Source: Cryobacterium inferilacus (GTDB taxonomy: Bacteria > Actinomycetota > Actinomycetes > Actinomycetales > Microbacteriaceae). From it: 64,000 nt of DNA. This document shows, piece after piece, positions 1 to 64,000 of this stretch (positions are counted from its first letter, which is position 1; each line of letters starts with the position of its first letter). The stretch is from assembly GCF_019599185.1 (NCBI RefSeq), contig NZ_JAIEUL010000011.1:1-64000 (forward strand), given 5' to 3'. The notes below the pieces were generated by a model. It was given only the letters and a program-made list of their open reading frames with translations, ran no database searches and was not told where the DNA came from. A program made the translations under genes and the position numbers.

Positions 1-259
1 CCGTCATCGGGATGAACGCGCAAATGAAGAAGATCAAACCCCTTGCACTCTCACGCCAGATCGGAGCGCTCATCCAGGCAGCTCGAAGTACTCGCGTTGA
101 GCAAACGGCCAGCGCCAGTCAAACCCATCACGAACGAGCGGTTCAACGCCCGGGTCCATCACCACGACGCGGAGATCTCGTAATGAGGCAACGAATCAAT
201 CTTCGCGGAGGTATTGACGTGAGGCAACAGGGTACCCGCAGGCAAAATTTGAACATCTC
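1..259. other. Left edge, no gene I can support
   Basis: This stretch is lower in GC than the rest. A plus-strand open frame from 12 runs to 263 with no family resemblance or ribosome site. On the minus strand an ATG at 73 opens a 24-codon, fairly hydrophobic frame that runs off the left edge and could be the start of a membrane protein. I cannot support either as a gene. Confidence 0.3.
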
Positions 260-316
260 TTGACATTCACAAAAACGTTTATGTAAGCTCTCACCCACAT
301 CAACAAAAACGTTTTT
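260..316 (+). promoter_or_regulatory. Promoter with two LacI-type operators
   Basis: A TTGACA -35 box lies at 260-265, followed 17-18 bases later by a weak -10 (TAAGCT, 284-289). AAAAACGTTTAT (271-282) sits in the spacer and the perfect palindrome AAAAACGTTTTT (305-316) lies downstream. Both are centred on CG, as LacI/GalR-family operators are. Placement just before the regulator gene suggests autoregulation and control of the operon behind it. The binding protein is inferred. Confidence 0.65.
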
Positions 317-332
317 GGGATTGGGTTCAACG

Positions 333-1352
333 ATGAGCAAGCGTGTGGGCATTCGAGAGGTCGCGGCCGCGGCCGGCGTCTCTGTGACGACCGTGTCGCA
401 CTCGCTCAGCGGTGGCGGACAGATCAGCGACGCCACCCGGGAACGGGTCAAGACCGTGGCCGAGGGCCTCAATTACGCCCCCAACCGGCTCGCCAGCGGC
501 CTGCGCAGCAAGCGGTCGCAGATCATCGGTTTCGTCAGCGACGAGATCTCCACCACGCCATACGCCGGCAACGTTCTGCTCGGCGCACAAGACGCCGCCG
601 CGGCCAACGACCAGGTGCTCATGGTCGTCAACTCCAACCGCAACTCCACGATCGAAGACCGCGGCATCGACGCACTGCTGCAGCACCGGGTAGACGGCAT
701 CATCTACGCCCGCATGTACCACCAGGCGGTTGAACTGCCGGCGGCCCTGAGCGGGATTCCCACCGTGCTGCTCGACGCATCCAGCGACCGCACCGACCTT
801 TCGTCGGTGGTGCCCGACGAAGAAGGCGCCGCCCGCACCGCCATGGCGCACCTGCTCGAGGCCGGGCACCGTCGCATCGGCTACCTGGGCAACATCGACG
901 ACATCCCCGCCACCCGCGGCCGCCTCGCCGGCTACCGGGCAGCCCTGGCCGAACACGGCATCGCCTTCGACGAGTCGCTGGTCACCGAGAGTGAATCGAT
1001 GACCGGGCCGGGTCGGGATGCCGCCAGCCGACTGCTCGCCCAGCCCGAACGGCCCACCGCACTGTTCTGCTTCAACGACCGCATCGCCATGGGCGCCTAC
1101 CAGGCCGCACACCTCGCCGGCCTGGAGATCCCCCGGGACCTGAGCATCGTGAGCATCGACAACTTCGAGGTGCTCGCCGACGCCCTGCTGCCGGGGCTCA
1201 CGTCCATCGCGCTGCCGCACTACGAGATGGGCCGGTGGGCCATCGAACGGCTCGCCGCCGAGCTGGCCGACGACGCCGATTCGGCACCGCAGCAGATTCA
1301 GATGCCCTGCCCGCTCGTTCTGCGGCAGTCAGTTGGCCCGCCTCCGCGCTAG
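333..1352 (+). CDS. LacI-family regulator of the fructoside operon
   Basis: This is a 339-residue transcription regulator. An N-terminal LacI helix-turn-helix (about residues 5-30, including EVAAAAGVSVTTVS and the following hinge) precedes a periplasmic-binding-protein-like effector domain with the usual ending around SIDNFEVLADALLPGLTSI. ATG 333 is preferred to an in-frame TTG at 315 because the TTG lies inside the operator palindrome and adds residues before the normal family start. It is followed in the same direction by a sugar binding protein, two permeases, a GH32-like enzyme and a kinase, so it probably represses that operon and is released by a fructoside or derivative. The ligand is inferred from context only. 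Confidence 0.9.
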   Translation: MSKRVGIREVAAAAGVSVTTVSHSLSGGGQISDATRERVKTVAEGLNYAPNRLASGLRSKRSQIIGFVSDEISTTPYAGNVLLGAQDAAAANDQVLMVVNSNRNSTIEDRGIDALLQHRVDGIIYARMYHQAVELPAALSGIPTVLLDASSDRTDLSSVVPDEEGAARTAMAHLLEAGHRRIGYLGNIDDIPATRGRLAGYRAALAEHGIAFDESLVTESESMTGPGRDAASRLLAQPERPTALFCFNDRIAMGAYQAAHLAGLEIPRDLSIVSIDNFEVLADALLPGLTSIALPHYEMGRWAIERLAAELADDADSAPQQIQMPCPLVLRQSVGPPPR

Positions 1353-1404
1353 CGCGGCGACGAGCCAACCCACATACTTCGCGCCCGCTGGAACGGCCGC
1401 GACG

Positions 1405-1422
1405 ATCGGCGCAACCGCCGAT
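1405..1422 (+). other. Small hairpin between regulator and binding protein
   Basis: ATCGGCG (1405-1411) and CGCCGAT (1416-1422) form a perfect 7-bp stem with a CAAC loop. There is no T tract, so it may be a processing or attenuation structure between the regulator and the transport genes, not a strong terminator. Confidence 0.35.
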
Positions 1423-1456
1423 GCACACCCCAAACCCCCGAATAGAAGGAATGAAG

Positions 1457-2752
1457 ATGAGACACGCAAAGAAGCGCCTGATCGTAGCGAGTTTACTCGC
1501 CACGAGTCTCGTTGCCGCCCTCGCCGGCTGCGCCCCCAGCACGGCTGGCGGCTCCGACGGCCAGAACGGTGAATTGACCATCTGGACGCACAACGGCGGC
1601 AACACCGAAGAGCTCGCCGCGGTGCAGGCCATCGTCGACGGCTACAACTCCAGCCAAGACGAAACCACCGTGAAGCTGCAGGCGTTCCCGCAGGCCTCCT
1701 ATAACGACTCGGTGATCGCGGCCGCGGCATCCGGCAAGCTGCCCTGCATCGTCGACATCGACGGCCCGAACGTGCCCAACTGGGCCTGGGCCAAGTACCT
1801 CACCCCGCTCGACCTGAGCGTGGACCTGGACGAGAACCTGCCCAGCACGCTGGGCATCTGGAACGGCGAGACCTACTCGGTGGGCTACTACGACGTGGCG
1901 CTGGCGATGTTCGCCCGCAAGTCCGTGCTCGAGGCGAACGGCATCCGCCAGGCCACCATCGACCAGCCCTGGACCCAGGCCGAGTTCGACGACGCACTCG
2001 CGAAGCTCAAGGCCGACGGCACCTGGGCCAACCCGCTCGACATCGGCACCGGCGACGTGGGCGAGTGGTACCCCTACGCGTTCTCCCCGCTGCTGCAGTC
2101 CTTCGGCGGCGACCTCATCGAACGTGACGAGTACCAGTCGGCCGAGGGCGTGCTCAACGGCCCCGAAGCCCTCGAATGGGCCGAGTGGATGCAGTCCCTC
2201 GCCACCGACGGCTACATCGCCACCAAGAGCGGCGCCGACTCCGCCCTCGACTTCCAGAACAACGTCACCGCCATCCAGTACGGCGGCAGCTGGGCCGCGG
2301 CCCAAAACTCCGCCGCCCTCGGCGACGACCTGGCCGTGATGCCCTCCGTCGACCTCGGCGAAGGCACCAAGATCGGCGGCGGCTCCTGGCAGTGGGGCGT
2401 GACCACCGGTTGCGCCAACCCCGAGGCCGCCATGGACTACCTCTCCTACTCGCTTTCCCCCGAGAACATCGCCGCGGTCGCGGTGGCCACCGCCACCATC
2501 CCCGCCACGGATGCCGCCGCCGCCCTGGTGCCCGGCTTCGAGGAGGGCGGCGACCTCGCCATCTTCCGCGAGTTCTCCGCGAACAGTGCGGTGCTGCGCC
2601 CCGAGACCCCGGCGTACCCGTTCATCGCAACGGAGTTCACCAAGGCGACGCAGGACATCATCAACGGCGGTGACCCGCAGGGCACCCTCGACGCGGCGGT
2701 CAAGGCCATCGACGCCAACATCACGTCCAACGGCGGTTACACGCAGAAGTAG
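1457..2752 (+). CDS. Sugar ABC transporter substrate-binding lipoprotein
   Basis: A 431-residue family 1 (MalE/UgpB-like) solute-binding protein. The N terminus has a KKR stretch, a hydrophobic core and a lipobox ending LAGC, with Cys25 the expected lipidation site, so it should be tethered outside the membrane. The start is ATG 1457: AGAAGGA (1444-1450) touches the upstream ATG 1451 but sits six bases before 1457. The mature part has the aromatic-rich body typical of oligosaccharide binders. It precedes two permeases and is separated from them by a strong hairpin. The GH32-like enzyme downstream suggests sucrose, fructo-oligosaccharide or levan fragments as substrate; this is inferred. Confidence 0.9.
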   Translation: MRHAKKRLIVASLLATSLVAALAGCAPSTAGGSDGQNGELTIWTHNGGNTEELAAVQAIVDGYNSSQDETTVKLQAFPQASYNDSVIAAAASGKLPCIVDIDGPNVPNWAWAKYLTPLDLSVDLDENLPSTLGIWNGETYSVGYYDVALAMFARKSVLEANGIRQATIDQPWTQAEFDDALAKLKADGTWANPLDIGTGDVGEWYPYAFSPLLQSFGGDLIERDEYQSAEGVLNGPEALEWAEWMQSLATDGYIATKSGADSALDFQNNVTAIQYGGSWAAAQNSAALGDDLAVMPSVDLGEGTKIGGGSWQWGVTTGCANPEAAMDYLSYSLSPENIAAVAVATATIPATDAAAALVPGFEEGGDLAIFREFSANSAVLRPETPAYPFIATEFTKATQDIINGGDPQGTLDAAVKAIDANITSNGGYTQK

Positions 2753-2758
2753 TCGACC

Positions 2759-2790
2759 GCGGGGGCGCGACTCACGCGCCGCGCCCCCGC
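2759..2790 (+). promoter_or_regulatory. Intergenic hairpin between binding protein and permease
   Basis: GCGGGGGCGCG (2759-2769) pairs perfectly with CGCGCCCCCGC (2780-2790) over a 10-base loop. There is no T tract. Such hairpins after binding-protein genes are known (malE-malF) to stabilise the upstream message, so the binding protein is made in excess over the permeases. Confidence 0.7.
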
Positions 2791-2810
2791 CCTCGCTCAG
2801 GGAGACTCTC

Positions 2811-3764
2811 ATGACCACCACGATCGAACGACCCCCCGCGGCCCCCGCCGCCGCCGGCCCGGCCCGGCCCCGCAGGCCCAAACGTGACCGCACCAGCAAA
2901 ACCGAGAACCTCGCCGGGCTGGCCATGCTCACGCCCGCCGTGCTGCTGCTGGCCCTCTTCATCTTCGTGCCCGCGATCCTCGCATTCGGGCTCGCCTTCA
3001 CCAACGCCCGACTCATCTCGCCCTACCCGGCGGTGTTCGTCGGCCTCGACAACTTCGTGCGGCTGTTCGCGGATGCCGCGTTCTTCCGGGCGCTGATCAA
3101 CGTCGGCTACTTCGCCGTGGTCGTCGTGCCGCTGCAGGCCGGGCTCGCCCTGGTCATGGCCATCCTGGTGAACAAGAAAGTGCGCGGCACCACGTTCTTC
3201 CGCACCGTGTACTTCCTCCCGGTCGTCACCTCCATGGTGGTCGTGTCGCTGCTCTGGCTGTTCATGTACCGCCAGGACGGCCTGATCAACGTGATCATCG
3301 ACCGGGTCACGATGGGCCTGGTCACCGGGCCGGACTGGCTCAACGACACCACCACCTCGATGCCGGCGATCATCCTCATGTCGGTCTGGCAGGGCGTGGG
3401 ATTCCACATGATCATCTGGCTCTCCGGCCTGCAGACCATCCCCGCCGACCTCTACGAAGCGGCCGACCTCGACGGCGTCTCGCCGTGGCAGCGGTTCAGG
3501 TACATCACCTGGCCGGGCCTCTCCGCCACCCGCAGCCTGATCCTGGTGACCATCACCATCCAGGCGCTCAGCCTGTTCACTCAGATCAGCGTGATGACCC
3601 AGGGCGGTCCGCTCAACTCCACCACCACGGTGGTCTACGAAGCCGTCGAATCCGGCTTCGCCCAGCAGGAGACCGGCTACGCCTCGGCGATCTCCCTCGT
3701 GTTCTTCGTCATCGTGCTGCTGATCTCGGTTGTGCAGCGGTTCCTCAGCAGAGAGAAGGCCTGA
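2811..3764 (+). CDS. Sugar ABC transporter permease, MalF/UgpA type
   Basis: A 317-residue inner-membrane permease. About 35 basic and proline/alanine-rich residues precede six predicted membrane segments. The cytoplasmic EAA loop that docks the ATPase reads DLYEAADLDGVSPWQRF. ATG 2811 follows a GGGAG ribosome site. The next permease starts two bases after its stop codon, so the two are translated together as a heterodimer. No ATP-binding subunit is encoded nearby; in actinobacteria such importers usually share an MsiK-type ATPase, which would have to be elsewhere. Confidence 0.92.
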   Translation: MTTTIERPPAAPAAAGPARPRRPKRDRTSKTENLAGLAMLTPAVLLLALFIFVPAILAFGLAFTNARLISPYPAVFVGLDNFVRLFADAAFFRALINVGYFAVVVVPLQAGLALVMAILVNKKVRGTTFFRTVYFLPVVTSMVVVSLLWLFMYRQDGLINVIIDRVTMGLVTGPDWLNDTTTSMPAIILMSVWQGVGFHMIIWLSGLQTIPADLYEAADLDGVSPWQRFRYITWPGLSATRSLILVTITIQALSLFTQISVMTQGGPLNSTTTVVYEAVESGFAQQETGYASAISLVFFVIVLLISVVQRFLSREKA

Positions 3765-3766
3765 TC

Positions 3767-4717
3767 ATGGCGATCTCAAACGTAGCCATCGCAGAGGTGG
3801 CACCGGCATCCGCCCCGCACGTGGTGCTCGGTCGAAAGACGGCCCGCAAGAAGCGCGTGATCGGCATCGGCGGCTACCTCCTCCGCATCGGCCTGGCCGT
3901 GCTGTTCCTCTTCCCGATCCTGTTCATGTTCGTGTCGTCGCTCAAGCCCGACCAGCAGATCTTCGGCGACCTGTCGTCGATCGCCGCGTTCCTGCCCATC
4001 GGCAACATCTCGATGGACAACTACGCCGCGGTGTTCGACCGGGTGCCCGCCGCCCGATTCCTGGTCAACTCGATCGGCATCTCGGCGATCACCGTGGTCG
4101 CCGGCATCCTGGTGAACAGCCTGGCCGCGTTCGCGCTGAGCCGGATGCGGGTGCGCGGCAAGACCGTCATCCTCACGCTCATCATCGCCACCCTGATCGT
4201 GCCGTTCGAGACCCTCGCGCTGCCGCTGGTGTGGTGGGTGAACCAGCTGCCCTCGTTCGAGCTGACCGAGCTGGGCTTCATGTTCAGCAAGGGCTGGATC
4301 GACACCTACCAGGTGCAGATCATCCCGTTCGTGGCCAACGCGTTCTCGATCTACCTGTTCCACCAGTACTTCGAGTCGATCCCCAAGGAGCTCGACGAGG
4401 CCGCCCGCATGGACGGCGCCGGCTGGTTCCGCATCTACCGGCAGGTGGTGATGCCGCTCTCCGGCCCCGCCATCGCCACCGTCGCGATCCTCACCTTCCT
4501 GCCCGCCTGGAACTCCTACCTCTGGCCGCTGATGGTGGTGCAAACCGAGGAGCTCCGCCCGGTGATGGTGGGCGTGCAGTACTTCTTCCAGCTCAACGTC
4601 TCCTGGGGCGAGGTGATGGCGTACTCCACGCTGATCACGCTGCCCGTGGTGGCCCTGTTCATCGCTTTCCAACGCTCATTCGTCAACAGCATCGCGTCCA
4701 GCGGTGTGAAAGGTTAG
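3767..4717 (+). CDS. Sugar ABC transporter permease, MalG/UgpE type
   Basis: A 316-residue partner permease with six predicted membrane segments and the EAA docking loop KELDEAARMDGAGWFRIY. The ATG at 3767 lies behind GAGAGAAGG and two bases after the previous stop, which indicates translational coupling. The C terminus ends NSIASSGVKG, the usual form for this family. It forms the channel with the preceding permease, serves the binding protein at 1457, and sits nine bases before the hydrolase gene. Confidence 0.92.
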   Translation: MAISNVAIAEVAPASAPHVVLGRKTARKKRVIGIGGYLLRIGLAVLFLFPILFMFVSSLKPDQQIFGDLSSIAAFLPIGNISMDNYAAVFDRVPAARFLVNSIGISAITVVAGILVNSLAAFALSRMRVRGKTVILTLIIATLIVPFETLALPLVWWVNQLPSFELTELGFMFSKGWIDTYQVQIIPFVANAFSIYLFHQYFESIPKELDEAARMDGAGWFRIYRQVVMPLSGPAIATVAILTFLPAWNSYLWPLMVVQTEELRPVMVGVQYFFQLNVSWGEVMAYSTLITLPVVALFIAFQRSFVNSIASSGVKG

Positions 4718-4726
4718 GCCGGTTCT

Positions 4727-5719
4727 ATGTCGCTCCAACTGCCCGATAAGTGGATCTGGGACTCCTGGTACGTTCAGGTCGACGGCGTCACCCACGCCTT
4801 CTATCTGCACGCCAGCAAGGCCCTTGGCGATCCGGAACGCCGGCACCGGCACCCGATCGTCGGCCACGCCGTCAGCACCGACCTCACCAACTGGACCGTC
4901 GTGCAAGACGCGCTGATCATCTCGGATGCGCCCGCCTTCGACGACGGAACCACCTGGACCGGCTCGGTCGTGCGGGCCGACGACGGCCTCTGGTGGATGT
5001 TCTACACCGGCACCTCCCGCGCCGAGAACACCATGGTGCAGCGGGTGGGCGCGGCCACCTCGGCCGACCTGCTCAGCTGGACCAAGGTCTCGACCGAACC
5101 TCTCGTGGAGGCCGACCCGGCCTTCTACGAGACGCTCGACCTCACGGTCTGGCACGACCAGGCCTGGCGCGACCCGTGGGTGTTCCGTTTTCCGGGCGAG
5201 AGCACCTGGCAGATGCTGATCACCGCCCGCGCCGCCACCGGCGACCCGCTGGTGCGCGGGGTACTCGGCCACGCCACCAGCTCCGACCTGCTGAATTGGA
5301 CCGTGCAGCCGCCGCTCAGCCAGCCGGGACAGGGCTTCGGCCAGCTCGAGGTGTTCCAGTTCGAGATCGTCGACGGGGTGCCGATCCTGCTGTTCTGCTG
5401 CGGCGTCAGCGAGCTCTCACCCGAGCGCCAGGCCGCCGGTGAGGTGGGCGGGGTCTACAGTGTTCCCGTGGACTCACGACTCGAGCAAGTGGACTTCTCC
5501 GGCTCGGTGCTGTTCGATCGCACCGACCTCTACGCTGCACGGCTGCTGCAGGATGCCGCGGGCGGCTGGGCGCTGCTCGGCTTCATCAACACCGTCGACG
5601 GCGAGTTCGTCGGCACACTGAGCGACCCGATCCCGGTCACGGCCGATCCGGTTCTGGGCCTCGTGCACCGGTCGGTACCCGACGCAGCCGCAGCGCCCGC
5701 GTTGGCGGCGGCGCTGTGA
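4727..5719 (+). CDS. GH32-like beta-fructosidase, catalytic propeller only
   Basis: A 330-residue five-bladed beta-propeller glycosidase of the GH32/GH68 clan. The three catalytic positions are visible: WIWDSWY with candidate nucleophile Asp12, the RDP transition-state stabiliser at 148-150, and Glu208 in QLEVFQ as candidate acid/base. There is no signal peptide, so it acts in the cytoplasm on imported substrate. It is much shorter than usual GH32 enzymes (450-500 residues) and appears to lack the C-terminal beta-sandwich. Its gene overlaps the kinase gene by four bases. Hydrolysis of sucrose or fructo-oligosaccharides to fructose is the likely reaction; exact specificity is not visible. Confidence 0.82.
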   Translation: MSLQLPDKWIWDSWYVQVDGVTHAFYLHASKALGDPERRHRHPIVGHAVSTDLTNWTVVQDALIISDAPAFDDGTTWTGSVVRADDGLWWMFYTGTSRAENTMVQRVGAATSADLLSWTKVSTEPLVEADPAFYETLDLTVWHDQAWRDPWVFRFPGESTWQMLITARAATGDPLVRGVLGHATSSDLLNWTVQPPLSQPGQGFGQLEVFQFEIVDGVPILLFCCGVSELSPERQAAGEVGGVYSVPVDSRLEQVDFSGSVLFDRTDLYAARLLQDAAGGWALLGFINTVDGEFVGTLSDPIPVTADPVLGLVHRSVPDAAAAPALAAAL

Positions 5720-6648
5720 CCGGGGCGGATGCTGCCGGGCGAGCTGTGCTGGTGGTCGGCGAGGCGCTGATCGACCTAGTGCAGCGGGCCGACGGCTCCC
5801 GGCACGAAGCCCCTGGCGGCAGCCCCGCCAACGTGGCGCTGACGCTGGGCCGGTTGGGCCGGCATCCGCAACTGCTCACCAGCCTGGCCGATGACGATCG
5901 CGGCCACGCCGTGCGCGCCTGGCTGACGGACTCGGGGGTGCGGGTCGCGGCGGCGAATGTCGCCGGGGCACGCACCTCCACCGCAGCCGCCGTGCTCGAC
6001 GCCACCGGCGCAGCGAGCTACGAGTTCGACCTGACCTGGGCCGTGGACGCCTCCCTGGCGGGCCCGGCTGATGTGCTGCACGTCGGCTCGATCGCCACCG
6101 TGATCGAGCCGGGCGCGTCAGAGGTGGCGAGTCTGGTGCAGGAGCGCCGCGCGACGGCCACGATCACGCTCGACCCCAACATCCGCCCGGCTCTGATCGA
6201 GAGTGCCGGTGCCGCACGGTCACGCCTCGAGCAGCTCGTGCGCCTCGCCGATGTGGTGAAGGTCAGCGACGAAGACCTGCTCTGGCTGCGCCCCGACCAG
6301 AGCCTGGCCGACGCCGCGGCCTACTGGCTGGCCGCCGGCCCTGCCGTGGTGGTGGTCACCCTCGGCGGGCAGGGCGCCTTCGCGCTCACCGCCGCCGGCC
6401 GGGTGTCGATCGCTGCCCCGACGGTGACGGTGGTGGACACCGTCGGAGCCGGCGACACCTTCATGGGCGCCCTCATCGACGGGCTCATCGACGCGAACCT
6501 GATCGGCGCCGACCGCCGGCAGGCCCTGCGCGATATTCCGCTGGGCGTTCTCGAGGGCATCATGCGCCAAAGCGCGGCCGCCGCGGCGATCACGGTCTCC
6601 CGCCCCGGCGCCGACCCGCCCACCCGCGCGGAGCTCGACGCCGCCTGA
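5716..6648 (+). CDS. PfkB-family carbohydrate kinase, probable fructokinase
   Basis: A 310-residue ribokinase-fold kinase. The N-terminal sugar-binding glycine motif is APGGSPANVA (32-41), and the C-terminal signature DTVGAGDTF (241-249) carries the anion hole and catalytic aspartate. The start is GTG 5716, overlapping the previous stop in a GTGA junction, so translation is coupled to the hydrolase. It would phosphorylate the fructose released by that enzyme to fructose-6-phosphate. Family membership is clear. Fructose specificity is inferred from the operon, and other PfkB substrates remain possible. Confidence 0.85.
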   Translation: MTGADAAGRAVLVVGEALIDLVQRADGSRHEAPGGSPANVALTLGRLGRHPQLLTSLADDDRGHAVRAWLTDSGVRVAAANVAGARTSTAAAVLDATGAASYEFDLTWAVDASLAGPADVLHVGSIATVIEPGASEVASLVQERRATATITLDPNIRPALIESAGAARSRLEQLVRLADVVKVSDEDLLWLRPDQSLADAAAYWLAAGPAVVVVTLGGQGAFALTAAGRVSIAAPTVTVVDTVGAGDTFMGALIDGLIDANLIGADRRQALRDIPLGVLEGIMRQSAAAAAITVSRPGADPPTRAELDAA

Positions 6649-6649
6649 A

Positions 6650-6669
6650 GCCAGCGGGGGCGAGCTGGC
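6650..6669 (+). terminator. Weak hairpin after the fructoside operon
   Basis: GCCAGC (6650-6655) and GCTGGC (6664-6669) form a 6-bp stem with an 8-base loop directly after the kinase stop codon. There is no T tract. Confidence 0.35.
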
Positions 6670-6832
6670 GATTCGCGACCAGGCCCGAGTTGCGTCACTG
6701 CTTCCACTCGGCGCGGCTGCGTGCGGCACCGATTTGTGACGTTGCCCCCATCGGCATCCTGCCGCGTGGGCCGCCTGCTCCATACTTGGATACACGGGCA
6801 TTCGCCCGCCACGATCCACGGAGATGAGACCG

Positions 6833-7591
6833 GTGTCAGACCCCAGCCTTCGCCTGCCCAACACGCAGTTCTGCGCGGTGCTCAACCTTGGCGTGCTGCC
6901 CCTGGTGGCGCCGCCGCTGCCGCCCCGGTTCGCGTTCCCGGTTCTGGATGCCCAGTGGCTGGAAGACGGCGCCGCGATCTACATCGGCTTCGAAGAGGGC
7001 GAGCTGCACTTCGACGTCACCGAGCACGGCACGGAGCACCACTTCCACAACGCCGACGGCGTCGACAGCGACATCAGCCCGTGGCCGCGCGCCGACACCG
7101 CGGCCCTGCTGGCCTGGGCCGTGCCGTTCGTGGCTCACGTGAGCGAGTTGCTCGAAGAGCTCACCATGGATGCCGCGGAGGCCGCCGAATGGAGCGCGCT
7201 GGGCCTGACCGTCTACGCGACCAGCCCGGAGGAACCCGTGCAGCTCGAGGTCGTCGACCTCGAACTCGAGGGGGAACAGCTGATGCTGCCCTGGCTGGGC
7301 GCCGGACACGTGGGCCACGACCACATCGACGGCCCCAACCATCCGATCGCGCTGCTCTGGAACGCGCAGCACGACGAGCCCGACGTGCCCCTGGCCTCGG
7401 CCTGGACCGACCCGGCCACCGGCCAGCCGGCCGTGCTCGCCCGCCCCCAGGTGGACTGGGACGCCGTTGGCCTGCCCGAGGCCGAGGTGCTCGAGTGGCT
7501 GGAGGGGCTCTACCTCAACCACCACCTGCTCGCCGACCCCGAAGAACTGATTCTGCGGGCCGGCCTCGAGCGGATCGCCGGGATTCGCTAG
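6833..7591 (+). CDS. Hypothetical acidic cytosolic protein
   Basis: A 252-residue protein that I do not recognise. It is strongly acidic, without signal peptide or membrane segments. It has several histidine-rich patches (TEHGTEHHFHNADG and GAGHVGHDHIDGPNHP) that could bind metal. GTG 6833 is chosen because GGAG (6820-6823) is nine bases upstream, while it abuts the alternative ATG 6824. It stands alone between the sugar operon and the HxlR gene. Amino-acid and codon use match neighbouring genes, which supports it being real. Confidence 0.75.
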   Translation: MSDPSLRLPNTQFCAVLNLGVLPLVAPPLPPRFAFPVLDAQWLEDGAAIYIGFEEGELHFDVTEHGTEHHFHNADGVDSDISPWPRADTAALLAWAVPFVAHVSELLEELTMDAAEAAEWSALGLTVYATSPEEPVQLEVVDLELEGEQLMLPWLGAGHVGHDHIDGPNHPIALLWNAQHDEPDVPLASAWTDPATGQPAVLARPQVDWDAVGLPEAEVLEWLEGLYLNHHLLADPEELILRAGLERIAGIR

Positions 7592-7628
7592 CCCGGACGC
7601 CGCAGCCTCCGACCGACAAGGAGTACGC

Positions 7629-7673
7629 ATGACGAACCGACAGCGCAGGGTGAGCGTGGTCAGGACGCCGTGA
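7629..7673 (+). other. 14-codon open frame behind a strong ribosome site
   Basis: AAGGAG (7618-7623) stands five bases before ATG 7629, opening a 14-codon frame (MTNRQRRVSVVRTP) whose end overlaps the last codons of the converging HxlR gene. It may be a tiny peptide or the stub of a gene lost by deletion. There is no evidence of function. Confidence 0.3.
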
Positions 7674-8031
7674 CACCCTGCCGGCTGCGGCTCCAGGTGA
7701 CCAGCGGATGCAGCAGCGAAATCAGTTGGCGCCCAGACGGCGTGAGGTTGTAACTGATCGACACCGGAGTGGTGGGCTGCACATCCCGCTCGATCAGGCC
7801 TTCGGTTTCGAGTTCCTTGAGCCGGGCCGCAAGCACCCGGTCGGAGATGCCGTCCACGAGGGCGCGGTACTCCGAGAAGCGGCGAGCGCCGCGAGCTCCG
7901 GCCATCAGGATCGCCGCGCTCCACTTGCGGCCGGCCAACTCCACGGAGATCTGGAACCGGCGGCACTCCTCCTCGTCGAGGGCAAAGGTGGATTCGGTTG
8001 GGGTCTTCATTTCCGACTGCTGCACTGACAT
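7660..8031 (-). CDS. HxlR-family winged-helix regulator
   Basis: A 123-residue MarR-like dimeric regulator. The HxlR core is clear: a conserved cysteine (EEECRRF), then LAGRKWSAAILMA, a recognition region around FSEYRALVDGISDRVLAARLKELE and the wing. In the family this N-terminal cysteine often senses electrophiles or oxidants. ATG 8031 is preceded by GGGAG; an internal ATG seven codons later is possible. It is divergent from two redox genes and separated from them by a 17-bp inverted repeat, so it most likely represses or activates them and itself. Confidence 0.88.
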   Translation of the reverse strand: MSVQQSEMKTPTESTFALDEEECRRFQISVELAGRKWSAAILMAGARGARRFSEYRALVDGISDRVLAARLKELETEGLIERDVQPTTPVSISYNLTPSGRQLISLLHPLVTWSRSRQGVTAS

Positions 8032-8047
8032 TCCGCTCCCTCGACTC

Positions 8048-8064
8048 GCTAACTATTGGTTAGC
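8048..8064. promoter_or_regulatory. Inverted repeat, probable HxlR operator
   Basis: GCTAAC-TATTG-GTTAGC is a perfect 6-bp inverted repeat with a 5-base spacer, located 17 bases upstream of the HxlR start in the divergent promoter region. Its AT content stands out from its surroundings. Binding by the HxlR product is inferred from position. Confidence 0.65.
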
Positions 8065-8158
8065 AGCTTACCCCCGGATGGCGAAAAGTGGCGAGGTTTG
8101 CCATCGTGGGGTATCGGCGCTCGTTCGAGACGCCCGCACTGTGCACAGAAAGGCCCCC

Positions 8159-8797
8159 ATGGTCACCACGATCGGCATCCTCGGGGCGGGCCGCGTCGGC
8201 TCCGCCATCGCCCGCACCGCACTCAAGGCCGGCTACGCCGTGCACATCGCCGGCTCCGGGCCGGCCGCCGACATCGAACTGATCGTCGACATCGTCATCC
8301 CCGGCGCCGTGCCGATGACGGCCGCGGAGGTCGCAGCGTCCTCCGACCTCGTCGTGCTGGCCGTGCCGATGCACAAGTTCCGCTCGGTCGACCCCGCCAC
8401 CCTGGCCGGCCGCATCGTGATCGACACCATGAACTACTGGCAGCCCATCGACGGCGAGCTCGACGAGATCGCCGCAGACCCCCGCGGCAGCAGCGAGGTC
8501 GTCGCCGACTACTTCGCCGATGCCCGCCTGGTGAAGACGCTCAACCACATCGGCTACCACGACCTCGAGACGGATGCCCGGCCGGCCGGCCACCCCGAGC
8601 GGCACGCCCTGGCCATCGCCGGCGACGCGGATGCCGCGGCCGTGGTCGCCGAGGTCATCAACCGCTTCGGCTTCGACCCGGTGCTCGCCGGCCCGTTGGC
8701 ATCCGGTGTCGCGTTCGAGCCGGGCTCGCCCGTCTTCGGCGGCCGGCACACCGCGGCCGAGCTCGCCGCCGAGCTGGAGCCGGCCGAGGCCGCCTAG
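8159..8797 (+). CDS. NADPH-dependent F420 reductase-like oxidoreductase
   Basis: A 212-residue Rossmann protein opening with the dinucleotide motif GILGAGRVGSAIA, then a beta-alpha fold typical of the Fno/NpdG and 'NAD(P)-binding' group. ATG 8159 follows AGAAAGG. It heads a two-gene unit with the LLM flavin oxidoreductase 43 bases downstream and faces an HxlR regulator. A role in passing electrons between NADPH and F420 or a flavin is plausible. Whether this organism uses F420 cannot be told from the window, so the substrate is open. Confidence 0.75.
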   Translation: MVTTIGILGAGRVGSAIARTALKAGYAVHIAGSGPAADIELIVDIVIPGAVPMTAAEVAASSDLVVLAVPMHKFRSVDPATLAGRIVIDTMNYWQPIDGELDEIAADPRGSSEVVADYFADARLVKTLNHIGYHDLETDARPAGHPERHALAIAGDADAAAVVAEVINRFGFDPVLAGPLASGVAFEPGSPVFGGRHTAAELAAELEPAEAA

Positions 8798-8840
8798 CCC
8801 CGCTCAGACTCGCTCCACCCACCAGACAGAGGACAGAACC

Positions 8841-9881
8841 ATGGAAATCGGCGCCTACAGCTTCGGCGACACCCCGTTGAACCCCGACGGCTCCCCGCGC
8901 AGCACGGCGGAGGGCATCCGCAACCTCTTTGACGCCATCGTCGTCGCCGACAAGGCCGGCCTGGACTACTTCGGTATCGGCGAGCACCACACCGTGAGCA
9001 TGCCGGCGTCCTCCCCCGGGGCCCTGATCAGCGCCGCCGCCGCCGCGACCGGCCAGATCATTCTCGGCAGCGCCGCGAGCGTCATCAGCACGGATGACCC
9101 GGTGCGGGTCTTCCAGCAGCTCGCCACCGCCGATGCGATCTCCGGTGGCGGCCGGGTGGAGATCACCGCCGGTCGGGGGTCATCCGTGGAGACCTTCCCG
9201 CTGTTCGGCTACGACCTGGCCGACTACGACCGGCTCTACGCCGAGAAGCTCGACCTGCTGATGACCATCAACGACAGCGCGACCGAGAACGTGACCTGGT
9301 CGGGCACGGTGCGGCCGACGCTCGACGACCTGGCCGTGGTGCCCCGCCCTGTCGCCGGTCGCCTGCCGATCTGGTTGGCCACCGGCGGCAACGCGGCCTC
9401 GTCGGCCCGGGCCGGCAAGCTCGGCCTTCCGGTCTCGTACGGCATCATCGGCGGCGAGCCGCACCGGTTCGCCCCGCTCACCGAGCTGTACCGCCGGTCG
9501 GCCGCGCAGGCCGGTCACACCGAGAACATCAAGGTGTCGGTAGCTACGTTCGGGCTGGTGGCGCCCACGAAGAAGGAGGCCCTGGAGCGCTTCTACCCCG
9601 GCTGGCACAGCCTCAACGTGGAGATGGGCCGGCTGCGCGGCTGGGGCGCCCCCGATCGCCGGCAGTTCGACGCCCAGGCTGCCGCGCCCGGCGCCTACTA
9701 CGTGGGCGACCCCGACGACGTCGCCGAGCGCATCGTGCACCTGCACGGCTACCTCGGTCACATGCGGCACTTCCTGCAGGGCGACTTCGGCGGCCTGCCC
9801 ACCGAGCACCTGCACGAGTCGCTCACCCTGCTGGCCACCGAGGTGAAGCCGCGCGTGGCGCGGCTCCTCGCCGCCAAGTAA
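8841..9881 (+). CDS. LLM-class flavin-dependent oxidoreductase
   Basis: A 346-residue luciferase-like TIM barrel. Family features include the N-terminal GAYSFGD strand, FGIGEHHTVSMPASSP, the segment ILGSAASVISTDDPVRVFQQLATAD, GRVEITAGRGS for flavin phosphate binding, and a C-terminal DPDDVAERI. The start is ATG 8841 behind GAGGA. It probably reduces or oxygenates a small molecule with FMN or F420. It shares a transcription unit with the reductase upstream, which may supply its reduced cofactor, and HxlR may induce both under electrophile stress. The substrate is unknown. Confidence 0.85.
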   Translation: MEIGAYSFGDTPLNPDGSPRSTAEGIRNLFDAIVVADKAGLDYFGIGEHHTVSMPASSPGALISAAAAATGQIILGSAASVISTDDPVRVFQQLATADAISGGGRVEITAGRGSSVETFPLFGYDLADYDRLYAEKLDLLMTINDSATENVTWSGTVRPTLDDLAVVPRPVAGRLPIWLATGGNAASSARAGKLGLPVSYGIIGGEPHRFAPLTELYRRSAAQAGHTENIKVSVATFGLVAPTKKEALERFYPGWHSLNVEMGRLRGWGAPDRRQFDAQAAAPGAYYVGDPDDVAERIVHLHGYLGHMRHFLQGDFGGLPTEHLHESLTLLATEVKPRVARLLAAK

Positions 9882-9980
9882 CCCAGGCCAGGCTCGCCGG
9901 GCGAGCTCGCTGCGGCGCGGATGCCTCGCCCGTGCAGCGCGCGCGGGCACCACTCGGGAGGTGCGCGGGTGGCGCGCCGC

Positions 9981-10025
9981 TTCGCGGGTGGCGTGCCGCC
10001 CGCGAAGCGGCGCCTGACCCGCGAA
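9981..10025. repeat. Dispersed palindromic repeat, type B copy 1
   Basis: A 45-base unit beginning TTCGCGGGTGGCGTGCC and containing an internal inverted repeat (TTCGCGGG ... CCCGCGAA) plus a third CCCGCGAA at its end. It matches 41 of 45 bases at 33117-33161. It lies between the LLM oxidoreductase and the hydrolase gene. The family is probably a REP-like intergenic element. Confidence 0.7.
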
Positions 10026-10096
10026 GCGGCTGCCGACCCCACGAGAACGCGGTGGGGCGTGGCCCCGCCGGCGGCACCCGCGGGTACGGTGGGGCC

Positions 10097-10960
10097 ATGA
10101 CGGATGCGGCACTAATCGGCTCGGTGAGCGCACCCGACCTGCACGTGATGACCTACAACATCCGGCGCAAGCTGCCCACGCTGCGCCCGGACAGCCCCGA
10201 CCGGTGGGACACGCGCAAACGGCTGCTGCAGCGGCTGCTCGCGGCCGAGCAGCCCACCCTGCTGGGGGCGCAGGAGGCGCTGGCCGAGCAAATCGACGTC
10301 GTCGCCGCCGCCCTCGGGCCGCACTACAGTTGGGTCGGGCACGGCCGCCATGCCGACAGGAGCGACGAGCACAACCCGATCTTCTACGACACCCGCCGCC
10401 TGCAGCTCACCGACTGGCGCCAGTGGGCGCTCTCGAGCACGCCGGAGGCACCGGGGTCGAGGTCCTGGGGCAACCTCGTGCGCCGGGTGGCGGTGTCGGC
10501 GGACTTCATCGACACGGCCACCGGCATCCGAGTGCTGGCGTTCAACACCCACTTCGACCACCTGTCCTGGCGGTCCAGGTTGAAGGCAGCCACGTTCCTG
10601 CTCGACCGGGTGCGCACCGCCCGCGCCGCTGAGCCGGATGCCGCGGTGGTCGTCACCGGCGACTTCAACGCCTCGGCCGATTCGGCGGTGTACCGCCGCC
10701 TCACCGAGGAGGGCTTGTTGCGGGACACCTGGACGGCCGCGACCACCCAGCTGACGCCGCAGTGGGGCACCATCTCGCACTACAAGCAACGCCGCCGCGG
10801 CGGGGCCCGCATCGACTTTGTGCTGGTCGGGCCGGGTATCGACGTGAGCAGCGTCGGCATCAATGCCGCCAGGTACGCCGGCAGGGCCGCATCCGACCAT
10901 GAACCGGTGCAGGCCGTTCTGCGCCCGATGCCCTCGCCGACCGACGGGCAATCCGGTTAG
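10097..10960 (+). CDS. Endonuclease/exonuclease/phosphatase family protein
   Basis: A 287-residue metal-dependent phosphohydrolase of the EEP (DNase I-like) fold. Visible landmarks are MTYNIRR (Asn), GAQEALAEQ (metal-binding Glu), FNTHFDH, VVTGDFNAS (Asp/Asn pair) and the C-terminal ASDHEPVQA (catalytic Asp-His). ATG 10097 follows GGTGGGG. There is no signal peptide. Relatives cleave DNA, sphingomyelin, inositol phosphates or other phosphodiesters, and the sequence does not show which applies. It is followed closely by a membrane protein gene. Confidence 0.85.
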   Translation: MTDAALIGSVSAPDLHVMTYNIRRKLPTLRPDSPDRWDTRKRLLQRLLAAEQPTLLGAQEALAEQIDVVAAALGPHYSWVGHGRHADRSDEHNPIFYDTRRLQLTDWRQWALSSTPEAPGSRSWGNLVRRVAVSADFIDTATGIRVLAFNTHFDHLSWRSRLKAATFLLDRVRTARAAEPDAAVVVTGDFNASADSAVYRRLTEEGLLRDTWTAATTQLTPQWGTISHYKQRRRGGARIDFVLVGPGIDVSSVGINAARYAGRAASDHEPVQAVLRPMPSPTDGQSG

Positions 10961-10969
10961 GGTGCTGGC

Positions 10970-11581
10970 ATGATCTCCGGGCTGCGTCGGCCCTCCGGGG
11001 CTGCAGAGGTGCTCGCCGACGCGCTCCGGGCCGTGGCGTTGGTGGGCATTGTCGTCGCCGGCGTCGGCTGGGGGCCGCTCTCCGGGGTCAGTCTCGCGCT
11101 CGTGGCCGGCGGGATGCTGCTCCCCCGGCTCCTGGGCCTGCGGCCGAGCGTGGACATCGCGTTCGGCATCGTGGTGCTCGTGGCGGTGTGGAGCAGCGTG
11201 TTGGACATCTACCTGACCACCAGGTGGTGGGACCTGCCGATGCACTTCCTGACGAACGGTCTGTGCGCCGCGCTGCTCTACATCGTGTTCGTGCAGCTCG
11301 GGGTGCTGGCCGACGCCGAGACACTTCCCCGGCCGCTGGTGACCACCGCTGTCGTGACCCTGGCGCTGGGCATGGCCCTCGGCGTTGTGTGGGAGGTGTT
11401 CGAGTGGGTCGGGCACAACTTCATCGACAACGCGATCTTCGTCGGCTACGACGACTCCATCGGCGACATGGTCTGGGGTGCCGCGGGCGCACTGCTCGCG
11501 GGCTGCCTGATGCGCCATCTGGCCGGCCCGTCCACTGCCGCCGCACGGTGCGACAACATATTGCTCAGCGACGAGGCCTGA
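10970..11581 (+). CDS. Integral membrane protein, DUF2238/YjdF-like
   Basis: A 203-residue membrane protein with about five hydrophobic helices. Conserved polar features lie near the membrane face: RWWDLPMHFLTNG, WEVFEWVGHNFIDNAIFVGYDD and SIGDMVWGAAGALLAG. This arrangement of a glutamate/histidine cluster followed by DxxxD resembles the DUF2238 family as I remember it. ATG 10970 starts nine bases after the hydrolase stop, so co-transcription is likely. The function is unknown. Confidence 0.65.
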   Translation: MISGLRRPSGAAEVLADALRAVALVGIVVAGVGWGPLSGVSLALVAGGMLLPRLLGLRPSVDIAFGIVVLVAVWSSVLDIYLTTRWWDLPMHFLTNGLCAALLYIVFVQLGVLADAETLPRPLVTTAVVTLALGMALGVVWEVFEWVGHNFIDNAIFVGYDDSIGDMVWGAAGALLAGCLMRHLAGPSTAAARCDNILLSDEA

Positions 11582-11638
11582 CCGGAGCGCTGCCGACTCC
11601 CGTCTCTCGTGTCGCCCCCCCTTGTATCGGACCCTTTG

Positions 11639-11651
11639 TATCTGATAGATA
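11639..11651 (+). promoter_or_regulatory. Palindrome upstream of padR-type gene
   Basis: TATCT-GAT-AGATA is a perfect palindrome. TTGTATC occurs twice just before it (11622-11628 and 11636-11642). The AT-rich block sits 28 bases before the regulator start and probably holds its promoter and its own binding site. Confidence 0.45.
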
Positions 11652-11678
11652 TAGCTGTGAGTGAGAGCGAGGGTACGG

Positions 11679-12233
11679 ATGGCGGTGTCAGAACAGACCC
11701 GTATGGCCGTCCTCGGCGGGCTGAGCATCACGCCGATGACGGGTTATGCCCTGCGCGAGCAGATCCGCGACACCCTCGGGCACTTCTGGGCGGAGAGCTT
11801 CGGCCAGATCTACCCAGCGCTCTCGGCCCTGGAGCGCGAGGGCCTGATCGAGCGTCAGCCCGCCGCGCGAGCGGGTTCGTCCACCTTTGCGATCACGCCG
11901 GCGGGCAGCATCCGGTTGCGCGAACTGCTCTCAGAGGCCCCACAGCCCGCCCAACCGCGCAACGGCCTGCTGCTGCGGCTGTTCTTCGGGCGGCAGCTGG
12001 GCGAGGCGGCCTGCCGGGCGTTGGTGCAGGATGCCCGCGCCCGCGCCGAGACCGACCTCGCCCGGATGCGCGGCCTCCGCGCCGAGCTGCGGGGCGATAT
12101 CGGCCCGGATGCGCCGTTCATCCTGCTCACCGTGCTGGCCGGGGAGCACTCCGCGCGAGCCTCGATCGCGTGGGCGGAGGAGGCCACCCGGCTTCTGGAC
12201 GGCCTGGTCGCCGCGGAACCGGAGCCCTCGTGA
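11679..12233 (+). CDS. PadR-family transcriptional regulator
   Basis: A 184-residue regulator. The N-terminal PadR winged helix is clear (LGGLSITPMTGYALREQIRDTLG, then FGQIYPALSALEREGLIE), followed by the long C-terminal dimerisation helices. ATG 11679 lies behind GAGCGAGGG; an upstream in-frame GTG at 11661 has no ribosome site. Its stop overlaps the start of a small membrane protein, a coupling common for PadR repressors and the membrane or transport protein they control. The inducer is unknown. Confidence 0.88.
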   Translation: MAVSEQTRMAVLGGLSITPMTGYALREQIRDTLGHFWAESFGQIYPALSALEREGLIERQPAARAGSSTFAITPAGSIRLRELLSEAPQPAQPRNGLLLRLFFGRQLGEAACRALVQDARARAETDLARMRGLRAELRGDIGPDAPFILLTVLAGEHSARASIAWAEEATRLLDGLVAAEPEPS

Positions 12234-12622
12234 GCGCGGGCCTGGTCACAGCGGCCTCGATCGTTTTCTGTGTGCTCATGGTCGCATTGATCGTCTTCCA
12301 GGCCGCGCTCATCGCCGGGGCGCCGCTGGGGCACCTCGCCTGGGGCGGCCAGGACCGGGTGCTGCCCATTCAGAAACGTCTGGGCAGCGCCGTCTCGATC
12401 GGGCTGTACCTGGTGTTCGGCGTGGTGGTGCTGCAGCGAGCCGGGTTGGCCGACGTGATCCCCTGGCCGGGGTTCGTCGGCGTCGCCATCTGGGTGCTCG
12501 CCGGCTATTTCGCGCTCGGCATCGTGCTGAACGGCATGTCCAGGTCGAGGCCGGAGCGGTGGACGATGGCGCCGCTGTGCGCGGTGCTTGCGGGCCTCAC
12601 GGTGATCGTGGCTCTGGGCTGA
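12230..12622 (+). CDS. Small four-helix membrane protein
   Basis: A 130-residue protein with four hydrophobic helices and short loops. I do not recognise the family. GTG 12230 overlaps the PadR stop codon (GTGA), so it is translationally coupled and probably the regulated partner. Its last 26 bases overlap the end of the converging thiamin gene on the other strand. Confidence 0.75.
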   Translation: MSAGLVTAASIVFCVLMVALIVFQAALIAGAPLGHLAWGGQDRVLPIQKRLGSAVSIGLYLVFGVVVLQRAGLADVIPWPGFVGVAIWVLAGYFALGIVLNGMSRSRPERWTMAPLCAVLAGLTVIVALG

Positions 12623-14123
12623 GGTCGGCTCGCAGGGGCGCGGCGAAGAACTCCCGCTCGTGCCCGGCCGAGGCGCGAAAGGCCAGCGCCATGCGGCGCC
12701 GGGCCGGTTCGTTCGCGGCTGAGGCCGCCCCTGTGACGATCTCGATCGCGCGGGCCGTCGACGCGGCGAACGCCTCGTCCGCGTAGGTGTCCAGCCAGCT
12801 GCGGTACGGATGCTCCGCGTGCGACAGCGGATGCAGCCGCGCGCCGACATCCTGGTACATCCAGAAGCAGGGCAGCAGCGCCGCGACGAGCACGCCGTAG
12901 TCGCCGCTCGCGCCGGCGGCGGCCAGATGGTTGAGGTAGGCCGTGGTCGCCCCGCTGGGCCGCACGTCGGCCAGGTTCTCCTCGTCGATCCAGCCGGTGT
13001 GCAGGGCGAGTTCGGCGGCGATCGCACCGTGCGCGCTGGCCGCCCAGAACGCCTGCTCGGCGCTGGTCGGGGCGAGCCGGCTCGCGATGGCCAGCATCCG
13101 GGCGTACTCGCGCAGGTACAGCGCGTCCTGCTCGAGGTACCAGAGGAACACCTCCCGGTTGAGTGAACCGTCACCCAACCGCCGAACGAACTGCAGCTCG
13201 TCGGTCTCGCTGCGGATGTCGCCGATGTCGTGCCACCACGACCGGGCGACCTGCGCCGGGGTGGGGTGGGTCTGCAGACCGCCGCGCTGCCAGAGGCCGG
13301 CGAAGTGCTGGATCGGACCGTGCCCCGTGCCCACATCGAGGTCGTCGGAGTGGGCGATGCTCTCGGTCAACCAGAGTTTCGCTTCGGCGACCGCGTCACC
13401 CCAGTCCGCCAGGGTCGGTTCGGCCCCGCCCGCCAGGGCCACCACCCGTGTGGCGACCGCAGAGGAGAAGGAACATCCGGTTCCGTGGGTGTTGACGGTG
13501 TCGATCCGCAGCCCGGGAAATTCCCGCACGGTGTGGGCGTCGACGAGCGCATCCGGCACGGCATCACCGGCCAGGTGCCCGCCCTTGGCCAGCACCAGCA
13601 CCCCGTACGTGTCGGCGACCTGCCTGGCCTGGCGCAGTACCTCGGCCCAGCTGCCGGCCACGGCTTCCCCGGCGAGAACGGCGAGCTCAGGGATGTTGGG
13701 CGTGACCACGTGCACCACGCTCAGCAGCTCGCGCAGGGCCTGTTCGGCATCCGTCGTCAGCAGCCGGTCGCCGCTGGTGGCGATCATGACGGGATCGAGC
13801 ACCACGATCGGGGGTGCAACCTGGGCCAGCCACTCGCCGACGGCACGGGTGACATCGACGTCGGCGAGCATGCCGATCTTGACGGCATCGATCCGCACGT
13901 CATCGCTGACGGCGATCAGTTGGTCGCGCAGGAAGGCCACCGGCGGCACGTGCACCGAGCGCACGCCATGGGTGTTCTGCGCGACGAGCGCGGTGACCAC
14001 GGCCATGCCGTAGCCACCGTTGGCCGCGATGCTCTTGAGATCGGCCTGGATGCCCGCACCACCGGTGGGGTCGGTGCCGGCGATGCTCAGCACGCGCGGG
14101 ATGCGTGGGGTGGCGCCGGTCAT
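12597..14123 (-). CDS. thiD: Fused HMP-phosphate kinase / aminopyrimidine aminohydrolase (ThiD-TenA)
   Basis: A 508-residue bifunctional protein. Residues 1-265 are ThiD, with SIAGTDPTGGAGIQADLK at the start and the GTGC anion hole at 214-217; it phosphorylates hydroxymethylpyrimidine and its phosphate. Residues about 290-505 are TenA, with candidate nucleophile Cys419 in LLPCFWMYQDVG; it salvages pyrimidine from degraded thiamin. ATG 14123 overlaps the thiE stop by four bases. It is the last gene of the riboswitch-controlled operon. The fusion joins salvage and phosphorylation of the same intermediate in one chain. Confidence 0.93.
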   Translation of the reverse strand: MTGATPRIPRVLSIAGTDPTGGAGIQADLKSIAANGGYGMAVVTALVAQNTHGVRSVHVPPVAFLRDQLIAVSDDVRIDAVKIGMLADVDVTRAVGEWLAQVAPPIVVLDPVMIATSGDRLLTTDAEQALRELLSVVHVVTPNIPELAVLAGEAVAGSWAEVLRQARQVADTYGVLVLAKGGHLAGDAVPDALVDAHTVREFPGLRIDTVNTHGTGCSFSSAVATRVVALAGGAEPTLADWGDAVAEAKLWLTESIAHSDDLDVGTGHGPIQHFAGLWQRGGLQTHPTPAQVARSWWHDIGDIRSETDELQFVRRLGDGSLNREVFLWYLEQDALYLREYARMLAIASRLAPTSAEQAFWAASAHGAIAAELALHTGWIDEENLADVRPSGATTAYLNHLAAAGASGDYGVLVAALLPCFWMYQDVGARLHPLSHAEHPYRSWLDTYADEAFAASTARAIEIVTGAASAANEPARRRMALAFRASAGHEREFFAAPLRADLSPEPRSP

Positions 14124-14797
14124 GCGCTCGCTCCCCACGCTGCTCGCAGCTCGCGGGCTGCCTGGTCGGGGTGCGGTGCCGCGCAGATCGCCGACACCAC
14201 GGCGGCGCCCGCGGCACCGCACTCGCGGAGGGCGGCCAGGTCGCGCAGGCCGACCCCGCCGATGGCCACGGCCGGAAGCGTGCTGACCCCGACCAGGCGG
14301 GCGAACTCGGCCAGCCCGAGGGCCGGCGGGGCATCGGTCTTGGTGCGGGTGGGGTGCAGTGCGCCGATGCCGACGTAGTCGATGAGGGCCGGGTCGTCGG
14401 CCGCTCGGCGCAACTGCGCATCCGTCGACGCGCTCAGCCCGATCACGGCGTCGAAGCCGACGAGGTCGCGCACGGCGCTGACGGGCAGGTCGGATTGCCC
14501 GACGTGCACCCCGGTCAACCGGCGGCCGGCGGCGCGGGCGGCCAGGAACACGTCGACCCGGTCGTTCACAATCAGCGCGACGGTGTCGGGCAGCTCGTCC
14601 GCGATGCGCAGCACGGTGTCGAGGAACTCCTGTGCGGAGGCGTGCTTCTCGCGCACCTGCACGGCGCTCACTCCCCCGGCGACGGCGTGGCGCACCACGT
14701 CGACGACGGTGTGCCCGGCCGCGGCGGCCTGGGCCGTGTCGGTGACCAGGTAGAGCGACAGGTCGATCGGAGCACGGTTCAGCGGAGCACCGTTCAT
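14120..14797 (-). CDS. thiE: Thiamin-phosphate synthase
   Basis: A 225-residue TIM barrel that joins HMP pyrophosphate and thiazole phosphate to give thiamin phosphate. Family motifs are [38 protein letters not shown], the phosphate-binding [18 protein letters not shown] (the family usually has GPxxxTxTK) and VAIGGVG. The start overlaps the thiM stop and the stop overlaps the ThiD-TenA start, each by four bases, so all three are coupled. Confidence 0.95.
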
Positions 14798-15600
14798 CGG
14801 AGCACCGCCCGACGCTCGATGTCCTGCGCGTTGACGGTGGCCAGGGCGTCCACGAAGGCGACGGCGAAGCTGCCAGGTCCGGCGGCGGTCTCCGCCGCCA
14901 GCTCGGCCGCGACCGTGTACACCGTGGCCGCGGCCACCGTGCTGGCGAACCTGTCGTCGTCGACCGCGGCGAACGCGGCCATCACCGCGCCGAGGGCGCA
15001 GCCCCCGCCGGTGACCCGGGTGAGCAGCGGATGCCCGTTGTCGATGCGCACCAGCTGGCGGCCATCCGTGATGATGTCGACGGGACCGGAGATGGCGATC
15101 ACCCCGCCGGTCGACTCGGCGAGCGCGGTGGCCGCCGTGAGTGCGGCATCCACCTCGTCGGAGGAATCAACGCCGCGGCCGCCGGAACCGGCGCCGGCCA
15201 GCGCAATGATCTCGGAGGCATTGCCGCGCACCACGGTGGGCCGCAGGTCGCGCAGGGCGAACGCCAGCGGCGTGCGCACGGGCAGGAAGCCGACGGCCAC
15301 AGGGTCGAGCACCCACGGCGTCCCGGCCGCGTTCGCGGCGGGCACGGCCTCGACCATGGCGTCACGTTGCTCGGCCGTCGGGGTGCCGAGGTTGACCAGC
15401 AACCCGGATGCGATCGGCGCGAACGCACCCGCCTCGCGCGGGATGTCGACCATCGCCGGCGCCGCCCCGAGCGACAAAAGCACGTTCGCGGTGAAATTCA
15501 CCACGACGCTATTGGTGATGCACTGCACGAGCGGCGAGCGGGATCGCACCTCGTCTAGCGCTGAACAGGTGAATGAAATCAGGTCTTCTGGCGTGCGCAT
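14794..15600 (-). CDS. thiM: Hydroxyethylthiazole kinase
   Basis: A 268-residue ribokinase-like kinase that phosphorylates the thiazole moiety of thiamin for salvage. Motifs include [52 protein letters not shown] and the catalytic [10 protein letters not shown]. It is the first gene of thiM-thiE-thiD/tenA. A TPP riboswitch fills its leader and ends a few bases before ATG 15600, so its expression should fall when thiamin pyrophosphate is plentiful. No de novo thiazole or pyrimidine genes are in the window. Confidence 0.95.
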
Positions 15601-15605
15601 ATGCG

Positions 15606-15682
15606 CGACATCCCTTCGCTAGTACTAACTAGATCAGGTTCAACGGGTGTTATCTCAGCTCCAGATGGAGCACCCCGTGTCA
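15606..15682 (-). promoter_or_regulatory. TPP riboswitch (THI box)
   Basis: Read on the minus strand, this has the THI-box landmarks in order: CGGGGTGC, CTGAGA followed by ACACCC, TTGAACCTGATC and the closing GAAGGGATGTCG. The ribosome site of thiM (GAAGGGA, 15611-15617) is part of the 3' conserved strand, about ten bases before ATG 15600. Ligand binding would therefore block translation directly. Confidence 0.95.
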
Positions 15683-15822
15683 CTTGGCTTCTGTGCAGCG
15701 TAGTGGAAAGCGCGACGCAGATTCGCGCTCGAGAAACCCCAGACCCACGTGTGAGTCCCCGCCTGCCCGTGCGACGATAGAACAGCACCGCACCCGCCCG
15801 ATCGCCATCGAGAGGTGACCAG

Positions 15823-16920
15823 ATGTCCGGCACGGCCGTTGTCACCCCGATCGCCCCGCGCCTGCAGCGTGACCGGCTCGTGGTGCCCGATGTGGCCCGC
15901 GGCGTCGCGATCATGGCCATGCTCGTCGCCCACGCCGGCCCCATCATGGTCGACCAGCCCGCCGCCACGGCGTTCCTGCAGGGGCAACTCAACGACCTCG
16001 CGTCGCCGCTGTTCGCGGTGGCGATGGGTGCGGCCGCGGCAATCGTGCTGGCCAAGGCCGGCCCCACCGCATCCGCCCGGCTCACCGTGGTGCTGCAGAA
16101 CCTCATCCGCGGCGTGATCCTGGTGCTGCTCGGGGTGGTGCTGTCCACCTGGGGCAGCTGGATCGCCATCGTGCTCTCGTTCCTGGGCATCGTGCTGGCC
16201 ATCGGCACGCCGCTGGTGCTGCTCGGCACCCGGGCGCTGATCGCGGTAACGGCGGCGGTGCTGGTGCTCGGCGCCCCCCTGAACGAACTGGTGCTCACCG
16301 CCACCGGCCCGCTGATCACCTCCGGCGAGCGCGGCCCCACGAGCTTCCTGCTGGAGTGGCTCTTCCTCAGCCCGCACTACCGGGTGACCAACCTGCTGCC
16401 GTGGTTCCTGATCGGGGCGTTGTTGTTCCGCATCCGCTTCGGCGGCCGCCTGACCGGTTGGATCATGCTCGCGATCGCGGGGCCGGCCTGGCTGCTCGGG
16501 CCGCTCTGGCGCGGCGCCACCGGTGAGGAGTTCAGCGCGTCTGGCAGCTACCTCGACACCCTGCACGACGCCGGGCTGGTGCTGCTCACACTGGGGCTCA
16601 TCATTTTGCTCGCCTCGGTTCGGCAGCCAGGTGCCGCCCGGGTGATCCATGCCGGGTTCCTGCCGTTTCAGGCGATCGGGTCGATCTCCCTGTCGCTCTA
16701 CGTGTTCCAGGTGGGTGTGGTCGCGCTGATGGCCGACAACGGCATCCGCTACGGCACCACCGACCCGGTGGCTTGGCTGGTGCTCGTCGTCGGCGTGCCG
16801 TTGGTGGGGATCCTCTGGTGGCGGTTCGTGGGCAAGGGCCCGATCGAGTGGCTGATCGGCGTGGTGTCTGGCCGGTATCGCTTGCGCCGGGCGAGCGTCG
16901 GAGCCGACTCGGCCCGATAG
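15823..16920 (+). CDS. Multi-pass membrane protein, DUF418/DUF1624-like
   Basis: A 365-residue protein with about ten predicted membrane helices. The N-terminal DVARGVAIMAMLVAHA, with its Asp-Ala-Arg-Gly, resembles the opening of heparan-alpha-glucosaminide acetyltransferase-like and DUF418 proteins. The C terminus holds SISLSLYVFQ and a WWxxxGKGPIEWL segment also seen in DUF418. A role in acyl transfer across the membrane is possible but not shown. ATG 15823 follows GAGAGGTG. It is transcribed away from the thiamin operon and converges on the SDR gene. Confidence 0.75.
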   Translation: MSGTAVVTPIAPRLQRDRLVVPDVARGVAIMAMLVAHAGPIMVDQPAATAFLQGQLNDLASPLFAVAMGAAAAIVLAKAGPTASARLTVVLQNLIRGVILVLLGVVLSTWGSWIAIVLSFLGIVLAIGTPLVLLGTRALIAVTAAVLVLGAPLNELVLTATGPLITSGERGPTSFLLEWLFLSPHYRVTNLLPWFLIGALLFRIRFGGRLTGWIMLAIAGPAWLLGPLWRGATGEEFSASGSYLDTLHDAGLVLLTLGLIILLASVRQPGAARVIHAGFLPFQAIGSISLSLYVFQVGVVALMADNGIRYGTTDPVAWLVLVVGVPLVGILWWRFVGKGPIEWLIGVVSGRYRLRRASVGADSAR

Positions 16921-16953
16921 GCAGCGCGCCGAGTCACCGCGGCACCCCTCATC

Positions 16954-17001
16954 TGCGGACTTTGCACGGTTCTGGGGCCGGTGCACTATGCAAAGTCCGC
17001 A
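16954..17001. repeat. 13-bp inverted repeat between convergent genes
   Basis: TGCGGACTTTGCA (16954-16966) and TGCAAAGTCCGCA (16989-17001) are perfect complements around a 22-base GC-rich loop. It fills the gap between two convergent genes and could act as a bidirectional terminator, although no T tract follows. Its design (conserved arms, GC-rich centre) resembles the GCATAACTCC elements elsewhere in the window. Confidence 0.6.
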
Positions 17002-17023
17002 ACTGAGCGCTCGAATGCTCTGG

Positions 17024-18085
17024 CTAGGCGACCGACCAACCACCGTCGCTGGCCAGCACCTGGCCGTTCACGTTCACGCCGTCATCGCTGAGCAGGAACG
17101 TGATCGACGCGGCGAGCGCATCCGCTTCGACGGCGTCGGTGAGCACCGCCATGCCGGCGCGCACCCGCTCTGCGCCGAGCGCCGAGGCGAAGGTGGCCTC
17201 GATGTTGGTGATGACGGGGCCGGGTGCCACGGCATTGACCCGGATGCCGCTGGGCCCGTACATGTAGGCGCTGCTCTTGGTCAGCCCCACGACGGCGTGC
17301 TTGGACGCCGTGTACGCCACCCCGGCCGCCGAGCCGCGAAGCGCCGCCTCTGAGGCGACGTTGACGATCGAGCCGGACTGGCGCTCGAGCATGCCGGGCA
17401 CGACGGCGCGCATGAGCTTCATGCTGCCGTCCACGTTGATCGCGAAGACCCGCTGCCAGACGGCGTCGGTCACCTCGTGCACCGGGGTCATGTCGTCCAT
17501 GATGCCGGCGACGTTGGCGAGGGCGTCGATCCGGCCGCCCGCGGCCTCGACGATCCTGGCGATGGCGGCGTCGTCGGTGATGTTCGCCACCACGGGCACG
17601 ATGTCGGCGCCGGCCAGCTCGGCCGCGAACTCGGTGAGGCGCTCTTCCGAGATGTCCACCGCGATCACGCGGCCGCCCTCGCGGGCAACCCTGGAGGCGG
17701 TGGCCCGGCCGATGCCGGAGCCCGCACCGGTGACGATGACGGTCTTGCCGGTGAACCGGCCGGTGTCGAGGCGCTCGACCCACTCCGGGCGCTCCACCGG
17801 TGCGGCGACGGATGCGCTGGGCTCGGCCGGCGCCGGCGCATCCGTCGTGGCAGACGCGGGCACGTCGCCGAGCTCGACCCGGCGCACCAGCTCCTCGATC
17901 AGCTCGGCCGGGAACTTGCCCTTGCTGAGCTTGACCAGGCGCTTGAGGGCGAGCTTGCGCACGGGCTTGAGCGCGTCGGCGCTCTGGCCGCCCTGGGCCA
18001 GGAGGTCACGCAGGATCGGCCCGCCGATCGGGTCGTCGAGCCAGGTGCCGACCGAGGAGTCGGCGGAGAGGGTGGTCTGGGGCAT
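17024..18085 (-). CDS. SDR oxidoreductase with an N-terminal extension
   Basis: A 353-residue protein. Residues about 112-353 form a classical short-chain dehydrogenase: TGAGSGIGRA for the dinucleotide, NVAG, the Ser of NVASEAAL, and YTASK for the catalytic Tyr and Lys. Residues 1-105 are an extra helical region (SSVGTWLDDPIGGPILRDLL, then a Lys/Arg-rich stretch) joined by an Ala/Pro linker. I have a weak recollection of similar segments at the ends of actinobacterial GH3 beta-glucosidases. The divergent TetR gene and the 22-bp palindrome between them suggest TetR control. The substrate is unknown. Confidence 0.85.
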   Translation of the reverse strand: MPQTTLSADSSVGTWLDDPIGGPILRDLLAQGGQSADALKPVRKLALKRLVKLSKGKFPAELIEELVRRVELGDVPASATTDAPAPAEPSASVAAPVERPEWVERLDTGRFTGKTVIVTGAGSGIGRATASRVAREGGRVIAVDISEERLTEFAAELAGADIVPVVANITDDAAIARIVEAAGGRIDALANVAGIMDDMTPVHEVTDAVWQRVFAINVDGSMKLMRAVVPGMLERQSGSIVNVASEAALRGSAAGVAYTASKHAVVGLTKSSAYMYGPSGIRVNAVAPGPVITNIEATFASALGAERVRAGMAVLTDAVEADALAASITFLLSDDGVNVNGQVLASDGGWSVA

Positions 18086-18136
18086 GAGTGTGGTTCCTTG
18101 TCTTGTCGGGTGACCGGCTCGGAAAGCTTGTCTGTG

Positions 18137-18158
18137 ATCCGGACAACGTTGTCCGGAT
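18137..18158. promoter_or_regulatory. 22-bp perfect palindrome, probable TetR operator
   Basis: The half ATCCGGACAAC is followed directly by its exact reverse complement. It sits in the 86-base gap between the divergent SDR and TetR genes, 14 bases before the TetR start, in the position expected for an operator serving both promoters. Confidence 0.8.
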
Positions 18159-18171
18159 GTAACCTACCTCG

Positions 18172-18729
18172 GTGGCCACAATTTCCAAAGCGAACCGCGG
18201 ACCGAGCGCCGGACCCGAGAACCGGCGGGCGCTCCTCGATGCTGCTCGAGCGGTTTTCGCCACGGATGGGTTCGCCGCGCCGCTGAGCGCCGTGGCCAGA
18301 CGCGCGGGGGTGGGCCAGGGCAGCCTCTACCGGCACTTCCCCGATCGCACGGCGTTGGCGATCGCCATCTTCGACGAGAACCTCACCGCGCTGGAGACCT
18401 TCGTGGACCGGCCGGAAAGCACCCTGGACGACCTGCTCGACCGCGTGATCGAGCAGGCGCTCACCTCCACGGCGCTCATCGACCTGGTGATGGCCGACGC
18501 CCACGACCCCCGCGCGGTGCACCTGGCGGACCGGCTCACGGCCGTCGTCGCGCGCCTGCTCGCCCGCGAACAGGCCGCCGGCCGCATCGGCGAGCACGTT
18601 GGCACGGCCGATGTGATCCTCGCGGTATCGATGCTGGCCGGGGTGCTCGCCCGCAGCGACTCCGCCGATCGCCCGGATGTGGCCCGGCGCGCCTGGGCGC
18701 TCTTCCACGCGGCCTTCACCCCGCGCTGA
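18172..18729 (+). CDS. TetR-family regulator
   Basis: A 185-residue repressor. The N-terminal TetR helix-turn-helix runs from RRALLDAARAVF through PLSAVARRAGVGQGSLYRHFPDR. The rest is a helical ligand-binding domain. GTG 18172 is the only start that leaves the DNA-binding domain whole, and no clear ribosome site precedes it. It is divergent from the SDR gene across a 22-bp palindrome, so it probably represses itself and that gene until a substrate-like ligand binds. Confidence 0.88.
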   Translation: MATISKANRGPSAGPENRRALLDAARAVFATDGFAAPLSAVARRAGVGQGSLYRHFPDRTALAIAIFDENLTALETFVDRPESTLDDLLDRVIEQALTSTALIDLVMADAHDPRAVHLADRLTAVVARLLAREQAAGRIGEHVGTADVILAVSMLAGVLARSDSADRPDVARRAWALFHAAFTPR

Positions 18730-18832
18730 CACCTGCTGCCCGCAGCACCCAGCACGATGCTCACCCGCATGGCGTCCGGGCGGGGCATACTGGCGGGAAC
18801 ATCCGTCTGAGATGCACCACGGAAGGACCCCC

Positions 18833-19648
18833 GTGAGCTTCTGGATCTGTGCCACCTGCGGCGTCGAGCACGCCGACAACACCGGCGTCTGCGCCATCTG
18901 CGCCGATGAGCGGCAGTGGGTGCCGGCCACCGGGCAGAGCTGGACCACGCTGTACGACCTGTTCGAAGGCGGCTACCGGGCCGAGCTGCACCGGCTGGAA
19001 CCTGACCTATTCGGCATCGAGAGTCGCCCGAGCGTGGGCATCGGCCAGCAGGCCAAGCTGCTCTGCACCCCCACGGGCAGCGTGCTCTGGGACCCGATCG
19101 GCTTCGTCGACAATGACATCGCCAACCAGGTGCTCGACCGCGGGCCGGTGCGCGCGATCGTGGCCAGCCATCCGCACATGTTCGGGGTGCAGGTGGAGTG
19201 GAGCCGTGCGCTCGGCGGCGTGCCGGTGCTGGTGGCCGAGGCCGATCTGGCCTGGGTGGCCAGGACCGACCCGGTGATCGAACCCTGGTCCGCAGAGAGG
19301 ACGCTGCTCCCCGGCGTCACCCTGGTGCCGGTCGGCGGGCATTTTCCCGGCAGCGCGGTGCTGCACTGGGCGGCCGGCGCCGACGGGCGCGGGGTGCTAC
19401 TCAGCGGCGACACCGTGTTCGCCAATCCCGACCGCACCTCGGTGAGCTTCATGCGCAGCTACCCCAACCGGCTGCCGCTCTCCGGGGTGGTGGCGGAGCG
19501 CATCGCCCGCACCCTGGAGCGGTTCGACTTCGACCGGTTGTACGGCAATTTCGACACCGTGATCGACACGGATGCCCGCGGCATCGTGCGCCGGTCGGCC
19601 GACCGGCACTGGGGCTGGGCGCGCGGCGACTTCGACCGCCTCACCTGA
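18833..19648 (+). CDS. Metallo-beta-lactamase-fold protein with rubredoxin-like N terminus
   Basis: A 271-residue protein. Residues 4-30 hold two CxxC pairs (CATC and CAIC), a rubredoxin-like metal knuckle. The rest is a metallo-beta-lactamase fold. The metal motif is altered: SHPHMFG replaces the usual HxHxDH, while GGHFPGS and SGDTVF are kept. GTG 18833 is chosen because GGAAGGA lies five bases upstream. It stands alone after the TetR gene. Hydrolase or redox activity is possible, but the missing ligands make zinc hydrolysis uncertain. Confidence 0.8.
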   Translation: MSFWICATCGVEHADNTGVCAICADERQWVPATGQSWTTLYDLFEGGYRAELHRLEPDLFGIESRPSVGIGQQAKLLCTPTGSVLWDPIGFVDNDIANQVLDRGPVRAIVASHPHMFGVQVEWSRALGGVPVLVAEADLAWVARTDPVIEPWSAERTLLPGVTLVPVGGHFPGSAVLHWAAGADGRGVLLSGDTVFANPDRTSVSFMRSYPNRLPLSGVVAERIARTLERFDFDRLYGNFDTVIDTDARGIVRRSADRHWGWARGDFDRLT

Positions 19649-19710
19649 GTCGGCGCCTCACCTGAACTGCGGGCAATTCGGCGAGGCGGGTCCGGTCAGG
19701 CCGGGTGGGC

Positions 19711-20043
19711 TCAGGCCGGGTGGGGTGGGGTCGGACCGGGGCGTTCCGGCGGTTCGGGCAGGATGCGCAGGCCAGCCGGGGTGTTCGCCACTTGAACGAG
19801 CTCGTCGATCCAGGCCCGGTTGAGGGTGGGCTCACGTTTGCCGGAGAACTCGAAGTCGAGCGGCACCGCAGGGTTCAGCCAGATGGAGCTGTGCCCGCTG
19901 CCGGACTCCTTGGACCTCTCCCAGGAGAACGCGAAACTCTCACCGCGGCGCAGCTTGGCGACGATCACGACCTTGAGGTGCGCCAACGTGCGGTCGTCGA
20001 TCTCCACCGAGATCGCGGGCGACCCGTAGATGAACTTGCCCAT
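19711..20043 (-). CDS. DUF7882-like small protein
   Basis: A 110-residue protein beginning MGKFIYGSPAISVEIDD, followed by AHLKVVIVAKLRRGESFAFSW. This pattern is common in Microbacteriaceae, where such proteins are sometimes misnamed ATP-dependent DNA ligase. The function is unknown. ATG 20043 shares its A with the stop of the upstream gene (TGATG), so translation is coupled. The proline-rich tail is encoded partly by a 14-base direct repeat near 19697-19724. Confidence 0.75.
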   Translation of the reverse strand: MGKFIYGSPAISVEIDDRTLAHLKVVIVAKLRRGESFAFSWERSKESGSGHSSIWLNPAVPLDFEFSGKREPTLNRAWIDELVQVANTPAGLRILPEPPERPGPTPPHPA

Positions 20044-20411
20044 CACATGCCCTTACCCTGGTCGATCTCCTCGACGGCCTGATTGAATTCCGCGGCGTGC
20101 AACTCGGCTTCCGCCTCGGTCTCGGCCGAGGGCTCCTGCACCGCCAGGATGTGGGCGGGCGGGAACACCGGCAGGGGAAAGAGCGCGATCTCGCCTTCCA
20201 GGGACTCCTCCGCGACATCCGCCACGTCGAGTTCGGTGGCCGGGCCGAGCACCAGGGTGTGGGTACGGGTGCTGCCGTCCGGTTCGCGCACCTTGATGCC
20301 GACCGCGACGCTCTCCTCCCCCTGGGAGTGAGCGGTGACATAGCCGAGCAGGGCCTCCGCCACGTCGTCGCCGGTGAGGAGGGTGCCACCGGCGTAGGTG
20401 ATGAGCTTCAT
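20043..20411 (-). CDS. Hypothetical protein coupled to the DUF7882-like gene
   Basis: A 122-residue acidic protein without membrane segments. I do not recognise it. The N-terminal part reads MKLITYAGGTLLTGDDVAEALLG and the rest looks like an alternating beta structure with an acidic C-terminal helix. ATG 20411 has a weak GGGA site; ATG 20423 is an alternative. A much longer upstream open frame exists but has non-coding character. The TGATG junction with the next gene suggests that the two products work together. Confidence 0.7.
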   Translation of the reverse strand: MKLITYAGGTLLTGDDVAEALLGYVTAHSQGEESVAVGIKVREPDGSTRTHTLVLGPATELDVADVAEESLEGEIALFPLPVFPPAHILAVQEPSAETEAEAELHAAEFNQAVEEIDQGKGM

Positions 20412-20762
20412 GTTCCCGACCATAACCGCGCCGTCGGCTCTGCGGAAGGTGGCCGCGCCGAACGCGCCGGGTCCGGGGTCGGGAGAATCGCTTTCGAGAG
20501 TGCTAACACGACAACGATGCATTCCGGCCCCGGCGCGCCGACAGTTGTGCAGCGAAGTGCACAGCCCTCTCCCCAACGATTCCACAGGGTAATCCACAGC
20601 CATCGGCCCGTGTTTGCGGCGGTTTCCACACTCTCTGCACAGGGTTATCCACAGGATGGGGAGAGAAGAGATATTCGATTTTCCTGTGGCGGCATCCGAA
20701 CACCGGTTACCGTACCGCTCTCAGCCCTGAACAGGTAGCCGGAGCGGAGCTACACTCCCTGC
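20412..20762. promoter_or_regulatory. 351-bp intergenic region with DnaA-box-like sites
   Basis: This gap between divergent genes is lower in GC than its surroundings. TTATCCACA (20645-20653) is an exact consensus DnaA box and TAATCCACA (20590-20598) differs by one base. GTTTCCACA (20622-20630) and GATTCCACA (20578-20586) are weaker matches in the same orientation. No replication gene is nearby, so this is not the chromosomal origin on this evidence. It must also hold promoters for both flanking genes. Confidence 0.5.
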
Positions 20763-21245
20763 ATGAAGACTCAGCATTTTTCCGCAGAGATCAAGGCCCC
20801 GGCCGACATCGTCTGGGAGACGATGCTCGACGACGCCACCTACCGGCAGTGGACCACGGTGTTCAATCCGGATTCGCATTTCCTCGGGAGCTGGCTGCCG
20901 GGTAGCGAGATCCGGTTCCTGGGCACGGGCCCGAACGGCGAGGTGGGCGGCATGGTCGGCGTGATCGCCGAGCACCGGCCGCACGAGTTCGTGTCCATCG
21001 AGTACCGCGGGCAGATTGTGGACGGCATCGAAGACACCAGTAGCGCCCTGGCCCAGCGAATCACCGGCATGCACGAGAACTACACTTTCACCGAGGTGGA
21101 CGGCGTCACCACCGTGGCCGTTGCGATCGATCTCGACGAGGCCTACGCCGATGAGCTCAGCGCGGAGTGGCCGGTGGCGCTGGCCAAGCTCACCGAGCTT
21201 GCCGAGGCCGAGGCGGTCACGCAGGGCCAGCATCCGGACCGGTAG
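20763..21245 (+). CDS. SRPBCC/AHSA1-like protein
   Basis: A 160-residue START-like (SRPBCC) fold protein with the usual opening of a beta strand, then IKAPADIVWETMLDDATYRQWT, and the C-terminal long helix. Relatives bind hydrophobic ligands or act as Hsp90 co-chaperones, and nothing here fixes the role. It is transcribed from the gap that contains the DnaA-box-like sites and converges on the MMPL gene. Confidence 0.78.
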   Translation: MKTQHFSAEIKAPADIVWETMLDDATYRQWTTVFNPDSHFLGSWLPGSEIRFLGTGPNGEVGGMVGVIAEHRPHEFVSIEYRGQIVDGIEDTSSALAQRITGMHENYTFTEVDGVTTVAVAIDLDEAYADELSAEWPVALAKLTELAEAEAVTQGQHPDR

Positions 21246-21280
21246 CCTCTCGGGCGGCGCGGGCCGCGCGGGCCGCACGG

Positions 21281-23584
21281 CTACTCGCGCAGGCCGAAGC
21301 GGGTGTGGATGGGCGCACTCCAGCGCGGCGCCCACCAGAGGATGCGCTCGAGTGCGGTCATCACCGCCGGCACGAGCACGATCCGCACCAGGGTCGCATC
21401 CAGCAGCACCGCCACGGCAAGAGCGGTGCCGATCTGCTTCATCTGCATCAGCTCGCCGGTGGCGAAGCCCGCGAAGACCAGCACGATGATCAGCGCCGCC
21501 GAGGTGATGATGCGCCCCGAACTCTGCAGGCCGGTCTCGATGGCTCCGCGGGTGCTCTCGCCGCGATCGTGATGCTCCTTGATGCGAGCGAGCAGGAACA
21601 TCTCGTAGTCCATGGCCAGGCCGAAGCCGAAGGTGAGCACCAGGGCGAGCACGAGGGCGTCGACGCCCGAGATGGCGTCGGGGTCGAAGTTGAGCAGGCC
21701 GGACAGGTTGCCGTCCTGGAACCCCCAGACCAGCACGCCCGCGGCGGCACCGAGCGAGATCGCGCTGATCACCAGTGCCGTGAGCGGGATGACCACCGAC
21801 CCGGTCATGAGGAACAGCAGAACGAAGGTGGCCACGGCGATGATCAGCACCGCCCACGGGGCCCCGGCGGCCAGGGAATCGAGGTAGTCGACGGACTGCG
21901 CGTCTGCGCCGCCTACCCAATTGTCGAAGGCCGGCCGGTCCGCGCGGATCTCGCGCACCACGTCGGCACCCCGGTGGGTGTCGACGCTGACCCTGCTCAC
22001 CCAGTAGCCGTTCTGCAGAGCCGGCGGCGCCACATCCGTCACCCCGGGCAGGTCGGCGACGTCTTCGGCCCACCCGGTGGCGCCGGCCTCGTCGGTGCCG
22101 GACACCAGCAGCACGCGGGGCGCGGTGGCCAGCTGGAACTCCTCGTTCAGGGTGGTGATGAAGTCGTACTGGCTGGACGAGCGCGGGATGACATCGTCGG
22201 CGCTGTTCGCCACCGTCATCGACAGCACCGGGCTGCTGAGCAGCAGAAGCACGGCCGTGCCACCGAGGGCGACCAGCACCGGCGCCCGCTGCACGAGCCG
22301 GGCCAGCTTGGAGAAGACCCCCTCCTCCGGCGCGATGTCGCCGAACCGGGTGAGCCAGCGACCCACCCCGGGGATGCGGGTGAGCAGACCGGGCTGCACC
22401 AACCGCTCGCCGAGGTAGCCGAGCAGCGCCGGCACGAGCACGAGCGCGGTGAGAATGGCGATAAGCACCACGCAGATCGCCCCGATGGCGATGGCACGGA
22501 TGATCGCCGGTTCGAACACGAGCAACCCCGCGGCGGCGATGGCGAAGGTGAGCCCCGAGTACAACACCGTGCGGCCGGCCGTGTTCACCGTGCTGCCCAC
22601 AGCCTGGAGCATGAGTTCGTGCCGACTGTGCCGGTGGTGGGGCAGCGCGGCCAGCTCCCCGGTCTCGAGCGCGGGCAGCTGGCTGAACGGTTCGCCGTGC
22701 GGGCCGGGCGGGGCACCGGGGCCGCCGCCGCCCACCCGCGCCCGGAACTCCTCCCGGAATCGGCTGACCATCAGCAGGCCGTAGTCGATGGAGAGGCCCA
22801 GCCCGATCACGGTGATCACGTTCATCACGGTGATGCCGATGTCGAGTACGAAGGTGAAGGCGTAGAGCATCCCCAGCGCACCGATGATTGACGCGATGGC
22901 GCCGACCAGGGGGATGCCGGCCGCGAGGAAGCCGCCGAAGATCACCAGCATCACCAGTAGAGCGATGGGCAGGGCGATCAGTTCGCCCTTCTGCAGATCG
23001 GACTCGGCGACGGCGACGAGCGAGTCCACGATCAGGGGCGCGCCGCCCACCTCCACCCGGGCGGGCGGGTCGAGCTGGCTGATTTCATCCGCTGTGATCT
23101 GCAGGAGGCGGTGCACCTGGCTGAGCAGCGGGTCGGGAACGGAGCCGTCCGTGGCCGCCATGGTCACGGTCAGGAGCATCCCCTCGCCGTCCGCGGAGAG
23201 CAGCGGTGCGGCCGCCGGGTTGATGGTGCCATCGGGCAGCGACGGCATGGCCAGCGGGTTGATCACCTGCGCGACGCCGTCCACCTGGTCGAGCCGCAGG
23301 GTGGCGGAGTTCAGGACGGCCGCGAGGTCGGGCGAGGCCAGGTCGGTGGGATGCACGAGGAGCGAGAGCGACTCGGTCTGCTCGCTCTCCGGCCCCTCGA
23401 TCAGGTCGGCGGCGGCCTGCGCCTCCCCCTGCACCGACGGCCCCTCACTCGAGAGCCTCTCGAACAGGCTCTGTCCGCTGACCCCGAATAGCGCTGTAGC
23501 CACACAGGCGGCGAGCGCGACGACCCAGCACAACAGTGAGATGAGGCGGTGGCGGGCGACGCTCACGCCCAATTGTCGCAACAT
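21281..23584 (-). CDS. MMPL-family (RND) membrane transporter
   Basis: A 767-residue transporter with two repeated halves, each one membrane helix, a large extracellular domain and a five-helix bundle, as in mycobacterial MmpL and hopanoid or drug RND exporters. Polar residues of the proton relay are visible in GLGLSIDYGLLMVSRF and in the second half as FGFGLAMDYEMFLLARI. ATG 23584 lies behind GAGGAA. It probably exports lipids or hydrophobic compounds using proton-motive force. The substrate is unknown and no regulator adjoins it. Confidence 0.88.
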   Translation of the reverse strand: MLRQLGVSVARHRLISLLCWVVALAACVATALFGVSGQSLFERLSSEGPSVQGEAQAAADLIEGPESEQTESLSLLVHPTDLASPDLAAVLNSATLRLDQVDGVAQVINPLAMPSLPDGTINPAAAPLLSADGEGMLLTVTMAATDGSVPDPLLSQVHRLLQITADEISQLDPPARVEVGGAPLIVDSLVAVAESDLQKGELIALPIALLVMLVIFGGFLAAGIPLVGAIASIIGALGMLYAFTFVLDIGITVMNVITVIGLGLSIDYGLLMVSRFREEFRARVGGGGPGAPPGPHGEPFSQLPALETGELAALPHHRHSRHELMLQAVGSTVNTAGRTVLYSGLTFAIAAAGLLVFEPAIIRAIAIGAICVVLIAILTALVLVPALLGYLGERLVQPGLLTRIPGVGRWLTRFGDIAPEEGVFSKLARLVQRAPVLVALGGTAVLLLLSSPVLSMTVANSADDVIPRSSSQYDFITTLNEEFQLATAPRVLLVSGTDEAGATGWAEDVADLPGVTDVAPPALQNGYWVSRVSVDTHRGADVVREIRADRPAFDNWVGGADAQSVDYLDSLAAGAPWAVLIIAVATFVLLFLMTGSVVIPLTALVISAISLGAAAGVLVWGFQDGNLSGLLNFDPDAISGVDALVLALVLTFGFGLAMDYEMFLLARIKEHHDRGESTRGAIETGLQSSGRIITSAALIIVLVFAGFATGELMQMKQIGTALAVAVLLDATLVRIVLVPAVMTALERILWWAPRWSAPIHTRFGLRE

Positions 23585-23722
23585 GACGGGTCATTCCTCG
23601 GCTAGTGGATGCGCACCGCTCGGCCGGGTACGCCGGGCCCCCGGCCCTACCGCGGCCAAACTACTCCCGTCGCAGCGGTCGCGTCGGGCCACACACACCG
23701 CCACCGGGTCTACCCTGCAGGC

Positions 23723-24103
23723 ATGACCGCACACGGGCAACCCATCCCATTGGAGCAGCACTTCGCCGGGCAGGATCCGTTGGCGCGCACCCTCTTCGAC
23801 GACGTCGCCGCTGCCGTGCGTTCGATCGGCGAGGCCGAGGTGCGCGTGACAACGAGCCAGATCGCCTTTCGACGCGCACGCTCGTTCGCCTGGACCTGGC
23901 TGCCCGGCCGGTACCTCGCCGGCGGCGTGGCTCCGCTGGTACTCACGATCGACCTGGATCGGTTCGACACCTCGCCCAGGTGGAAGGAGGTGGCGGAGCC
24001 CACCCTCAACCACTTCATGCACCATCTCGAGCTGCACAGCACCGCAGACCTCGACGCCGAGGTGCTCGACTGCCTGCGCGAAGCCTGGACCAAAGCCGGC
24101 TGA
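23723..24103 (+). CDS. DUF5655-like protein
   Basis: A 126-residue protein matching the DUF5655 pattern: VTTSQIAFRRARSFAWTWLP, then a short beta segment and WKEVAEPTLNHFMHHLELHS. The function is unknown. ATG 23723 is chosen because upstream sequence lacks coding character. It is divergent from the MMPL gene and converges on the LCP gene. Confidence 0.75.
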   Translation: MTAHGQPIPLEQHFAGQDPLARTLFDDVAAAVRSIGEAEVRVTTSQIAFRRARSFAWTWLPGRYLAGGVAPLVLTIDLDRFDTSPRWKEVAEPTLNHFMHHLELHSTADLDAEVLDCLREAWTKAG

Positions 24104-24129
24104 CCCGGAGCGACGACCAGAGCGGGCAG

Positions 24130-25365
24130 TCAGTTGGCTTGGGCGCAGGAGTCGTCCGCGGCGGTGCGCCCGGTGATTCCATCGAGCGGCTCTGGGCTGG
24201 GCGTTGCCGGCTGGGTCGGCACGTCCGTCGCCCCCGCATCGGCGGGTGGGTCGGCGGGCACATCGGCCGGCGGGTCAGCAGTGACGGGTTCCTCGGTCGG
24301 CTCCGCGGCAAGCGAGAACGGTTCGTCGGCGGCGATCTTGGCGAACATGGCGTCGGCGAGATCCTGCGTCGGAACCACCTTGCCCGGGAAGGCGGGGTCG
24401 TCCGTGGTGCCCGGATACTGCACGAACACCAACCGGTCGAGGTCGATGTCCTTGATCGCCAGCGCCATCTCCACCATGGTCTGCGGGGAGGCCAGGCTGG
24501 TCGAGAGCTGAATGTTCCTGGTGGCGGCATTGGCCAGGGTGAACAGCCGGGGGATGTTGCCGAAGGTGCCGTCGCCCTGCACCGTGCGCATCAGCGACGC
24601 CAGATAGATCTGCTGCGACGAGATGCGGGAGAGGTCGCTGCCGTCACCGACACCTTTTCGGCTGCGCAGGAACGCCAGTGCTGTCTCGCCGGAGACGACA
24701 CTCGTGCCGGCAGGCAGGTTGAGGGCGGCCTCCGGGTCGTTGATCGGTGCGCTCAGGCAGATCGGTACCCCGCCGACGGCGTCGCTCATCTGCACGACAC
24801 CGTTGAACGACACCAGGCCGGCGAACGGAATCTCCAGCCCGGTGACCGCGGCGACCGTGTCGACCACGCAGGGCAGCCCGCCTCTGGACATGGCCTCGTT
24901 GATCGGCGCGGCCGCCATGGCGTCGAACTGCTCGCCGGTCTCGGCGTGTGTGCATTCCGGATGCGCCACGATGAGGTCCCGAGGAATGCTCACGACGACG
25001 GCGTTGCTGTGGTCGGCCGAGACGTGCACGAGGATGTTGACGTCGTTGAGGGCGCTCTCCCGCACACCGTAGGCGGCGCCCTGGGCGGCATCGTTGTCGA
25101 CGCCGACGATCAGGATGTTGAATCCGTCCTTGTAGCCGGCGATGGTGACCGGTTCCTCCGCCGCATCACCGCCGGTGATGTCGATGGAGTTCGCGGACAC
25201 CTCGCTCGTGAGCTGCCACACGGCCAGCGCCGCCAGCGCGGTCCCGCTCACCAGGAGCACGGCCAGCACCATGGCGACCCCGGCCAGGAGGCCGGTGACC
25301 GGGTTCGACCGCTTGAGCCGGCCATGCCTGGCGATGCCGGCAATCCGCTCGTGTTCTTCGCCCAC
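24130..25365 (-). CDS. LytR-CpsA-Psr (LCP) family cell-wall ligase
   Basis: A 411-residue envelope protein. One membrane helix (about residues 23-50) anchors an extracellular LCP domain with FNILIVGVDN, NDVNILVHVS, VVVSIPRDL, the cysteine pair seen in some actinobacterial members, and RSRKGVGDGSDLSRISSQQ. LCP enzymes transfer wall polymers from lipid carriers to peptidoglycan. The C-terminal 50 residues are a Pro/Ala/Asp-rich tail. The start is GTG 25365 after an AAGG site. Confidence 0.88.
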   Translation of the reverse strand: MGEEHERIAGIARHGRLKRSNPVTGLLAGVAMVLAVLLVSGTALAALAVWQLTSEVSANSIDITGGDAAEEPVTIAGYKDGFNILIVGVDNDAAQGAAYGVRESALNDVNILVHVSADHSNAVVVSIPRDLIVAHPECTHAETGEQFDAMAAAPINEAMSRGGLPCVVDTVAAVTGLEIPFAGLVSFNGVVQMSDAVGGVPICLSAPINDPEAALNLPAGTSVVSGETALAFLRSRKGVGDGSDLSRISSQQIYLASLMRTVQGDGTFGNIPRLFTLANAATRNIQLSTSLASPQTMVEMALAIKDIDLDRLVFVQYPGTTDDPAFPGKVVPTQDLADAMFAKIAADEPFSLAAEPTEEPVTADPPADVPADPPADAGATDVPTQPATPSPEPLDGITGRTAADDSCAQAN

Positions 25366-25474
25366 CTTGCGCCCGCCCCTCGTGCCACAGTCCTGCGGAC
25401 GATAGCACCCCCACCGGGCTGCCGCCGGAGTTGGTGCCCCTCACACCCCGATCCCGACGGCTTCGGCACAGCGA

Positions 25475-25501
25475 GGGGCGACCGGCCTAGCCGGTCGCCC
25501 C
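25475..25501 (-). terminator. Strong hairpin after the SRPBCC gene
   Basis: GGGGCGACCGGC (25475-25486) and GCCGGTCGCCCC (25490-25501) form a perfect 12-bp stem with a CTA loop, 22 bases past the stop at 25524. No T tract follows, which is common for terminators in high-GC actinobacteria. Confidence 0.7.
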
Positions 25502-25523
25502 GTCGGTGCGCGTGGTGCTCGCT

Positions 25524-25979
25524 CTAGACGGCCACGTCTCCGCGCCAGCCGTCGCCCTGGTTGGCGGGGTTCTCGACGAAGGTCTTGAACTGCTTGAGGT
25601 CCTTGCGGATCACGTGGTCGTCGACGCCGAAGACGGCGCCCATCTTCTCCAGGAAGCCCTCGGCCTCCCAGTCCAGCTGCACGGTGACCCGCGAGGTGGT
25701 GTCGCTCAGGCGGTGGAAGGTGACCACGCCGGCGTGCTTCTCGTCGCCGGAAGTGCTCTTCCAGGCCACGCGCTCGTCGGGGTGCTGCTCGGTGATCTCA
25801 GCATCGAACTCACGTTCGGCTCCACCGATCTTCACCTTCCAGTGCGTGTGGGTGTCGTCGATCTGGCTGATGCTCTCGACGTAGTCGAGGAAGTGCGGGA
25901 ATGATTCGAACTGGGTCCACTGGTTGTACGCGGTGCGTACGGGAACGTCAACGTCGATTGTCTCGATTACCTGGGTCAC
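25524..25979 (-). CDS. SRPBCC family protein (polyketide cyclase-like)
   Basis: A 151-residue START-like protein: an N-terminal strand, the helix VPVRTAYNQWTQFESFPHFL, then HWKVKIGGAEREFDAEI and a C-terminal helix with VIRKDLKQFKTFVE. Members of this group are common in actinobacteria and often respond to stress. GTG 25979 is preceded by AGAGGAT; a longer upstream ATG start is less likely. It sits between Dps and LCP on the same strand, with strong terminators on both sides, so it is a single-gene unit. Confidence 0.83.
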   Translation of the reverse strand: MTQVIETIDVDVPVRTAYNQWTQFESFPHFLDYVESISQIDDTHTHWKVKIGGAEREFDAEITEQHPDERVAWKSTSGDEKHAGVVTFHRLSDTTSRVTVQLDWEAEGFLEKMGAVFGVDDHVIRKDLKQFKTFVENPANQGDGWRGDVAV

Positions 25980-26137
25980 GGTTAGATCCTCTGTCCTGTT
26001 TCGCGATGCCCGCGTCATCGGTGTTGACTGGCGGGCGAACGCTCTGGCGGGGTGGTCGACTCCTGGCCGGGTAGGCGGACTCGATTGTGCGAGTGTTCGT
26101 CTAGCTATGACGTATCCAGTGGCCCATTCGTCACGGC

Positions 26138-26169
26138 GGCGGCCGGATCCGGTGCTGAATCCGGCCGCC
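26138..26169 (-). terminator. Hairpin after dps
   Basis: GGCGGCCGGAT (26138-26148) and ATCCGGCCGCC (26159-26169) form a perfect 11-bp stem over a 10-base loop, ten bases beyond the Dps stop codon. There is no T tract. Confidence 0.7.
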
Positions 26170-26178
26170 TGAGGCGGG

Positions 26179-26673
26179 TTATGCCTTGCCGACCGGGCGG
26201 GTCGAGTCCTTCGCCGTGGCCTTGCGGGGCTTACGGTCCTCTGCGCTGACCATCCAGATGTACTGCTCCAGCTTGAGGATGAAGCCGTTCAGGATATCAG
26301 CGCTGGCCGGGTCTTCTTCGTCGACAGCCTCGTGAACTTCGCGGATGTTGTCGACCGTCGCGGTGAGCAACGCTGTGACCAGTCCCACGGTTTCGGTGGT
26401 GTCCACCTCGCCGGCGGGGAACTTGGGCAGGTGCGTGGTCTTCGTGACGGTTTCGGTGCGGCCGTCGGGCAGAGCGTCGAGTGCGCGCATCCGCTCGGCG
26501 AGCTCATCGGTGAAGATTCGGGCGTCGTCGATGATCTCGTCGAGCTGCAGGTGCAGGTCGCGGAAGTTCTTGCCCACGACGCTCCAGTGCGCCTGCTTGC
26601 CCTGGACGTGCAGTTCGATCAGGTCGACCAGGACCGACTGCAGATTGCTGCCGAGCTCTGCGGATGCCTTCAT
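26179..26673 (-). CDS. dps: Dps-family DNA-protecting ferritin
   Basis: A 164-residue four-helix ferritin-like protein that forms a dodecamer, oxidises iron and shields DNA under starvation or oxidative stress. The inter-subunit ferroxidase residues are visible: HVQGKQAHWSVVGKNFRDLH supplies the histidines, and LHLQLDEIIDDARIFTDELAER the Asp and Glu. The C-terminal tail is lysine- and arginine-rich, as in members that bind DNA. ATG 26673 follows AAGGGA. The gene is monocistronic and divergent from glgX. Confidence 0.92.
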   Translation of the reverse strand: MKASAELGSNLQSVLVDLIELHVQGKQAHWSVVGKNFRDLHLQLDEIIDDARIFTDELAERMRALDALPDGRTETVTKTTHLPKFPAGEVDTTETVGLVTALLTATVDNIREVHEAVDEEDPASADILNGFILKLEQYIWMVSAEDRKPRKATAKDSTRPVGKA

Positions 26674-26832
26674 TGGGATTCCCTTCGTCACCGGCGGGAA
26701 CGGATCTGGGCCGAATGCTCAGCCGGGGTCCCGCCTGGTTCTGAGAGCACACTAGCAGCGGCCGCCGACAGAATCGCCACTCAGGCCTTTCCCAGTTTTG
26801 GTCGGCCTGTCGCAGCTATTCTGACGAATCAT

Positions 26833-26859
26833 TCGGTAGTTCTTCCGAATAACTACCGA
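26833..26859 (+). promoter_or_regulatory. Inverted repeat in the glgX leader
   Basis: TCGGTAGTT (26833-26841) and AACTACCGA (26851-26859) are perfect 9-bp complements around a 9-base AT-richer spacer, 13 bases before the glgX start. It could be an operator or a leader hairpin. Confidence 0.55.
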
Positions 26860-26872
26860 CCGAAAGCACCCC

Positions 26873-28915
<2,043 letters not shown>

Positions 28916-28993
28916 ACCCGCCGCTGCACGGTGCGCGCATAGGAAATTCTTAGGCCGCGTGCAGCCCACGTGCAGCCCGGAGGGCGTAGCGTT

Positions 28994-29077
28994 GCACGTG
29001 GAGTTCCCCCACTCCAACGATTGGCCCCGGTGCCAGCTCCCTTTCCCCCGAAGCGCGAGCGGCACCGGGGCTTTTTT
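28994..29077 (+). ncRNA. 6C RNA
   Basis: Two consecutive stem-loops with cytosine-rich loops match the actinobacterial 6C RNA. Stem 1 is TGGAGT/ACTCCA (28999-29016) with loop TCCCCC. Stem 2 is GCCCCGGTGCC (29024-29034) with GGCACCGGGGC (29061-29071), and its loop contains CCCTTTCCCCC. T6 follows at 29072-29077. The exact 5' end is a guess; a TAGCGT hexamer at 28987-28992 could be part of the promoter. Relatives are stress- or growth-phase-related small RNAs acting through the C-rich loops. Confidence 0.8.
29024..29077 (+). terminator. Intrinsic terminator (3' end of 6C RNA)
   Basis: An 11-bp perfect stem (29024-29034 with 29061-29071) is followed at once by six T residues. It is the only textbook stem-plus-T-tract terminator I see in the window, and it also stops read-through from glgX. 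Confidence 0.85.
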
Positions 29078-29108
29078 GCGCAGGGCGGCGCCGTTCGCCC
29101 GGTCGCTG

Positions 29109-29193
29109 GAGCATAACTCCTGCAATTCGTGCCGGAACGGGGCAGAACAGCCAGTTGCGGCCCCAATTGGGAGAAAGAGCAGGAGTTATGCTC
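29109..29193. repeat. Inverted-repeat element, type A copy 1
   Basis: An 85-bp element bounded by perfect 15-bp inverted repeats, GAGCATAACTCCTGC (29109-29123) and GCAGGAGTTATGCTC (29179-29193). Its interior shares scattered blocks (GCAATT, CAGAACA) with the copy at 29654. The right arm overlaps the GNAT gene and supplies its TAA stop codon. No target duplication is evident. Confidence 0.8.
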
Positions 29194-29605
29194 GGCGTTC
29201 CATCCAGTGGTCGGGGGCGGCCACCGTCTCGAAGCCGTACTTGGCGTAGAGGCCGTGAGCGGAGGAGGTCGCGAGCACCACCCGCCGCAGGTTCAGGCCG
29301 TCGAGCATCGCGCCGACGTTCTCGATCAGGGCCACCCCCACGCCCTGTCCGCGCACGGCCGGGTCGACGAACACGTCGCAGAGCCAGGCGAAGGTCACCG
29401 AGTCGGTCACCAACCGCGCGTAGGCCACCTGCCGGCCGGTCGCGACGTCGAACATGCCGAAATTCACGGATGCGTCCATCGCGGTATCCTGCACGGCTCG
29501 GGTTCGCCCCAGGGCCCAGTACGCCTCGCGGCTCAGCCAGGTGTGCACCAGCTCCCGGTCCATCTCGTCGCGGTCTGCAGAGAAGCGGTAGGCGGCATCC
29601 GTCAT
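29186..29605 (-). CDS. GNAT-family N-acetyltransferase
   Basis: A 139-residue acetyltransferase. The acetyl-CoA binding loop is VDPAVRGQGVGVALIE, followed by LNLRRVVLATSSAHGLYAKYGF. It is typical of the small cytosolic GNATs that acetylate amines or protein N termini; the substrate is unknown. ATG 29605 is the natural start, since upstream frame extends into a repeat element. The TAA stop lies inside another copy of that element, so the gene is enclosed between two copies. Confidence 0.85.
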   Translation of the reverse strand: MTDAAYRFSADRDEMDRELVHTWLSREAYWALGRTRAVQDTAMDASVNFGMFDVATGRQVAYARLVTDSVTFAWLCDVFVDPAVRGQGVGVALIENVGAMLDGLNLRRVVLATSSAHGLYAKYGFETVAAPDHWMERRA

Positions 29606-29653
29606 GGGTTCACTCAACCGGATACCGACTCGACCGCGCAAACTCGCCTGCCC

Positions 29654-29736
29654 GGCATAACTCCTGCAATTTCTGCCCGACAGGACCAGAACAAGCATCC
29701 TGGGCCGCTTTTCGAAATAATCGCAGGAGTTATGCC
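29654..29736. repeat. Inverted-repeat element, type A copy 2
   Basis: An 83-bp element with perfect 14-bp ends, GGCATAACTCCTGC (29654-29667) and GCAGGAGTTATGCC (29723-29736). It lies 48 bases upstream of the GNAT start and 78 bases before the EAL gene. Confidence 0.8.
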
Positions 29737-29814
29737 CGCGCGGGATGGGGCACCGGGGGTCTGTAGACTGCCCAGAACGACGCGCCCAGGCGCGGATGGG
29801 GGGAGGCTGTGGCG

Positions 29815-31050
29815 ATGACGGTGAGCGAGCGCGAGTCTGATCTGCTGTTCAGCGCGATACTCGCGGATGGCCTGATCACCAGCCGTTTCCAACCCATCGT
29901 CGAGCTCGAGACCTGCACCATCGTGGCCTACGAGGCGCTCAGCCGCGGTCCGGTGGACACCGTGTTCCACAACCCGGCCGCACTCTTCGACCACGCCCAC
30001 GAGCTGGGCCGAGTGACCGATCTCGATCTGGCCTGCTGGTTGTCCAGCGTGCAGACCGCCGCGGAACTGGGTTTCACCACCGCCCACACCCTCTTCGTCA
30101 ACGTAGAGCCCGCATCGCTGCGCCGATCCGACGTCGTCGACGTGCCGCATCCGCCGGCCCCCGCCGTGCTCGAGGTCACCGAGCGCGCCCTGATGGAGGA
30201 CCCGGCCGGACTGCTCTTCGCGATCAACCAGGCCAGAGCGTTGGGCTACCGGATCGCCATCGACGACCTCGGTGCCGACCCGGCCTCGCTCGCCCTTCTG
30301 CCCCTGCTGGCACCCGATCTGATCAAACTCGACATGGGCCTGATCCGCGAGCGCCCCGACCAGGACGCCGCCCGCGTCATGAGGGCCGTCTCCGCGCACG
30401 CCGAACGCACCGGGGCCGTGGTGCTCGCCGAGGGCATCGAGACCGAGGAACACCTGATCACAGCCCTCGCACTCGGAGCGACCTACGGGCAGGGCTGGCT
30501 CTTCGGCCGGCCGGAGGCCGAGGTGCCGAACGCGGCCGGACTCGCCGGGATCAGCTTCCCCACCGGTCCCACGACCGCACCGCCCACGACCGCGACCCCG
30601 TACGAAGTGGTGGCGCCGCGGCTCGCCCCGCGGGTGTCCAACCGGGCCCTGCTGGTGCAGATGAGTATCTTCCTCGAGGCCAGGGCCCAGGCCAGCGGCG
30701 ACTCCGCCGTGGTGCTGTCCACCTTCCAGCACCACCCGAACCTGACCCCGGCCACCCGGCGCCGCTACACGGCCCTCGCGGCGACGGCCGGTCTGGTGGC
30801 GGTCTACCTCGCCGGCGACGCCGAGCTCGACGACGGCAGCGGCATCCGTTCGGCCCAGATCGACCCGGCCGACCCGCTGGTGGACGAGTGGGACATCGTG
30901 GTTCTCACCGCGGACTTCGCCGCGGTGCTCGCCGCCCGAGAGGTCGACCCCGACAACCATGCGGAGGGATCGTACGAGTTCGTGCTCACCCACGACCGCG
31001 ACCTCGCCACCGCCGCTGCCCTCACCCTGATCAACCGCCTGCCCGCCTAG
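29815..31050 (+). CDS. EAL-DICT protein, probable c-di-GMP phosphodiesterase
   Basis: A 411-residue cytosolic protein. Residues about 1-240 are an EAL domain with catalytic features intact: Glu40-Ala-Leu, NVEPASL, LEVTE, AIDDLG, IKLD, AEGIET and GQGWLFG. Residues about 260-410 resemble the DICT sensory domain found with EAL and GGDEF proteins. It should hydrolyse cyclic di-GMP, perhaps under control of the C-terminal domain. ATG 29815 is chosen because the GGGGGGAGG site (29798-29806) is too close to GTG 29809. No cyclase gene is in the window. Confidence 0.82.
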   Translation: MTVSERESDLLFSAILADGLITSRFQPIVELETCTIVAYEALSRGPVDTVFHNPAALFDHAHELGRVTDLDLACWLSSVQTAAELGFTTAHTLFVNVEPASLRRSDVVDVPHPPAPAVLEVTERALMEDPAGLLFAINQARALGYRIAIDDLGADPASLALLPLLAPDLIKLDMGLIRERPDQDAARVMRAVSAHAERTGAVVLAEGIETEEHLITALALGATYGQGWLFGRPEAEVPNAAGLAGISFPTGPTTAPPTTATPYEVVAPRLAPRVSNRALLVQMSIFLEARAQASGDSAVVLSTFQHHPNLTPATRRRYTALAATAGLVAVYLAGDAELDDGSGIRSAQIDPADPLVDEWDIVVLTADFAAVLAAREVDPDNHAEGSYEFVLTHDRDLATAAALTLINRLPA

Positions 31051-31108
31051 CCGTGCGGATGCGCGGCGTGGGCCTGGTGGGCCAGTCGGGCCAGTGGGGC
31101 CAGGCGGC

Positions 31109-31918
31109 TCAGCTCACCGCATCCGCGAGAGGCCGGTCGTAGCGCGGCCGGCTGGCCAACAGGGCGCTGACGTCGCCGCCGAGGTTGCGCGGCGCGCGCC
31201 CCCGTTCGAACAGGATGGCCGGCTCGGTTGCCGCATGACCGGCGGAGCCAGAACCCGCGGTGCTCGAGTCGGCGGTGCCAGGATCGGTCGCATTGCTCAC
31301 CACGGCGAGCGCGCAGGCCGTGCTCGAGGTGACGCTGAGGTGGGCGCCCTCGCGCAGGCCCAGCACCGGCACATTGTTCTCGTCCAGAAACTCGATCAGC
31401 CGCTCCTCGCGGGTCTCCCCACCGTACGATGCGGCCGGGTCGGCGTCGACGTAGTGCGGATTGAGCTGGAACGGCAGCAGGCCCAGCGCGTCGAAGGATT
31501 CCGGCTGCACGATGGGCATGTCGTTGGTGGTGCGAATGCTCGGGCCCACGATGGTCGTGCCCGCGCTGGATCCCACGTATGGCAGGTCGTTCTGCACCCG
31601 GGCGCGAATCACCGGCAGCAGCCCCTTCCGCTGCAGGGCGGCGAGCAGGCGGAAGGTGTTGCCGCCGCCGACGAAGAGGGCCTGCGCCGCGGCGACCGCG
31701 GCGACGGGGTCGGCGGCTTCGTGCAGGCCGCGCACCGCGATGCCGTGCGGCTCGAACACGGAACGCACCATGGCCGTGTACGCGTCGAGGTTTCCGCCGG
31801 CGAAGGGCACGAAGGTGAGCTCGGTCACCTCGTGCAGGAACGCCAGCACCTCGGGCAGCGCGTGCTCGAGGTAACCACGGCGAGGGCTCGTGCAGTTGGA
31901 GAGGAGGAGTAGCTGCAT
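31109..31918 (-). CDS. pepE: Peptidase E-like (S51) dipeptidase
   Basis: A 269-residue class I glutamine-amidotransferase-like serine peptidase. The nucleophile elbow GSSAGT places Ser118 close to the Escherichia PepE position (Ser120), and FVGGGNTFRLL and PFQLNPHY are family motifs. It hydrolyses Asp-X dipeptides in the cytosol. It is longer than PepE (about 230) because of a Ser/Ala/Gly-rich insert near residues 208-235. Its leader contains a long hairpin and a palindrome. Confidence 0.85.
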   Translation of the reverse strand: MQLLLLSNCTSPRRGYLEHALPEVLAFLHEVTELTFVPFAGGNLDAYTAMVRSVFEPHGIAVRGLHEAADPVAAVAAAQALFVGGGNTFRLLAALQRKGLLPVIRARVQNDLPYVGSSAGTTIVGPSIRTTNDMPIVQPESFDALGLLPFQLNPHYVDADPAASYGGETREERLIEFLDENNVPVLGLREGAHLSVTSSTACALAVVSNATDPGTADSSTAGSGSAGHAATEPAILFERGRAPRNLGGDVSALLASRPRYDRPLADAVS

Positions 31919-31945
31919 TGGGTCCGTCCAATCGGAGGGGTTCTC

Positions 31946-31994
31946 GGGCCGTCGGGGTGACCCCGGGACGGCCCATCCGTCACTCGATGAGTGA
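31946..31994. promoter_or_regulatory. Leader hairpin and palindrome between pepE and mutarotase genes
   Basis: GGGCCGTC (31946-31953) pairs with GACGGCCC (31967-31974), and inner GGGG pairs with CCCC. Next to it TCACTC-GAT-GAGTGA (31980-31994) is a perfect 6-bp palindrome with a 3-base spacer. The hairpin would lie in the pepE leader, and the palindrome may be an operator in the divergent promoter. Confidence 0.5.
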
Positions 31995-32161
31995 TACTAC
32001 CTCCCCTTTCGCCCCTGGCGCGGGATATGGTTTTTTCCTCCCCACGAGGAAGCCGCAACAGATTCCCGTTCGACCAGATCTCCGCCCATAACCCGCCCGC
32101 CGGGTTCCTCGGCCGGGGGTTCCTAGGATGGAACCCGTACCCGACAACCACGGAGGTCATC

Positions 32162-33052
32162 ATGTCTGCCACGTCCCCGCACACGCCCGAACTACCGTCA
32201 TCCGTGCAGCTGGGCCTGGGCCGGGGCGGCCTCACCGTTGCCCGCGTCTTCGCGCCGGGCGGCACCGCCGAGGTCTACCTCCGCGGCGCGCACCTCAGCG
32301 CCTGGGCCCCGACCGGCAGCGCCCCGGTGATCTGGATGAGCGAACAGAGCGAGTATGCTCCCGGCGTCCCGCTCCGCGGCGGCGTGCCGGTCTGTTTCCC
32401 GTGGTTCGCCGCGCACCCCACGGATGCCACCGCGCCGTCCCACGGGTTCGCCCGGCTGGCCGACTGGCAGCTCGCCGAGGCGCGTGAGGTCGGCGACGAG
32501 GTGGTGCTGGTCTTCGTTCTCACCGACACCGAGGCCACCCGGGCGTCGGCCTGGCCGCACCGGTTCGAGGCCAGGTACACGATCACGGTGGGCGCCGAGC
32601 TGTCGCTCGCGCTGCGGATCACCAACCGCGACAGTGTCACCGTGGGCTTCGAGGAGGCCCTGCACACCTACCTGGCCGTGGCCGACATCCGTCAGACCGA
32701 GGTCTCGGGGTTGGAGGGCGCTCCGTTCACCGACCGGCTCACCGGGCCACGCCCCGCCGAGAGCACCCCGGTGCGCTTCGAGGCCGAAACCGACCGCATC
32801 TACCTGAACAGCACGGCCGCGACCACCGTGACGGATGCCGCCACCGGCCGCGCCATCACCGTCACCAAGCAGGGCTCGGCCAGCACCGTCGTCTGGAACC
32901 CGTGGATCGACAAGGCCGCCGCCATGGCCGACTTCGGCGACACCGAGTACACCGGCATGGTGTGCGTGGAGACCTGCAACATCCGCGACAACGCGATCAC
33001 CCTCGCGCCAGGAGCCAGCTCCGAGATGAGCGTGCGTTACACGGTGGCCTGA
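32162..33052 (+). CDS. D-hexose-6-phosphate mutarotase (YeaD-like)
   Basis: A 296-residue aldose-1-epimerase-fold protein of the YeaD/Ymr099c group, which interconverts the anomers of glucose-6-phosphate and related sugars. Landmarks are GAHLSAWAP, PLRGGVPVCFPWFA, SHGFARLADW, EEALHTYLAVAD, VVWNPWIDKA and VCVETCN, which include the catalytic His and Glu and the phosphate-binding Arg. ATG 32162 follows GGAGGT. It fits with the sugar uptake and glycogen genes of this window. Confidence 0.9.
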   Translation: MSATSPHTPELPSSVQLGLGRGGLTVARVFAPGGTAEVYLRGAHLSAWAPTGSAPVIWMSEQSEYAPGVPLRGGVPVCFPWFAAHPTDATAPSHGFARLADWQLAEAREVGDEVVLVFVLTDTEATRASAWPHRFEARYTITVGAELSLALRITNRDSVTVGFEEALHTYLAVADIRQTEVSGLEGAPFTDRLTGPRPAESTPVRFEAETDRIYLNSTAATTVTDAATGRAITVTKQGSASTVVWNPWIDKAAAMADFGDTEYTGMVCVETCNIRDNAITLAPGASSEMSVRYTVA

Positions 33053-33116
33053 GCCACGCCCCGCGGTGACGGCGCGCAGCACCCCGGTACTGCGCGCTAC
33101 GCGGGCACCGCGCCGT

Positions 33117-33161
33117 TTCGCGGGTGGCACGCCACCCGCGAAGCGGCGCCCGACCCGCGAA
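33117..33161. repeat. Dispersed palindromic repeat, type B copy 2
   Basis: This 45-base unit matches 9981-10025 at 41 of 45 positions. Here the internal palindrome is perfect over 12 bp: TTCGCGGGTGGC pairs with GCCACCCGCGAA, with two bases of CA..GC loop region between. It lies in the gap between two convergent genes. Confidence 0.7.
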
Positions 33162-33197
33162 TCTCGGGGAGTGCCCGCGGACCGTCGGGCGGCCGCG

Positions 33198-33515
33198 TCA
33201 ACCCTTGCGGCTCGGGGTGGCGTAGCCGCCGGCGCTCGCGGGCCCACCGAAGGCGAGAGCCACCCCGATCATGAAGCCGAAGTTGTACCAGTTGCCGTCG
33301 TTCCGCACCTCGTAGATGCCCACCTCGGGGTTGAACAACGAGACGATGAACGTGATCGGGCTGATGAAGCCCTGCCAGAGGCCCAACCAGAACCCGGCCA
33401 GTTCCTCTGGCGGCACCGTTGCCGGCACATCGTTGGCACCGGGTGCGCAGCCGGTGAGCACCAGCGCCGCCAGCACGAGAGTTCCGGCAAGCGCCGCGAT
33501 GCGTGAGGTGCCCAT
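33198..33515 (-). CDS. Small lipoprotein with one membrane-active segment
   Basis: A 105-residue protein with a signal peptide ending in the lipobox LTGC (Cys23). The mature part has a hydrophobic segment (WLGLWQGFISPITFIVSLF) followed by YEVRNDGNWYNFGFMIGVALAFGG, so it probably sits in or on the membrane. I do not recognise a function. ATG 33515 is preceded by GGGAGG. It converges on the mutarotase gene and is divergent from the PRISE-like gene. Confidence 0.75.
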   Translation of the reverse strand: MGTSRIAALAGTLVLAALVLTGCAPGANDVPATVPPEELAGFWLGLWQGFISPITFIVSLFNPEVGIYEVRNDGNWYNFGFMIGVALAFGGPASAGGYATPSRKG

Positions 33516-33707
33516 GATTCCTCCCGGAGCGACCGCCCCGCCCGCGGCCGGTGCCGCGGACCGGAGTGCCGACGACGCCCACGGTAGGCGCGCTCCCCCC
33601 GACCGGCAAGGTGCGCTCCTCCACCCGCGCAGCGGCGAACCGAGCCAGCCGAGCCGGCACGGCCCCGCGATGGAATTCCCCGGCCGCCCCACACGTTGTG
33701 CCCGGTG

Positions 33708-34838
33708 ATGCCTACTTCCAGCGAAGCCCTGCCCGTTCCCAATCCCGCCACCACGACCGGGCCGGCAACCGGCTCCGCCGGCCGTACCGCCCTTGTGGCC
33801 GGCGCCAGCGGCATCGCCGGGTCGGCGCTGGTCGACCAGCTCACCGAGGCGGGCTGGAGCGTCATCGCCCTGTCCCGCACCCCGATCGCGGCCCGCCCCG
33901 GCGTGATCCCGGTCAGCGCCGACCTCCGCAGCGTCGACTCCCTGCGCACCGCCCTCGCCGGGCACGCCCCCACCCACGTGTTCTTCACCGCGTGGCTGCG
34001 CCAGAACACCGAGGCCGAGAACATCGTCGTCAACTCCGCCATGGTGCGCGACCTGCTCACCGCCTTGGCCGACGCCCCTGTGCAGCACGTGGCCCTGATG
34101 ACCGGGCTCAAGCAGTACCTCGGCCCGTTCGAGGCCTATGGCCAGGGCGAGGTGCCAGACACCCCGTTCCACGAGGACGAACCGCGCCTATCGGTGGAGA
34201 ACTTCTACTACGCGCAGGAGGACGAGCTCTGGGCTGCCGCCGCCGCGCGCGGCTTCACCTGGTCGGTGCACCGCGCCCACACGGTGATCGGCCACGCCGT
34301 CGGCAACGCCATGAACATGGGCTCCACCCTCGCCGTCTACGCCACCGTCTGCCGCCGGCTGAACCGACCGTTCATCTTCCCCGGCTCCGAGACGCAGTGG
34401 AACGGCGTCACCGACATGACCGACTCCGGCCTGCTGGCCGAGCAGATGGTCTGGGCCGCCACCACCCCGGCCGCCGCCGACACCGCCTTCAACATCGTCA
34501 ACGGCGACACCTTCCGCTGGCGCTGGCTCTGGCCGCGCCTGGCCGCCCACTTCGGTGTCGAGCCGGAGGGCTTCGTCGACGCCCCGCGCCCGCTGGAGAC
34601 CCAGATGGCGGATGCCCAGCCGGTCTGGGCCGCCATCGTGGCCGAGCACGGCCTCGTCGAGGCCGACCTGGCCCGACTGGCGTCCTGGTGGCACACCGAC
34701 GCCGACCTCGGCCGCACCATGGAGGTCTTCGCCGACATGGGTCGCAGCCGGGCCGCGGGCTTCACCGGGTACCGCAACACCGAGCAGGCCTTCCTCGACC
34801 TGTTCGAGCGCTACCGCGCCGAGCGACTCATTCCCTAG
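33708..34838 (+). CDS. PRISE-like SDR oxidoreductase
   Basis: A 376-residue atypical SDR of the progesterone 5-beta-reductase/iridoid synthase-like group. The dinucleotide motif is VAGASGIAGSALV, with TGLKQYLGPFEAYG and the active-site segment ENFYYAQED following. FHEDEPRL and WSVHRAHTVIGH are also typical. Such enzymes reduce activated double bonds (enones) with NADPH; bacterial substrates are mostly unknown. ATG 33708 is preferred to GTG 33696. The first 25 residues are a disordered leader. Confidence 0.82.
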   Translation: MPTSSEALPVPNPATTTGPATGSAGRTALVAGASGIAGSALVDQLTEAGWSVIALSRTPIAARPGVIPVSADLRSVDSLRTALAGHAPTHVFFTAWLRQNTEAENIVVNSAMVRDLLTALADAPVQHVALMTGLKQYLGPFEAYGQGEVPDTPFHEDEPRLSVENFYYAQEDELWAAAAARGFTWSVHRAHTVIGHAVGNAMNMGSTLAVYATVCRRLNRPFIFPGSETQWNGVTDMTDSGLLAEQMVWAATTPAAADTAFNIVNGDTFRWRWLWPRLAAHFGVEPEGFVDAPRPLETQMADAQPVWAAIVAEHGLVEADLARLASWWHTDADLGRTMEVFADMGRSRAAGFTGYRNTEQAFLDLFERYRAERLIP

Positions 34839-34870
34839 CCGCGCATCCGCTCACCGTGGCCAACACATGA

Positions 34871-34880
34871 CCTGATCAGG
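34871..34880 (+). promoter_or_regulatory. Palindrome upstream of nhaA
   Basis: CCTGATCAGG is a perfect 10-bp palindrome 82 bases before the nhaA start. TAAACT (34891-34896) nearby could be a -10 box. It is a possible operator, but short enough to be chance. Confidence 0.35.
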
Positions 34881-34962
34881 CGGCGCGGGTAAACTACGTC
34901 ATAGGTGAGCTGGGAAGTCTGGTCAGCACTCGTTCGATCGACCCCCAAACCTCTGGAGTGCC

Positions 34963-36330
34963 TTGACTCACGACACCCCCCGCCCACCCAACGCCCAGAC
35001 TGTCCCCTCGCGTGGCAGCTACCGGGAAAAGCTGCGCATCGGCGCCATCCTGCGCAAGGAGACCGTCGGCGGCTTCCTGCTGGTCTTCGCCGCCGCCGTG
35101 GCACTGATCTGGGCCAACTCGCCCGCCTCGGAGAGCTACTTCGCCCTGCGCGACTTCCGGATCGGCTACGAACCGTGGCACCTGGAGCTGAGCCTGGGTG
35201 CCTGGGCGGCCGACGGGCTGCTGGCGATCTTCTTCTTCCTGGTGGGTCTGGAGCTCAAGAAGGAGTTTGTCGCCGGCGATCTGCGCTCCCCGTCACGGGC
35301 GATCGTGCCGGTCACCGCGGCGATGGGCGGCGTGGCCGTGCCCGCGCTGTTCTACGCCGGGGTCAACCTGGTCAGCCCCGAGACCCTGCGCGGCTGGGCC
35401 ATCCCCACCGCCACCGACATCGCCTTCGCGGTTGCGGTGCTGGCCATCGTGGGCTCGCACCTGCCCAGCGCCCTGCGCATCTTCCTGCTCACCCTGGCCG
35501 TGGTCGATGACCTGCTGGCGATCTCGATCATCGCCGTGTTCTACTCCGACGACGTGCAGTTCAGCCCGCTGCTGTTCGCCCTGATCCCACTGGCCCTGTA
35601 CACCTTCCTGGCCCAGAAGTACCGCAGGTTCTTCGCCGAGAAGGCCTGGTCGGCCTGGGTGATCCTGCTGCCGTTGGGCTTCGCGGTGTGGGCGCTCGTG
35701 CACGCCGGCGGCATCCACGCCACCGTGGCCGGTGTGCTGCTCGGCTTCGCCGTTCCAGTCATCCACCGTCGCACCGGCCCCGGCGTGGCCGCGACCGAGG
35801 GCCCCGGCCTGTCGGAGAACTTCGAGCACCGGTTCCGGCCGCTCTCGGCCGGGTTCGCCGTGCCGGTCTTCGCGTTCTTCTCCGCCGGGGTAACCGTGGG
35901 TGGCTGGGACGGCCTGGTCGGCGCCCTCACCGACCCCGTCGCGATCGGCATCATCGTGGGCCTCGTGCTCGGCAAGCCCGTCGGCATCGTGGGCACCACC
36001 TGGCTGATGACCAAGCTCACCCCGGTGAAGCTCGACCCGGCGCTGCGCTGGATCGACCTGGTCGGCGTCGCGATCCTCGCGGGCATCGGTTTCACGGTGT
36101 CGCTGCTCATCGCCGACCTGAGCTTCGCGGCCGGCGGCCTCACCAATGACCATGCCAAGGTGGGCATCCTGGTCGCCTCGATCACCGCCGCACTGCTGGC
36201 CTCGGTGATCCTGCGTGCCCGCAACCGCATCTACCGCCGCATCGAGCAGGCCGACGCTGTAGACACCGACCACGACGGCATCCCCGACGTCTACGAGCAG
36301 AGCGAGACCGACCGCACCACGGCGAACTGA
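34963..36330 (+). CDS. nhaA: Na+/H+ antiporter NhaA
   Basis: A 455-residue sodium/proton antiporter with about 12 membrane helices. The ion-binding aspartate pair is Asp182-Asp183 in AVVDDLLAI, and [14 protein letters not shown] is also conserved. TTG 34963 is the start, five bases after GGAG. It is longer than Escherichia NhaA (388). The extra C-terminal tail, inside the cell by the family topology, includes [12 protein letters not shown], which resembles a calcium-binding DxDxDG loop. Confidence 0.92.
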
Positions 36331-36346
36331 CCGACGCGCGGGTCGG

Positions 36347-36697
36347 CTATTCGTCGAGAGAGTACAGGCTCAGCGCGTTGCCGTCCGGGTCGGTGAAGTC
36401 GAAGTAGTCCACCACCCCCGGCACGTGCTCGAGCGGGCCGAGCGTGAGACCGAGCCCGGTGAGGCGCTCATACTCAGCGGATGCGTTCGGCACGCCGAGC
36501 CGCAGGGTGACCTGCGCGCCCGTGCGCTCCGGCGGTTCCTCGCTCAGTTGCAGCTCGAGGGGGCCCAGCTCGAGCTCGACCACGCCGGGGGCGGGTTCCA
36601 CCGCCGGGCCGGTGAGATCGAACACCCGCCGGTACCAGCTCTCGGCGGTCGTGAGGGAGCGCACGGGCAGTCCTACGGTCGCAGTCGTCACCTTCAT
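36347..36697 (-). CDS. VOC (glyoxalase/bleomycin resistance) family protein
   Basis: A 116-residue vicinal-oxygen-chelate protein with two beta-alpha-beta-beta-beta units: VGLPVRSLTTAESWYRRVF opens the first and VVDYFDFTDPDGNALSLYS closes the second. Members are metal-dependent isomerases or dioxygenases, or drug-binding proteins; the substrate is unknown. ATG 36697 is the usual family start, with ATG 36706 possible. It converges on nhaA across 16 bases. Confidence 0.82.
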   Translation of the reverse strand: MKVTTATVGLPVRSLTTAESWYRRVFDLTGPAVEPAPGVVELELGPLELQLSEEPPERTGAQVTLRLGVPNASAEYERLTGLGLTLGPLEHVPGVVDYFDFTDPDGNALSLYSLDE

Positions 36698-36782
36698 GGC
36701 ACCCATCACACCGTGGGTCGCTCCACCGCGCAAGGGAAGGCACGGGATTGCTGCGCCGGCGTGCGGCGCGCCTGCAGCGCCG

Positions 36783-38081
36783 CTACTCGTAGCGGAGCGA
36801 CTCGATCGGGTCCTGCCGTGCGGCGCGGAGCGCCGGGATAGTGCCGGCCAGGAACGCCAGGCCCATCACCACCAGGATGATCGTGGCCAGGGCCACCGGG
36901 TCGAACGCCACCAGGGTGAGACCGGGCAGGTCGGCGAGCAGGGTGTCGGCCAGGAGCGTGTTGGCGCCCAGTCCGGCCAGCATGCCCACGCCCACGCCGA
37001 TCGCGCTGCCCATCAGGCCGATGAACACGGCTTCCAGGCTGAACAGACCGAAGATCTTGCCGCCGCCCAGGCCCATGGCCTTCATCAGGCCGATCTCCCT
37101 GGTGCGTTCCTGCACGCTCATCAGCAGGGTGTTGACGATGCCGAAGCCGGCGGCCAGCAGGGCGATCACGGCGAACGCGTTGAGCACCAGCACGATGCCG
37201 TCGATGACGGCCTTGAACGAGCCGATCGCGTCTTCCACGGTGGTGCCGGTGTAGCCCAGGTCGGCCAGATCGGCCTTGAGCGCGGCCAGGTCGGCCTCTG
37301 GCCCGGTCGGGTCGAAACGCAGCACGGCCTGTGCGTAGCTGTCCTTGCTGGTCTCCGACAGACCCACGCTCTGGGCGTCGTAGAGCGCCTCGGTGAGCAC
37401 CTCGTTGGCGGTGAACGCCGTGGAGCCGACCAGGCCCTCCTCTGAGACGCCGACGATGGTGGCGGTGAGCTCGGACTGGGTGCCAGTGACGTCGGTGATG
37501 CCCAGGGTGAGCGTGGCACCGAGGGCGTCCGCGTCGTCCGTGAAGCCCAGGGCTGAGACGAACGAGACCGGGATCGCGACCTCGTACTCGCTGCCGGCCG
37601 GGTCGGGCTCTGCGCCCGCGGCGAGGTCCAATGCCATGCCGGGGATGAAGCTGCCCACGTTGGCCTCGTACGGAGTTCCGCCGTCGACCTGCACGAAGTC
37701 GGGGCTCACGCTCAGCTGCGGCTGCACGGAGAGCACACCGTCGACGTCACCGATGGTGTCGAGGTCGGCGGGGGTGAGGGCGACGAGGCTGGCCCCTGGC
37801 GCGCCGGGGGGCGCGTTCGGGGAGTCGATGGCCATGGCGTCCGGGTCGTACTCGACCGGGCCATCCGTCGTGTCTTCGGCCGCCTTGGTGACGGTGATGA
37901 CGTCGTCGGCGCCGATGGAGGCCACGGTCGTGTCGATGTACTGGTTGATGCCGGTGCCGACCCCGCTGGTGAGGGTGAGGGTGAAGGCACCGATGAAGAT
38001 CGAGAGCACCGTGAGGAGGGTGCGGGTCTTGCTGCGCAGGCTGTTCTTGATCGCCGAGCGGATCAGGTCGACGACGTTCAT
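36783..38081 (-). CDS. ABC transporter permease, MacB/FtsX type
   Basis: A 432-residue permease. One N-terminal helix (after NSLRSKTRTLLTVLSIFIGAF), a roughly 250-residue extracellular MacB-like domain, then three C-terminal helices form an FtsX domain. Its ATG overlaps the ATPase stop in an ATGA junction, so the two are coupled. Such pairs work as mechanotransmitters or exporters of peptides, antibiotics or lipoproteins. A divergent two-component system next to them probably regulates them. Confidence 0.9.
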   Translation of the reverse strand: MNVVDLIRSAIKNSLRSKTRTLLTVLSIFIGAFTLTLTSGVGTGINQYIDTTVASIGADDVITVTKAAEDTTDGPVEYDPDAMAIDSPNAPPGAPGASLVALTPADLDTIGDVDGVLSVQPQLSVSPDFVQVDGGTPYEANVGSFIPGMALDLAAGAEPDPAGSEYEVAIPVSFVSALGFTDDADALGATLTLGITDVTGTQSELTATIVGVSEEGLVGSTAFTANEVLTEALYDAQSVGLSETSKDSYAQAVLRFDPTGPEADLAALKADLADLGYTGTTVEDAIGSFKAVIDGIVLVLNAFAVIALLAAGFGIVNTLLMSVQERTREIGLMKAMGLGGGKIFGLFSLEAVFIGLMGSAIGVGVGMLAGLGANTLLADTLLADLPGLTLVAFDPVALATIILVVMGLAFLAGTIPALRAARQDPIESLRYE

Positions 38082-38815
38082 GCGCGCACCTCCGAAGGGG
38101 TCGTGGCCGATACCGGGGTGGCGGGCACCGCGGTGAGACTGTCGGTGATGAGGCCGTCGCGGATGTACACCCGGCGGTCGCAACGGGCGGCGAGGTCCTC
38201 GTCGTGGGTGACGATGATCAGGGTGATGCCCTTCTCCGTCTGCAGCGAGAAGAGGATGTCTTCGACCACCGCACCTGTGGCGGAGTCGAGGTTGCCGGTG
38301 GGCTCGTCGGCGAAGATGACACTCGGGTTGTTCACCAGGGCCCTGGCGATCACCACGCGCTGCTTCTGCCCGCCGGAGAGGTCGGTGGCCTTGTTCCTGG
38401 CCTTGTCGGCCAGCTCCAACTGCTCCAGGGCCGCCATGCCGCGGCGCTTGCGCTCTGCGCCGGAGACGCCGGCGATCTGCAGCGGCAGGGTCACATTGTC
38501 GAGCACGCTCGTGTTGGGGGTGAGGAAGAACTGCTGGAAGACGAAGCCGAAGGTCTCGTTGCGGGTCTGGTTGACGACCTTGCCACTCAGGGCGCTGGCG
38601 TCGCGGCCGCTGAGCTCGACGGATCCGGCGCTGGGGTTGTCGAGGAGTGCGAGCAGGTGCATCAGGGTGGACTTGCCCGACCCGCTCTTGCCGACGATGG
38701 CGATCGACTCGCCCTGGTGGATGTCGAGGGAGACGCCCTTGAGGGCATCGAACCGGGTGGCGCCGCGGCCGTACGACTTGTGTATGTCGCGGGCGGCGAG
38801 AATGGGCACGGTCAT
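38078..38815 (-). CDS. ABC transporter ATP-binding protein, MacB/LolD type
   Basis: A 245-residue ATPase. Walker A is GKSGSGKST (42-50), the signature LSGGQKQR starts at 147, Walker B is VIFADEP and the H-loop is VTHDED. The loop order and length match MacB/LolD-type ATPases that pair with FtsX permeases. ATG 38815 follows AGGAGA; a longer upstream frame is non-coding in character. It is the first gene of the pair and faces the sensor kinase gene. Confidence 0.93.
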   Translation of the reverse strand: MTVPILAARDIHKSYGRGATRFDALKGVSLDIHQGESIAIVGKSGSGKSTLMHLLALLDNPSAGSVELSGRDASALSGKVVNQTRNETFGFVFQQFFLTPNTSVLDNVTLPLQIAGVSGAERKRRGMAALEQLELADKARNKATDLSGGQKQRVVIARALVNNPSVIFADEPTGNLDSATGAVVEDILFSLQTEKGITLIIVTHDEDLAARCDRRVYIRDGLITDSLTAVPATPVSATTPSEVRA

Positions 38816-39162
38816 GGGTGGGGTCTCCTGGCTGAGGCGCTGACTGAGGCGGGTGCTGCGGGATGCGGGTGCGACGGGAGGCGGAAGCCGCGGGTTGGCG
38901 TGCCGGCCGGACCGATTCACGTCGAACCGGTCCACCAGCACGACTCCAGTCTCGCGGGGCGTGCCCGCCCTGGCATCCTCCCGCCGTGGCAACCTCCGCG
39001 TACCGCGCTGGTCACCGTTTCGACAGCTGCGTCACCTGAAGTACCACGAACGCGGTACGCCGAGCACCCACGCTCGCGGGCAGACGGCGCCCGGATCGGT
39101 TGACAGAATGGGCTCAGGCCCGATTCTGCGCGGGCGGCCCGACTCGCGGGCGGGAGGACGAC

Positions 39163-40416
39163 ATGCACAACCAACCCGATCAGGCCGAGCGTGACTTCTC
39201 GCCGCTGTCGCGATTGCCCGCCTGGCTGCGCCACACGATCCTGGTGGTGCTCGTCGTTGGCCCGAGTTTCGCCCGCACCGAGCTCGGCGGCAACATCACC
39301 TCCAGCCCCGCGGCCGCCCTGCTGGTGCTCGTCTCGGTGGGCTCTGTGCTGCTGCGTCAGCGGGCACCGCTGGTGGGCGCATCCGCTGCCGTGCTGGCCT
39401 GCGTGCTCGGCCTGGCGGTGGACGGCCCAGTCGTCACCTACCTGATCGCCGTGTTGATCGGGGTGTTCGCGGTGGCCCGCTGGTTGTCCCGCCGCACCTC
39501 GCTGATCTTCTCCGGCCTCACCGTCGTGCTGATCGGCGCCGCCACCCTCGTGTTCCTGGACTCGTCCTGGCACGATGCCCGCGCGATGCTGCAGCTGGCC
39601 GCGTTCGTGGGGTTCGCCACCGCCGCCGGCGACGCCAACCGGTCGCACGCCGCGTATATCCGAGGCATCACCGAGCGCGCCCGCCGCGCCGAGGAGACCA
39701 AGGAGGCCGAGGCCCTGCGCCGGGTGGCAGAGGAGCGCCTGCGCATCGCGCGCGACCTGCACGACCTGCTCGCGCACCAGATCGCGGTGATCAACCTGCA
39801 CTCCAGCGTGGCCTCGCAGGCACTTCCGGAGCGGCCGGCCGATGCCGAACAGTCGCTGGCCACCATCCGTGCAGCGGCCCGCACCGTTCTCGGCGAGATC
39901 GGCAGCCTGCTCTCGGTGCTGCGGGCCACGGATGCCGACGGGGGCGGACTCTCGACCGCGCCGGTCGCCGGGCTCGCCGACCTCGAACCGCTACTGATCG
40001 ACTTCGAACGCAGCGGCCTGAGCGTGGACAACCGGGTGGTCGGTTCCCCCCGGCCGCTGTCGGGCGCCGCGGACATGGTCGCCTACCGGGTGGTGCAGGA
40101 GGCCCTCACCAACGCCCACAAGCACGGCGCTGACCACACCGCGCTGCTGCACCTGGACTACCAGCCGGACGCCCTGGAGATCACCGTGACCAACACCGTC
40201 GATCCGCAGCCGCGCGCCGGCTCGACGGCGGCCCCGGTCGCGCCCGCCCCGGTCACGCCGGCCGGCGACGGGCACGGTCTGCTCGGCGCCCGCGAGCGGG
40301 TCGGCTCCGTCGGCGGCCGGCTCACTGCCGCCAGGGGGCCCGGTCCGGTGTTCCGGTTCACCGCGTGGCTGCCCACCGAACCCGCTCTCGATCCCCAACC
40401 GAATGGTGCCTCATGA
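39163..40416 (+). CDS. Two-component sensor histidine kinase (DesK/NarL group)
   Basis: A 417-residue membrane kinase. About five membrane helices (25-155) are followed by a coiled coil and the HisKA_3 box ARDLHDLLAHQIAV, with phospho-acceptor His200. The HATPase has VVQEALTNAHKHG and GHGLLGARERV. ATG 39163 follows GGGAGGA. The stop overlaps the response-regulator start by four bases. With little extracellular sequence, it probably senses membrane perturbation, and the adjacent ABC pair is the likely target. Confidence 0.92.
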   Translation: MHNQPDQAERDFSPLSRLPAWLRHTILVVLVVGPSFARTELGGNITSSPAAALLVLVSVGSVLLRQRAPLVGASAAVLACVLGLAVDGPVVTYLIAVLIGVFAVARWLSRRTSLIFSGLTVVLIGAATLVFLDSSWHDARAMLQLAAFVGFATAAGDANRSHAAYIRGITERARRAEETKEAEALRRVAEERLRIARDLHDLLAHQIAVINLHSSVASQALPERPADAEQSLATIRAAARTVLGEIGSLLSVLRATDADGGGLSTAPVAGLADLEPLLIDFERSGLSVDNRVVGSPRPLSGAADMVAYRVVQEALTNAHKHGADHTALLHLDYQPDALEITVTNTVDPQPRAGSTAAPVAPAPVTPAGDGHGLLGARERVGSVGGRLTAARGPGPVFRFTAWLPTEPALDPQPNGAS

Positions 40417-41084
40417 TCTCAGTGGTCCTCGCCGACGACCAGTCCCTGATCCGCACGGCCGTGGCCGAGCTCGTCTCGCACGAAGAGGGCTTCACCGTGG
40501 CCGGGCAGGCCGGCAACGGCCGGGAAGCCGTGGACCTGGTGCGGCGCACCCGACCGGACATCGTGCTGATGGACATCCGAATGCCGGTGATGGACGGCAT
40601 CCAGGCGACCGCGGCGATCTGCGCCGATCCGGCGCTGGCCGGCACCCGCATCATCGTGCTCACCACCTTCGAGGAGGACGAGTACGTGCTGCAGGCCCTG
40701 CGGGCCGGGGCCAGCGGCTTCGTCGGCAAGGGCACGGAGGCGGCCGACCTGATGAACGCCATCCGCACCGTGCACGGCGGTGACGCCCTGCTCTCGCCGC
40801 GGGCCACGAAGGCCCTGATCGACCGGTACACCGCACCGGTACAGCCCGCCGCGCCGGTGGCGCCGCCCGCGCTGGCGCTGCTCACCGAGCGGGAAATGGA
40901 GATCCTGCTGCTGGTGGGCAGGGGTCAGGCCAACGGGCAGATCGCCGACGAGCTGGTGATCTCGCCGCACACCGCCAAAACCCACGTGAACCGCATGATG
41001 ACCAAGCTCGGCGCACACGACCGGGCCCAGCTGGTGATCATCGCCTACGAGTCCGGCCTGCTGGTCCCCGGCGCGCACCCCTGA
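40413..41084 (+). CDS. LuxR/NarL-family response regulator
   Basis: A 223-residue regulator with an N-terminal receiver (acidic pocket Asp9-Asp10, phosphorylation site Asp54 in VLMDIRMP, Thr in VLTTFEED) and a C-terminal LuxR helix-turn-helix (LTEREMEILLLVGRGQANGQIADELVIS region). Its ATG overlaps the kinase stop (ATGA). It should bind upstream of the ABC operon and perhaps its own promoter in the 348-base divergent gap (38816-39162), in which I see no clear repeated site. Confidence 0.93.
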   Translation: MISVVLADDQSLIRTAVAELVSHEEGFTVAGQAGNGREAVDLVRRTRPDIVLMDIRMPVMDGIQATAAICADPALAGTRIIVLTTFEEDEYVLQALRAGASGFVGKGTEAADLMNAIRTVHGGDALLSPRATKALIDRYTAPVQPAAPVAPPALALLTEREMEILLLVGRGQANGQIADELVISPHTAKTHVNRMMTKLGAHDRAQLVIIAYESGLLVPGAHP

Positions 41085-41098
41085 AACCGCGAACTGAA

Positions 41099-41671
41099 CT
41101 ACCGGTAGTGCCGCTCGCCGCGGGCGGCCTTCTCCACGACGTCCCGGATGCGCGCGGCGCGAACCGCGGGCGTCTTGATGTTGGCCAGCCGGAAGTAGAT
41201 CTGGAAGCGGTCCACCTTCGCGAGCGACGCCAGGTACGCGGCGGCAACCGGGTCGGCGTCCAGGGCCGCCTGCAGGTCCGGCGGCGCCACGGCGTCCCGC
41301 ATCCGGTAGGCCGCGTCCCAGCGGCCATCGGCCTTGGCCCGCTCCACCTCGGCGAGGCCGGCCGGCCGCATCCGCCCCTCGTCGATCAGCCGGGCCACGT
41401 GCTCCCGGTTGATCTGCGACCACGGGCTGTTCTTCCGCCGGGGCGAGAAGCCCTGCAGGGTGTAGTCGTCGTCGAGCCGGCTGGTCTGACCGTCGATCCA
41501 GCCGTAGCAGAGCGCCACATCCAGGGCCTCTGACCAGGTCATTCCCGGCGCCGTCGAGTTCTTCTTGCGCAGCTTCAGGCGCACGCCGCCCACGTCGGGC
41601 TCACCGGCGAGGTAGGCCTCCCACTCCAGGACGGTGACGTCGAGGATGATCCGGTCCTGCATTCCCACCAT
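41099..41671 (-). CDS. YdeI/OmpD-associated family protein
   Basis: A 190-residue protein of the YdeI group: ALDVALCYGWIDGQTSRLDDDY and FSPRRKNSPWSQINREHVARL are the hallmark, and the C terminus has the helical domain with FRLANIKTPAVRAARI. The molecular role is not established. ATG 41671 has no ribosome site, but TAAAAT (41678-41683 on the minus strand) lies six bases before it, fitting a leaderless message that begins at the start codon. Confidence 0.85.
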   Translation of the reverse strand: MVGMQDRIILDVTVLEWEAYLAGEPDVGGVRLKLRKKNSTAPGMTWSEALDVALCYGWIDGQTSRLDDDYTLQGFSPRRKNSPWSQINREHVARLIDEGRMRPAGLAEVERAKADGRWDAAYRMRDAVAPPDLQAALDADPVAAAYLASLAKVDRFQIYFRLANIKTPAVRAARIRDVVEKAARGERHYR

Positions 41672-41837
41672 GCGCCGATTTTACCGGCGATCCCGTCCGG
41701 CGCCACCGCGCCGGCGCTGCGGATGTCGATGGCCGATGTTGATGGCCGCTGTGACGTTTCCCACCCGGCACCCGACATAGCTGTACCGACCCGGCCGCAC
41801 GGAGGCCGTCGGCCCGATCAACGAATGCGAGACACCC

Positions 41838-41984
41838 ATGTTCATGCGCTACCTCATGCCCATCCTGCTCGGCTTCGCCGCCAAGCAGCTCAAGAAGAAC
41901 TCCGCCGCGAAGAAGGGCACGGGCGCCGGTGGGCGCACGTCCCGCACCAGCCGGGCCGGTGCCGGCACGGCGCGCCGCCGCTAG
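41838..41984 (+). CDS. Small basic protein (48 aa)
   Basis: A 48-codon frame: a short hydrophobic stretch (YLMPILLGFAAKQL), then a Lys/Arg/Ser/Gly-rich tail ending in four arginines. It could be a membrane-bound small protein or bind nucleic acid. The ribosome site is weak. It is supported by its third-position GC and isolated position in an otherwise empty gap, but I know no family. Confidence 0.5.
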   Translation: MFMRYLMPILLGFAAKQLKKNSAAKKGTGAGGRTSRTSRAGAGTARRR

Positions 41985-42021
41985 AGCCGTTCGGTCGGGC
42001 GGGGCCGACTCGGCGCCAGAT

Positions 42022-43050
42022 TCACGGCGCCAGGGTCAGGTCCCGCACCGATCCGCGCTCCACCAGCTCGACATCCATCACCGTCTCGTTCGTGGGCACA
42101 CCGTCAGAGTGCATACTCAGCAGCAGCAGTTCGACCGCGCGGGTGGCCTTGGCGGTCAGGTCCTGGGTCACGGTGGTCAGCTGCGGCGAGACGTAGGTGG
42201 CCAGGTCGAGGTTGTCGAACCCCACCACCGACAGGTCGGCCGGAACATCCCGGCCGGCCGCGCGCACCCCCTCCATGATGCCCGCCGCGAGCAGGTCAGC
42301 CGTGGCGAACACCGCGGTGACATCCGGGTGCTGGTCGCTGAGCAGGCGACCGGCCTCGATGCCGTTCGCGTGCGCCACGTCGGTGGCCACGATGAGGGCG
42401 TCGTCGACGGGCAGGCCGGCCTCCCGCAGCGCCTTGCGGTAGCCGTTGTAGCGCTCCTTGACCACGCCGCGCTCGGTGATCCTGGGCCCGACGAAGGCGA
42501 TCCGGGTGTGGCCCTTCTCGATCAGGTGCCGGGTGGCGAGATAGCCGCCCTTCCGGTCGTTGAGGCGCACATTCATCAACTCGGAGTTCTTCTCGTAGCT
42601 GTCCAGCACCACCAGGGCGGTGTCCAAGGTGGCACGCATCGCCCGGATCTGACTGTCCAGGAAGCCGATGAAGACGGCGCCGTCGAGGTTCCAGGAGCGT
42701 AACGCGGCCGTCACCGAGGCCGGATCGTTCGAGGGGATGCTGCGCAGCAGCACGTAGTAGCCGTGCTCCTGCAGCATCCGCTCGATGACACCGATGACGG
42801 CCACGTTATGCGGGCTCACCAGCACATTGCTGCCCTCTGAGTCGGGCAGGAGCACCCCGACCAGACGCGATGACCTGGCCACCAGGCTGCGCGCGGTGGC
42901 GCTGGGCACATAGTCGAGCTTCTCGGCGATCGCGCGCACCTTGTCGACCGTCGCCTGGGACACCTTGCCGTAGCGACCGTTGATCACGTTCGACACCGTC
43001 ATGACGGTCGTGCCCGCCTCCTGGGCAATGTCCTTGAGCGTGACCGCCAC
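42022..43050 (-). CDS. LacI-family regulator of the alpha-glucoside operon
   Basis: A 342-residue regulator. The helix-turn-helix is VTLKDIAQEAGTTVMTVSNVINGRYGKVS, followed by the hinge and a periplasmic-binding-like domain ending VVGFDNLDLATYVSPQLTTV. GTG 43050 is chosen because GAGAGGTGAG stands at the right distance upstream. It is divergent from a sugar ABC/GH31 operon and is probably its repressor, acting at the operator-like sequence at 43175-43192. The effector is probably an alpha-glucoside. Confidence 0.9.
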   Translation of the reverse strand: MAVTLKDIAQEAGTTVMTVSNVINGRYGKVSQATVDKVRAIAEKLDYVPSATARSLVARSSRLVGVLLPDSEGSNVLVSPHNVAVIGVIERMLQEHGYYVLLRSIPSNDPASVTAALRSWNLDGAVFIGFLDSQIRAMRATLDTALVVLDSYEKNSELMNVRLNDRKGGYLATRHLIEKGHTRIAFVGPRITERGVVKERYNGYRKALREAGLPVDDALIVATDVAHANGIEAGRLLSDQHPDVTAVFATADLLAAGIMEGVRAAGRDVPADLSVVGFDNLDLATYVSPQLTTVTQDLTAKATRAVELLLLSMHSDGVPTNETVMDVELVERGSVRDLTLAP

Positions 43051-43141
43051 AGCACTCACCTCTCGAGTCGACCGCACCGCGATACCGGCGCACCCCAGTT
43101 TAGGCAGTCGGCGACCGGACGGACCCGCGGTCACGAAATAT

Positions 43142-43192
43142 TTGACAGCCCCGATCCGGGCTGATAACTTCACGAGGTATAACGCTAAACCT
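43142..43192 (+). promoter_or_regulatory. Promoter and LacI-type operator of the second sugar operon
   Basis: TTGACA (43142-43147) and TAACTT (43165-43170) are 17 bases apart. Just downstream, AGGTATAAC followed by GCTAAACCT (43175-43192) is a palindrome with two mismatches centred on CG, the LacI/GalR pattern. Its position over the start region fits repression. Confidence 0.6.
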
Positions 43193-43235
43193 TCGGAGCG
43201 GGCAGCCGCTCAGGGTTCGGTGTTCCCCCTCGACA

Positions 43236-43256
43236 ACCCCGCCTCCCTGGCGGGGT
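43236..43256 (+). promoter_or_regulatory. Leader hairpin before the binding protein gene
   Basis: ACCCCGCC (43236-43243) and GGCGGGGT (43249-43256) form a perfect 8-bp stem with a TCCCT loop, ending 16 bases before the AAGGAG ribosome site region. It may protect the 5' end of the message. Confidence 0.55.
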
Positions 43257-43280
43257 GTCCTCGAAGATAAAGGAGTCTTC

Positions 43281-44558
43281 ATGCGCCACCGAACCCACCT
43301 CGTGTCCGGCCTCGCCGTGATCGCGGCCGTCGGCCTTCTGGCCACCGGATGCAGCAGTTCACCGACAACCGCCCCCGCCGAGTCCGCGGCGGAGTCGACC
43401 GAGGCGCCGGTGCGCGCCGACGCCGACCTGGTGATCTGGACCTCCCAGGAGCAGGCCACCATGCTCAAGCCGTTCGCCGCCACCTTCGGCGAGGAGAACG
43501 GCATCTCGGTGGAGGTGCAGGCCATCAGCGGCGAACTGCGCGCCACCTACGTCACCGCCACCAATTCCGGCAAGGGCCCTGACATCCTGGTGACCGCCAG
43601 CGACGCCATCGGCAACCTCGTGCAGAACGACGCCATCGACCCGCTCAACCTGTCGGCAGAGCAGCTCGGCAAGTACCAGGGTGTGGCCGTGAACGCGATG
43701 ACCTACAACAACCAGGTCTACGGTGTGCCGTACGCGATCGACAACGTCGCCCTGTTCCGCAACACCGACCTCGTCGCCGAGGTGCCCGCCACCATCGAGG
43801 ACCTCGTCGCCACCGGCCAGCAGCTCGTCGACGCCGGCACCGTGGCGAACGTGCTCTCCCTGCCGGTCGGCCAGAACGGCGACTCGTACCACCTGCAGCC
43901 GCTGTTCACCGGAGCCGGCGGCTACCTGTTCGGCACGAACGCCGACGGCACGTACAACCCCGACGACCTCGGCCTGGATTCGCCGGAGTCCATCGCCGCG
44001 ATGACCAAGGTGCAGGAGCTCGCCAACCAGGGCGTGCTCACCACCTCCATCGACGCCGACAACAGCATCTCCCTCTTCGCCGAGGGCAAGACCCCGTTCA
44101 TGGTCTCGGGCGGATGGGCCATCGAGGCTCTCACCGAAGCCGGCCTGAACTACGAGATCACCGCGGTTCCCGGCTTCACCGGCGGCACCGCCAAGCCGTT
44201 CGTGGGCGTGCAGGGCATGTACATCTCGGCCAAGGCCACGAACAAGTCGTTCGCGCAGGAGTTCGTGACCAACTTCATCGGCAGCGACGTCGACACCTCC
44301 CTCGCGTTCAGCGAGGCCAACGGACGACCGTCAGCCGTGACCGAGGCCTTCGTGCAGCAGTCCGAGACGAACGCCGACATCAAGGGCCTCGGCGACGCCG
44401 GCGTCCTCGGCCAGCCGAGCCCGACCTTCCCGGCCATGGCCGTGGTCTGGGACCCGCTGAGCAAGGCCGAGGCGGCCATCATCGGTGGCGCAGACCCGAC
44501 GACGACCCTGCAGGGCGCCGCCGCAACCATCCGTCAGCAGATCGCAGACGCCAACTAA
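43281..44558 (+). CDS. Sugar ABC transporter substrate-binding lipoprotein (MalE-like)
   Basis: A 425-residue maltose-type binding protein. The signal peptide ends LLATGC with Cys24 as lipidation site, then a Ser/Thr/Ala/Glu linker. The mature fold has LVIWTSQEQA, VYGVPYAIDNVALFRNTDL, TPFMVSGGWAI and KPFVGVQGMYISAKA, which match the MalE group. ATG 43281 follows AAAGGAG. It heads an operon with MalF- and MalG-like permeases and a GH31 enzyme; alpha-linked gluco-oligosaccharides are the probable ligand. Confidence 0.92.
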   Translation: MRHRTHLVSGLAVIAAVGLLATGCSSSPTTAPAESAAESTEAPVRADADLVIWTSQEQATMLKPFAATFGEENGISVEVQAISGELRATYVTATNSGKGPDILVTASDAIGNLVQNDAIDPLNLSAEQLGKYQGVAVNAMTYNNQVYGVPYAIDNVALFRNTDLVAEVPATIEDLVATGQQLVDAGTVANVLSLPVGQNGDSYHLQPLFTGAGGYLFGTNADGTYNPDDLGLDSPESIAAMTKVQELANQGVLTTSIDADNSISLFAEGKTPFMVSGGWAIEALTEAGLNYEITAVPGFTGGTAKPFVGVQGMYISAKATNKSFAQEFVTNFIGSDVDTSLAFSEANGRPSAVTEAFVQQSETNADIKGLGDAGVLGQPSPTFPAMAVVWDPLSKAEAAIIGGADPTTTLQGAAATIRQQIADAN

Positions 44559-44571
44559 GAGACCCCCGCGA

Positions 44572-44602
44572 CCGGTGCGGGCGCCCTCGGGGCCCGCACC
44601 GG
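44572..44602 (+). promoter_or_regulatory. Intergenic hairpin between binding protein and permease
   Basis: CCGGTGCGGGC (44572-44582) and GCCCGCACCGG (44592-44602) form a perfect 11-bp stem with a 9-base loop and no T tract. It occupies the same place as the hairpin at 2759-2790 in the first sugar operon and probably has the same role in keeping binding protein in excess. Confidence 0.7.
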
Positions 44603-44631
44603 ACGCTTCCGCCTTGAAGGGGCGACGCGCT

Positions 44632-46242
44632 ATGACCATCCTGCAGAAACGCCCGGAGCAGGCGACGACCGCTCCGCCGACCACCCGCCCGCCGCTTCGC
44701 CGCACCGGCAACGGTGGCCTCGGCATCGTCATCAGGTACCTGATGCTGGCGATCGTCCTGGCCGTCGCCATCCAGGCCCTCTCGATCACCGTCGCCAACG
44801 AACAGTGGTGGGCCAGCGCGCTCGTTCTCGCGGCCACCCTCGCGGTCGTCGGCACCTACGCCACCCGCAGGGCCGTGCCGCTCAAGTACCTGATCCCGGG
44901 CATCCTGCTGATGCTGATGTTCCAGATCTACCCGGTTTTCTACACCTTCTACACCGCGTTCACCAACGCCTCAGACGGTCACACCATCTCCAAGGAGGAG
45001 TCGATCGAGGCCATCACCGTGGACGGGCCCATCGTGGAGGGCCAGAACGCCGACCGGTTCGCCCTGAGCATCGCCGTGGCCGACGGTGCCGACCCGAACA
45101 CCTCCCCGTTCGTCTACCTCCTGGTCGGCGACGACGGCACCGTGTTCCTCGGCGACGAGAGCGGCATCGCCTCGCTGCCGGATTCCAGCGTCACACTCGA
45201 CGACGGAAAGGTCACCGCAGCGGACGGCTTCACCCTGCTCAACGGCGTACAGATCAACGACCGCTCCGGCGAATTCGACGCCTTCAGCGTTCCGCTGGAC
45301 GGGGACGAGGCGGTCAAGAAGATCGGTCTCTCGGAAGCATTCGCCGGCACCGTGCAATACCGGTACGACGAGGCCACCGACACCATCGTCGACACCGTCT
45401 CCGGCACGGTCTTCGTCGCCGAGAACGCCAGCTGGGTGCCAGAGGACGGCGGTCCGACCCTCGCCCCCGGCTGGAAACAGTTCGTGGGCGTCGACAACTT
45501 CGCCAAGGTGCTCACCAACGACACCGTACGCAACAGCTTCATCGGCATCCTGATCTGGAACATCGCGTTCGCCGGCCTGTCGGTGTTGACCACCTTCGCG
45601 TTGGGTCTGCTGTTGGCGATCGTGCTCAACCGCAAAATGATCGGGCAGCGCCTCACCCGGTCGCTGCTCCTGCTGCCGTACGCCCTGCCCGGCTTCATCA
45701 CCGCGCTGGTCTGGGCGAGCATGTACAACAAGGACTTCGGGCTGATCAACAACCTCACCGGCCTCGACGTCAACTGGCTCGGGGATGTCTGGTGGGCCAA
45801 GGTGGCCCTGCTGGTCACCAACCTCTGGCTCGGTTTCCCGTACATGTTCCTGATCTGCACCGGAGCGCTGCAGTCGATGCCGGCCAACCTCACCGAGGCG
45901 GCGATCGTGGACGGTGCGTCACCGTGGCGGGTCTTCCGCTCCATCACGGTGCCGATGCTGATGGTCGCGATCGCGCCGATGCTGGTGGCGTCGTTCGCGT
46001 TCAACTTCAACAATTTCACGCTGATCTTCCTGCTCACCGAGGGCGGCCCGTTCCCGGCCGACAATCCGTCCGCCGGCGCCACCGACCTGCTGATCAGCTA
46101 CACCTACCGGCTGGCCTTCGGTGACGGCGGGTCGCAGTTCGGGTTCGCCGCGGCGATCTCGATCTTCATCTTCATCATCGTCGCGATCCTGTCGATCTCC
46201 AGCTTCAAACGCGCACTGTCCCTCGAGGAGGTCAACTCATGA
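44632..46242 (+). CDS. MalF-like ABC transporter permease
   Basis: A 536-residue permease. Three N-terminal helices are followed by a large extracellular insert (about residues 120-290), as in Escherichia MalF, whose P2 loop contacts the binding protein. The transport core and the EAA loop NLTEAAIVDGASPWRVF come after. ATG 44632 follows GAAGGGG, and the end overlaps the next permease by four bases. The large loop supports a maltose- or isomaltose-type importer. Confidence 0.92.
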   Translation: MTILQKRPEQATTAPPTTRPPLRRTGNGGLGIVIRYLMLAIVLAVAIQALSITVANEQWWASALVLAATLAVVGTYATRRAVPLKYLIPGILLMLMFQIYPVFYTFYTAFTNASDGHTISKEESIEAITVDGPIVEGQNADRFALSIAVADGADPNTSPFVYLLVGDDGTVFLGDESGIASLPDSSVTLDDGKVTAADGFTLLNGVQINDRSGEFDAFSVPLDGDEAVKKIGLSEAFAGTVQYRYDEATDTIVDTVSGTVFVAENASWVPEDGGPTLAPGWKQFVGVDNFAKVLTNDTVRNSFIGILIWNIAFAGLSVLTTFALGLLLAIVLNRKMIGQRLTRSLLLLPYALPGFITALVWASMYNKDFGLINNLTGLDVNWLGDVWWAKVALLVTNLWLGFPYMFLICTGALQSMPANLTEAAIVDGASPWRVFRSITVPMLMVAIAPMLVASFAFNFNNFTLIFLLTEGGPFPADNPSAGATDLLISYTYRLAFGDGGSQFGFAAAISIFIFIIVAILSISSFKRALSLEEVNS

Positions 46243-47180
46243 CGATCGCACCCCTGGCACCGACCCCGACCGACCCCGACCCGGTCGGCACCCCGAGACC
46301 CCGCCGCGGCCGGTTCGCCAGCGGCATCCAGGGTTCCTGGTGGCAGCGCACCGGATGGCGGTACCTGGTGGCGCTGCTGGCCCTCGCGTTCGCGCTGTTT
46401 CCGGTGTTGTTCATCGTCTCCGCCGCGATCAACCCGCTGGGCACCCTGCAGAGCACCTCGGTGATTCCCACGAGCGCGTCGCTGCAGAACTTCACCGACC
46501 TGTTCAACAACCCGGAGATCCAGTTCGGGTCGTGGTTCTTCAACTCGATCCTGGTCACCCTCACCGCCACCGTGGTCACCGTGCTGATCTCCGGCGCCGC
46601 CGCGTTCGCGTTCTCCCGCCTGCGCTTCCGCGGCCGGTACCAGTTCCTGCTCGGGCTGCTCCTGCTGCAGATGTTCCCGTCGCTGTTGGCCCTCATCGCG
46701 CTCTACCTGATGTTCGTCGAGATCGGCGGCATCTTCCCGGCGTTCGGGCTGAACGCCTCGCTCGGCCTGGTCCTGGCCTACCTGGGCGGGGTGCTCGGCG
46801 GCAACGTCTGGCTGCTCAAGGGCTACTACGACACGGTGCCCCGGGAACTCGATGAGGCGGCCCGCATCGACGGCGCCTCGCACGCGCAGACCTTCTTCCT
46901 GATCGTGCTTCCCCTGGTGAAGCCGATCCTGGCGACGGTGGCGCTGCTCACCTTCGTGGCCACGTACAGCGAGATCATGCTGGCGTCGGTCTTCCTCACC
47001 GAGTCCGACGCCAAGACCCTCGCGGTGGGCCTCTACGGACTCATCCAGGGCCAGCGCAATGCCAACTTCGGCGTCTTCAGCGCCGGCGCCCTGCTGGCCT
47101 CGCTGCCGGTGCTGATCGTCTACCTGGGGCTGCAGAAGTACCTCGTCGGCGGGCTCACCGACGGCTCGGTCAAGGGCTGA
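46239..47180 (+). CDS. MalG-like ABC transporter permease
   Basis: A 313-residue permease with six helices and the EAA loop RELDEAARIDGASHAQTF. The C terminus GGLTDGSVKG is almost the same as in Escherichia MalG, where it inserts into the ATPase dimer. ATG 46239 overlaps the MalF-like stop (ATGA). No ATPase gene follows, so a shared MsiK-type subunit is needed. Confidence 0.93.
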   Translation: MTIAPLAPTPTDPDPVGTPRPRRGRFASGIQGSWWQRTGWRYLVALLALAFALFPVLFIVSAAINPLGTLQSTSVIPTSASLQNFTDLFNNPEIQFGSWFFNSILVTLTATVVTVLISGAAAFAFSRLRFRGRYQFLLGLLLLQMFPSLLALIALYLMFVEIGGIFPAFGLNASLGLVLAYLGGVLGGNVWLLKGYYDTVPRELDEAARIDGASHAQTFFLIVLPLVKPILATVALLTFVATYSEIMLASVFLTESDAKTLAVGLYGLIQGQRNANFGVFSAGALLASLPVLIVYLGLQKYLVGGLTDGSVKG

Positions 47181-47240
47181 TCCGCACCGATCATCTCCAG
47201 ACCTCCCCCGACTCTTCTTTCGATAAGGACCCGTTTCGCC

Positions 47241-49712
47241 ATGACCATCAGCTCCACCACCCCCGCCTTCCCCGCCGCGGCCGTCTCCGCCGCCGCCGCC
47301 GTACCGGCCCCGGTCCGGCCGACGCTGCCGGTCGCGCCGCACGCGCATCCGGCCGCCGTTGTCACCGGCCCGAACTATCGGTTCACGGTGCTCACCTCCC
47401 GCCTGATCCGGATGGAATACAGCCAGCAGAACCGCTTCGAGGACCGCGCGTCCCAGCTGGTGCTGAGCCGCGAGTTCGACCTGCCGCAGTTCAGGGTCAT
47501 CGACCACGGCAGCCACCTGCAGATCATCACCGCACACCTGCAACTCTCCTACGACAAATTGCCGTTCACCCCCAACGGGCTGAGCGTGCAGGTGACCGGC
47601 AACCTCAGCGACCACAAGAGCATGTGGCGCTTCGGCGAGCCGGCCGCAGACCTCGGCGGAACCGCGCGCACCCTGGACGATATCGACGGGCCCGTGCCAC
47701 TGCAGCCCGGCCTGATGTCCCGACACGGGTTCTCCGTCGTCGACGACAGCGCATCCCTGGTCTTCGACGACGACGGCGGGCTTGAGCCACGCTCAGGCAC
47801 GGGCACCGACCTGTACTTCTTCGGCTACGGGCGCAGCTACCGGGATTGCCTGGCCGACTTCTACGCCCTCACCGGCCCCACCCCCCTGCTGCCCAGGTTC
47901 GCGCTGGGCAACTGGTGGAGCCGGTTCCACCGGTACTCCGACGCGGATTACCGGGAGTTGTTCGAGAGGTTCGAGAGTGAGAGATTGCCCTTCTCCGTCG
48001 CCGTCGTCGACATGGACTGGCACACCGTCGACATCGACCCGAAGTACGGCAGCGGCTGGACCGGCTACAGCTGGAACACCGAGCTGTTCCCCGACCCGGA
48101 CGAGTTCATGGCCTGGCTGCACGAGCGCGGGCTCAAACTGACGCTCAACGTGCATCCGGCCGACGGCGTGCAGGCCCACGAAGACGCCTACGCGTCGATG
48201 GCCCGTCGGCTGGGGGTCGACACCGAGAACGAAGACCCGATCGTGTTCGACATCACCGATCCGGCCTTCCTCTCGGCCTACTTCGAGTGCCTGCACCACC
48301 CGCTGGAGGAGCGCGGGGTGGACTTCTGGTGGCTGGACTGGCAGTCGGGGCCGCACTCCAGGGTGGCGGGCCTCGACCCGTTGTGGATGCTCAACCACTT
48401 CCACTTCCTCGACAGCGCCCGCGCCGGCAACCGGCCGATGACCTTCTCCCGGTATGCCGGCCTCGGCAGCCACCGCTACCCGATCGGCTTTTCCGGCGAC
48501 AGCATCGTGAGCTGGGAGAGCCTCGATTTCCAGCCCTACTTCACCGCCACCGCGGCCAACGTGGGCTACGGCTGGTGGAGCCACGACATCGGCGGCCACA
48601 TGGGCGGGGTGAAGGACGACGACCTGGCCGTGCGCTGGACCCAGTTCGGGGTGTTCTCCCCGATCATGCGCCTGCACAGCCAGGGCAACCCGTTCAGCGG
48701 CAAGGAACCGTGGAACTTCCGGGCAGACTCCGCGGCCGTGATGAGCGACCATCTCAGACTGCGCCACCAGCTGGTGCCGTACCTGTACTCCATGAACTAC
48801 CTGGCCAGCGGGCAGGCCCGACCGCTGGTGCAGCCGCTGTACTACGACTACCCAGAGGAGGACGGCGCCTACCGCGCCCGCAACCAGTACCTTTTCGGCA
48901 GTCAGCTGATGGTGTGCCCGATCACACAGCCGATGAACAGCGCCCTGGGCGTGGCCAAGGTGACCGCCTGGCTGCCAGAGGGCAGTTGGATCGATTTCTT
49001 CACCGGGCTGCGGTACCGGGGTGGCCGTGAACTGCACCTCTACCGCGGGCAGGAGTCGATCCCGGTGCTGGCCCGGGCCGGCGCGATCGTGCCGCTGGTA
49101 CCGGTGACGGACGTCGGCAACGCCACCGAGAATCCCGCCGGCCTGCAGGTGCGGATCTTCCCCGGCGCCGACGGCGTCTTCGATCTGCTCGAAGACGACG
49201 GCAGCGGCAGCCTGGTCGACGAGCCGGCCTGGGCGCGCACCACAATGGAGTTCACCGCGGCCAGCGGCACCTTCACGATCCGTCCCACCGTGGGCAACCT
49301 GGCCTGTGTGCCCACTGAACGGGACTTCAGCCTGGGGTTCGTCGGTGTGACTGCCACCGACACCGTCGACGTGCGCGCCGGCGGGCTCCCGGTCACGTAC
49401 ACGACCGAGTACTCGGCGCTCAGCCGCACCCTCACGGTGTCGGTGCAGCGGGTCCCCGGTGCCGGCGGGCTGGTCGTGCGGTTCGACGGCGGCCTGGCCA
49501 CGGCCGGCAACGACGTGACCGGGCTCTCCCGCGCCCTGCTCACGGATGCGCAGATCGAGTTCGACCTCAAGGCCCGCCTGCAGCGCACCATCGCGCAGGC
49601 GACGCATCCGGCCCTGCTGATCGGTCAGCTGCAGACCATGGATCTGGCGCCCGACCTGCTCGGGGCGCTGAGCGAGATCATCCTGGCGGATCCGCTGCAC
49701 CCGCAGGACTGA
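47241..49712 (+). CDS. GH31 alpha-glucosidase-type enzyme
   Basis: An 823-residue cytoplasmic glycoside hydrolase of family 31. An N-terminal beta-sandwich precedes the TIM barrel. The expected nucleophile is Asp366 in FWWLDWQ, a variant of the usual WxDMxE signature, and the expected acid/base is Asp420 in FSGDS. Proximal and distal beta domains follow. A short tail of about 80 residues closes the protein. There is no signal peptide. It hydrolyses imported alpha-glucosides, or alpha-xylosides, a reaction this family also covers. Its 3' end overlaps a convergent gene by 35 bases. Confidence 0.9.
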   Translation: MTISSTTPAFPAAAVSAAAAVPAPVRPTLPVAPHAHPAAVVTGPNYRFTVLTSRLIRMEYSQQNRFEDRASQLVLSREFDLPQFRVIDHGSHLQIITAHLQLSYDKLPFTPNGLSVQVTGNLSDHKSMWRFGEPAADLGGTARTLDDIDGPVPLQPGLMSRHGFSVVDDSASLVFDDDGGLEPRSGTGTDLYFFGYGRSYRDCLADFYALTGPTPLLPRFALGNWWSRFHRYSDADYRELFERFESERLPFSVAVVDMDWHTVDIDPKYGSGWTGYSWNTELFPDPDEFMAWLHERGLKLTLNVHPADGVQAHEDAYASMARRLGVDTENEDPIVFDITDPAFLSAYFECLHHPLEERGVDFWWLDWQSGPHSRVAGLDPLWMLNHFHFLDSARAGNRPMTFSRYAGLGSHRYPIGFSGDSIVSWESLDFQPYFTATAANVGYGWWSHDIGGHMGGVKDDDLAVRWTQFGVFSPIMRLHSQGNPFSGKEPWNFRADSAAVMSDHLRLRHQLVPYLYSMNYLASGQARPLVQPLYYDYPEEDGAYRARNQYLFGSQLMVCPITQPMNSALGVAKVTAWLPEGSWIDFFTGLRYRGGRELHLYRGQESIPVLARAGAIVPLVPVTDVGNATENPAGLQVRIFPGADGVFDLLEDDGSGSLVDEPAWARTTMEFTAASGTFTIRPTVGNLACVPTERDFSLGFVGVTATDTVDVRAGGLPVTYTTEYSALSRTLTVSVQRVPGAGGLVVRFDGGLATAGNDVTGLSRALLTDAQIEFDLKARLQRTIAQATHPALLIGQLQTMDLAPDLLGALSEIILADPLHPQD

Positions 49713-50715
49713 GGACGACCGGGCCGGGGTGGCGGATCAGGCGGGGCACCAGCCGCACCAGAACCACCATCCCGACCAGTTCGACGAGGGTCTGGGTGAC
49801 CACGACCAGCGGCACCAGCGCGAGCGAGGGCGGTAGGGCGAGCGCCAACGGCAGCACCACCAGGGAGTTGCGGGTCGCGCCGCTGAAGACCAGAGCGCGG
49901 CCGGCCGGGGCGTCCAGCCGGGTCAGCCGGGCCGCGAGCACGCCCACCGCCACCATGACGACCAGGAAGGCGAGGTAGAGCGGCACCACCGTGAGAAGCG
50001 CCGCCGCCTCAGCGCCCACGGCCGCCACCTGGGAGCCGACCACCACGGCGAGGGTGGCCATCATCAACGGCACCATCAACGCCTGCACGGCGCCGTCGAC
50101 GGTCTGGGCCAGGCGGGGTATTCGACCAGCTGGGGCGCCGCGCGCACTGGGCCTGCCCAACGCCTGCACGGCGGCTGCGGCCGCCAGCGGGAGCACGATC
50201 AGCAGGAGGAACGCCTCCAGGAACGGGGCGACCTCGATCAGACCGACGGCCTCGGAGCCGGCGAAGAGCAGCAGGTACACCGGCAGCAACAGGATCTGCA
50301 GCAGCATCAGCAGCGGCGTCGCGGCCAACAGCCGGTCCCTGGCGCCCCCGGCCAGGCCGGTGAAGACGATCACGTAGTCCACGCACGGGGTGAGCAGTAC
50401 GAGCAGCACCCCGAGCAGGAGCGCCCGGTCGTCGGCGACGAATCGGCTGAGCGCGTACACCACGACGGGTACGACGAGGAAGTTGAGCGCGAGCACGGCG
50501 CAGAGGAAGCGCAGATCGCCCGCCGACCGCCGCAGCTGCGCCAGCGGGATCCCGAGGAACGTGGCGAACAGCAGCAGTGCGAGCAATGGGGTGATGCCGA
50601 GTGCGAGGGCGGGTGCCGACGCGGGCGCGCACCAGCCGAGGAGCGCCCCGCCGACGATCGCGGCCAGGTAGAGCGGCACCTGCCGGCGCTCCATCCGTCG
50701 TCGTATGCCGGTCAT
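49678..50715 (-). CDS. BASS/ACR3-like transporter
   Basis: A 345-residue membrane protein with about ten helices in the bile acid:sodium symporter/arsenite exporter superfamily. LLLGVLLVLLTPCVDYVIVF resembles the ACR3 cysteine motif and ATRNSLVVLPLALALP the second repeat. It may export arsenite or another anion, but no arsR or arsC is nearby, so arsenic is only a guess. ATG 50715 lies 13 bases after the Asp23-like gene in the same direction. Confidence 0.8.
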   Translation of the reverse strand: MTGIRRRMERRQVPLYLAAIVGGALLGWCAPASAPALALGITPLLALLLFATFLGIPLAQLRRSAGDLRFLCAVLALNFLVVPVVVYALSRFVADDRALLLGVLLVLLTPCVDYVIVFTGLAGGARDRLLAATPLLMLLQILLLPVYLLLFAGSEAVGLIEVAPFLEAFLLLIVLPLAAAAAVQALGRPSARGAPAGRIPRLAQTVDGAVQALMVPLMMATLAVVVGSQVAAVGAEAAALLTVVPLYLAFLVVMVAVGVLAARLTRLDAPAGRALVFSGATRNSLVVLPLALALPPSLALVPLVVVTQTLVELVGMVVLVRLVPRLIRHPGPVVLSPAGAADPPG

Positions 50716-50727
50716 GCTCCGGATGGG

Positions 50728-51312
50728 CTAGTCGGCCGGGGTGGCGTTGCGGCGCAGGTGAACGTCGGTGATGGTCACGTTGACCGCCTGGATGTTCAGT
50801 TCGGTGTGGTGGAGCAGCGACGTCGTGATGGCGTCGCGCAGTCGCTTGGCGGTCTGCGGCATCCGCTCGCCCCAGAAGACGCTCGCTTCGACGTTCACCG
50901 TGATCGGGCTGCCCGGCACGGCCACATCGCCGTCGAGCGTGCAGGAGCCGATGAAGGTGCCGGCGACGGCGTCGCCGGCGGCGCGGATCAGACCTCGAAC
51001 GGCGCCCTCGGTGAGGCTCAGGGCAGCCTTCGGCGAGGGGTGCGAGACCGGGATCGTGCGGCCGACGCGGGATTCCCGGTGGATGCTCTTGAGAATTCCG
51101 GCCACCCAGCTGTCGGCGTCAGCCGAAAGCTCCGAGACCTCCTCCGCGAGGATGTCCTGGGCCATCGACCTGAACCGGGTGAGCGCGTCGTAGGCGAGGC
51201 GGTGGTCAGGTGTGGTGTTGAGCAGCTCGTCCGGCGGGCTCTCGCCCCGGTCGAGGAAGTCGCTGAGATGGGCGATCAGGTCGAAGTCCGGGTCGTCAGG
51301 AGAGGAGGTCAT
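50728..51312 (-). CDS. Asp23-like protein coupled to the ECF sigma factor
   Basis: A 194-residue protein. The C-terminal half is an Asp23/Gls24-type domain ending QAVNVTITDVHLRR, closely like the ending of the Asp23 gene at 52092 (VTGVNVTINDVHF). The N-terminal half is acidic and helical (HLSDFLDRGESPPDELL then FRSMAQDILAEEV) and looks like a small partner-binding domain. ATG 51312 overlaps the sigma factor stop (ATGA), where anti-sigma genes usually lie. An anti-sigma or sensor role is inferred from this position. Confidence 0.8.
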   Translation of the reverse strand: MTSSPDDPDFDLIAHLSDFLDRGESPPDELLNTTPDHRLAYDALTRFRSMAQDILAEEVSELSADADSWVAGILKSIHRESRVGRTIPVSHPSPKAALSLTEGAVRGLIRAAGDAVAGTFIGSCTLDGDVAVPGSPITVNVEASVFWGERMPQTAKRLRDAITTSLLHHTELNIQAVNVTITDVHLRRNATPAD

Positions 51313-51881
51313 CGCCATTCCTCCATCTCTTGCATGAGTTTCTGCCTGGCCCGGGCCAACAGTCCCCGCACCGTCGATGGAGGCAGATCCAGCTCCTCGG
51401 CGATCTCGGCGTAACTGTGCCCGCCAATCTCCCGCAGCGTCCAACATTCACGCTGTGATTCGCTCAGAGTACCGAGTGCACGTGTGAGACGCTCCCTTTG
51501 AGACGCAGCTTCGGCCCGATGGTGGGGAGATTCGGATTCTGGGGCGGCAACATCCCACTCGCCGAGGGGCTGGTCCGCCCGACGCGCACGGATGCGGTCG
51601 ATGGCCTTGCGGCTGGTGATGCGCATCAACCAGGCTTTCGTCGCGGCCGGGTCCTGCAGCTCGTGCAGCCGTTCCCAGGCGGTGATGAAGGTGTCCTGCA
51701 CGACGTCATCGGCATCGCCGTTCGACCCCAGGATGCGCGTGGCGTACGCCCGCATCAGCGGACCATGACGCCGCACGATCACCTCGAAGGCGCGTACGTC
51801 GCCGTCGACGGCGCGGGCAACCAGAATCGAGTCTGCTGCATCACCGAGGTTGGAAGGCTCATCGGACACCAATGCTGACAC
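51309..51881 (-). CDS. ECF-type RNA polymerase sigma factor
   Basis: A 190-residue sigma-70 factor. Region 2 is seen in VIVRRHGPLMRAYATRILG and DADDVVQDTFITAWERLHEL, and region 4 in LSESQRECWTLREIGGHSYAEIAEELDLPPSTVRGLLARAR. GTG 51881 is preferred because GAGGAG lies just upstream; ATG 51902 is possible. The gene is coupled to an Asp23-like gene and divergent from two more. Regulation by envelope or alkaline stress is a reasonable inference. I see no certain ECF promoter pair in the 210-base divergent gap, only a short ATAGT-G-ACTAT palindrome at 52018-52028. Confidence 0.93.
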   Translation of the reverse strand: MSALVSDEPSNLGDAADSILVARAVDGDVRAFEVIVRRHGPLMRAYATRILGSNGDADDVVQDTFITAWERLHELQDPAATKAWLMRITSRKAIDRIRARRADQPLGEWDVAAPESESPHHRAEAASQRERLTRALGTLSESQRECWTLREIGGHSYAEIAEELDLPPSTVRGLLARARQKLMQEMEEWR

Positions 51882-52091
51882 CGGACTCCTCTTCTCCCCC
51901 ATACGAACGCCCTGCGGGCTGGCCAATTTCGTGACGAACCCCTTGCGAGACTCGTCTGAACAGTATCAATGGAGTTTCACAGAGAGAAAAAACACTCCGA
52001 ACTGAGAACCGTGCGACATAGTGACTATCTCACCATCCCGCGAATTGTCACAACCGAACCGCACGCGGCCCAACAACCAGGAGCAGCACTC

Positions 52092-52577
52092 ATGACCGGC
52101 ACCTCTCCCCACCCCGTCACCCCCAACGATTCCACGGCTGATCCCGCAATTGATCCCGCGAACGCCACCCGCGGCACGACGGTCATCACCGACTCCGTCG
52201 TCGCCAAGATCGCCGGGCTGGCCGCGCGGGAAGTACCGGGCGTGCACACCCTCGGTGGCGGCGCCGCACGCGTGCTTGGCGCCATCCGTGAGGCCCTCAG
52301 CAGCGCCGATCACAGCCAGGGCGTCAGCGTCGACGTCGGTGACGGCCAGGTCAGTGTCGACCTGACTATCGTCGCCACCTACCCCGCGGCCCTGCCCCGG
52401 GTTGCCGAGGACGCGCGGAACGCCGTCATCGAGGCGCTCGAGACGCTCGTGGGCCTGCGGGTCACCGGCGTCAACGTGACCATCAACGACGTGCACTTCC
52501 CCGATGAGACCGCGGACACCGACTCCGATTCCGACACCGACCAGACCACGATCACCGACGAGAACCGGGCGCAGTGA
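52092..52577 (+). CDS. Asp23/Gls24 family envelope stress protein
   Basis: A 161-residue protein with the Asp23 domain: TTVITDSVVAKIAGLAAREV and VPGVHTLGG open it, VSVDLTIVATYPAALPRVAED follows, and VTGVNVTINDVHF closes it. In Staphylococcus, Asp23 is an abundant membrane-associated envelope stress protein. Flanking tails are disordered and acidic. ATG 52092 follows AGGAG, and the stop overlaps the next gene. It is divergent from the sigma factor and probably under its control. Confidence 0.9.
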   Translation: MTGTSPHPVTPNDSTADPAIDPANATRGTTVITDSVVAKIAGLAAREVPGVHTLGGGAARVLGAIREALSSADHSQGVSVDVGDGQVSVDLTIVATYPAALPRVAEDARNAVIEALETLVGLRVTGVNVTINDVHFPDETADTDSDSDTDQTTITDENRAQ

Positions 52578-52921
52578 GCACGGTTCCCGACATCGCCACC
52601 ACCCGCGGACGCACCCAGATCGGCACCCGCGCGGTGTCCCAGGTCGTCTCTGCGATTGCCGCCGAGGCTCTCGGACTGCGCCGGCGTCAGGTTTCCGTCG
52701 ATCTGAACGACACTGCGGGGGTCGTCGACGTCACGGTGCGCGCACCCCATCGGGCGTTGCCCGACGCCGCAGCCGACACGGACGATGACGAGCTGGCCCG
52801 CACAGAGCACACCCGGAAGCAGGTGCGCGGTACCGTCGGCGAACTCACCGGCATTCAGGTCGGCGCCGTCACCGTGCGCCTGACCACCCACCGGCTGCAC
52901 CTGCCCCACCGGGGCAGCTGA
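52574..52921 (+). CDS. Second small Asp23-like protein
   Basis: A 115-residue protein with a compact version of the Asp23 pattern: TQIGTRAVSQVVSAIAAEAL, VSVDLNDTAGVVDVTVRAP, then GELTGIQVGAVTVRLTTHRL. The GTG start overlaps the preceding Asp23 stop by four bases (GTGA), so the two are coupled and may form a hetero-oligomer. In other actinobacteria Asp23 genes come in similar small clusters. Confidence 0.78.
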   Translation: MSTVPDIATTRGRTQIGTRAVSQVVSAIAAEALGLRRRQVSVDLNDTAGVVDVTVRAPHRALPDAAADTDDDELARTEHTRKQVRGTVGELTGIQVGAVTVRLTTHRLHLPHRGS

Positions 52922-52983
52922 CCTCGACCACCCGCTCCACGGCCACACACCCGCGACCCGGCACCCCGACAGAACGGCTCACC

Positions 52984-53163
52984 ATGAACGGCACGATCAG
53001 ATCAGCGCAACCCTCGATGAGCCGAGCTGCCGCATCCGAGGGCGAGCCAGGAACGGTGAGCCCCGGTACTCGGCGAGACGCGGAAGCGCTGGCATACGAT
53101 GCCCGCCGCCCGACGCTCGCGCCCACGGTCATCCACCCCCCAACCTCCCTGACCACCCCCTAG
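52984..53163 (+). CDS. Possible 59-aa protein in the Asp23 cluster
   Basis: A 59-codon open frame between the second Asp23-like gene and csbD, without a good ribosome site. The product is rich in Arg, Ala and Pro and matches nothing I know. It may be a small gene, a remnant of a longer cluster member, or non-coding leader for csbD. Confidence 0.3.
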   Translation: MNGTIRSAQPSMSRAAASEGEPGTVSPGTRRDAEALAYDARRPTLAPTVIHPPTSLTTP

Positions 53164-53179
53164 AGAAAGAGAGAACACA

Positions 53180-53353
53180 ATGAGTGGATCCGACAAGATC
53201 GAGAACGCCGCCCAGGACCTCGGCGGCAAGGCGAAGGAAGCCTTCGGCAAGGCCACCGACGACGACTCGAAGGTAGCCGAAGGCAAGTCCGACCAGGCGC
53301 AGGCCGACCTCAAGAAGGCCGGCGAGAACGTCAAGGACTCCTTCAAGAAGTAA
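53180..53353 (+). CDS. CsbD family stress protein
   Basis: A 57-residue, highly charged helical protein: SGSDKIENAAQDLGGKAKEA, then KVAEGKSDQAQADLKKAGE. This is the CsbD pattern, a sigma-B-type general stress protein of unknown mechanism. It belongs to the same transcription direction as the Asp23 genes and is probably part of the same stress response. A bidirectional hairpin follows it. Confidence 0.9.
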   Translation: MSGSDKIENAAQDLGGKAKEAFGKATDDDSKVAEGKSDQAQADLKKAGENVKDSFKK

Positions 53354-53362
53354 CCAATCCGG

Positions 53363-54751
53363 TCACCCGGCCGGCACCATCGGATTCTCGACGGTGCCGG
53401 CCGGGCAGGCCGCGTTCACCCGCATCATCGCCGCCGCGTCGTCTGCCGTCCAGGGCAGGGCCAGGCGCGGTGCCACCTGCCCGTCGGCCGTCGCCGCCTG
53501 GGTGGCGATCGCCGCGAGTCGCATCGCCAGGTCAAGGGCAAAATCGGCTCCCGCGCTGGAGTCGTTCACCATCACCACCACCGTCAGCCCGGTCTCCGGG
53601 TCGGTGAGACTTGCCGAGAGGTAGCCAGGGATCTCGCCCCCAGCCCCCCGCATCGGGCCCAGCTGCTCCGCCCCCAGGCCCTGCCGCTGCCAAAACGGCT
53701 TGCCGCCCTGCGCAACCGTCGCCCACTGCTCGTTCACCGTGTCGGGCTGCAGCAGAGTGCCCGCCGCCAGCGCCTGCGACCAGGTCTTGAGGTCGGCCAG
53801 GGTGGACACCACCCCACCGGCCACACCGGCCACGGACGGGGACAGCCGCGTGACGTCGAGCATCCTGGCGCAGTCTGCCCGGCCGGCGCCGTCGACCGCG
53901 GCGGTCCAGCCGTGCGGGTGCGGGCCGGGCACCGCCAGCTCCCTGGCGTCGGGGTAGCTCGTCTCCCTCAGGCCGAGCGGGTCGAACAGATAGCGTTGGT
54001 AGAGGTCGGCCCAGTCCTGCCCTGTCGCCTCCGCCAGGGCCATCCCCAGCAGCTGCACACCCGCGTCCGAACGGCTCCACAGTCGGCCGGGCGGCCCGAC
54101 CCTGGCTGTGCCGAGCCCGGCGGAAACGAGCTCGAGCGCCGGCCAACGACGGGTGGGGTTGCTCACGAACTGCGCATCCAGTTCGGGCTGACCCAGGCCC
54201 GAGGTGTGCTGGCAGAGCTGGCGCAGCGTGATTCCCTCGATCCCCGGCTGCCTGGTCAGGTAGGTCGACACCGGGTCATCCAGGCCCACCCGCTGCTCCT
54301 CTGCCAGCCTGAGCAGCACCGTGCAGGTCATCGCGGTGGTCTGCGTGCCGATCCGAAAGCCCATGTCGGTGGTCAGCGCACCACCGCCAACGGCTCGACC
54401 CGTTTCGGGGTCCGCTCGGGTACCGAGCGTGCCCGGGCTGGCCAGCCACCGGCCGGCCCACGGCACCCAGACGCCCGCAATCGCCCCGGATGCCCCGGCC
54501 AGCGCCATCCCGTCGGCCAACGCCGCATCCAGCGCGGCCAGGGTCTCCGCCGACAGTGTGCCCGTCGCCTGCTCCGGGCCGAACGGCTGCGGAACCTCGG
54601 CCTGCGCGCACCCCGCCAGCGGGAGCACCAGGGTGAGCAACAGGGCTACCCCCGCGCGCACCAGTGCCCGCCGATGCCGTTCCCCCGGGACGGCTGTCGT
54701 GTCGCCGCGCGCCGAACCGCCGCCACTCGTTCCCGTCCGGTCAGCTGTCAC
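53363..54751 (-). CDS. Beta-lactamase-fold lipoprotein lacking catalytic residues
   Basis: A 462-residue class C beta-lactamase/esterase-like (serine hydrolase) protein. A signal peptide ends LAGC (Cys48), so it is a lipoprotein. The fold is clear, but the active site is not. The SxxK box reads GTQTT, with Thr136 for Ser and Thr139 for Lys. The YxN box is WSRSD, and the KTG/HTG box is GAGG. All three motifs are altered, so it is probably a non-catalytic binding or regulatory protein. GTG 54751 is the chosen start. Confidence 0.85.
   Translation of the reverse strand: MTADRTGTSGGGSARGDTTAVPGERHRRALVRAGVALLLTLVLPLAGCAQAEVPQPFGPEQATGTLSAETLAALDAALADGMALAGASGAIAGVWVPWAGRWLASPGTLGTRADPETGRAVGGGALTTDMGFRIGTQTTAMTCTVLLRLAEEQRVGLDDPVSTYLTRQPGIEGITLRQLCQHTSGLGQPELDAQFVSNPTRRWPALELVSAGLGTARVGPPGRLWSRSDAGVQLLGMALAEATGQDWADLYQRYLFDPLGLRETSYPDARELAVPGPHPHGWTAAVDGAGRADCARMLDVTRLSPSVAGVAGGVVSTLADLKTWSQALAAGTLLQPDTVNEQWATVAQGGKPFWQRQGLGAEQLGPMRGAGGEIPGYLSASLTDPETGLTVVVMVNDSSAGADFALDLAMRLAAIATQAATADGQVAPRLALPWTADDAAAMMRVNAACPAGTVENPMVPAG
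53366..53405. terminator. Bidirectional hairpin between csbD and the serine-hydrolase-like gene
   Basis: CCCGGCCGGCACC (53366-53378) and GGTGCCGGCCGGG (53393-53405) form a perfect 13-bp stem over a 14-base loop. It lies 12 bases after csbD and within the last codons of the convergent gene. It can stop transcripts from both sides. Confidence 0.7.
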
Positions 54752-54981
54752 GGCAACCCCACGACCAATCTGCGCCCTCTCGAGCCATCCCGCAGGATGC
54801 ACCGGTCAGGCCTGTTGCCGTGGAGTGTACCCAGAGCGCTGGCGGTGCGCTCGGTCAGGGAGCGGTTAGCGGCGGGTCCGGCCGCTCAGCGAGCCCGAGT
54901 AAACCCGAGCAAGCCCAATAAAGTTCTCCACAGGTGTCATTTCCGCAACACAAGACTTCGATACTGAGCTATTCTCACTAC

Positions 54982-56679
54982 ATGCCCAGCATCGCAGCTG
55001 TATCCGCCCCCGACACCCCGGAAAGTGCCGTGCTGCCTGCGGATTCGGTGCTGGTGCATCCGTTGGCCGCCGCGGTTGAGGCGGTCGAGATGCTCGGGGC
55101 GTCCAGCGCCGACTACGACGCCTTGACGGATGCGGAGTTGATCGCCGGGCAGAAGAAGCTCGCGACGCTACGGGCTCTGCTCGAGACCCGGGCGGTGTGG
55201 CTGGCGAAGACCCTCACCCACCGGTCGCGCCGTGAGCTCGGCCAACAGGGCCTGGCCGCCACGCAGGGCTTCCTCTCCCCGGCCGAGCTGATCCAGGAGT
55301 TCACCGGCTGCACCCGGGCAGATGCCCGCAAGCTGATGGATGTGGGCGCGATGCTCGACGACACCGAGACCGCCGAGGCCGAGCAGGCTGTGCAGGCCGA
55401 GGCGGACGATTCCGATGAACCTGCCTGTTCGGAGCCGACTGGGTTGCCCTGGTACAGCCCGATCTCCGCCGCGGTCGCCACCGGTTCCCTCTCCGTGGCC
55501 GCCGCGCACGCGATCCGCGCCGGGCTCGGCGCCATCGACACCGTCGTCACCGCCGAAGTCCTCCGCACCGCCGTTCTCGATCTCCTGGCCGAGGCGAAGA
55601 CGATGACCGTCGACGCCCTCCTCAAACGCTCCCGACGGGCGCGCGACACCCTCGACGCCGCCGGCATCGCCACCCGGGAACAGAAAGCCTGGGACGACCG
55701 GTACCTGCGCGTCTGGACCAGCGACTCCGGTCAGGTGCACCTCAACGGCCAGTTCCCGCCCGAGCAGGGCGCGTTCCTGCTCTCCGTCTACGACAGCGCC
55801 ACCGGCCCCCGCCGCGGCGGGGTGCGGTTCGTCGACCCTGAGCGGGCCGCCTGGGCCAAAGCCGTGCAGGACGACCCGCGCAGCACCGACCAGCTCACCG
55901 CAGACACCTTCATCGAGCTGATCAAGGCCGGCAGCACGGTCAACCCGGACCGGATGCTCGGCGGACGCACCCCCGCCGTCCGCGTCCTCACCACCACCCC
56001 GGCCCCGGCCCGACCCACCGACGCCCCGGCACCGGCTCGATCCGCCGACGAACCCGCACCCGCACCGGCACCGACACCGACGTCGGCCCGGCCCACTGAC
56101 GCCCCAGCCCCGGCCCGGCCCACCGACGCACCAGTCCCCGAGCCGGTACCGGAGCCACCGCCGGAAATCGACCCGACCGCGGTGCTCGTCCCGATTCCCG
56201 ACGGTACCGGACACGGCTTCATCGAGGGCCACACCGACCCCGTTTCGCAGGAGACCATCGACCGGCTTTGTTGCACCAGCGGCACCCTGCAGATCGACTT
56301 CGACGACACCGGCCAACCCCTCAACCTCGGCCGGGAACAACGCGTCTTCACCGCCGGCCAACGCATCGCCCTCGCCGCCCGAGACGGCGGCTGCATCTGG
56401 GGCGACTGCGACAAGCCACCCTCCCGCACCGAAGCCCACCACCTCGAAGAATGGGTGCGCGACCACGGCGCCACCGACATCGCCCTCGGCATCCTGCTCT
56501 GCCCGCCACACCACCGGTTACTGCACAGTCAGGGCTGGCAGATCTTCGAAAACCAAGGCATCTACTGGCTACGACCACCCGCCAGCGCCGACCCCGGCCA
56601 GACGCTCATCCGGATGCGCAGCAAGAGCGCCGCGGCGCAGGAGCGACACGACCCACACGACCCACACGACCCACACTGA
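54982..56679 (+). CDS. DUF222 / HNH endonuclease protein (13E12 type)
   Basis: A 565-residue protein. The N-terminal DUF222 region (about 60-310) leads into a Pro/Ala/Thr linker with repeated PAPARPTDAP units (about 340-395), then a C-terminal HNH nuclease (CIWGDCDKPP, the His pair of AHHLEEW, and CPPHHRLLH). This is the REP13E12-like family, which is multicopy in many actinobacterial genomes. The tail repeats HDP three times. ATG 54982 is chosen over an upstream frame. DNA nicking is likely; the role is unknown. Confidence 0.88.
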   Translation: MPSIAAVSAPDTPESAVLPADSVLVHPLAAAVEAVEMLGASSADYDALTDAELIAGQKKLATLRALLETRAVWLAKTLTHRSRRELGQQGLAATQGFLSPAELIQEFTGCTRADARKLMDVGAMLDDTETAEAEQAVQAEADDSDEPACSEPTGLPWYSPISAAVATGSLSVAAAHAIRAGLGAIDTVVTAEVLRTAVLDLLAEAKTMTVDALLKRSRRARDTLDAAGIATREQKAWDDRYLRVWTSDSGQVHLNGQFPPEQGAFLLSVYDSATGPRRGGVRFVDPERAAWAKAVQDDPRSTDQLTADTFIELIKAGSTVNPDRMLGGRTPAVRVLTTTPAPARPTDAPAPARSADEPAPAPAPTPTSARPTDAPAPARPTDAPVPEPVPEPPPEIDPTAVLVPIPDGTGHGFIEGHTDPVSQETIDRLCCTSGTLQIDFDDTGQPLNLGREQRVFTAGQRIALAARDGGCIWGDCDKPPSRTEAHHLEEWVRDHGATDIALGILLCPPHHRLLHSQGWQIFENQGIYWLRPPASADPGQTLIRMRSKSAAAQERHDPHDPHDPH

Positions 56680-56801
56680 GCCGATAGCCGCACCGGGCCG
56701 CCACCTGCATTGAGCCGACGGCGAGCGCCGCCCGACCCGCGCCATCCGCCGGCCGGCCGTGTTGAGACTCGGTGGGGTGCGAGTCCTGGTTGAGGGGCGG
56801 G

Positions 56802-58115
56802 TCAGGCTCGCTCGAGGGGCGGGGTGACGCGCAGCCCCTCCATGAAACGCAGGACGTTCTCGTCGACGATGATGTCGCTGGGGCGCAGCGGCCGGGTCAG
56901 GTACAGGCCGTTCAGGCTGGTCAGCCTGCTCAGAGCCACGTAGGTCTGGCCGGGGCTGAACACCCGGGCGCCCAGGTCCACGATCGCCCGCTCATAGGTG
57001 GCGCCCTGCGACTTGTGAATCGTGACCGCCCAGGCCAACCGCAGCGGGAACTGGGTGAACTCGGCGACCACATCCTTGCTGAGTTTTTTCGTGGCCGCGT
57101 TGTAGGTGTACTTGAACTTCTCCCACACGGTGGGCTCCACCTCGTGGGTGGTGCCATCGATGTCCACGTACACCGTGGAATCGACCCGCGTGACGGTGCC
57201 GATCGTGCCGTTGACCCAGCGGGGACCGCCGTCGAGAGGATTGTCGTTGCGCAGGAACATCACCTGCGCGCCGACCTTAAGCTCCAGGACCTCGTCTGCC
57301 GGGTAGGTGCGTCCGCCGAAGTCGCCGGTGACCTCGGCCTTGGCCGACAGCGACTTACCCGACAGGCGCTTCAGCGCCGCCGCATTGATGCGGTTGACGG
57401 CGTCATTGCGCGTGGCCAGGGTGATGACACCCTCGGTCGGCGGCTGACGCGCGCCCGCACCGTTGAGCGCACCACCGATCTCGGGGGTCACCTGGCCGTA
57501 CCGCACGGCGTTGAGCATGGTCTTAAAGCCGGCATCGTGCTGACGGTGGATCTCGGTGAGCTCGAAGATCTTGAGCTCGGCGCTCTTCCACACGTTCGCG
57601 TCGAAGAACCACATCGACCGGTAGGTGTCGGCGAAGTAGGCCCGCTCCTCGGGGTCGCCAGGCACGGGGGCCAACTGGTACGGGTCGCCGAAAAGAACGA
57701 TCTGCACGCCACCGAAGGTGTCGTGCGGCCGCTGCCTGGCCTGACGCAGGCTGCGATCGATGGCATCCATCAGGTCGGCATTGACCATCGAGACCTCGTC
57801 GATGACGACGGTGTCGATGGTGTTGAGCAGTTTGCGCAGCTGGTCGTTCTGGTCGATGGCGTGGTCGGCGATGACCCCGATCGGCAGTCGGAACAGGGAG
57901 TGCAGCGTCTGGCCGCCGACGTTGAGCGCGGCGACTCCGGTAGGGGCGGCGATGACGATCTGCTTGCTGGTGTTCCAGGAAAGGTGGTTGAGCAGGGTCG
58001 ACTTACCGGTGCCGGCACGACCGGTGACGAACACATTCTGCTTCGTGCCCTCGATGGCGGCAAACACCTCGGCCTGCTCGCGCGAGAGCGGAATCTCAGA
58101 GGGAATCGCAGTCAC
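56802..58115 (-). CDS. PIF1/RecD-like DNA helicase
   Basis: A 437-residue superfamily 1B helicase. Walker A is GRAGTGKST (32-40), Walker B is VVIDEVS with Asp106-Glu107, and LFGDPYQLAPV is motif III. The C-terminal UvrD-like part has LAWAVTIHKSQGATYERAIVD and YVALSRL. It unwinds DNA 5' to 3' by analogy with PIF1 and RecD2. GTG 58115 has no clear ribosome site, and the true start could differ. It has no repair partner nearby. Confidence 0.9.
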   Translation of the reverse strand: MTAIPSEIPLSREQAEVFAAIEGTKQNVFVTGRAGTGKSTLLNHLSWNTSKQIVIAAPTGVAALNVGGQTLHSLFRLPIGVIADHAIDQNDQLRKLLNTIDTVVIDEVSMVNADLMDAIDRSLRQARQRPHDTFGGVQIVLFGDPYQLAPVPGDPEERAYFADTYRSMWFFDANVWKSAELKIFELTEIHRQHDAGFKTMLNAVRYGQVTPEIGGALNGAGARQPPTEGVITLATRNDAVNRINAAALKRLSGKSLSAKAEVTGDFGGRTYPADEVLELKVGAQVMFLRNDNPLDGGPRWVNGTIGTVTRVDSTVYVDIDGTTHEVEPTVWEKFKYTYNAATKKLSKDVVAEFTQFPLRLAWAVTIHKSQGATYERAIVDLGARVFSPGQTYVALSRLTSLNGLYLTRPLRPSDIIVDENVLRFMEGLRVTPPLERA

Positions 58116-58271
58116 GGAGGAACTTTCACGAAAAGGTAGCGGGGGCGTATCGGCGGGCGGCTCAGAGCCAACCCTGAACACTTCCACTGTATCCGCCCAC
58201 CACCGACCGGCCCACTCGCACACCGACCGGTGGATAACTCGCCCGCGACACGTCGGAGGGGCACCTGGGAC

Positions 58272-59117
58272 TCATCCCACCTCGATCTGCACCGGGAATT
58301 CGTTCTCGACACTGCCGTCCTTGGCGCTGTTGTCGTAGGCGACCAGGTCGTAGTAACCGACCGACAGGTCGGCCGGTATCGTCACGGTGGCGTCGAAGTT
58401 CGACTCCTCCGTGCCGCTCTCCGCGGTTACCTGCTGCGTCAGCACGACCTCGCCCGACGCAGTGCGCAGGTCGAGGCTGAACTGCGCCTCGAACACGAAT
58501 GCCCTCCCCTTGACGAAGAGCGGGTCGCCAGGCGCCACCCTGTCGCTGCAGACGGGCTGGTAGATGAAGATCGGCGGCCGTTCGGTGCCGACCACAACCT
58601 CGTGCTCGACCACATTGATCGGGCTGCCGTCCATGGCGCTGCGTTCGAAGGCGCGCAACGTGGCCGGGGTGTCGATCTCCGGCGGCATAAAGCCCAGCAC
58701 GGTCTGCCAGGTGCCTTCCGTGCCGGAACCCGAGGTCGCCATCACCTCGCGAACGCACAGGGTGTCACCGACCGGCGTCACCAGTTGAACGGTGAGCGCC
58801 GCCTCGAAGGTGTTGGCCCGGCCACTGACGGTCAGAGGGCTCGTCACCCTGGCCCCTGCGGTGGGGTCCTCGATCACGATGAGCGCCCCCGGAGAGGGCC
58901 CGGGCGACGAGGGAACAGGCGTCGGGCTACCGGGCGCGCCTGGATCTGTGGGTGTGGGACTGGACGGTGCGGTGGGCGACGCGGAGGGAGTCGCGGTGGG
59001 GGACGCCGACGGGGTGGGCGTTGCCGACGGGCCGGAGCCGGGGGCGCAGGCTGCCAGAGTGCCGAGCAGTACGAGCGCCAGGAGGGACGACCGACGATGC
59101 GGTCGCGCCGTGTTCAT
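58272..59117 (-). CDS. Lipoprotein with two Gmad2-like domains
   Basis: A 281-residue surface lipoprotein. The signal ends LAAC (Cys24), then about 60 residues of Pro/Ser/Thr-rich linker. Two immunoglobulin-like domains follow, each with the Gmad2 pattern: SPLTVSGRANTFEAALTVQL in the first, and LFVKGRAFVFEAQFSLDL in the second. Such domains are common in wall-attached proteins of Gram-positives. ATG 59117 follows AAGGAG at proper distance. Its partner may be the divergent membrane protein. Confidence 0.83.
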   Translation of the reverse strand: MNTARPHRRSSLLALVLLGTLAACAPGSGPSATPTPSASPTATPSASPTAPSSPTPTDPGAPGSPTPVPSSPGPSPGALIVIEDPTAGARVTSPLTVSGRANTFEAALTVQLVTPVGDTLCVREVMATSGSGTEGTWQTVLGFMPPEIDTPATLRAFERSAMDGSPINVVEHEVVVGTERPPIFIYQPVCSDRVAPGDPLFVKGRAFVFEAQFSLDLRTASGEVVLTQQVTAESGTEESNFDATVTIPADLSVGYYDLVAYDNSAKDGSVENEFPVQIEVG

Positions 59118-59230
59118 GATGATCATCTCCTTGGGTAGATGCAGGGAGCCTACCGCCGCACCGGGTTGACGGCTGCCCCCGCGCCATCCCTCCCGCACGA
59201 ACCCCAAGGACGGCCCCGTAGGATGTGGAG

Positions 59231-60286
59231 GTGAGCAACGGGGTAGGAAACGGCGTGCGGCGGGGGCGTTATGCGCGCGCCGTGATCGCCGTCTGCGTCG
59301 TTCTGGCCCTGCTGGGCGGTGCTCTGGCGGCAGCCATCGGCTCGCTCAACCGCGATGTGTATAGCGCGGGCGGGTTCGTACGCCAGTATCTCGAGGCCCT
59401 GGCCGCTCACGACACCCACACCGCTCTCGCCCTCCCGGGCGCAGTGCCCACCGACGCTGACCTCGAGGCGGCCGGTCTCCCCCAGGATCTACCGGACACT
59501 CTGCTGCGCTCCTCGGTGCTGAGCTCGATCACCGACATCGAATTGGTGCGGGACACGGCCAACCCGGCGATCGAGGGCCAGCGCACCGTGGCGTTCGAGT
59601 TCCGGCTCGATGGCACAAAGACGTCGATGGAGTTCGCCGTGACCCGCGCCGGCACCGTCGCGGGCATCTTCTCCACCTGGGCGTTCGCCACGAGCCCCCT
59701 CGCGGTATTGCAGGTGACGGTGCTGCACGAAGCCCGCTTCACCGTCAACGGTCTCACTCTCGACACACGCGCGCACGCGGATGCCGACGCTCCCGTGTCG
59801 TTCTCCAACCAGGGCGCCTACCTGGCCTTCGCCCCCGCCAGCTACGACATCTCGCACGAGTCCGCGCTGCTGACCGCCCCCACGCAGAGCGTGCCCGTCG
59901 TCGCCTCCGGAGCCACCGACGTCACGGTGGAAGCGGCACCCAACGAGACCTTCACGAGCCAGGTACAGGCCAAGCTCAACGAGTTCCTCGACGAGTGCAC
60001 CACCCAACCGGTTCTGCAACCGTCGAGTTGCCCCTTCGGCATCGAGATCGACAACCGGGTCAAGTCGGCGCCGGTCTGGTCGATCGCGGAGTACCCGGAG
60101 GTTGTCCTATCCGGTGGCGAGAGTGCGTTCGACATGCCCGCCACCACCGGCCAGGCACATATCGTGGTCGACGTGCAGTCGCTCTATGACGGCGACCTGA
60201 GCACCCGCGACGAGGACGTGCCCTTCTCCGTGGGAATCAGCGTCACGATCCAGTCCGACGGTTCCCTCGCCATCCAGCTGCGCTAG
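59231..60286 (+). CDS. Membrane-anchored extracellular protein
   Basis: A 351-residue protein. One N-terminal membrane helix (about 17-40) holds an extracellular part rich in beta structure, with a cystatin- or NTF2-like look in the first half (FVRQYLEALAAHD). Two cysteines (in LDECTTQP and PSSCPF) may form a disulfide. I do not recognise the family. GTG 59231 lies six bases after TAGGAT (59219-59224), which fits a leaderless message. It is divergent from the Gmad2 lipoprotein gene. Confidence 0.75.
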   Translation: MSNGVGNGVRRGRYARAVIAVCVVLALLGGALAAAIGSLNRDVYSAGGFVRQYLEALAAHDTHTALALPGAVPTDADLEAAGLPQDLPDTLLRSSVLSSITDIELVRDTANPAIEGQRTVAFEFRLDGTKTSMEFAVTRAGTVAGIFSTWAFATSPLAVLQVTVLHEARFTVNGLTLDTRAHADADAPVSFSNQGAYLAFAPASYDISHESALLTAPTQSVPVVASGATDVTVEAAPNETFTSQVQAKLNEFLDECTTQPVLQPSSCPFGIEIDNRVKSAPVWSIAEYPEVVLSGGESAFDMPATTGQAHIVVDVQSLYDGDLSTRDEDVPFSVGISVTIQSDGSLAIQLR

Positions 60287-60336
60287 CCGCCCGCCGGACG
60301 CCTACCTTCCGGTCCGTCCGTCCGCCCGTCCGGGGC

Positions 60337-60428
60337 GCATAACTCCTGCTAGTTTTCCTAGCCCCGCCGAACTCCCGCGTGATTCCGGCATCCGCAGCTC
60401 GCCGAGCCGAGAATTGCAGGAGCTATGC
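60337..60428. repeat. Inverted-repeat element, type A copy 3
   Basis: A 92-bp element with ends GCATAACTCCTGC (60337-60349) and GCAGGAGCTATGC (60416-60428), which pair with one mismatch. The interior has diverged from the copies at 29109 and 29654. It fills the gap between two convergent genes. Confidence 0.75.
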
Positions 60429-60462
60429 TCACACCGCCGGGTGGGCGGCCCGGCCGGGGGCG

Positions 60463-62442
60463 CTAGCGGTCGTGGGAGGCCAGGCGGGCGAGGCGGTCGT
60501 TGTAGTCGTTCAACTCCGCGTCACCGGTGCGGTCTGCGTTGCGGTCGCGGCGCTTGGTTTCCTTCTCGTCGCTGCGACCCCACTGGATGGCCACGATGAT
60601 CGCCAGCGCGATCGTCGGGATCTCTCCGACGCTCCAGGCGATGCCGCCGCCGGCCTGCTGGTCGGCGAGGGCGCTCACACCCCAGTCGCGGCCCATGGCG
60701 CCGTACCAGTCCGCCAGGAGCAGCCCGGTGCCGGTCATCAGGGCCAGGCCGAAGAAGGCGTGGAACGCCATGGTGCCCAGCAGGAGCAGCAGCCTGAAGG
60801 TGTACGGCAGGCGGTACGGCACCGGGTCGATGCCGATCAGTGACTGCACGAACAGGTACCCGGTGATCAGGAAGTGCACGATCATCCACTGGTGGCCGAT
60901 GTGGTCGGTCGTCGCCCAGCTGAACAGGGACGTGTAGTAGAACACCCACAGCGATCCGGCGAAGAGCACCGCGGCCACGATCGGGTTCGAGATCACGCCG
61001 GCGTACTTGGAGTGCACGGCCAGCAGGATCCACTCGCGCGGTCCACGACTGCCGTCGCGGCGCATCCGGATGGCCCTGGCGGCCAGGGTCACGGGCGCGC
61101 CGGGCACCAGCAGCACCGGTACAAGCATCGTCAGGGCCATGTGGGCGAGCATGTGCGTGGAGAAGAGGTACTTCTCGTACACGTTCACGCCGCCGTTGGT
61201 GATGTAGAACAGGGTGATCAGGCCGACCACCCAGAGGATGGTGCGGTGCAGCGGCCAGGAGTCGCCGCGGCGGCGCAGGCGAACCACGCCGGCGAGGTAG
61301 AAGAAGATGCCGAACGCGCAGAACAACACCCAGGCGAGGTCGAAGTTCCACTCGGTGAAGTACCGGGCGAAGGTGAGCTCTGGCGGCAGCACCTCACCGG
61401 TGAGGATCTGCGCGGGGGTGGCGGCGGGGATCGCGGTCGTCACCACCTCGTCGACGGGAGTGGCGGTACGGGCGAGCGCGGCCGCGACCCCGGAGGCGAT
61501 GCCCATGAAGGTGATCTCACCCACGACGAGCCACCAGAACCACGGGTCGACCGTGCCGGTGGTGGTGCGCATCCGCCCGATCAGGTAGCGGCGCTGCAGC
61601 ACACCGAAACCCCCGAGTACCAGGAGCACGGCCACCTTGGCCAGCACCAGCACGCCGTACCCGGTGAGCAGGTTGTCCCAGCTGCCCACGCGCAGTTCGG
61701 CGCTGACATAGCCGGACGCCGCGACGACGACGAAGCTCACCAGTGCAACTGTGGAGTAGCGGCCGACGACCTCGCGCAGTCGGCTGGGCGAGAGGTGCCG
61801 GTGTAACAGGATGATGGTGAGCAGACCGCCGAGCCAGACCGCGGCGAAGACCAGGTGCAACCCCAGCGCGGTGATGGCCGCGTCGTGGCCCTCCGCTCCG
61901 GCGGAGTGGCCCTGCTGCGCCATCGGCAACAGCGCCAGCAGGGCGAGCAGGGTGACGAACACCAGCGCCGTCTGGTTGCGCACCGCGAAGCACAGCACCG
62001 TGACCGCCGCGGCGATCAGGGTGGTGGTGAGCCAGGCCTGGCCGATCTCGATCTGGCTGAAGAACTGCCCGACGGTGGCGCTGAACTGGTCGTTGAAGCT
62101 GATCGTGGCGTTGGTCACCTGCAGGAAGGTGAGGAAGCCGGTGATCGCGGACGCGACGGTGAGGAAGGCGGCGGATGCGGCGGCGAAGTCGATGGCCATG
62201 CCGTATTCGCGTTCGCGGGGGCTCAGCGCGAAGCAGGTGAGCACCAACGCGCCGATGGTTCCGGCGGCGCCGATGTTGACCAGCAGCTTGGCGATGGGCA
62301 GTCCCCAGCGCACGACGGCACCGGGGTCGGCGAGCAGCTGGGCGTCGGCCCCGCCACCGTAGGCCAGGCCCGCCACCGTCGCCAGAATCGCGGCCAGCAG
62401 CAGGGCTGGCGGGCCGATGATACGAACGTAACGGGGCACCAT
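60463..62442 (-). CDS. CopD - CtaG (caa3-type) fusion membrane protein
   Basis: A 659-residue protein with about 16 helices. The N-terminal half (to about residue 320) is CopD-like, a copper-resistance/uptake domain with conserved histidines (EGHDAAITALGLHLVFAAVWLGG). The C-terminal half is a caa3-type CtaG, linked to copper supply for cytochrome c oxidase (STHMLAHMALTMLVPVLL, DHIGHQWMIVHFLITGYLF). The fusion is common in actinobacteria. ATG 62442 is chosen over an upstream frame. It probably moves copper across the membrane for oxidase assembly. Confidence 0.9.
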   Translation of the reverse strand: MVPRYVRIIGPPALLLAAILATVAGLAYGGGADAQLLADPGAVVRWGLPIAKLLVNIGAAGTIGALVLTCFALSPREREYGMAIDFAAASAAFLTVASAITGFLTFLQVTNATISFNDQFSATVGQFFSQIEIGQAWLTTTLIAAAVTVLCFAVRNQTALVFVTLLALLALLPMAQQGHSAGAEGHDAAITALGLHLVFAAVWLGGLLTIILLHRHLSPSRLREVVGRYSTVALVSFVVVAASGYVSAELRVGSWDNLLTGYGVLVLAKVAVLLVLGGFGVLQRRYLIGRMRTTTGTVDPWFWWLVVGEITFMGIASGVAAALARTATPVDEVVTTAIPAATPAQILTGEVLPPELTFARYFTEWNFDLAWVLFCAFGIFFYLAGVVRLRRRGDSWPLHRTILWVVGLITLFYITNGGVNVYEKYLFSTHMLAHMALTMLVPVLLVPGAPVTLAARAIRMRRDGSRGPREWILLAVHSKYAGVISNPIVAAVLFAGSLWVFYYTSLFSWATTDHIGHQWMIVHFLITGYLFVQSLIGIDPVPYRLPYTFRLLLLLGTMAFHAFFGLALMTGTGLLLADWYGAMGRDWGVSALADQQAGGGIAWSVGEIPTIALAIIVAIQWGRSDEKETKRRDRNADRTGDAELNDYNDRLARLASHDR

Positions 62443-62518
62443 CCCAGCGTAACCGGAGGTGGAGCAGACAATCGGCCCGTTCGACGCCCGCGGGCCGTGA
62501 GAACGCTGGTTAACGAGA

Positions 62519-62548
62519 AGTGGGCGCCGACCGAAGTCGACGCCCACT
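62519..62548 (-). terminator. Terminator hairpin of the HU gene
   Basis: AGTGGGCG (62519-62526) and CGCCCACT (62541-62548) pair perfectly. After one mismatch, CGAC pairs with GTCG around a CGAA tetraloop. It lies about 20 bases past the HU stop. Confidence 0.7.
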
Positions 62549-62568
62549 GAAACTACGAGGTCTGCACC

Positions 62569-62856
62569 CTACTTGGCGGCAGCCTTGAGCTTGCTACCAG
62601 CGGTCAGCTTGACGCGGTGGCCGGCAGCGATGGCGATCTCTTCGCCGGTCTGCGGGTTGCGGCCGGTGCGAGCGGCGGTTGCGGTGCGCTCGACGCCGAG
62701 CCATCCCGGGATGGTGACCTTGCCGTCGTTCGCAACGGTGTCGGCGAGGGTTGCAAAGAAAGCGTTCAGAACGCCGTCGACAGCAGCCTGGCTCTGGCCA
62801 GAGTCTGCGGCAACCTTGGCAACGAGCTCGGTCTTGTTCAGCGACTTGTCAGCCAT
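62569..62856 (-). CDS. hup: HU-family DNA-binding protein
   Basis: A 95-residue nucleoid protein: LNKTELVAKVAADSGQSQAAV and VNAFFATL-type helices, then the DNA-clasping arm GWLGVERTATAARTGRNPQTGEEI. It bends and compacts DNA as a dimer. It lacks the long Lys/Ala tail of mycobacterial HupB. ATG 62856 lies behind GAGGAGG. It is monocistronic, with its own terminator. Confidence 0.95.
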   Translation of the reverse strand: MADKSLNKTELVAKVAADSGQSQAAVDGVLNAFFATLADTVANDGKVTIPGWLGVERTATAARTGRNPQTGEEIAIAAGHRVKLTAGSKLKAAAK

Positions 62857-63107
62857 TGAGTGTCCTCCTCGGACCTTCGTCTGTAAAAAACAGGTATTCA
62901 CGTGAAGCGGGCGCGCTATGTCAGCGCCTCCGTTGGTCGGTTCGACCGCGTTGAATCTAGCATTGATCCGCGGGATTCCGCGGATTTACGGCGTTTCGGG
63001 CCGCTTTGCAGGGTGAATTGGGGGCGTTTTCGCTGTGCGCGAACTGTACGGCCCCCGTGTGGGGTCGACCGCCCGCCGTCACCGGTGACACGAACCGGTG
63101 ACACACA
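62857..63107. other. Intergenic region upstream of hup
   Basis: I see no gene here. The region must contain the hup promoter on the minus strand, with an A/T-rich stretch at 62883-62899 just upstream of the ribosome site. A direct repeat ACCGGTGACAC occurs twice (63080-63090 and 63093-63103). Confidence 0.5.
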
Positions 63108-63141
63108 ACAGGGGATGCCGGCCGAAGCCGACATCCCCTGT
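63108..63141 (-). terminator. Terminator hairpin after rpsN
   Basis: ACAGGGGATG (63108-63117) and CATCCCCTGT (63132-63141) form a perfect 10-bp stem with a further GC-rich inner stem around CGAA. On the minus strand it is followed by TGTGTGT, a modest T-rich run. It ends the rpmB-rpmG-rpsN unit. Confidence 0.75.
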
Positions 63142-63177
63142 GGATGCGTCGCGATCGTTTACACGATCAGCAGCTGG

Positions 63178-63483
63178 TTACCAGCTGGACTTGGTGATGC
63201 CGGGCAGCTCGCCGCGGTGCGCCATGTCGCGGAAACGTACGCGCGAGATGCCGAACTTGGAGAGGTGGCCACGGGGACGACCGTCAACCGCGTCGCGGTT
63301 GCGCAGGCGAACCGGCGAGGCGTTGCGGGGCAGCTTCTGGAGGCCCTTGCGAGCCTCTTCACGGGACTCGTCGGTGCCGGCCGGGTCGACCAGGGCCTTC
63401 TTCAGCTCGAGGCGCTTCGCGGCGTAACGCTCAACGATGACCTTGCGCTGGTTGTTCTTGGCAATCATGCTCTTCTTCGCCAT
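63178..63483 (-). CDS. rpsN: 30S ribosomal protein S14, zinc-independent type
   Basis: A 101-residue S14 of the long form, with [15 protein letters not shown] and the C-terminal [22 protein letters not shown] conserved. It has no cysteines, so it lacks the zinc ribbon of the short S14. It is the third gene of rpmB-rpmG-rpsN and starts two bases after rpmG ends. In many actinobacteria this cysteine-free set is repressed by Zur; I see no Zur box here. Confidence 0.96.
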
Positions 63484-63485
63484 TT

Positions 63486-63653
63486 TTAGCGCTCCTCACG
63501 GAAGTCAACGTGCTTGCGGATGACCGGGTCGTACTTCTTGAGTACGAGACGGTCGGGGTTGTTGCGACGGTTCTTCTTGGTCACGTAGGTGTAACCGGTT
63601 CCTGCCGTCGAACGCAGCTTGATGATCGGACGTACGTCCTGAGCCTTAGCCAT
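63486..63653 (-). CDS. rpmG: 50S ribosomal protein L33, zinc-independent type
   Basis: A 55-residue L33: [20 protein letters not shown], then [19 protein letters not shown]. It has no cysteines, so it is the form without a zinc ribbon. Its ATG overlaps the rpmB stop by one base (TAATG), which couples their translation. Confidence 0.96.
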
Positions 63654-63889
63654 TAGATTTTCTCCCCACGTGCGAGCAGGTCCTTGACGACCGACTCAAT
63701 GCCGCGAGCATCAATAACCTTGATGCCCTTTGCCGAGAGAGTCAGCGTGACGTTGCGGCGAAGCGACGGCACGAAGTACTTCTTGGTCTGCACGTTCGGG
63801 TCGAAACGACGCTTGGTGCGCCGGTGCGAGTGTGAAATGTTGTGTCCAAAGCCGGGAACGGCTCCGGTCACCTGGCAGGTTGCTGCCAT
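63653..63889 (-). CDS. rpmB: 50S ribosomal protein L28
   Basis: A 78-residue L28: [22 protein letters not shown], then [24 protein letters not shown] split across strands of the fold. It has a single cysteine and no CxxC pairs, so it lacks a zinc ribbon. ATG 63889 follows GGAGGA. It is the first gene of the ribosomal trio. Confidence 0.96.
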
Positions 63890-64000
63890 GGTTTTCCTCC
63901 AATACCGAAGGGCGAGTGCCCTTCCCAAGATCTCTTGTCGGCCCATCCATGAGGGATTCCACCCGGAAGCGGCCGGCCGAAAGATTCCGGCGGCTGATTC
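63890..64000 (-). promoter_or_regulatory. Leader and promoter region of the ribosomal trio
   Basis: GAAGGGC (63907-63913) and GCCCTTC (63918-63924) form a 7-bp hairpin with a GAGT loop just ahead of the rpmB ribosome site. I looked for a Zur-type AT-rich palindrome between here and the window edge and did not find one. Sequence beyond the edge is not visible. Confidence 0.45.

Follow-up and report, generated by a model that had tools for sequence, protein, structure and literature searches.

A Predicted Two-Domain Anti-Sigma Factor with an Asp23 Tail and a Candidate ECF-Type Promoter Shared by asp23 Genes in Cryobacterium inferilacus

Introduction

The closest described systems are the ECF286 and ECF292 sigma factors, which a 2022 review reports to be encoded beside soluble proteins of the Asp23 family that are predicted to act as anti-sigma factors, a prediction for which experimental data are said to be lacking (PMC8999054). 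As described there, they resemble the locus analysed here in that an ECF sigma gene adjoins the gene of a soluble Asp23-family protein; the passage of the review on these groups names neither a domain origin nor a promoter or targets, for all of which candidates are put forward here. An earlier note on this DNA had called such an arrangement new. The pairing itself had, however, already been predicted in print, and what is added here, by computation only, is the likely origin of the anti-sigma protein and a shared promoter.

Anti-sigma factors of the RsrA/RshA type (ZAS) are also soluble and encoded behind a sigma gene, and their N-terminal domain appears to be related, through intermediates, to that of the protein described below; the latter differs in lacking zinc ligands and in the Asp23 domain that follows its predicted anti-sigma domain. 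The N-terminal domain of class I anti-sigma factors (ASDI) has been described as four helices, the fourth lying beyond a flexible linker (PMC7406223).

The staphylococcal Asp23-AmaP-DUF2273 module likewise contains Asp23 family genes, and in some relatives of the present locus (e.g., L063) the asp23 operon includes DUF2273 and DUF6286/AmaP-like genes. In contrast, the operon analysed here contains no anchor genes, which sit elsewhere in the genome (DUF2273 and DUF6286 genes on contig C33). The asp23 gene of Staphylococcus aureus is known to be SigB-dependent rather than ECF-controlled, unlike the candidate ECF control here.

Results

Locus Organisation

The window, i.e., the whole stretch of 64,000 nucleotides that was analysed, contains the features listed in Table 1. 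The sigma factor matched Sigma70_r2 (67.3 bits) and Sigma70_r4_2 (58.7 bits) in the Pfam search. A TTG at 51926, upstream of the ATG, is a possible alternative start of this gene. As the earlier note had read from the sequence, the sigma gene overlaps a gene for a 194-aa protein with an Asp23 domain: the stop of the former and the latter share 4 nt (ATGA), and PF03780 matched residues 124-185 with 29.2 bits (cut-off 28). The match begins only at profile position 44, and one of the eight homologues scanned was above the Pfam cut-off for Asp23, with the other seven below. Profile comparison of the Asp23 tail of this family with the free asp23 family gave 93.9%. No hydrophobic 19-residue stretch was found in the 194-aa protein, which is predicted to be soluble.

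The genes asp23, asp23-like and csbD are divergent from this pair, as the note had stated. Its count of three Asp23-like proteins holds, two of them by Pfam; the 115-aa protein had no Pfam match of its own and is Asp23-like by profile comparison alone (85.7% probability for its family against the asp23 family, reversed control 0.1%), making the proposed third member a weak one. For asp23, an in-frame ATG at 51969, just 3' of the promoter motif, is an alternative start. No hydrophobic ORF was present among those listed for the + strand of the window between 52000 and 53400.

Table 1. Coordinates of the features in the window.
Feature	Position	Strand	Details
Anti-sigma factor candidate, 194 aa	50728..51312	-	N-terminal helical domain and C-terminal Asp23 domain
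ECF sigma factor gene, 197 aa	51309..51902	-	ATG start; Pfam Sigma70_r2, Sigma70_r4_2
ECF-type promoter motif before asp23 (candidate)	51931..51956	+	Consensus GTGACGAA-N14-CGTC
asp23, 161 aa	52092..52577	+	PF03780, 92.0 bits
asp23-like gene, 115 aa	52574..52921	+	GTG start; 4-nt overlap with asp23
csbD	53180..53353	+	PF05532, 59.3 bits
SRPBCC/polyketide-cyclase-like protein gene	25524..25979	-	PF03364, 70.1 bits; motif ~130 bp upstream
Second copy of the promoter motif	26109..26134	-	Own-genome pattern search; kept in 12/12 close orthologues, own included

Conservation of the Locus

Gene order was surveyed in 80 genome-contig loci, the best 80 of 156, with close relatives included; the whole-genome loci repeat some of these. 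The order proved to be conserved, with the sigma gene directly 5' of the 194-aa homologue in all 80 relatives and csbD present at 55. The 4-nt overlap was found in 125 of 132 loci, a count in which some places were fetched twice and which corresponds to 73 of the 80. As the order is kept well outside the genus, the arrangement is more than chance. The sigma genes of L076 and L084 and the anti-sigma gene of L070 look broken; these three loci were kept in the overlap, C-x2-C and gene-order counts. The anti-sigma alignments exclude L070, L084 and L086 (start unclear), as well as near-identical rows. The pairwise identities of sigma and anti-sigma proteins were correlated (r 0.845, 2850 pairs), which is expected from common descent and was not counted as evidence. 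None of the 39 stretches of viral contigs examined was a relative.

Within the genus, the anti-sigma and Asp23 genes were jointly present or jointly absent in 57 of 57 genomes, the same six genomes being without the anti-sigma family and without any Asp23 match. Linkage would also explain this co-occurrence.

Domains of the 194-aa Protein and Their Relatives

The protein comprises an N-terminal helical domain (residues ~8-85) and the C-terminal Asp23 domain (~98-185). In the AlphaFold2 model, helices span residues 12-21, 28-31, 35-63 and 67-82, and residues 98-184 form a beta-alpha-beta-beta-alpha-beta domain. At residues 61-80, the block pLDDT values were only 51 and 55, and the last two helices merged into one when the N-terminal domain was modelled alone. 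Fold searches with the full-length model were dominated by the C-terminal ferredoxin-like domain and returned mostly MamM and other cation-transporter tails, with no Asp23 structure among the 50 matches listed of each search. For the N-terminal domain, Foldseek gave four weak rows (best E 6.1; MucA among them, E 9.4), as did the VIA search (including MucA, Z 2.7, and RseA, Z 2.5).

The 194-aa protein had no match among the anti-sigma models of Pfam or NCBIfam and lacks the H-x3-C-x2-C zinc motif, its sole cysteine sitting in the Asp23 domain. A C-x2-C was present in two of 132 near homologues. The comparison also covered 20 more distant loci (L150-L169), in 19 of which the sigma gene lies directly before the relative's gene; the zinc anti-sigma motif C-x(n)-H-x3-C-x2-C was found at 17 of these loci (17/19 distant relatives, from other families). 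Searched against the PDB, the profile of this distant group matched RsiW first (E 0.0052), followed by RslA (chain 3hug_B, 0.0053), both of these top matches being anti-sigma factors, with DdvA fourth (0.05). In profile-profile comparisons, the distant group reached 91.7% with 29 homologues of the genome's own RsrA-like protein and 98.3% with the N-terminal domain of the window's family, with reversed and unrelated controls at 4.4% or below. Compared directly, the latter domain and the RsrA-like set did not match (1.7%).

These comparisons relate the N-terminal domain of the window's family to class I anti-sigma domains via intermediates only, the PDB matches being modest, and indicate that the zinc ligands of this domain were lost in the window's lineage. 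That the protein acts like RsrA, as a redox or zinc sensor, would agree with the full zinc motif in relatives from other families, but C-x2-C is missing in 130 of the 132 near homologues and in the window protein itself, and we regard this reading as scarcely credible.

Because the zinc anti-sigma motif and the profile links belong to the distant relatives' counterpart of the helical domain, this domain, and not the Asp23 domain, is likely the sigma-binding part. The Asp23 domain was considered for that role and rejected on the position of the motif, in the N-terminal part of the distant relatives, and on the profile links. The suggestion in the earlier note of an Asp23-fold protein acting as anti-sigma factor can thus be kept in part: the 194-aa protein is very probably an anti-sigma factor, as judged from the gene order, the 4-nt overlap and the relation, through intermediates, of its N-terminal domain to class I anti-sigma domains, with the Asp23 fold as a C-terminal appendix to the part expected to hold sigma.

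Candidate Promoter and Targets

The motif TGAC[GA]-N16-CGTC was present before asp23 at 53 of 69 loci, the window's included, and the exact motif was missing before the other 16. In 200 shuffles the mean was 0.44 and the largest count was 3; the background over entire loci was 0.026 per 330 bp, with true sites counted in. Sigma autoregulation was not seen, as the strict motif preceded only one of 81 sigma genes. In 13 regions upstream of asp23 from L150-L169, no word pair exceeded the shuffles. A perfect promoter site was observed in L151, which belongs to the window's family, and a site with a spacer one shorter in L161. A GGAAC/CGTT promoter matched twice in the window, which is the chance level.

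The motif also precedes an unlinked second asp23 in 12 of 12 orthologues, own included. The asp23 genes are very probably targets of the sigma factor and in that case not independent of it; their independence had been raised in the earlier note. The SRPBCC gene (Table 1), preceded by the motif in 12 of 12 close orthologues, own included, is likely a regulon member in the window's clade. Of the SRPBCC homologues at greater distance, none of the 18 has the motif, and most of these 18 are in genomes with the sigma locus.

The second asp23 adjoins genes for a sigma factor and a zf-HC2 protein of the SigR/RsrA type. This neighbourhood, together with the lack of a direct match to anti-sigma family models, could suggest that the 194-aa protein is not an anti-sigma factor but, for example, a translationally coupled helper or effector, and that the motif is used by a different sigma factor. 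However, the profile chain reaches RsrA-like proteins, RsiW and 3hug_B, the motif is unlike the SigR consensus (GGAAT-N18-GTT), and the presence and absence of Asp23 track the sigma locus in the genus; this reading is considered very improbable.

Proposed Regulation

From the motif before the asp23 genes and the relation of the N-terminal domain, we infer that the sigma factor most likely drives asp23 and is held by the Asp23-tailed anti-sigma factor, an explanation in which, taken as a whole, we have considerable confidence. The N-terminal helical domain, putatively descended from a class I (ZAS-type) domain but without its zinc, would bind and inhibit the sigma factor encoded by the overlapping gene, and the C-terminal Asp23 domain would be the regulatory part. 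Once freed by a signal, sigma would use the GTGACGAA-N14-CGTC promoter to transcribe the divergent asp23 operon, the unlinked second asp23 and, in this clade, the SRPBCC gene. The predicted targets share a domain family with the anti-sigma tail, and the state of Asp23 assembly could thus feed back on sigma.

Any such feedback could take either sign. In one variant of this explanation, free Asp23 proteins would bind the anti-sigma tail and release sigma, a positive feedback. The domain common to the tail and the free proteins, the candidate promoter before the asp23 genes and the filaments formed by S. aureus Asp23 in vitro (PMC6954212) are consistent with it. The contact between free Asp23 and the tail is, however, a prediction, the tail is diverged (as seen in its late-starting match and the scores of the scanned homologues), and a switch with positive feedback would be liable to stay locked in the on state; we consider this variant unlikely.

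The sequence data are equally compatible with a feedback of the opposite sign. Here, the tail would dock on an intact Asp23 assembly and hold sigma, and Asp23 loss would free sigma for the production of more Asp23. In S. aureus, cells that lose asp23 or amaP mount the cell-wall stress response (PMC6954212), and the joint presence or absence of the anti-sigma and Asp23 genes across the genus would agree. On the other hand, the docking is predicted, the co-occurrence has its second explanation in linkage, and the window's operon has no membrane-anchor genes; this negative feedback is a possibility that we hold to be rather doubtful.

As to how the predicted anti-sigma factor arose, we tentatively suggest, at somewhat less than even confidence, that an Asp23 domain was recruited as a sensing tail that reads Asp23 assembly by domain-domain contact, while in this lineage zinc was given up by the anti-sigma domain and the membrane anchors by the asp23 operon. 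If so, the structural proteins of an envelope network would control their own sigma factor. The molecular role of Asp23 proteins is called unclear in an S. aureus paper (PMC6954212), and the locus offers a handle on it through a predicted promoter motif, a testable tail and two candidate asp23 targets that are unlinked. What had been a single-line prediction for the two ECF groups is thereby given a concrete, if predicted, domain origin and regulon.

Further Matches to the Motif in the Genome

The own-genome search gave 24 pattern matches, of which 20 were put through a scripted context check. Thirteen of these fell in likely coding frames (two of them also with an ORF behind), three had no suitable gene and four lay before a gene. 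At one match (C74:70885), the surrounding real-looking genes run the opposite way. A membrane protein gene on contig C5 was noted as a fourth candidate target.

Organisation and conservation of the locus

The sigma gene and the gene encoding the 194-aa protein, the candidate anti-sigma factor, share an ATGA overlap, and Pfam confirmed that the Asp23 domain is C-terminal, both in agreement with the earlier note. The Asp23 match was barely above the cut-off and was limited to the C-terminal half. A hydrophobic 19-residue stretch was sought in the protein and none was identified. An AlphaFold2 model built from 70 sequences (mean pLDDT 79.2, pTM 0.52) showed four N-terminal helices, the fourth at low confidence, and a C-terminal beta-alpha-beta-beta-alpha-beta domain. 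The genome comprises 4.0 Mb in 75 contigs.

Features of the sigma locus, motif-bearing candidate targets and a gene group of contig C33 (G000, genome of the window; L292, a fetched locus)
Feature	Location	Strand	Remark
Gene for 345-aa membrane-protein-like product	49678-50715	-	start 12 bases past anti-sigma stop codon
194-aa gene (anti-sigma candidate)	50728-51312	-	Asp23 Pfam match, C-terminal half
ECF sigma gene	51309-51902	-	overlaps 194-aa gene by ATGA
ECF-type promoter motif before asp23	51931-51956		
asp23	52092-52577	+	divergent from sigma; motif-bearing candidate target
asp23-like gene, 115 aa	52574-52921	+	divergent from sigma
csbD	53180-53353	+	divergent from sigma
SRPBCC gene	25524-25979	-	motif-bearing candidate target; site 26109-26134
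Second, unlinked asp23	contig C4		motif-bearing candidate target
Membrane protein gene	contig C5		motif-bearing candidate target
DUF2273, asp23-like, DUF6286, AmaP-like group	L292 (G000:C33:25500-33000), 2837-4606		

The 345-aa product is encoded on the same strand as the anti-sigma candidate, and cotranscription is possible. An alternative asp23 start, an in-frame ATG at 51969 (within 51957-52092), lies 12 bases behind the -10 element and would give a nearly leaderless, 202-aa asp23. The asp23 of a related locus (L031) has a comparable extension that beyond the first residues bears poor likeness to that of the window, so both 51969 and 52092 are possible starts.

A profile search matched the 194-aa family in 116 of 299 genomes of the window's family (41 of 85 genera), 114 of these at E 4.5e-28 or better. 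Named genomes yielded 156 relatives, and the loci of the best 80 were fetched; these included Cryobacterium, home of the closest named relatives, Subtercola, Agreia, Herbiconiux, Leucobacter, Microbacterium, Rathayibacter and others. The gene-order survey proposed in the earlier note found the order conserved: a same-strand sigma gene was directly upstream in all 80 of these best 80 of 156, two of the sigma genes being broken by frame changes (L076 and L084, whose genomes hold other copies among the fetched loci). The anti-sigma gene of L070 is split by a stop. The 4-nt overlap was retained in 125 of 132 loci, duplicates counted; in five Rathayibacter loci (L090, L094, L095, L099, L104), the anti-sigma gene starts at least 13 bases behind the sigma stop.

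Within the stretches fetched for the best 80 of 156, asp23 was present in 68, an asp23-like gene in 52 and csbD in 55. In 48 loci asp23 and sigma diverge. They share a strand in the other 20, and in most of those, for example in Microbacterium, asp23 is followed in turn by csbD, sigma and the anti-sigma gene.

Likely origin of the N-terminal domain

In passages of PMC7406223, class I anti-sigma domains are defined by four helices, with helix 4 on sigma region 2 and H-x3-C-x2-C across helices 2 and 3, and zinc-less members are described. Judged by sequence, the N-terminal region of the window family (the 194-aa protein and its near homologues) reads like such a domain minus the zinc ligands. 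C-x2-C remains in 2 of 132 of its proteins. The aromatic-residue pattern of the fourth helix fits all of the best 80 of 156 relatives, with tryptophan in 78.

When genomes of the whole class were searched, 147 of 394 gave a match, with many of those listed covering the Asp23 part alone. Among 20 distant loci examined from this search (L150-L169; L151 from the window's own family, the rest from other families), a sigma gene was directly ahead of the homologue in 19, with an overlap of 4 or 10 nt; L168 had no clear sigma/anti-sigma pair. C-x(n)-H-x3-C-x2-C was present in 17 of the 20 and absent from L151 and L169.

In profile comparisons, the 17 distant N-domains matched the window family with 98.3% probability and 29 homologues of the genome's RsrA-like zf-HC2 protein with 91.7%, against a maximum of 4.4% for reversed or unrelated control profiles; the window family and the RsrA-like set, compared directly, gave 1.7%. 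The same 17-domain profile had 13 matches in the PDB, led by RsiW (E 0.0052) and chain 3hug_B (E 0.0053; entry name, probable conserved membrane protein), which we take to be RslA, followed by a C-type lectin (E 0.021) and DdvA (E 0.05). A structure search with the N-domain alone gave weak matches.

Promoter motif and candidate regulon

The top word pair ahead of asp23 was GTGAC + CGTC (43 of 57 non-redundant regions; maximum of 11 in five shuffles), CGTC being a usual ECF -10 element. At fixed spacing, TGAC[GA]-N16-CGTC preceded 53 of 69 asp23 genes, including that of the window (200 shuffles: mean 0.44, largest 3). Nine of the 16 misses were inspected, and six carry a site that differs from the motif once, in its -10 part. 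The strict motif stood ahead of sigma in 1 of 81 cases and ahead of csbD in 5 of 53; each of these five csbD genes adjoins sigma, in a locus where asp23 was not found.

GTGACRA-N15-CGTC occurs 24 times in the window's own genome versus 10 for the backward control. Of 20 sites examined, four were outside likely coding frames and ahead of a gene; these genes are the motif-bearing candidate targets of the table. The site was retained in 12/12 orthologues of the second asp23 and in 12/12 orthologues of the SRPBCC gene of at least 86% identity, own copies counted; it was found in none of 18 more distant SRPBCC homologues, four of them from genomes lacking the sigma locus. Among 57 genus genomes, the anti-sigma family is missing from six, and exactly those six also have no Asp23 match.

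The second asp23 (L172, G000:C4:95500-103500, 2694-5023) is flanked on one side by a Transgly_assoc membrane gene and on the other by a sigma/zf-HC2 pair, presumably of the SigR/RsrA type; the interval also contains a short ORF that has no Pfam match. A ferritin-like (Dps-type) gene (26179-26691, - strand) ends just upstream of the SRPBCC motif and gene.

Proposed mechanism

The best-supported reading is that a soluble protein with an anti-sigma and an Asp23 domain holds the sigma factor, which, once released, would drive the asp23 genes. Release might occur by contact of the Asp23 tail with Asp23 assemblies, with either sign; our guess is that this is the most economical signal.

According to the earlier note, the arrangement would be new. 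This was not borne out: in a passage of PMC8999054, soluble Asp23-family proteins adjoining ECF286 and ECF292 are already predicted anti-sigma factors, a prediction credited there to the ECF classification and described as having no experiments yet. Among the papers listed in literature searches, judged by title or abstract opening, and in passages including some of PMC9769785, no experimental study of an ECF sigma/Asp23-family anti-sigma pair was recognised; the pair is thus placed in the predicted kind. What is added here is a likely domain origin, the zinc loss, a predicted promoter and candidate targets.

Asp23 membrane module

Two related loci (L063 and L040) contain, in this order, asp23, DUF2273-type, asp23-like, DUF6286-type, AmaP-like and csbD, with two membrane helices in each DUF2273-type, DUF6286-type and AmaP-like protein, the last label resting on gene position. 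In L063, the one scanned with Pfam, DUF2273 scored above the cut-off and DUF6286 slightly below. The three membrane genes are missing from the asp23 operons of the window and L031. In S. aureus, AmaP links Asp23 to the membrane, and Asp23 assembles into filaments in vitro (passages of PMC6954212). The group on contig C33, where neither an asp23 gene nor the strict promoter motif was found, resembles a membrane portion of the asp23 operon that has been displaced.
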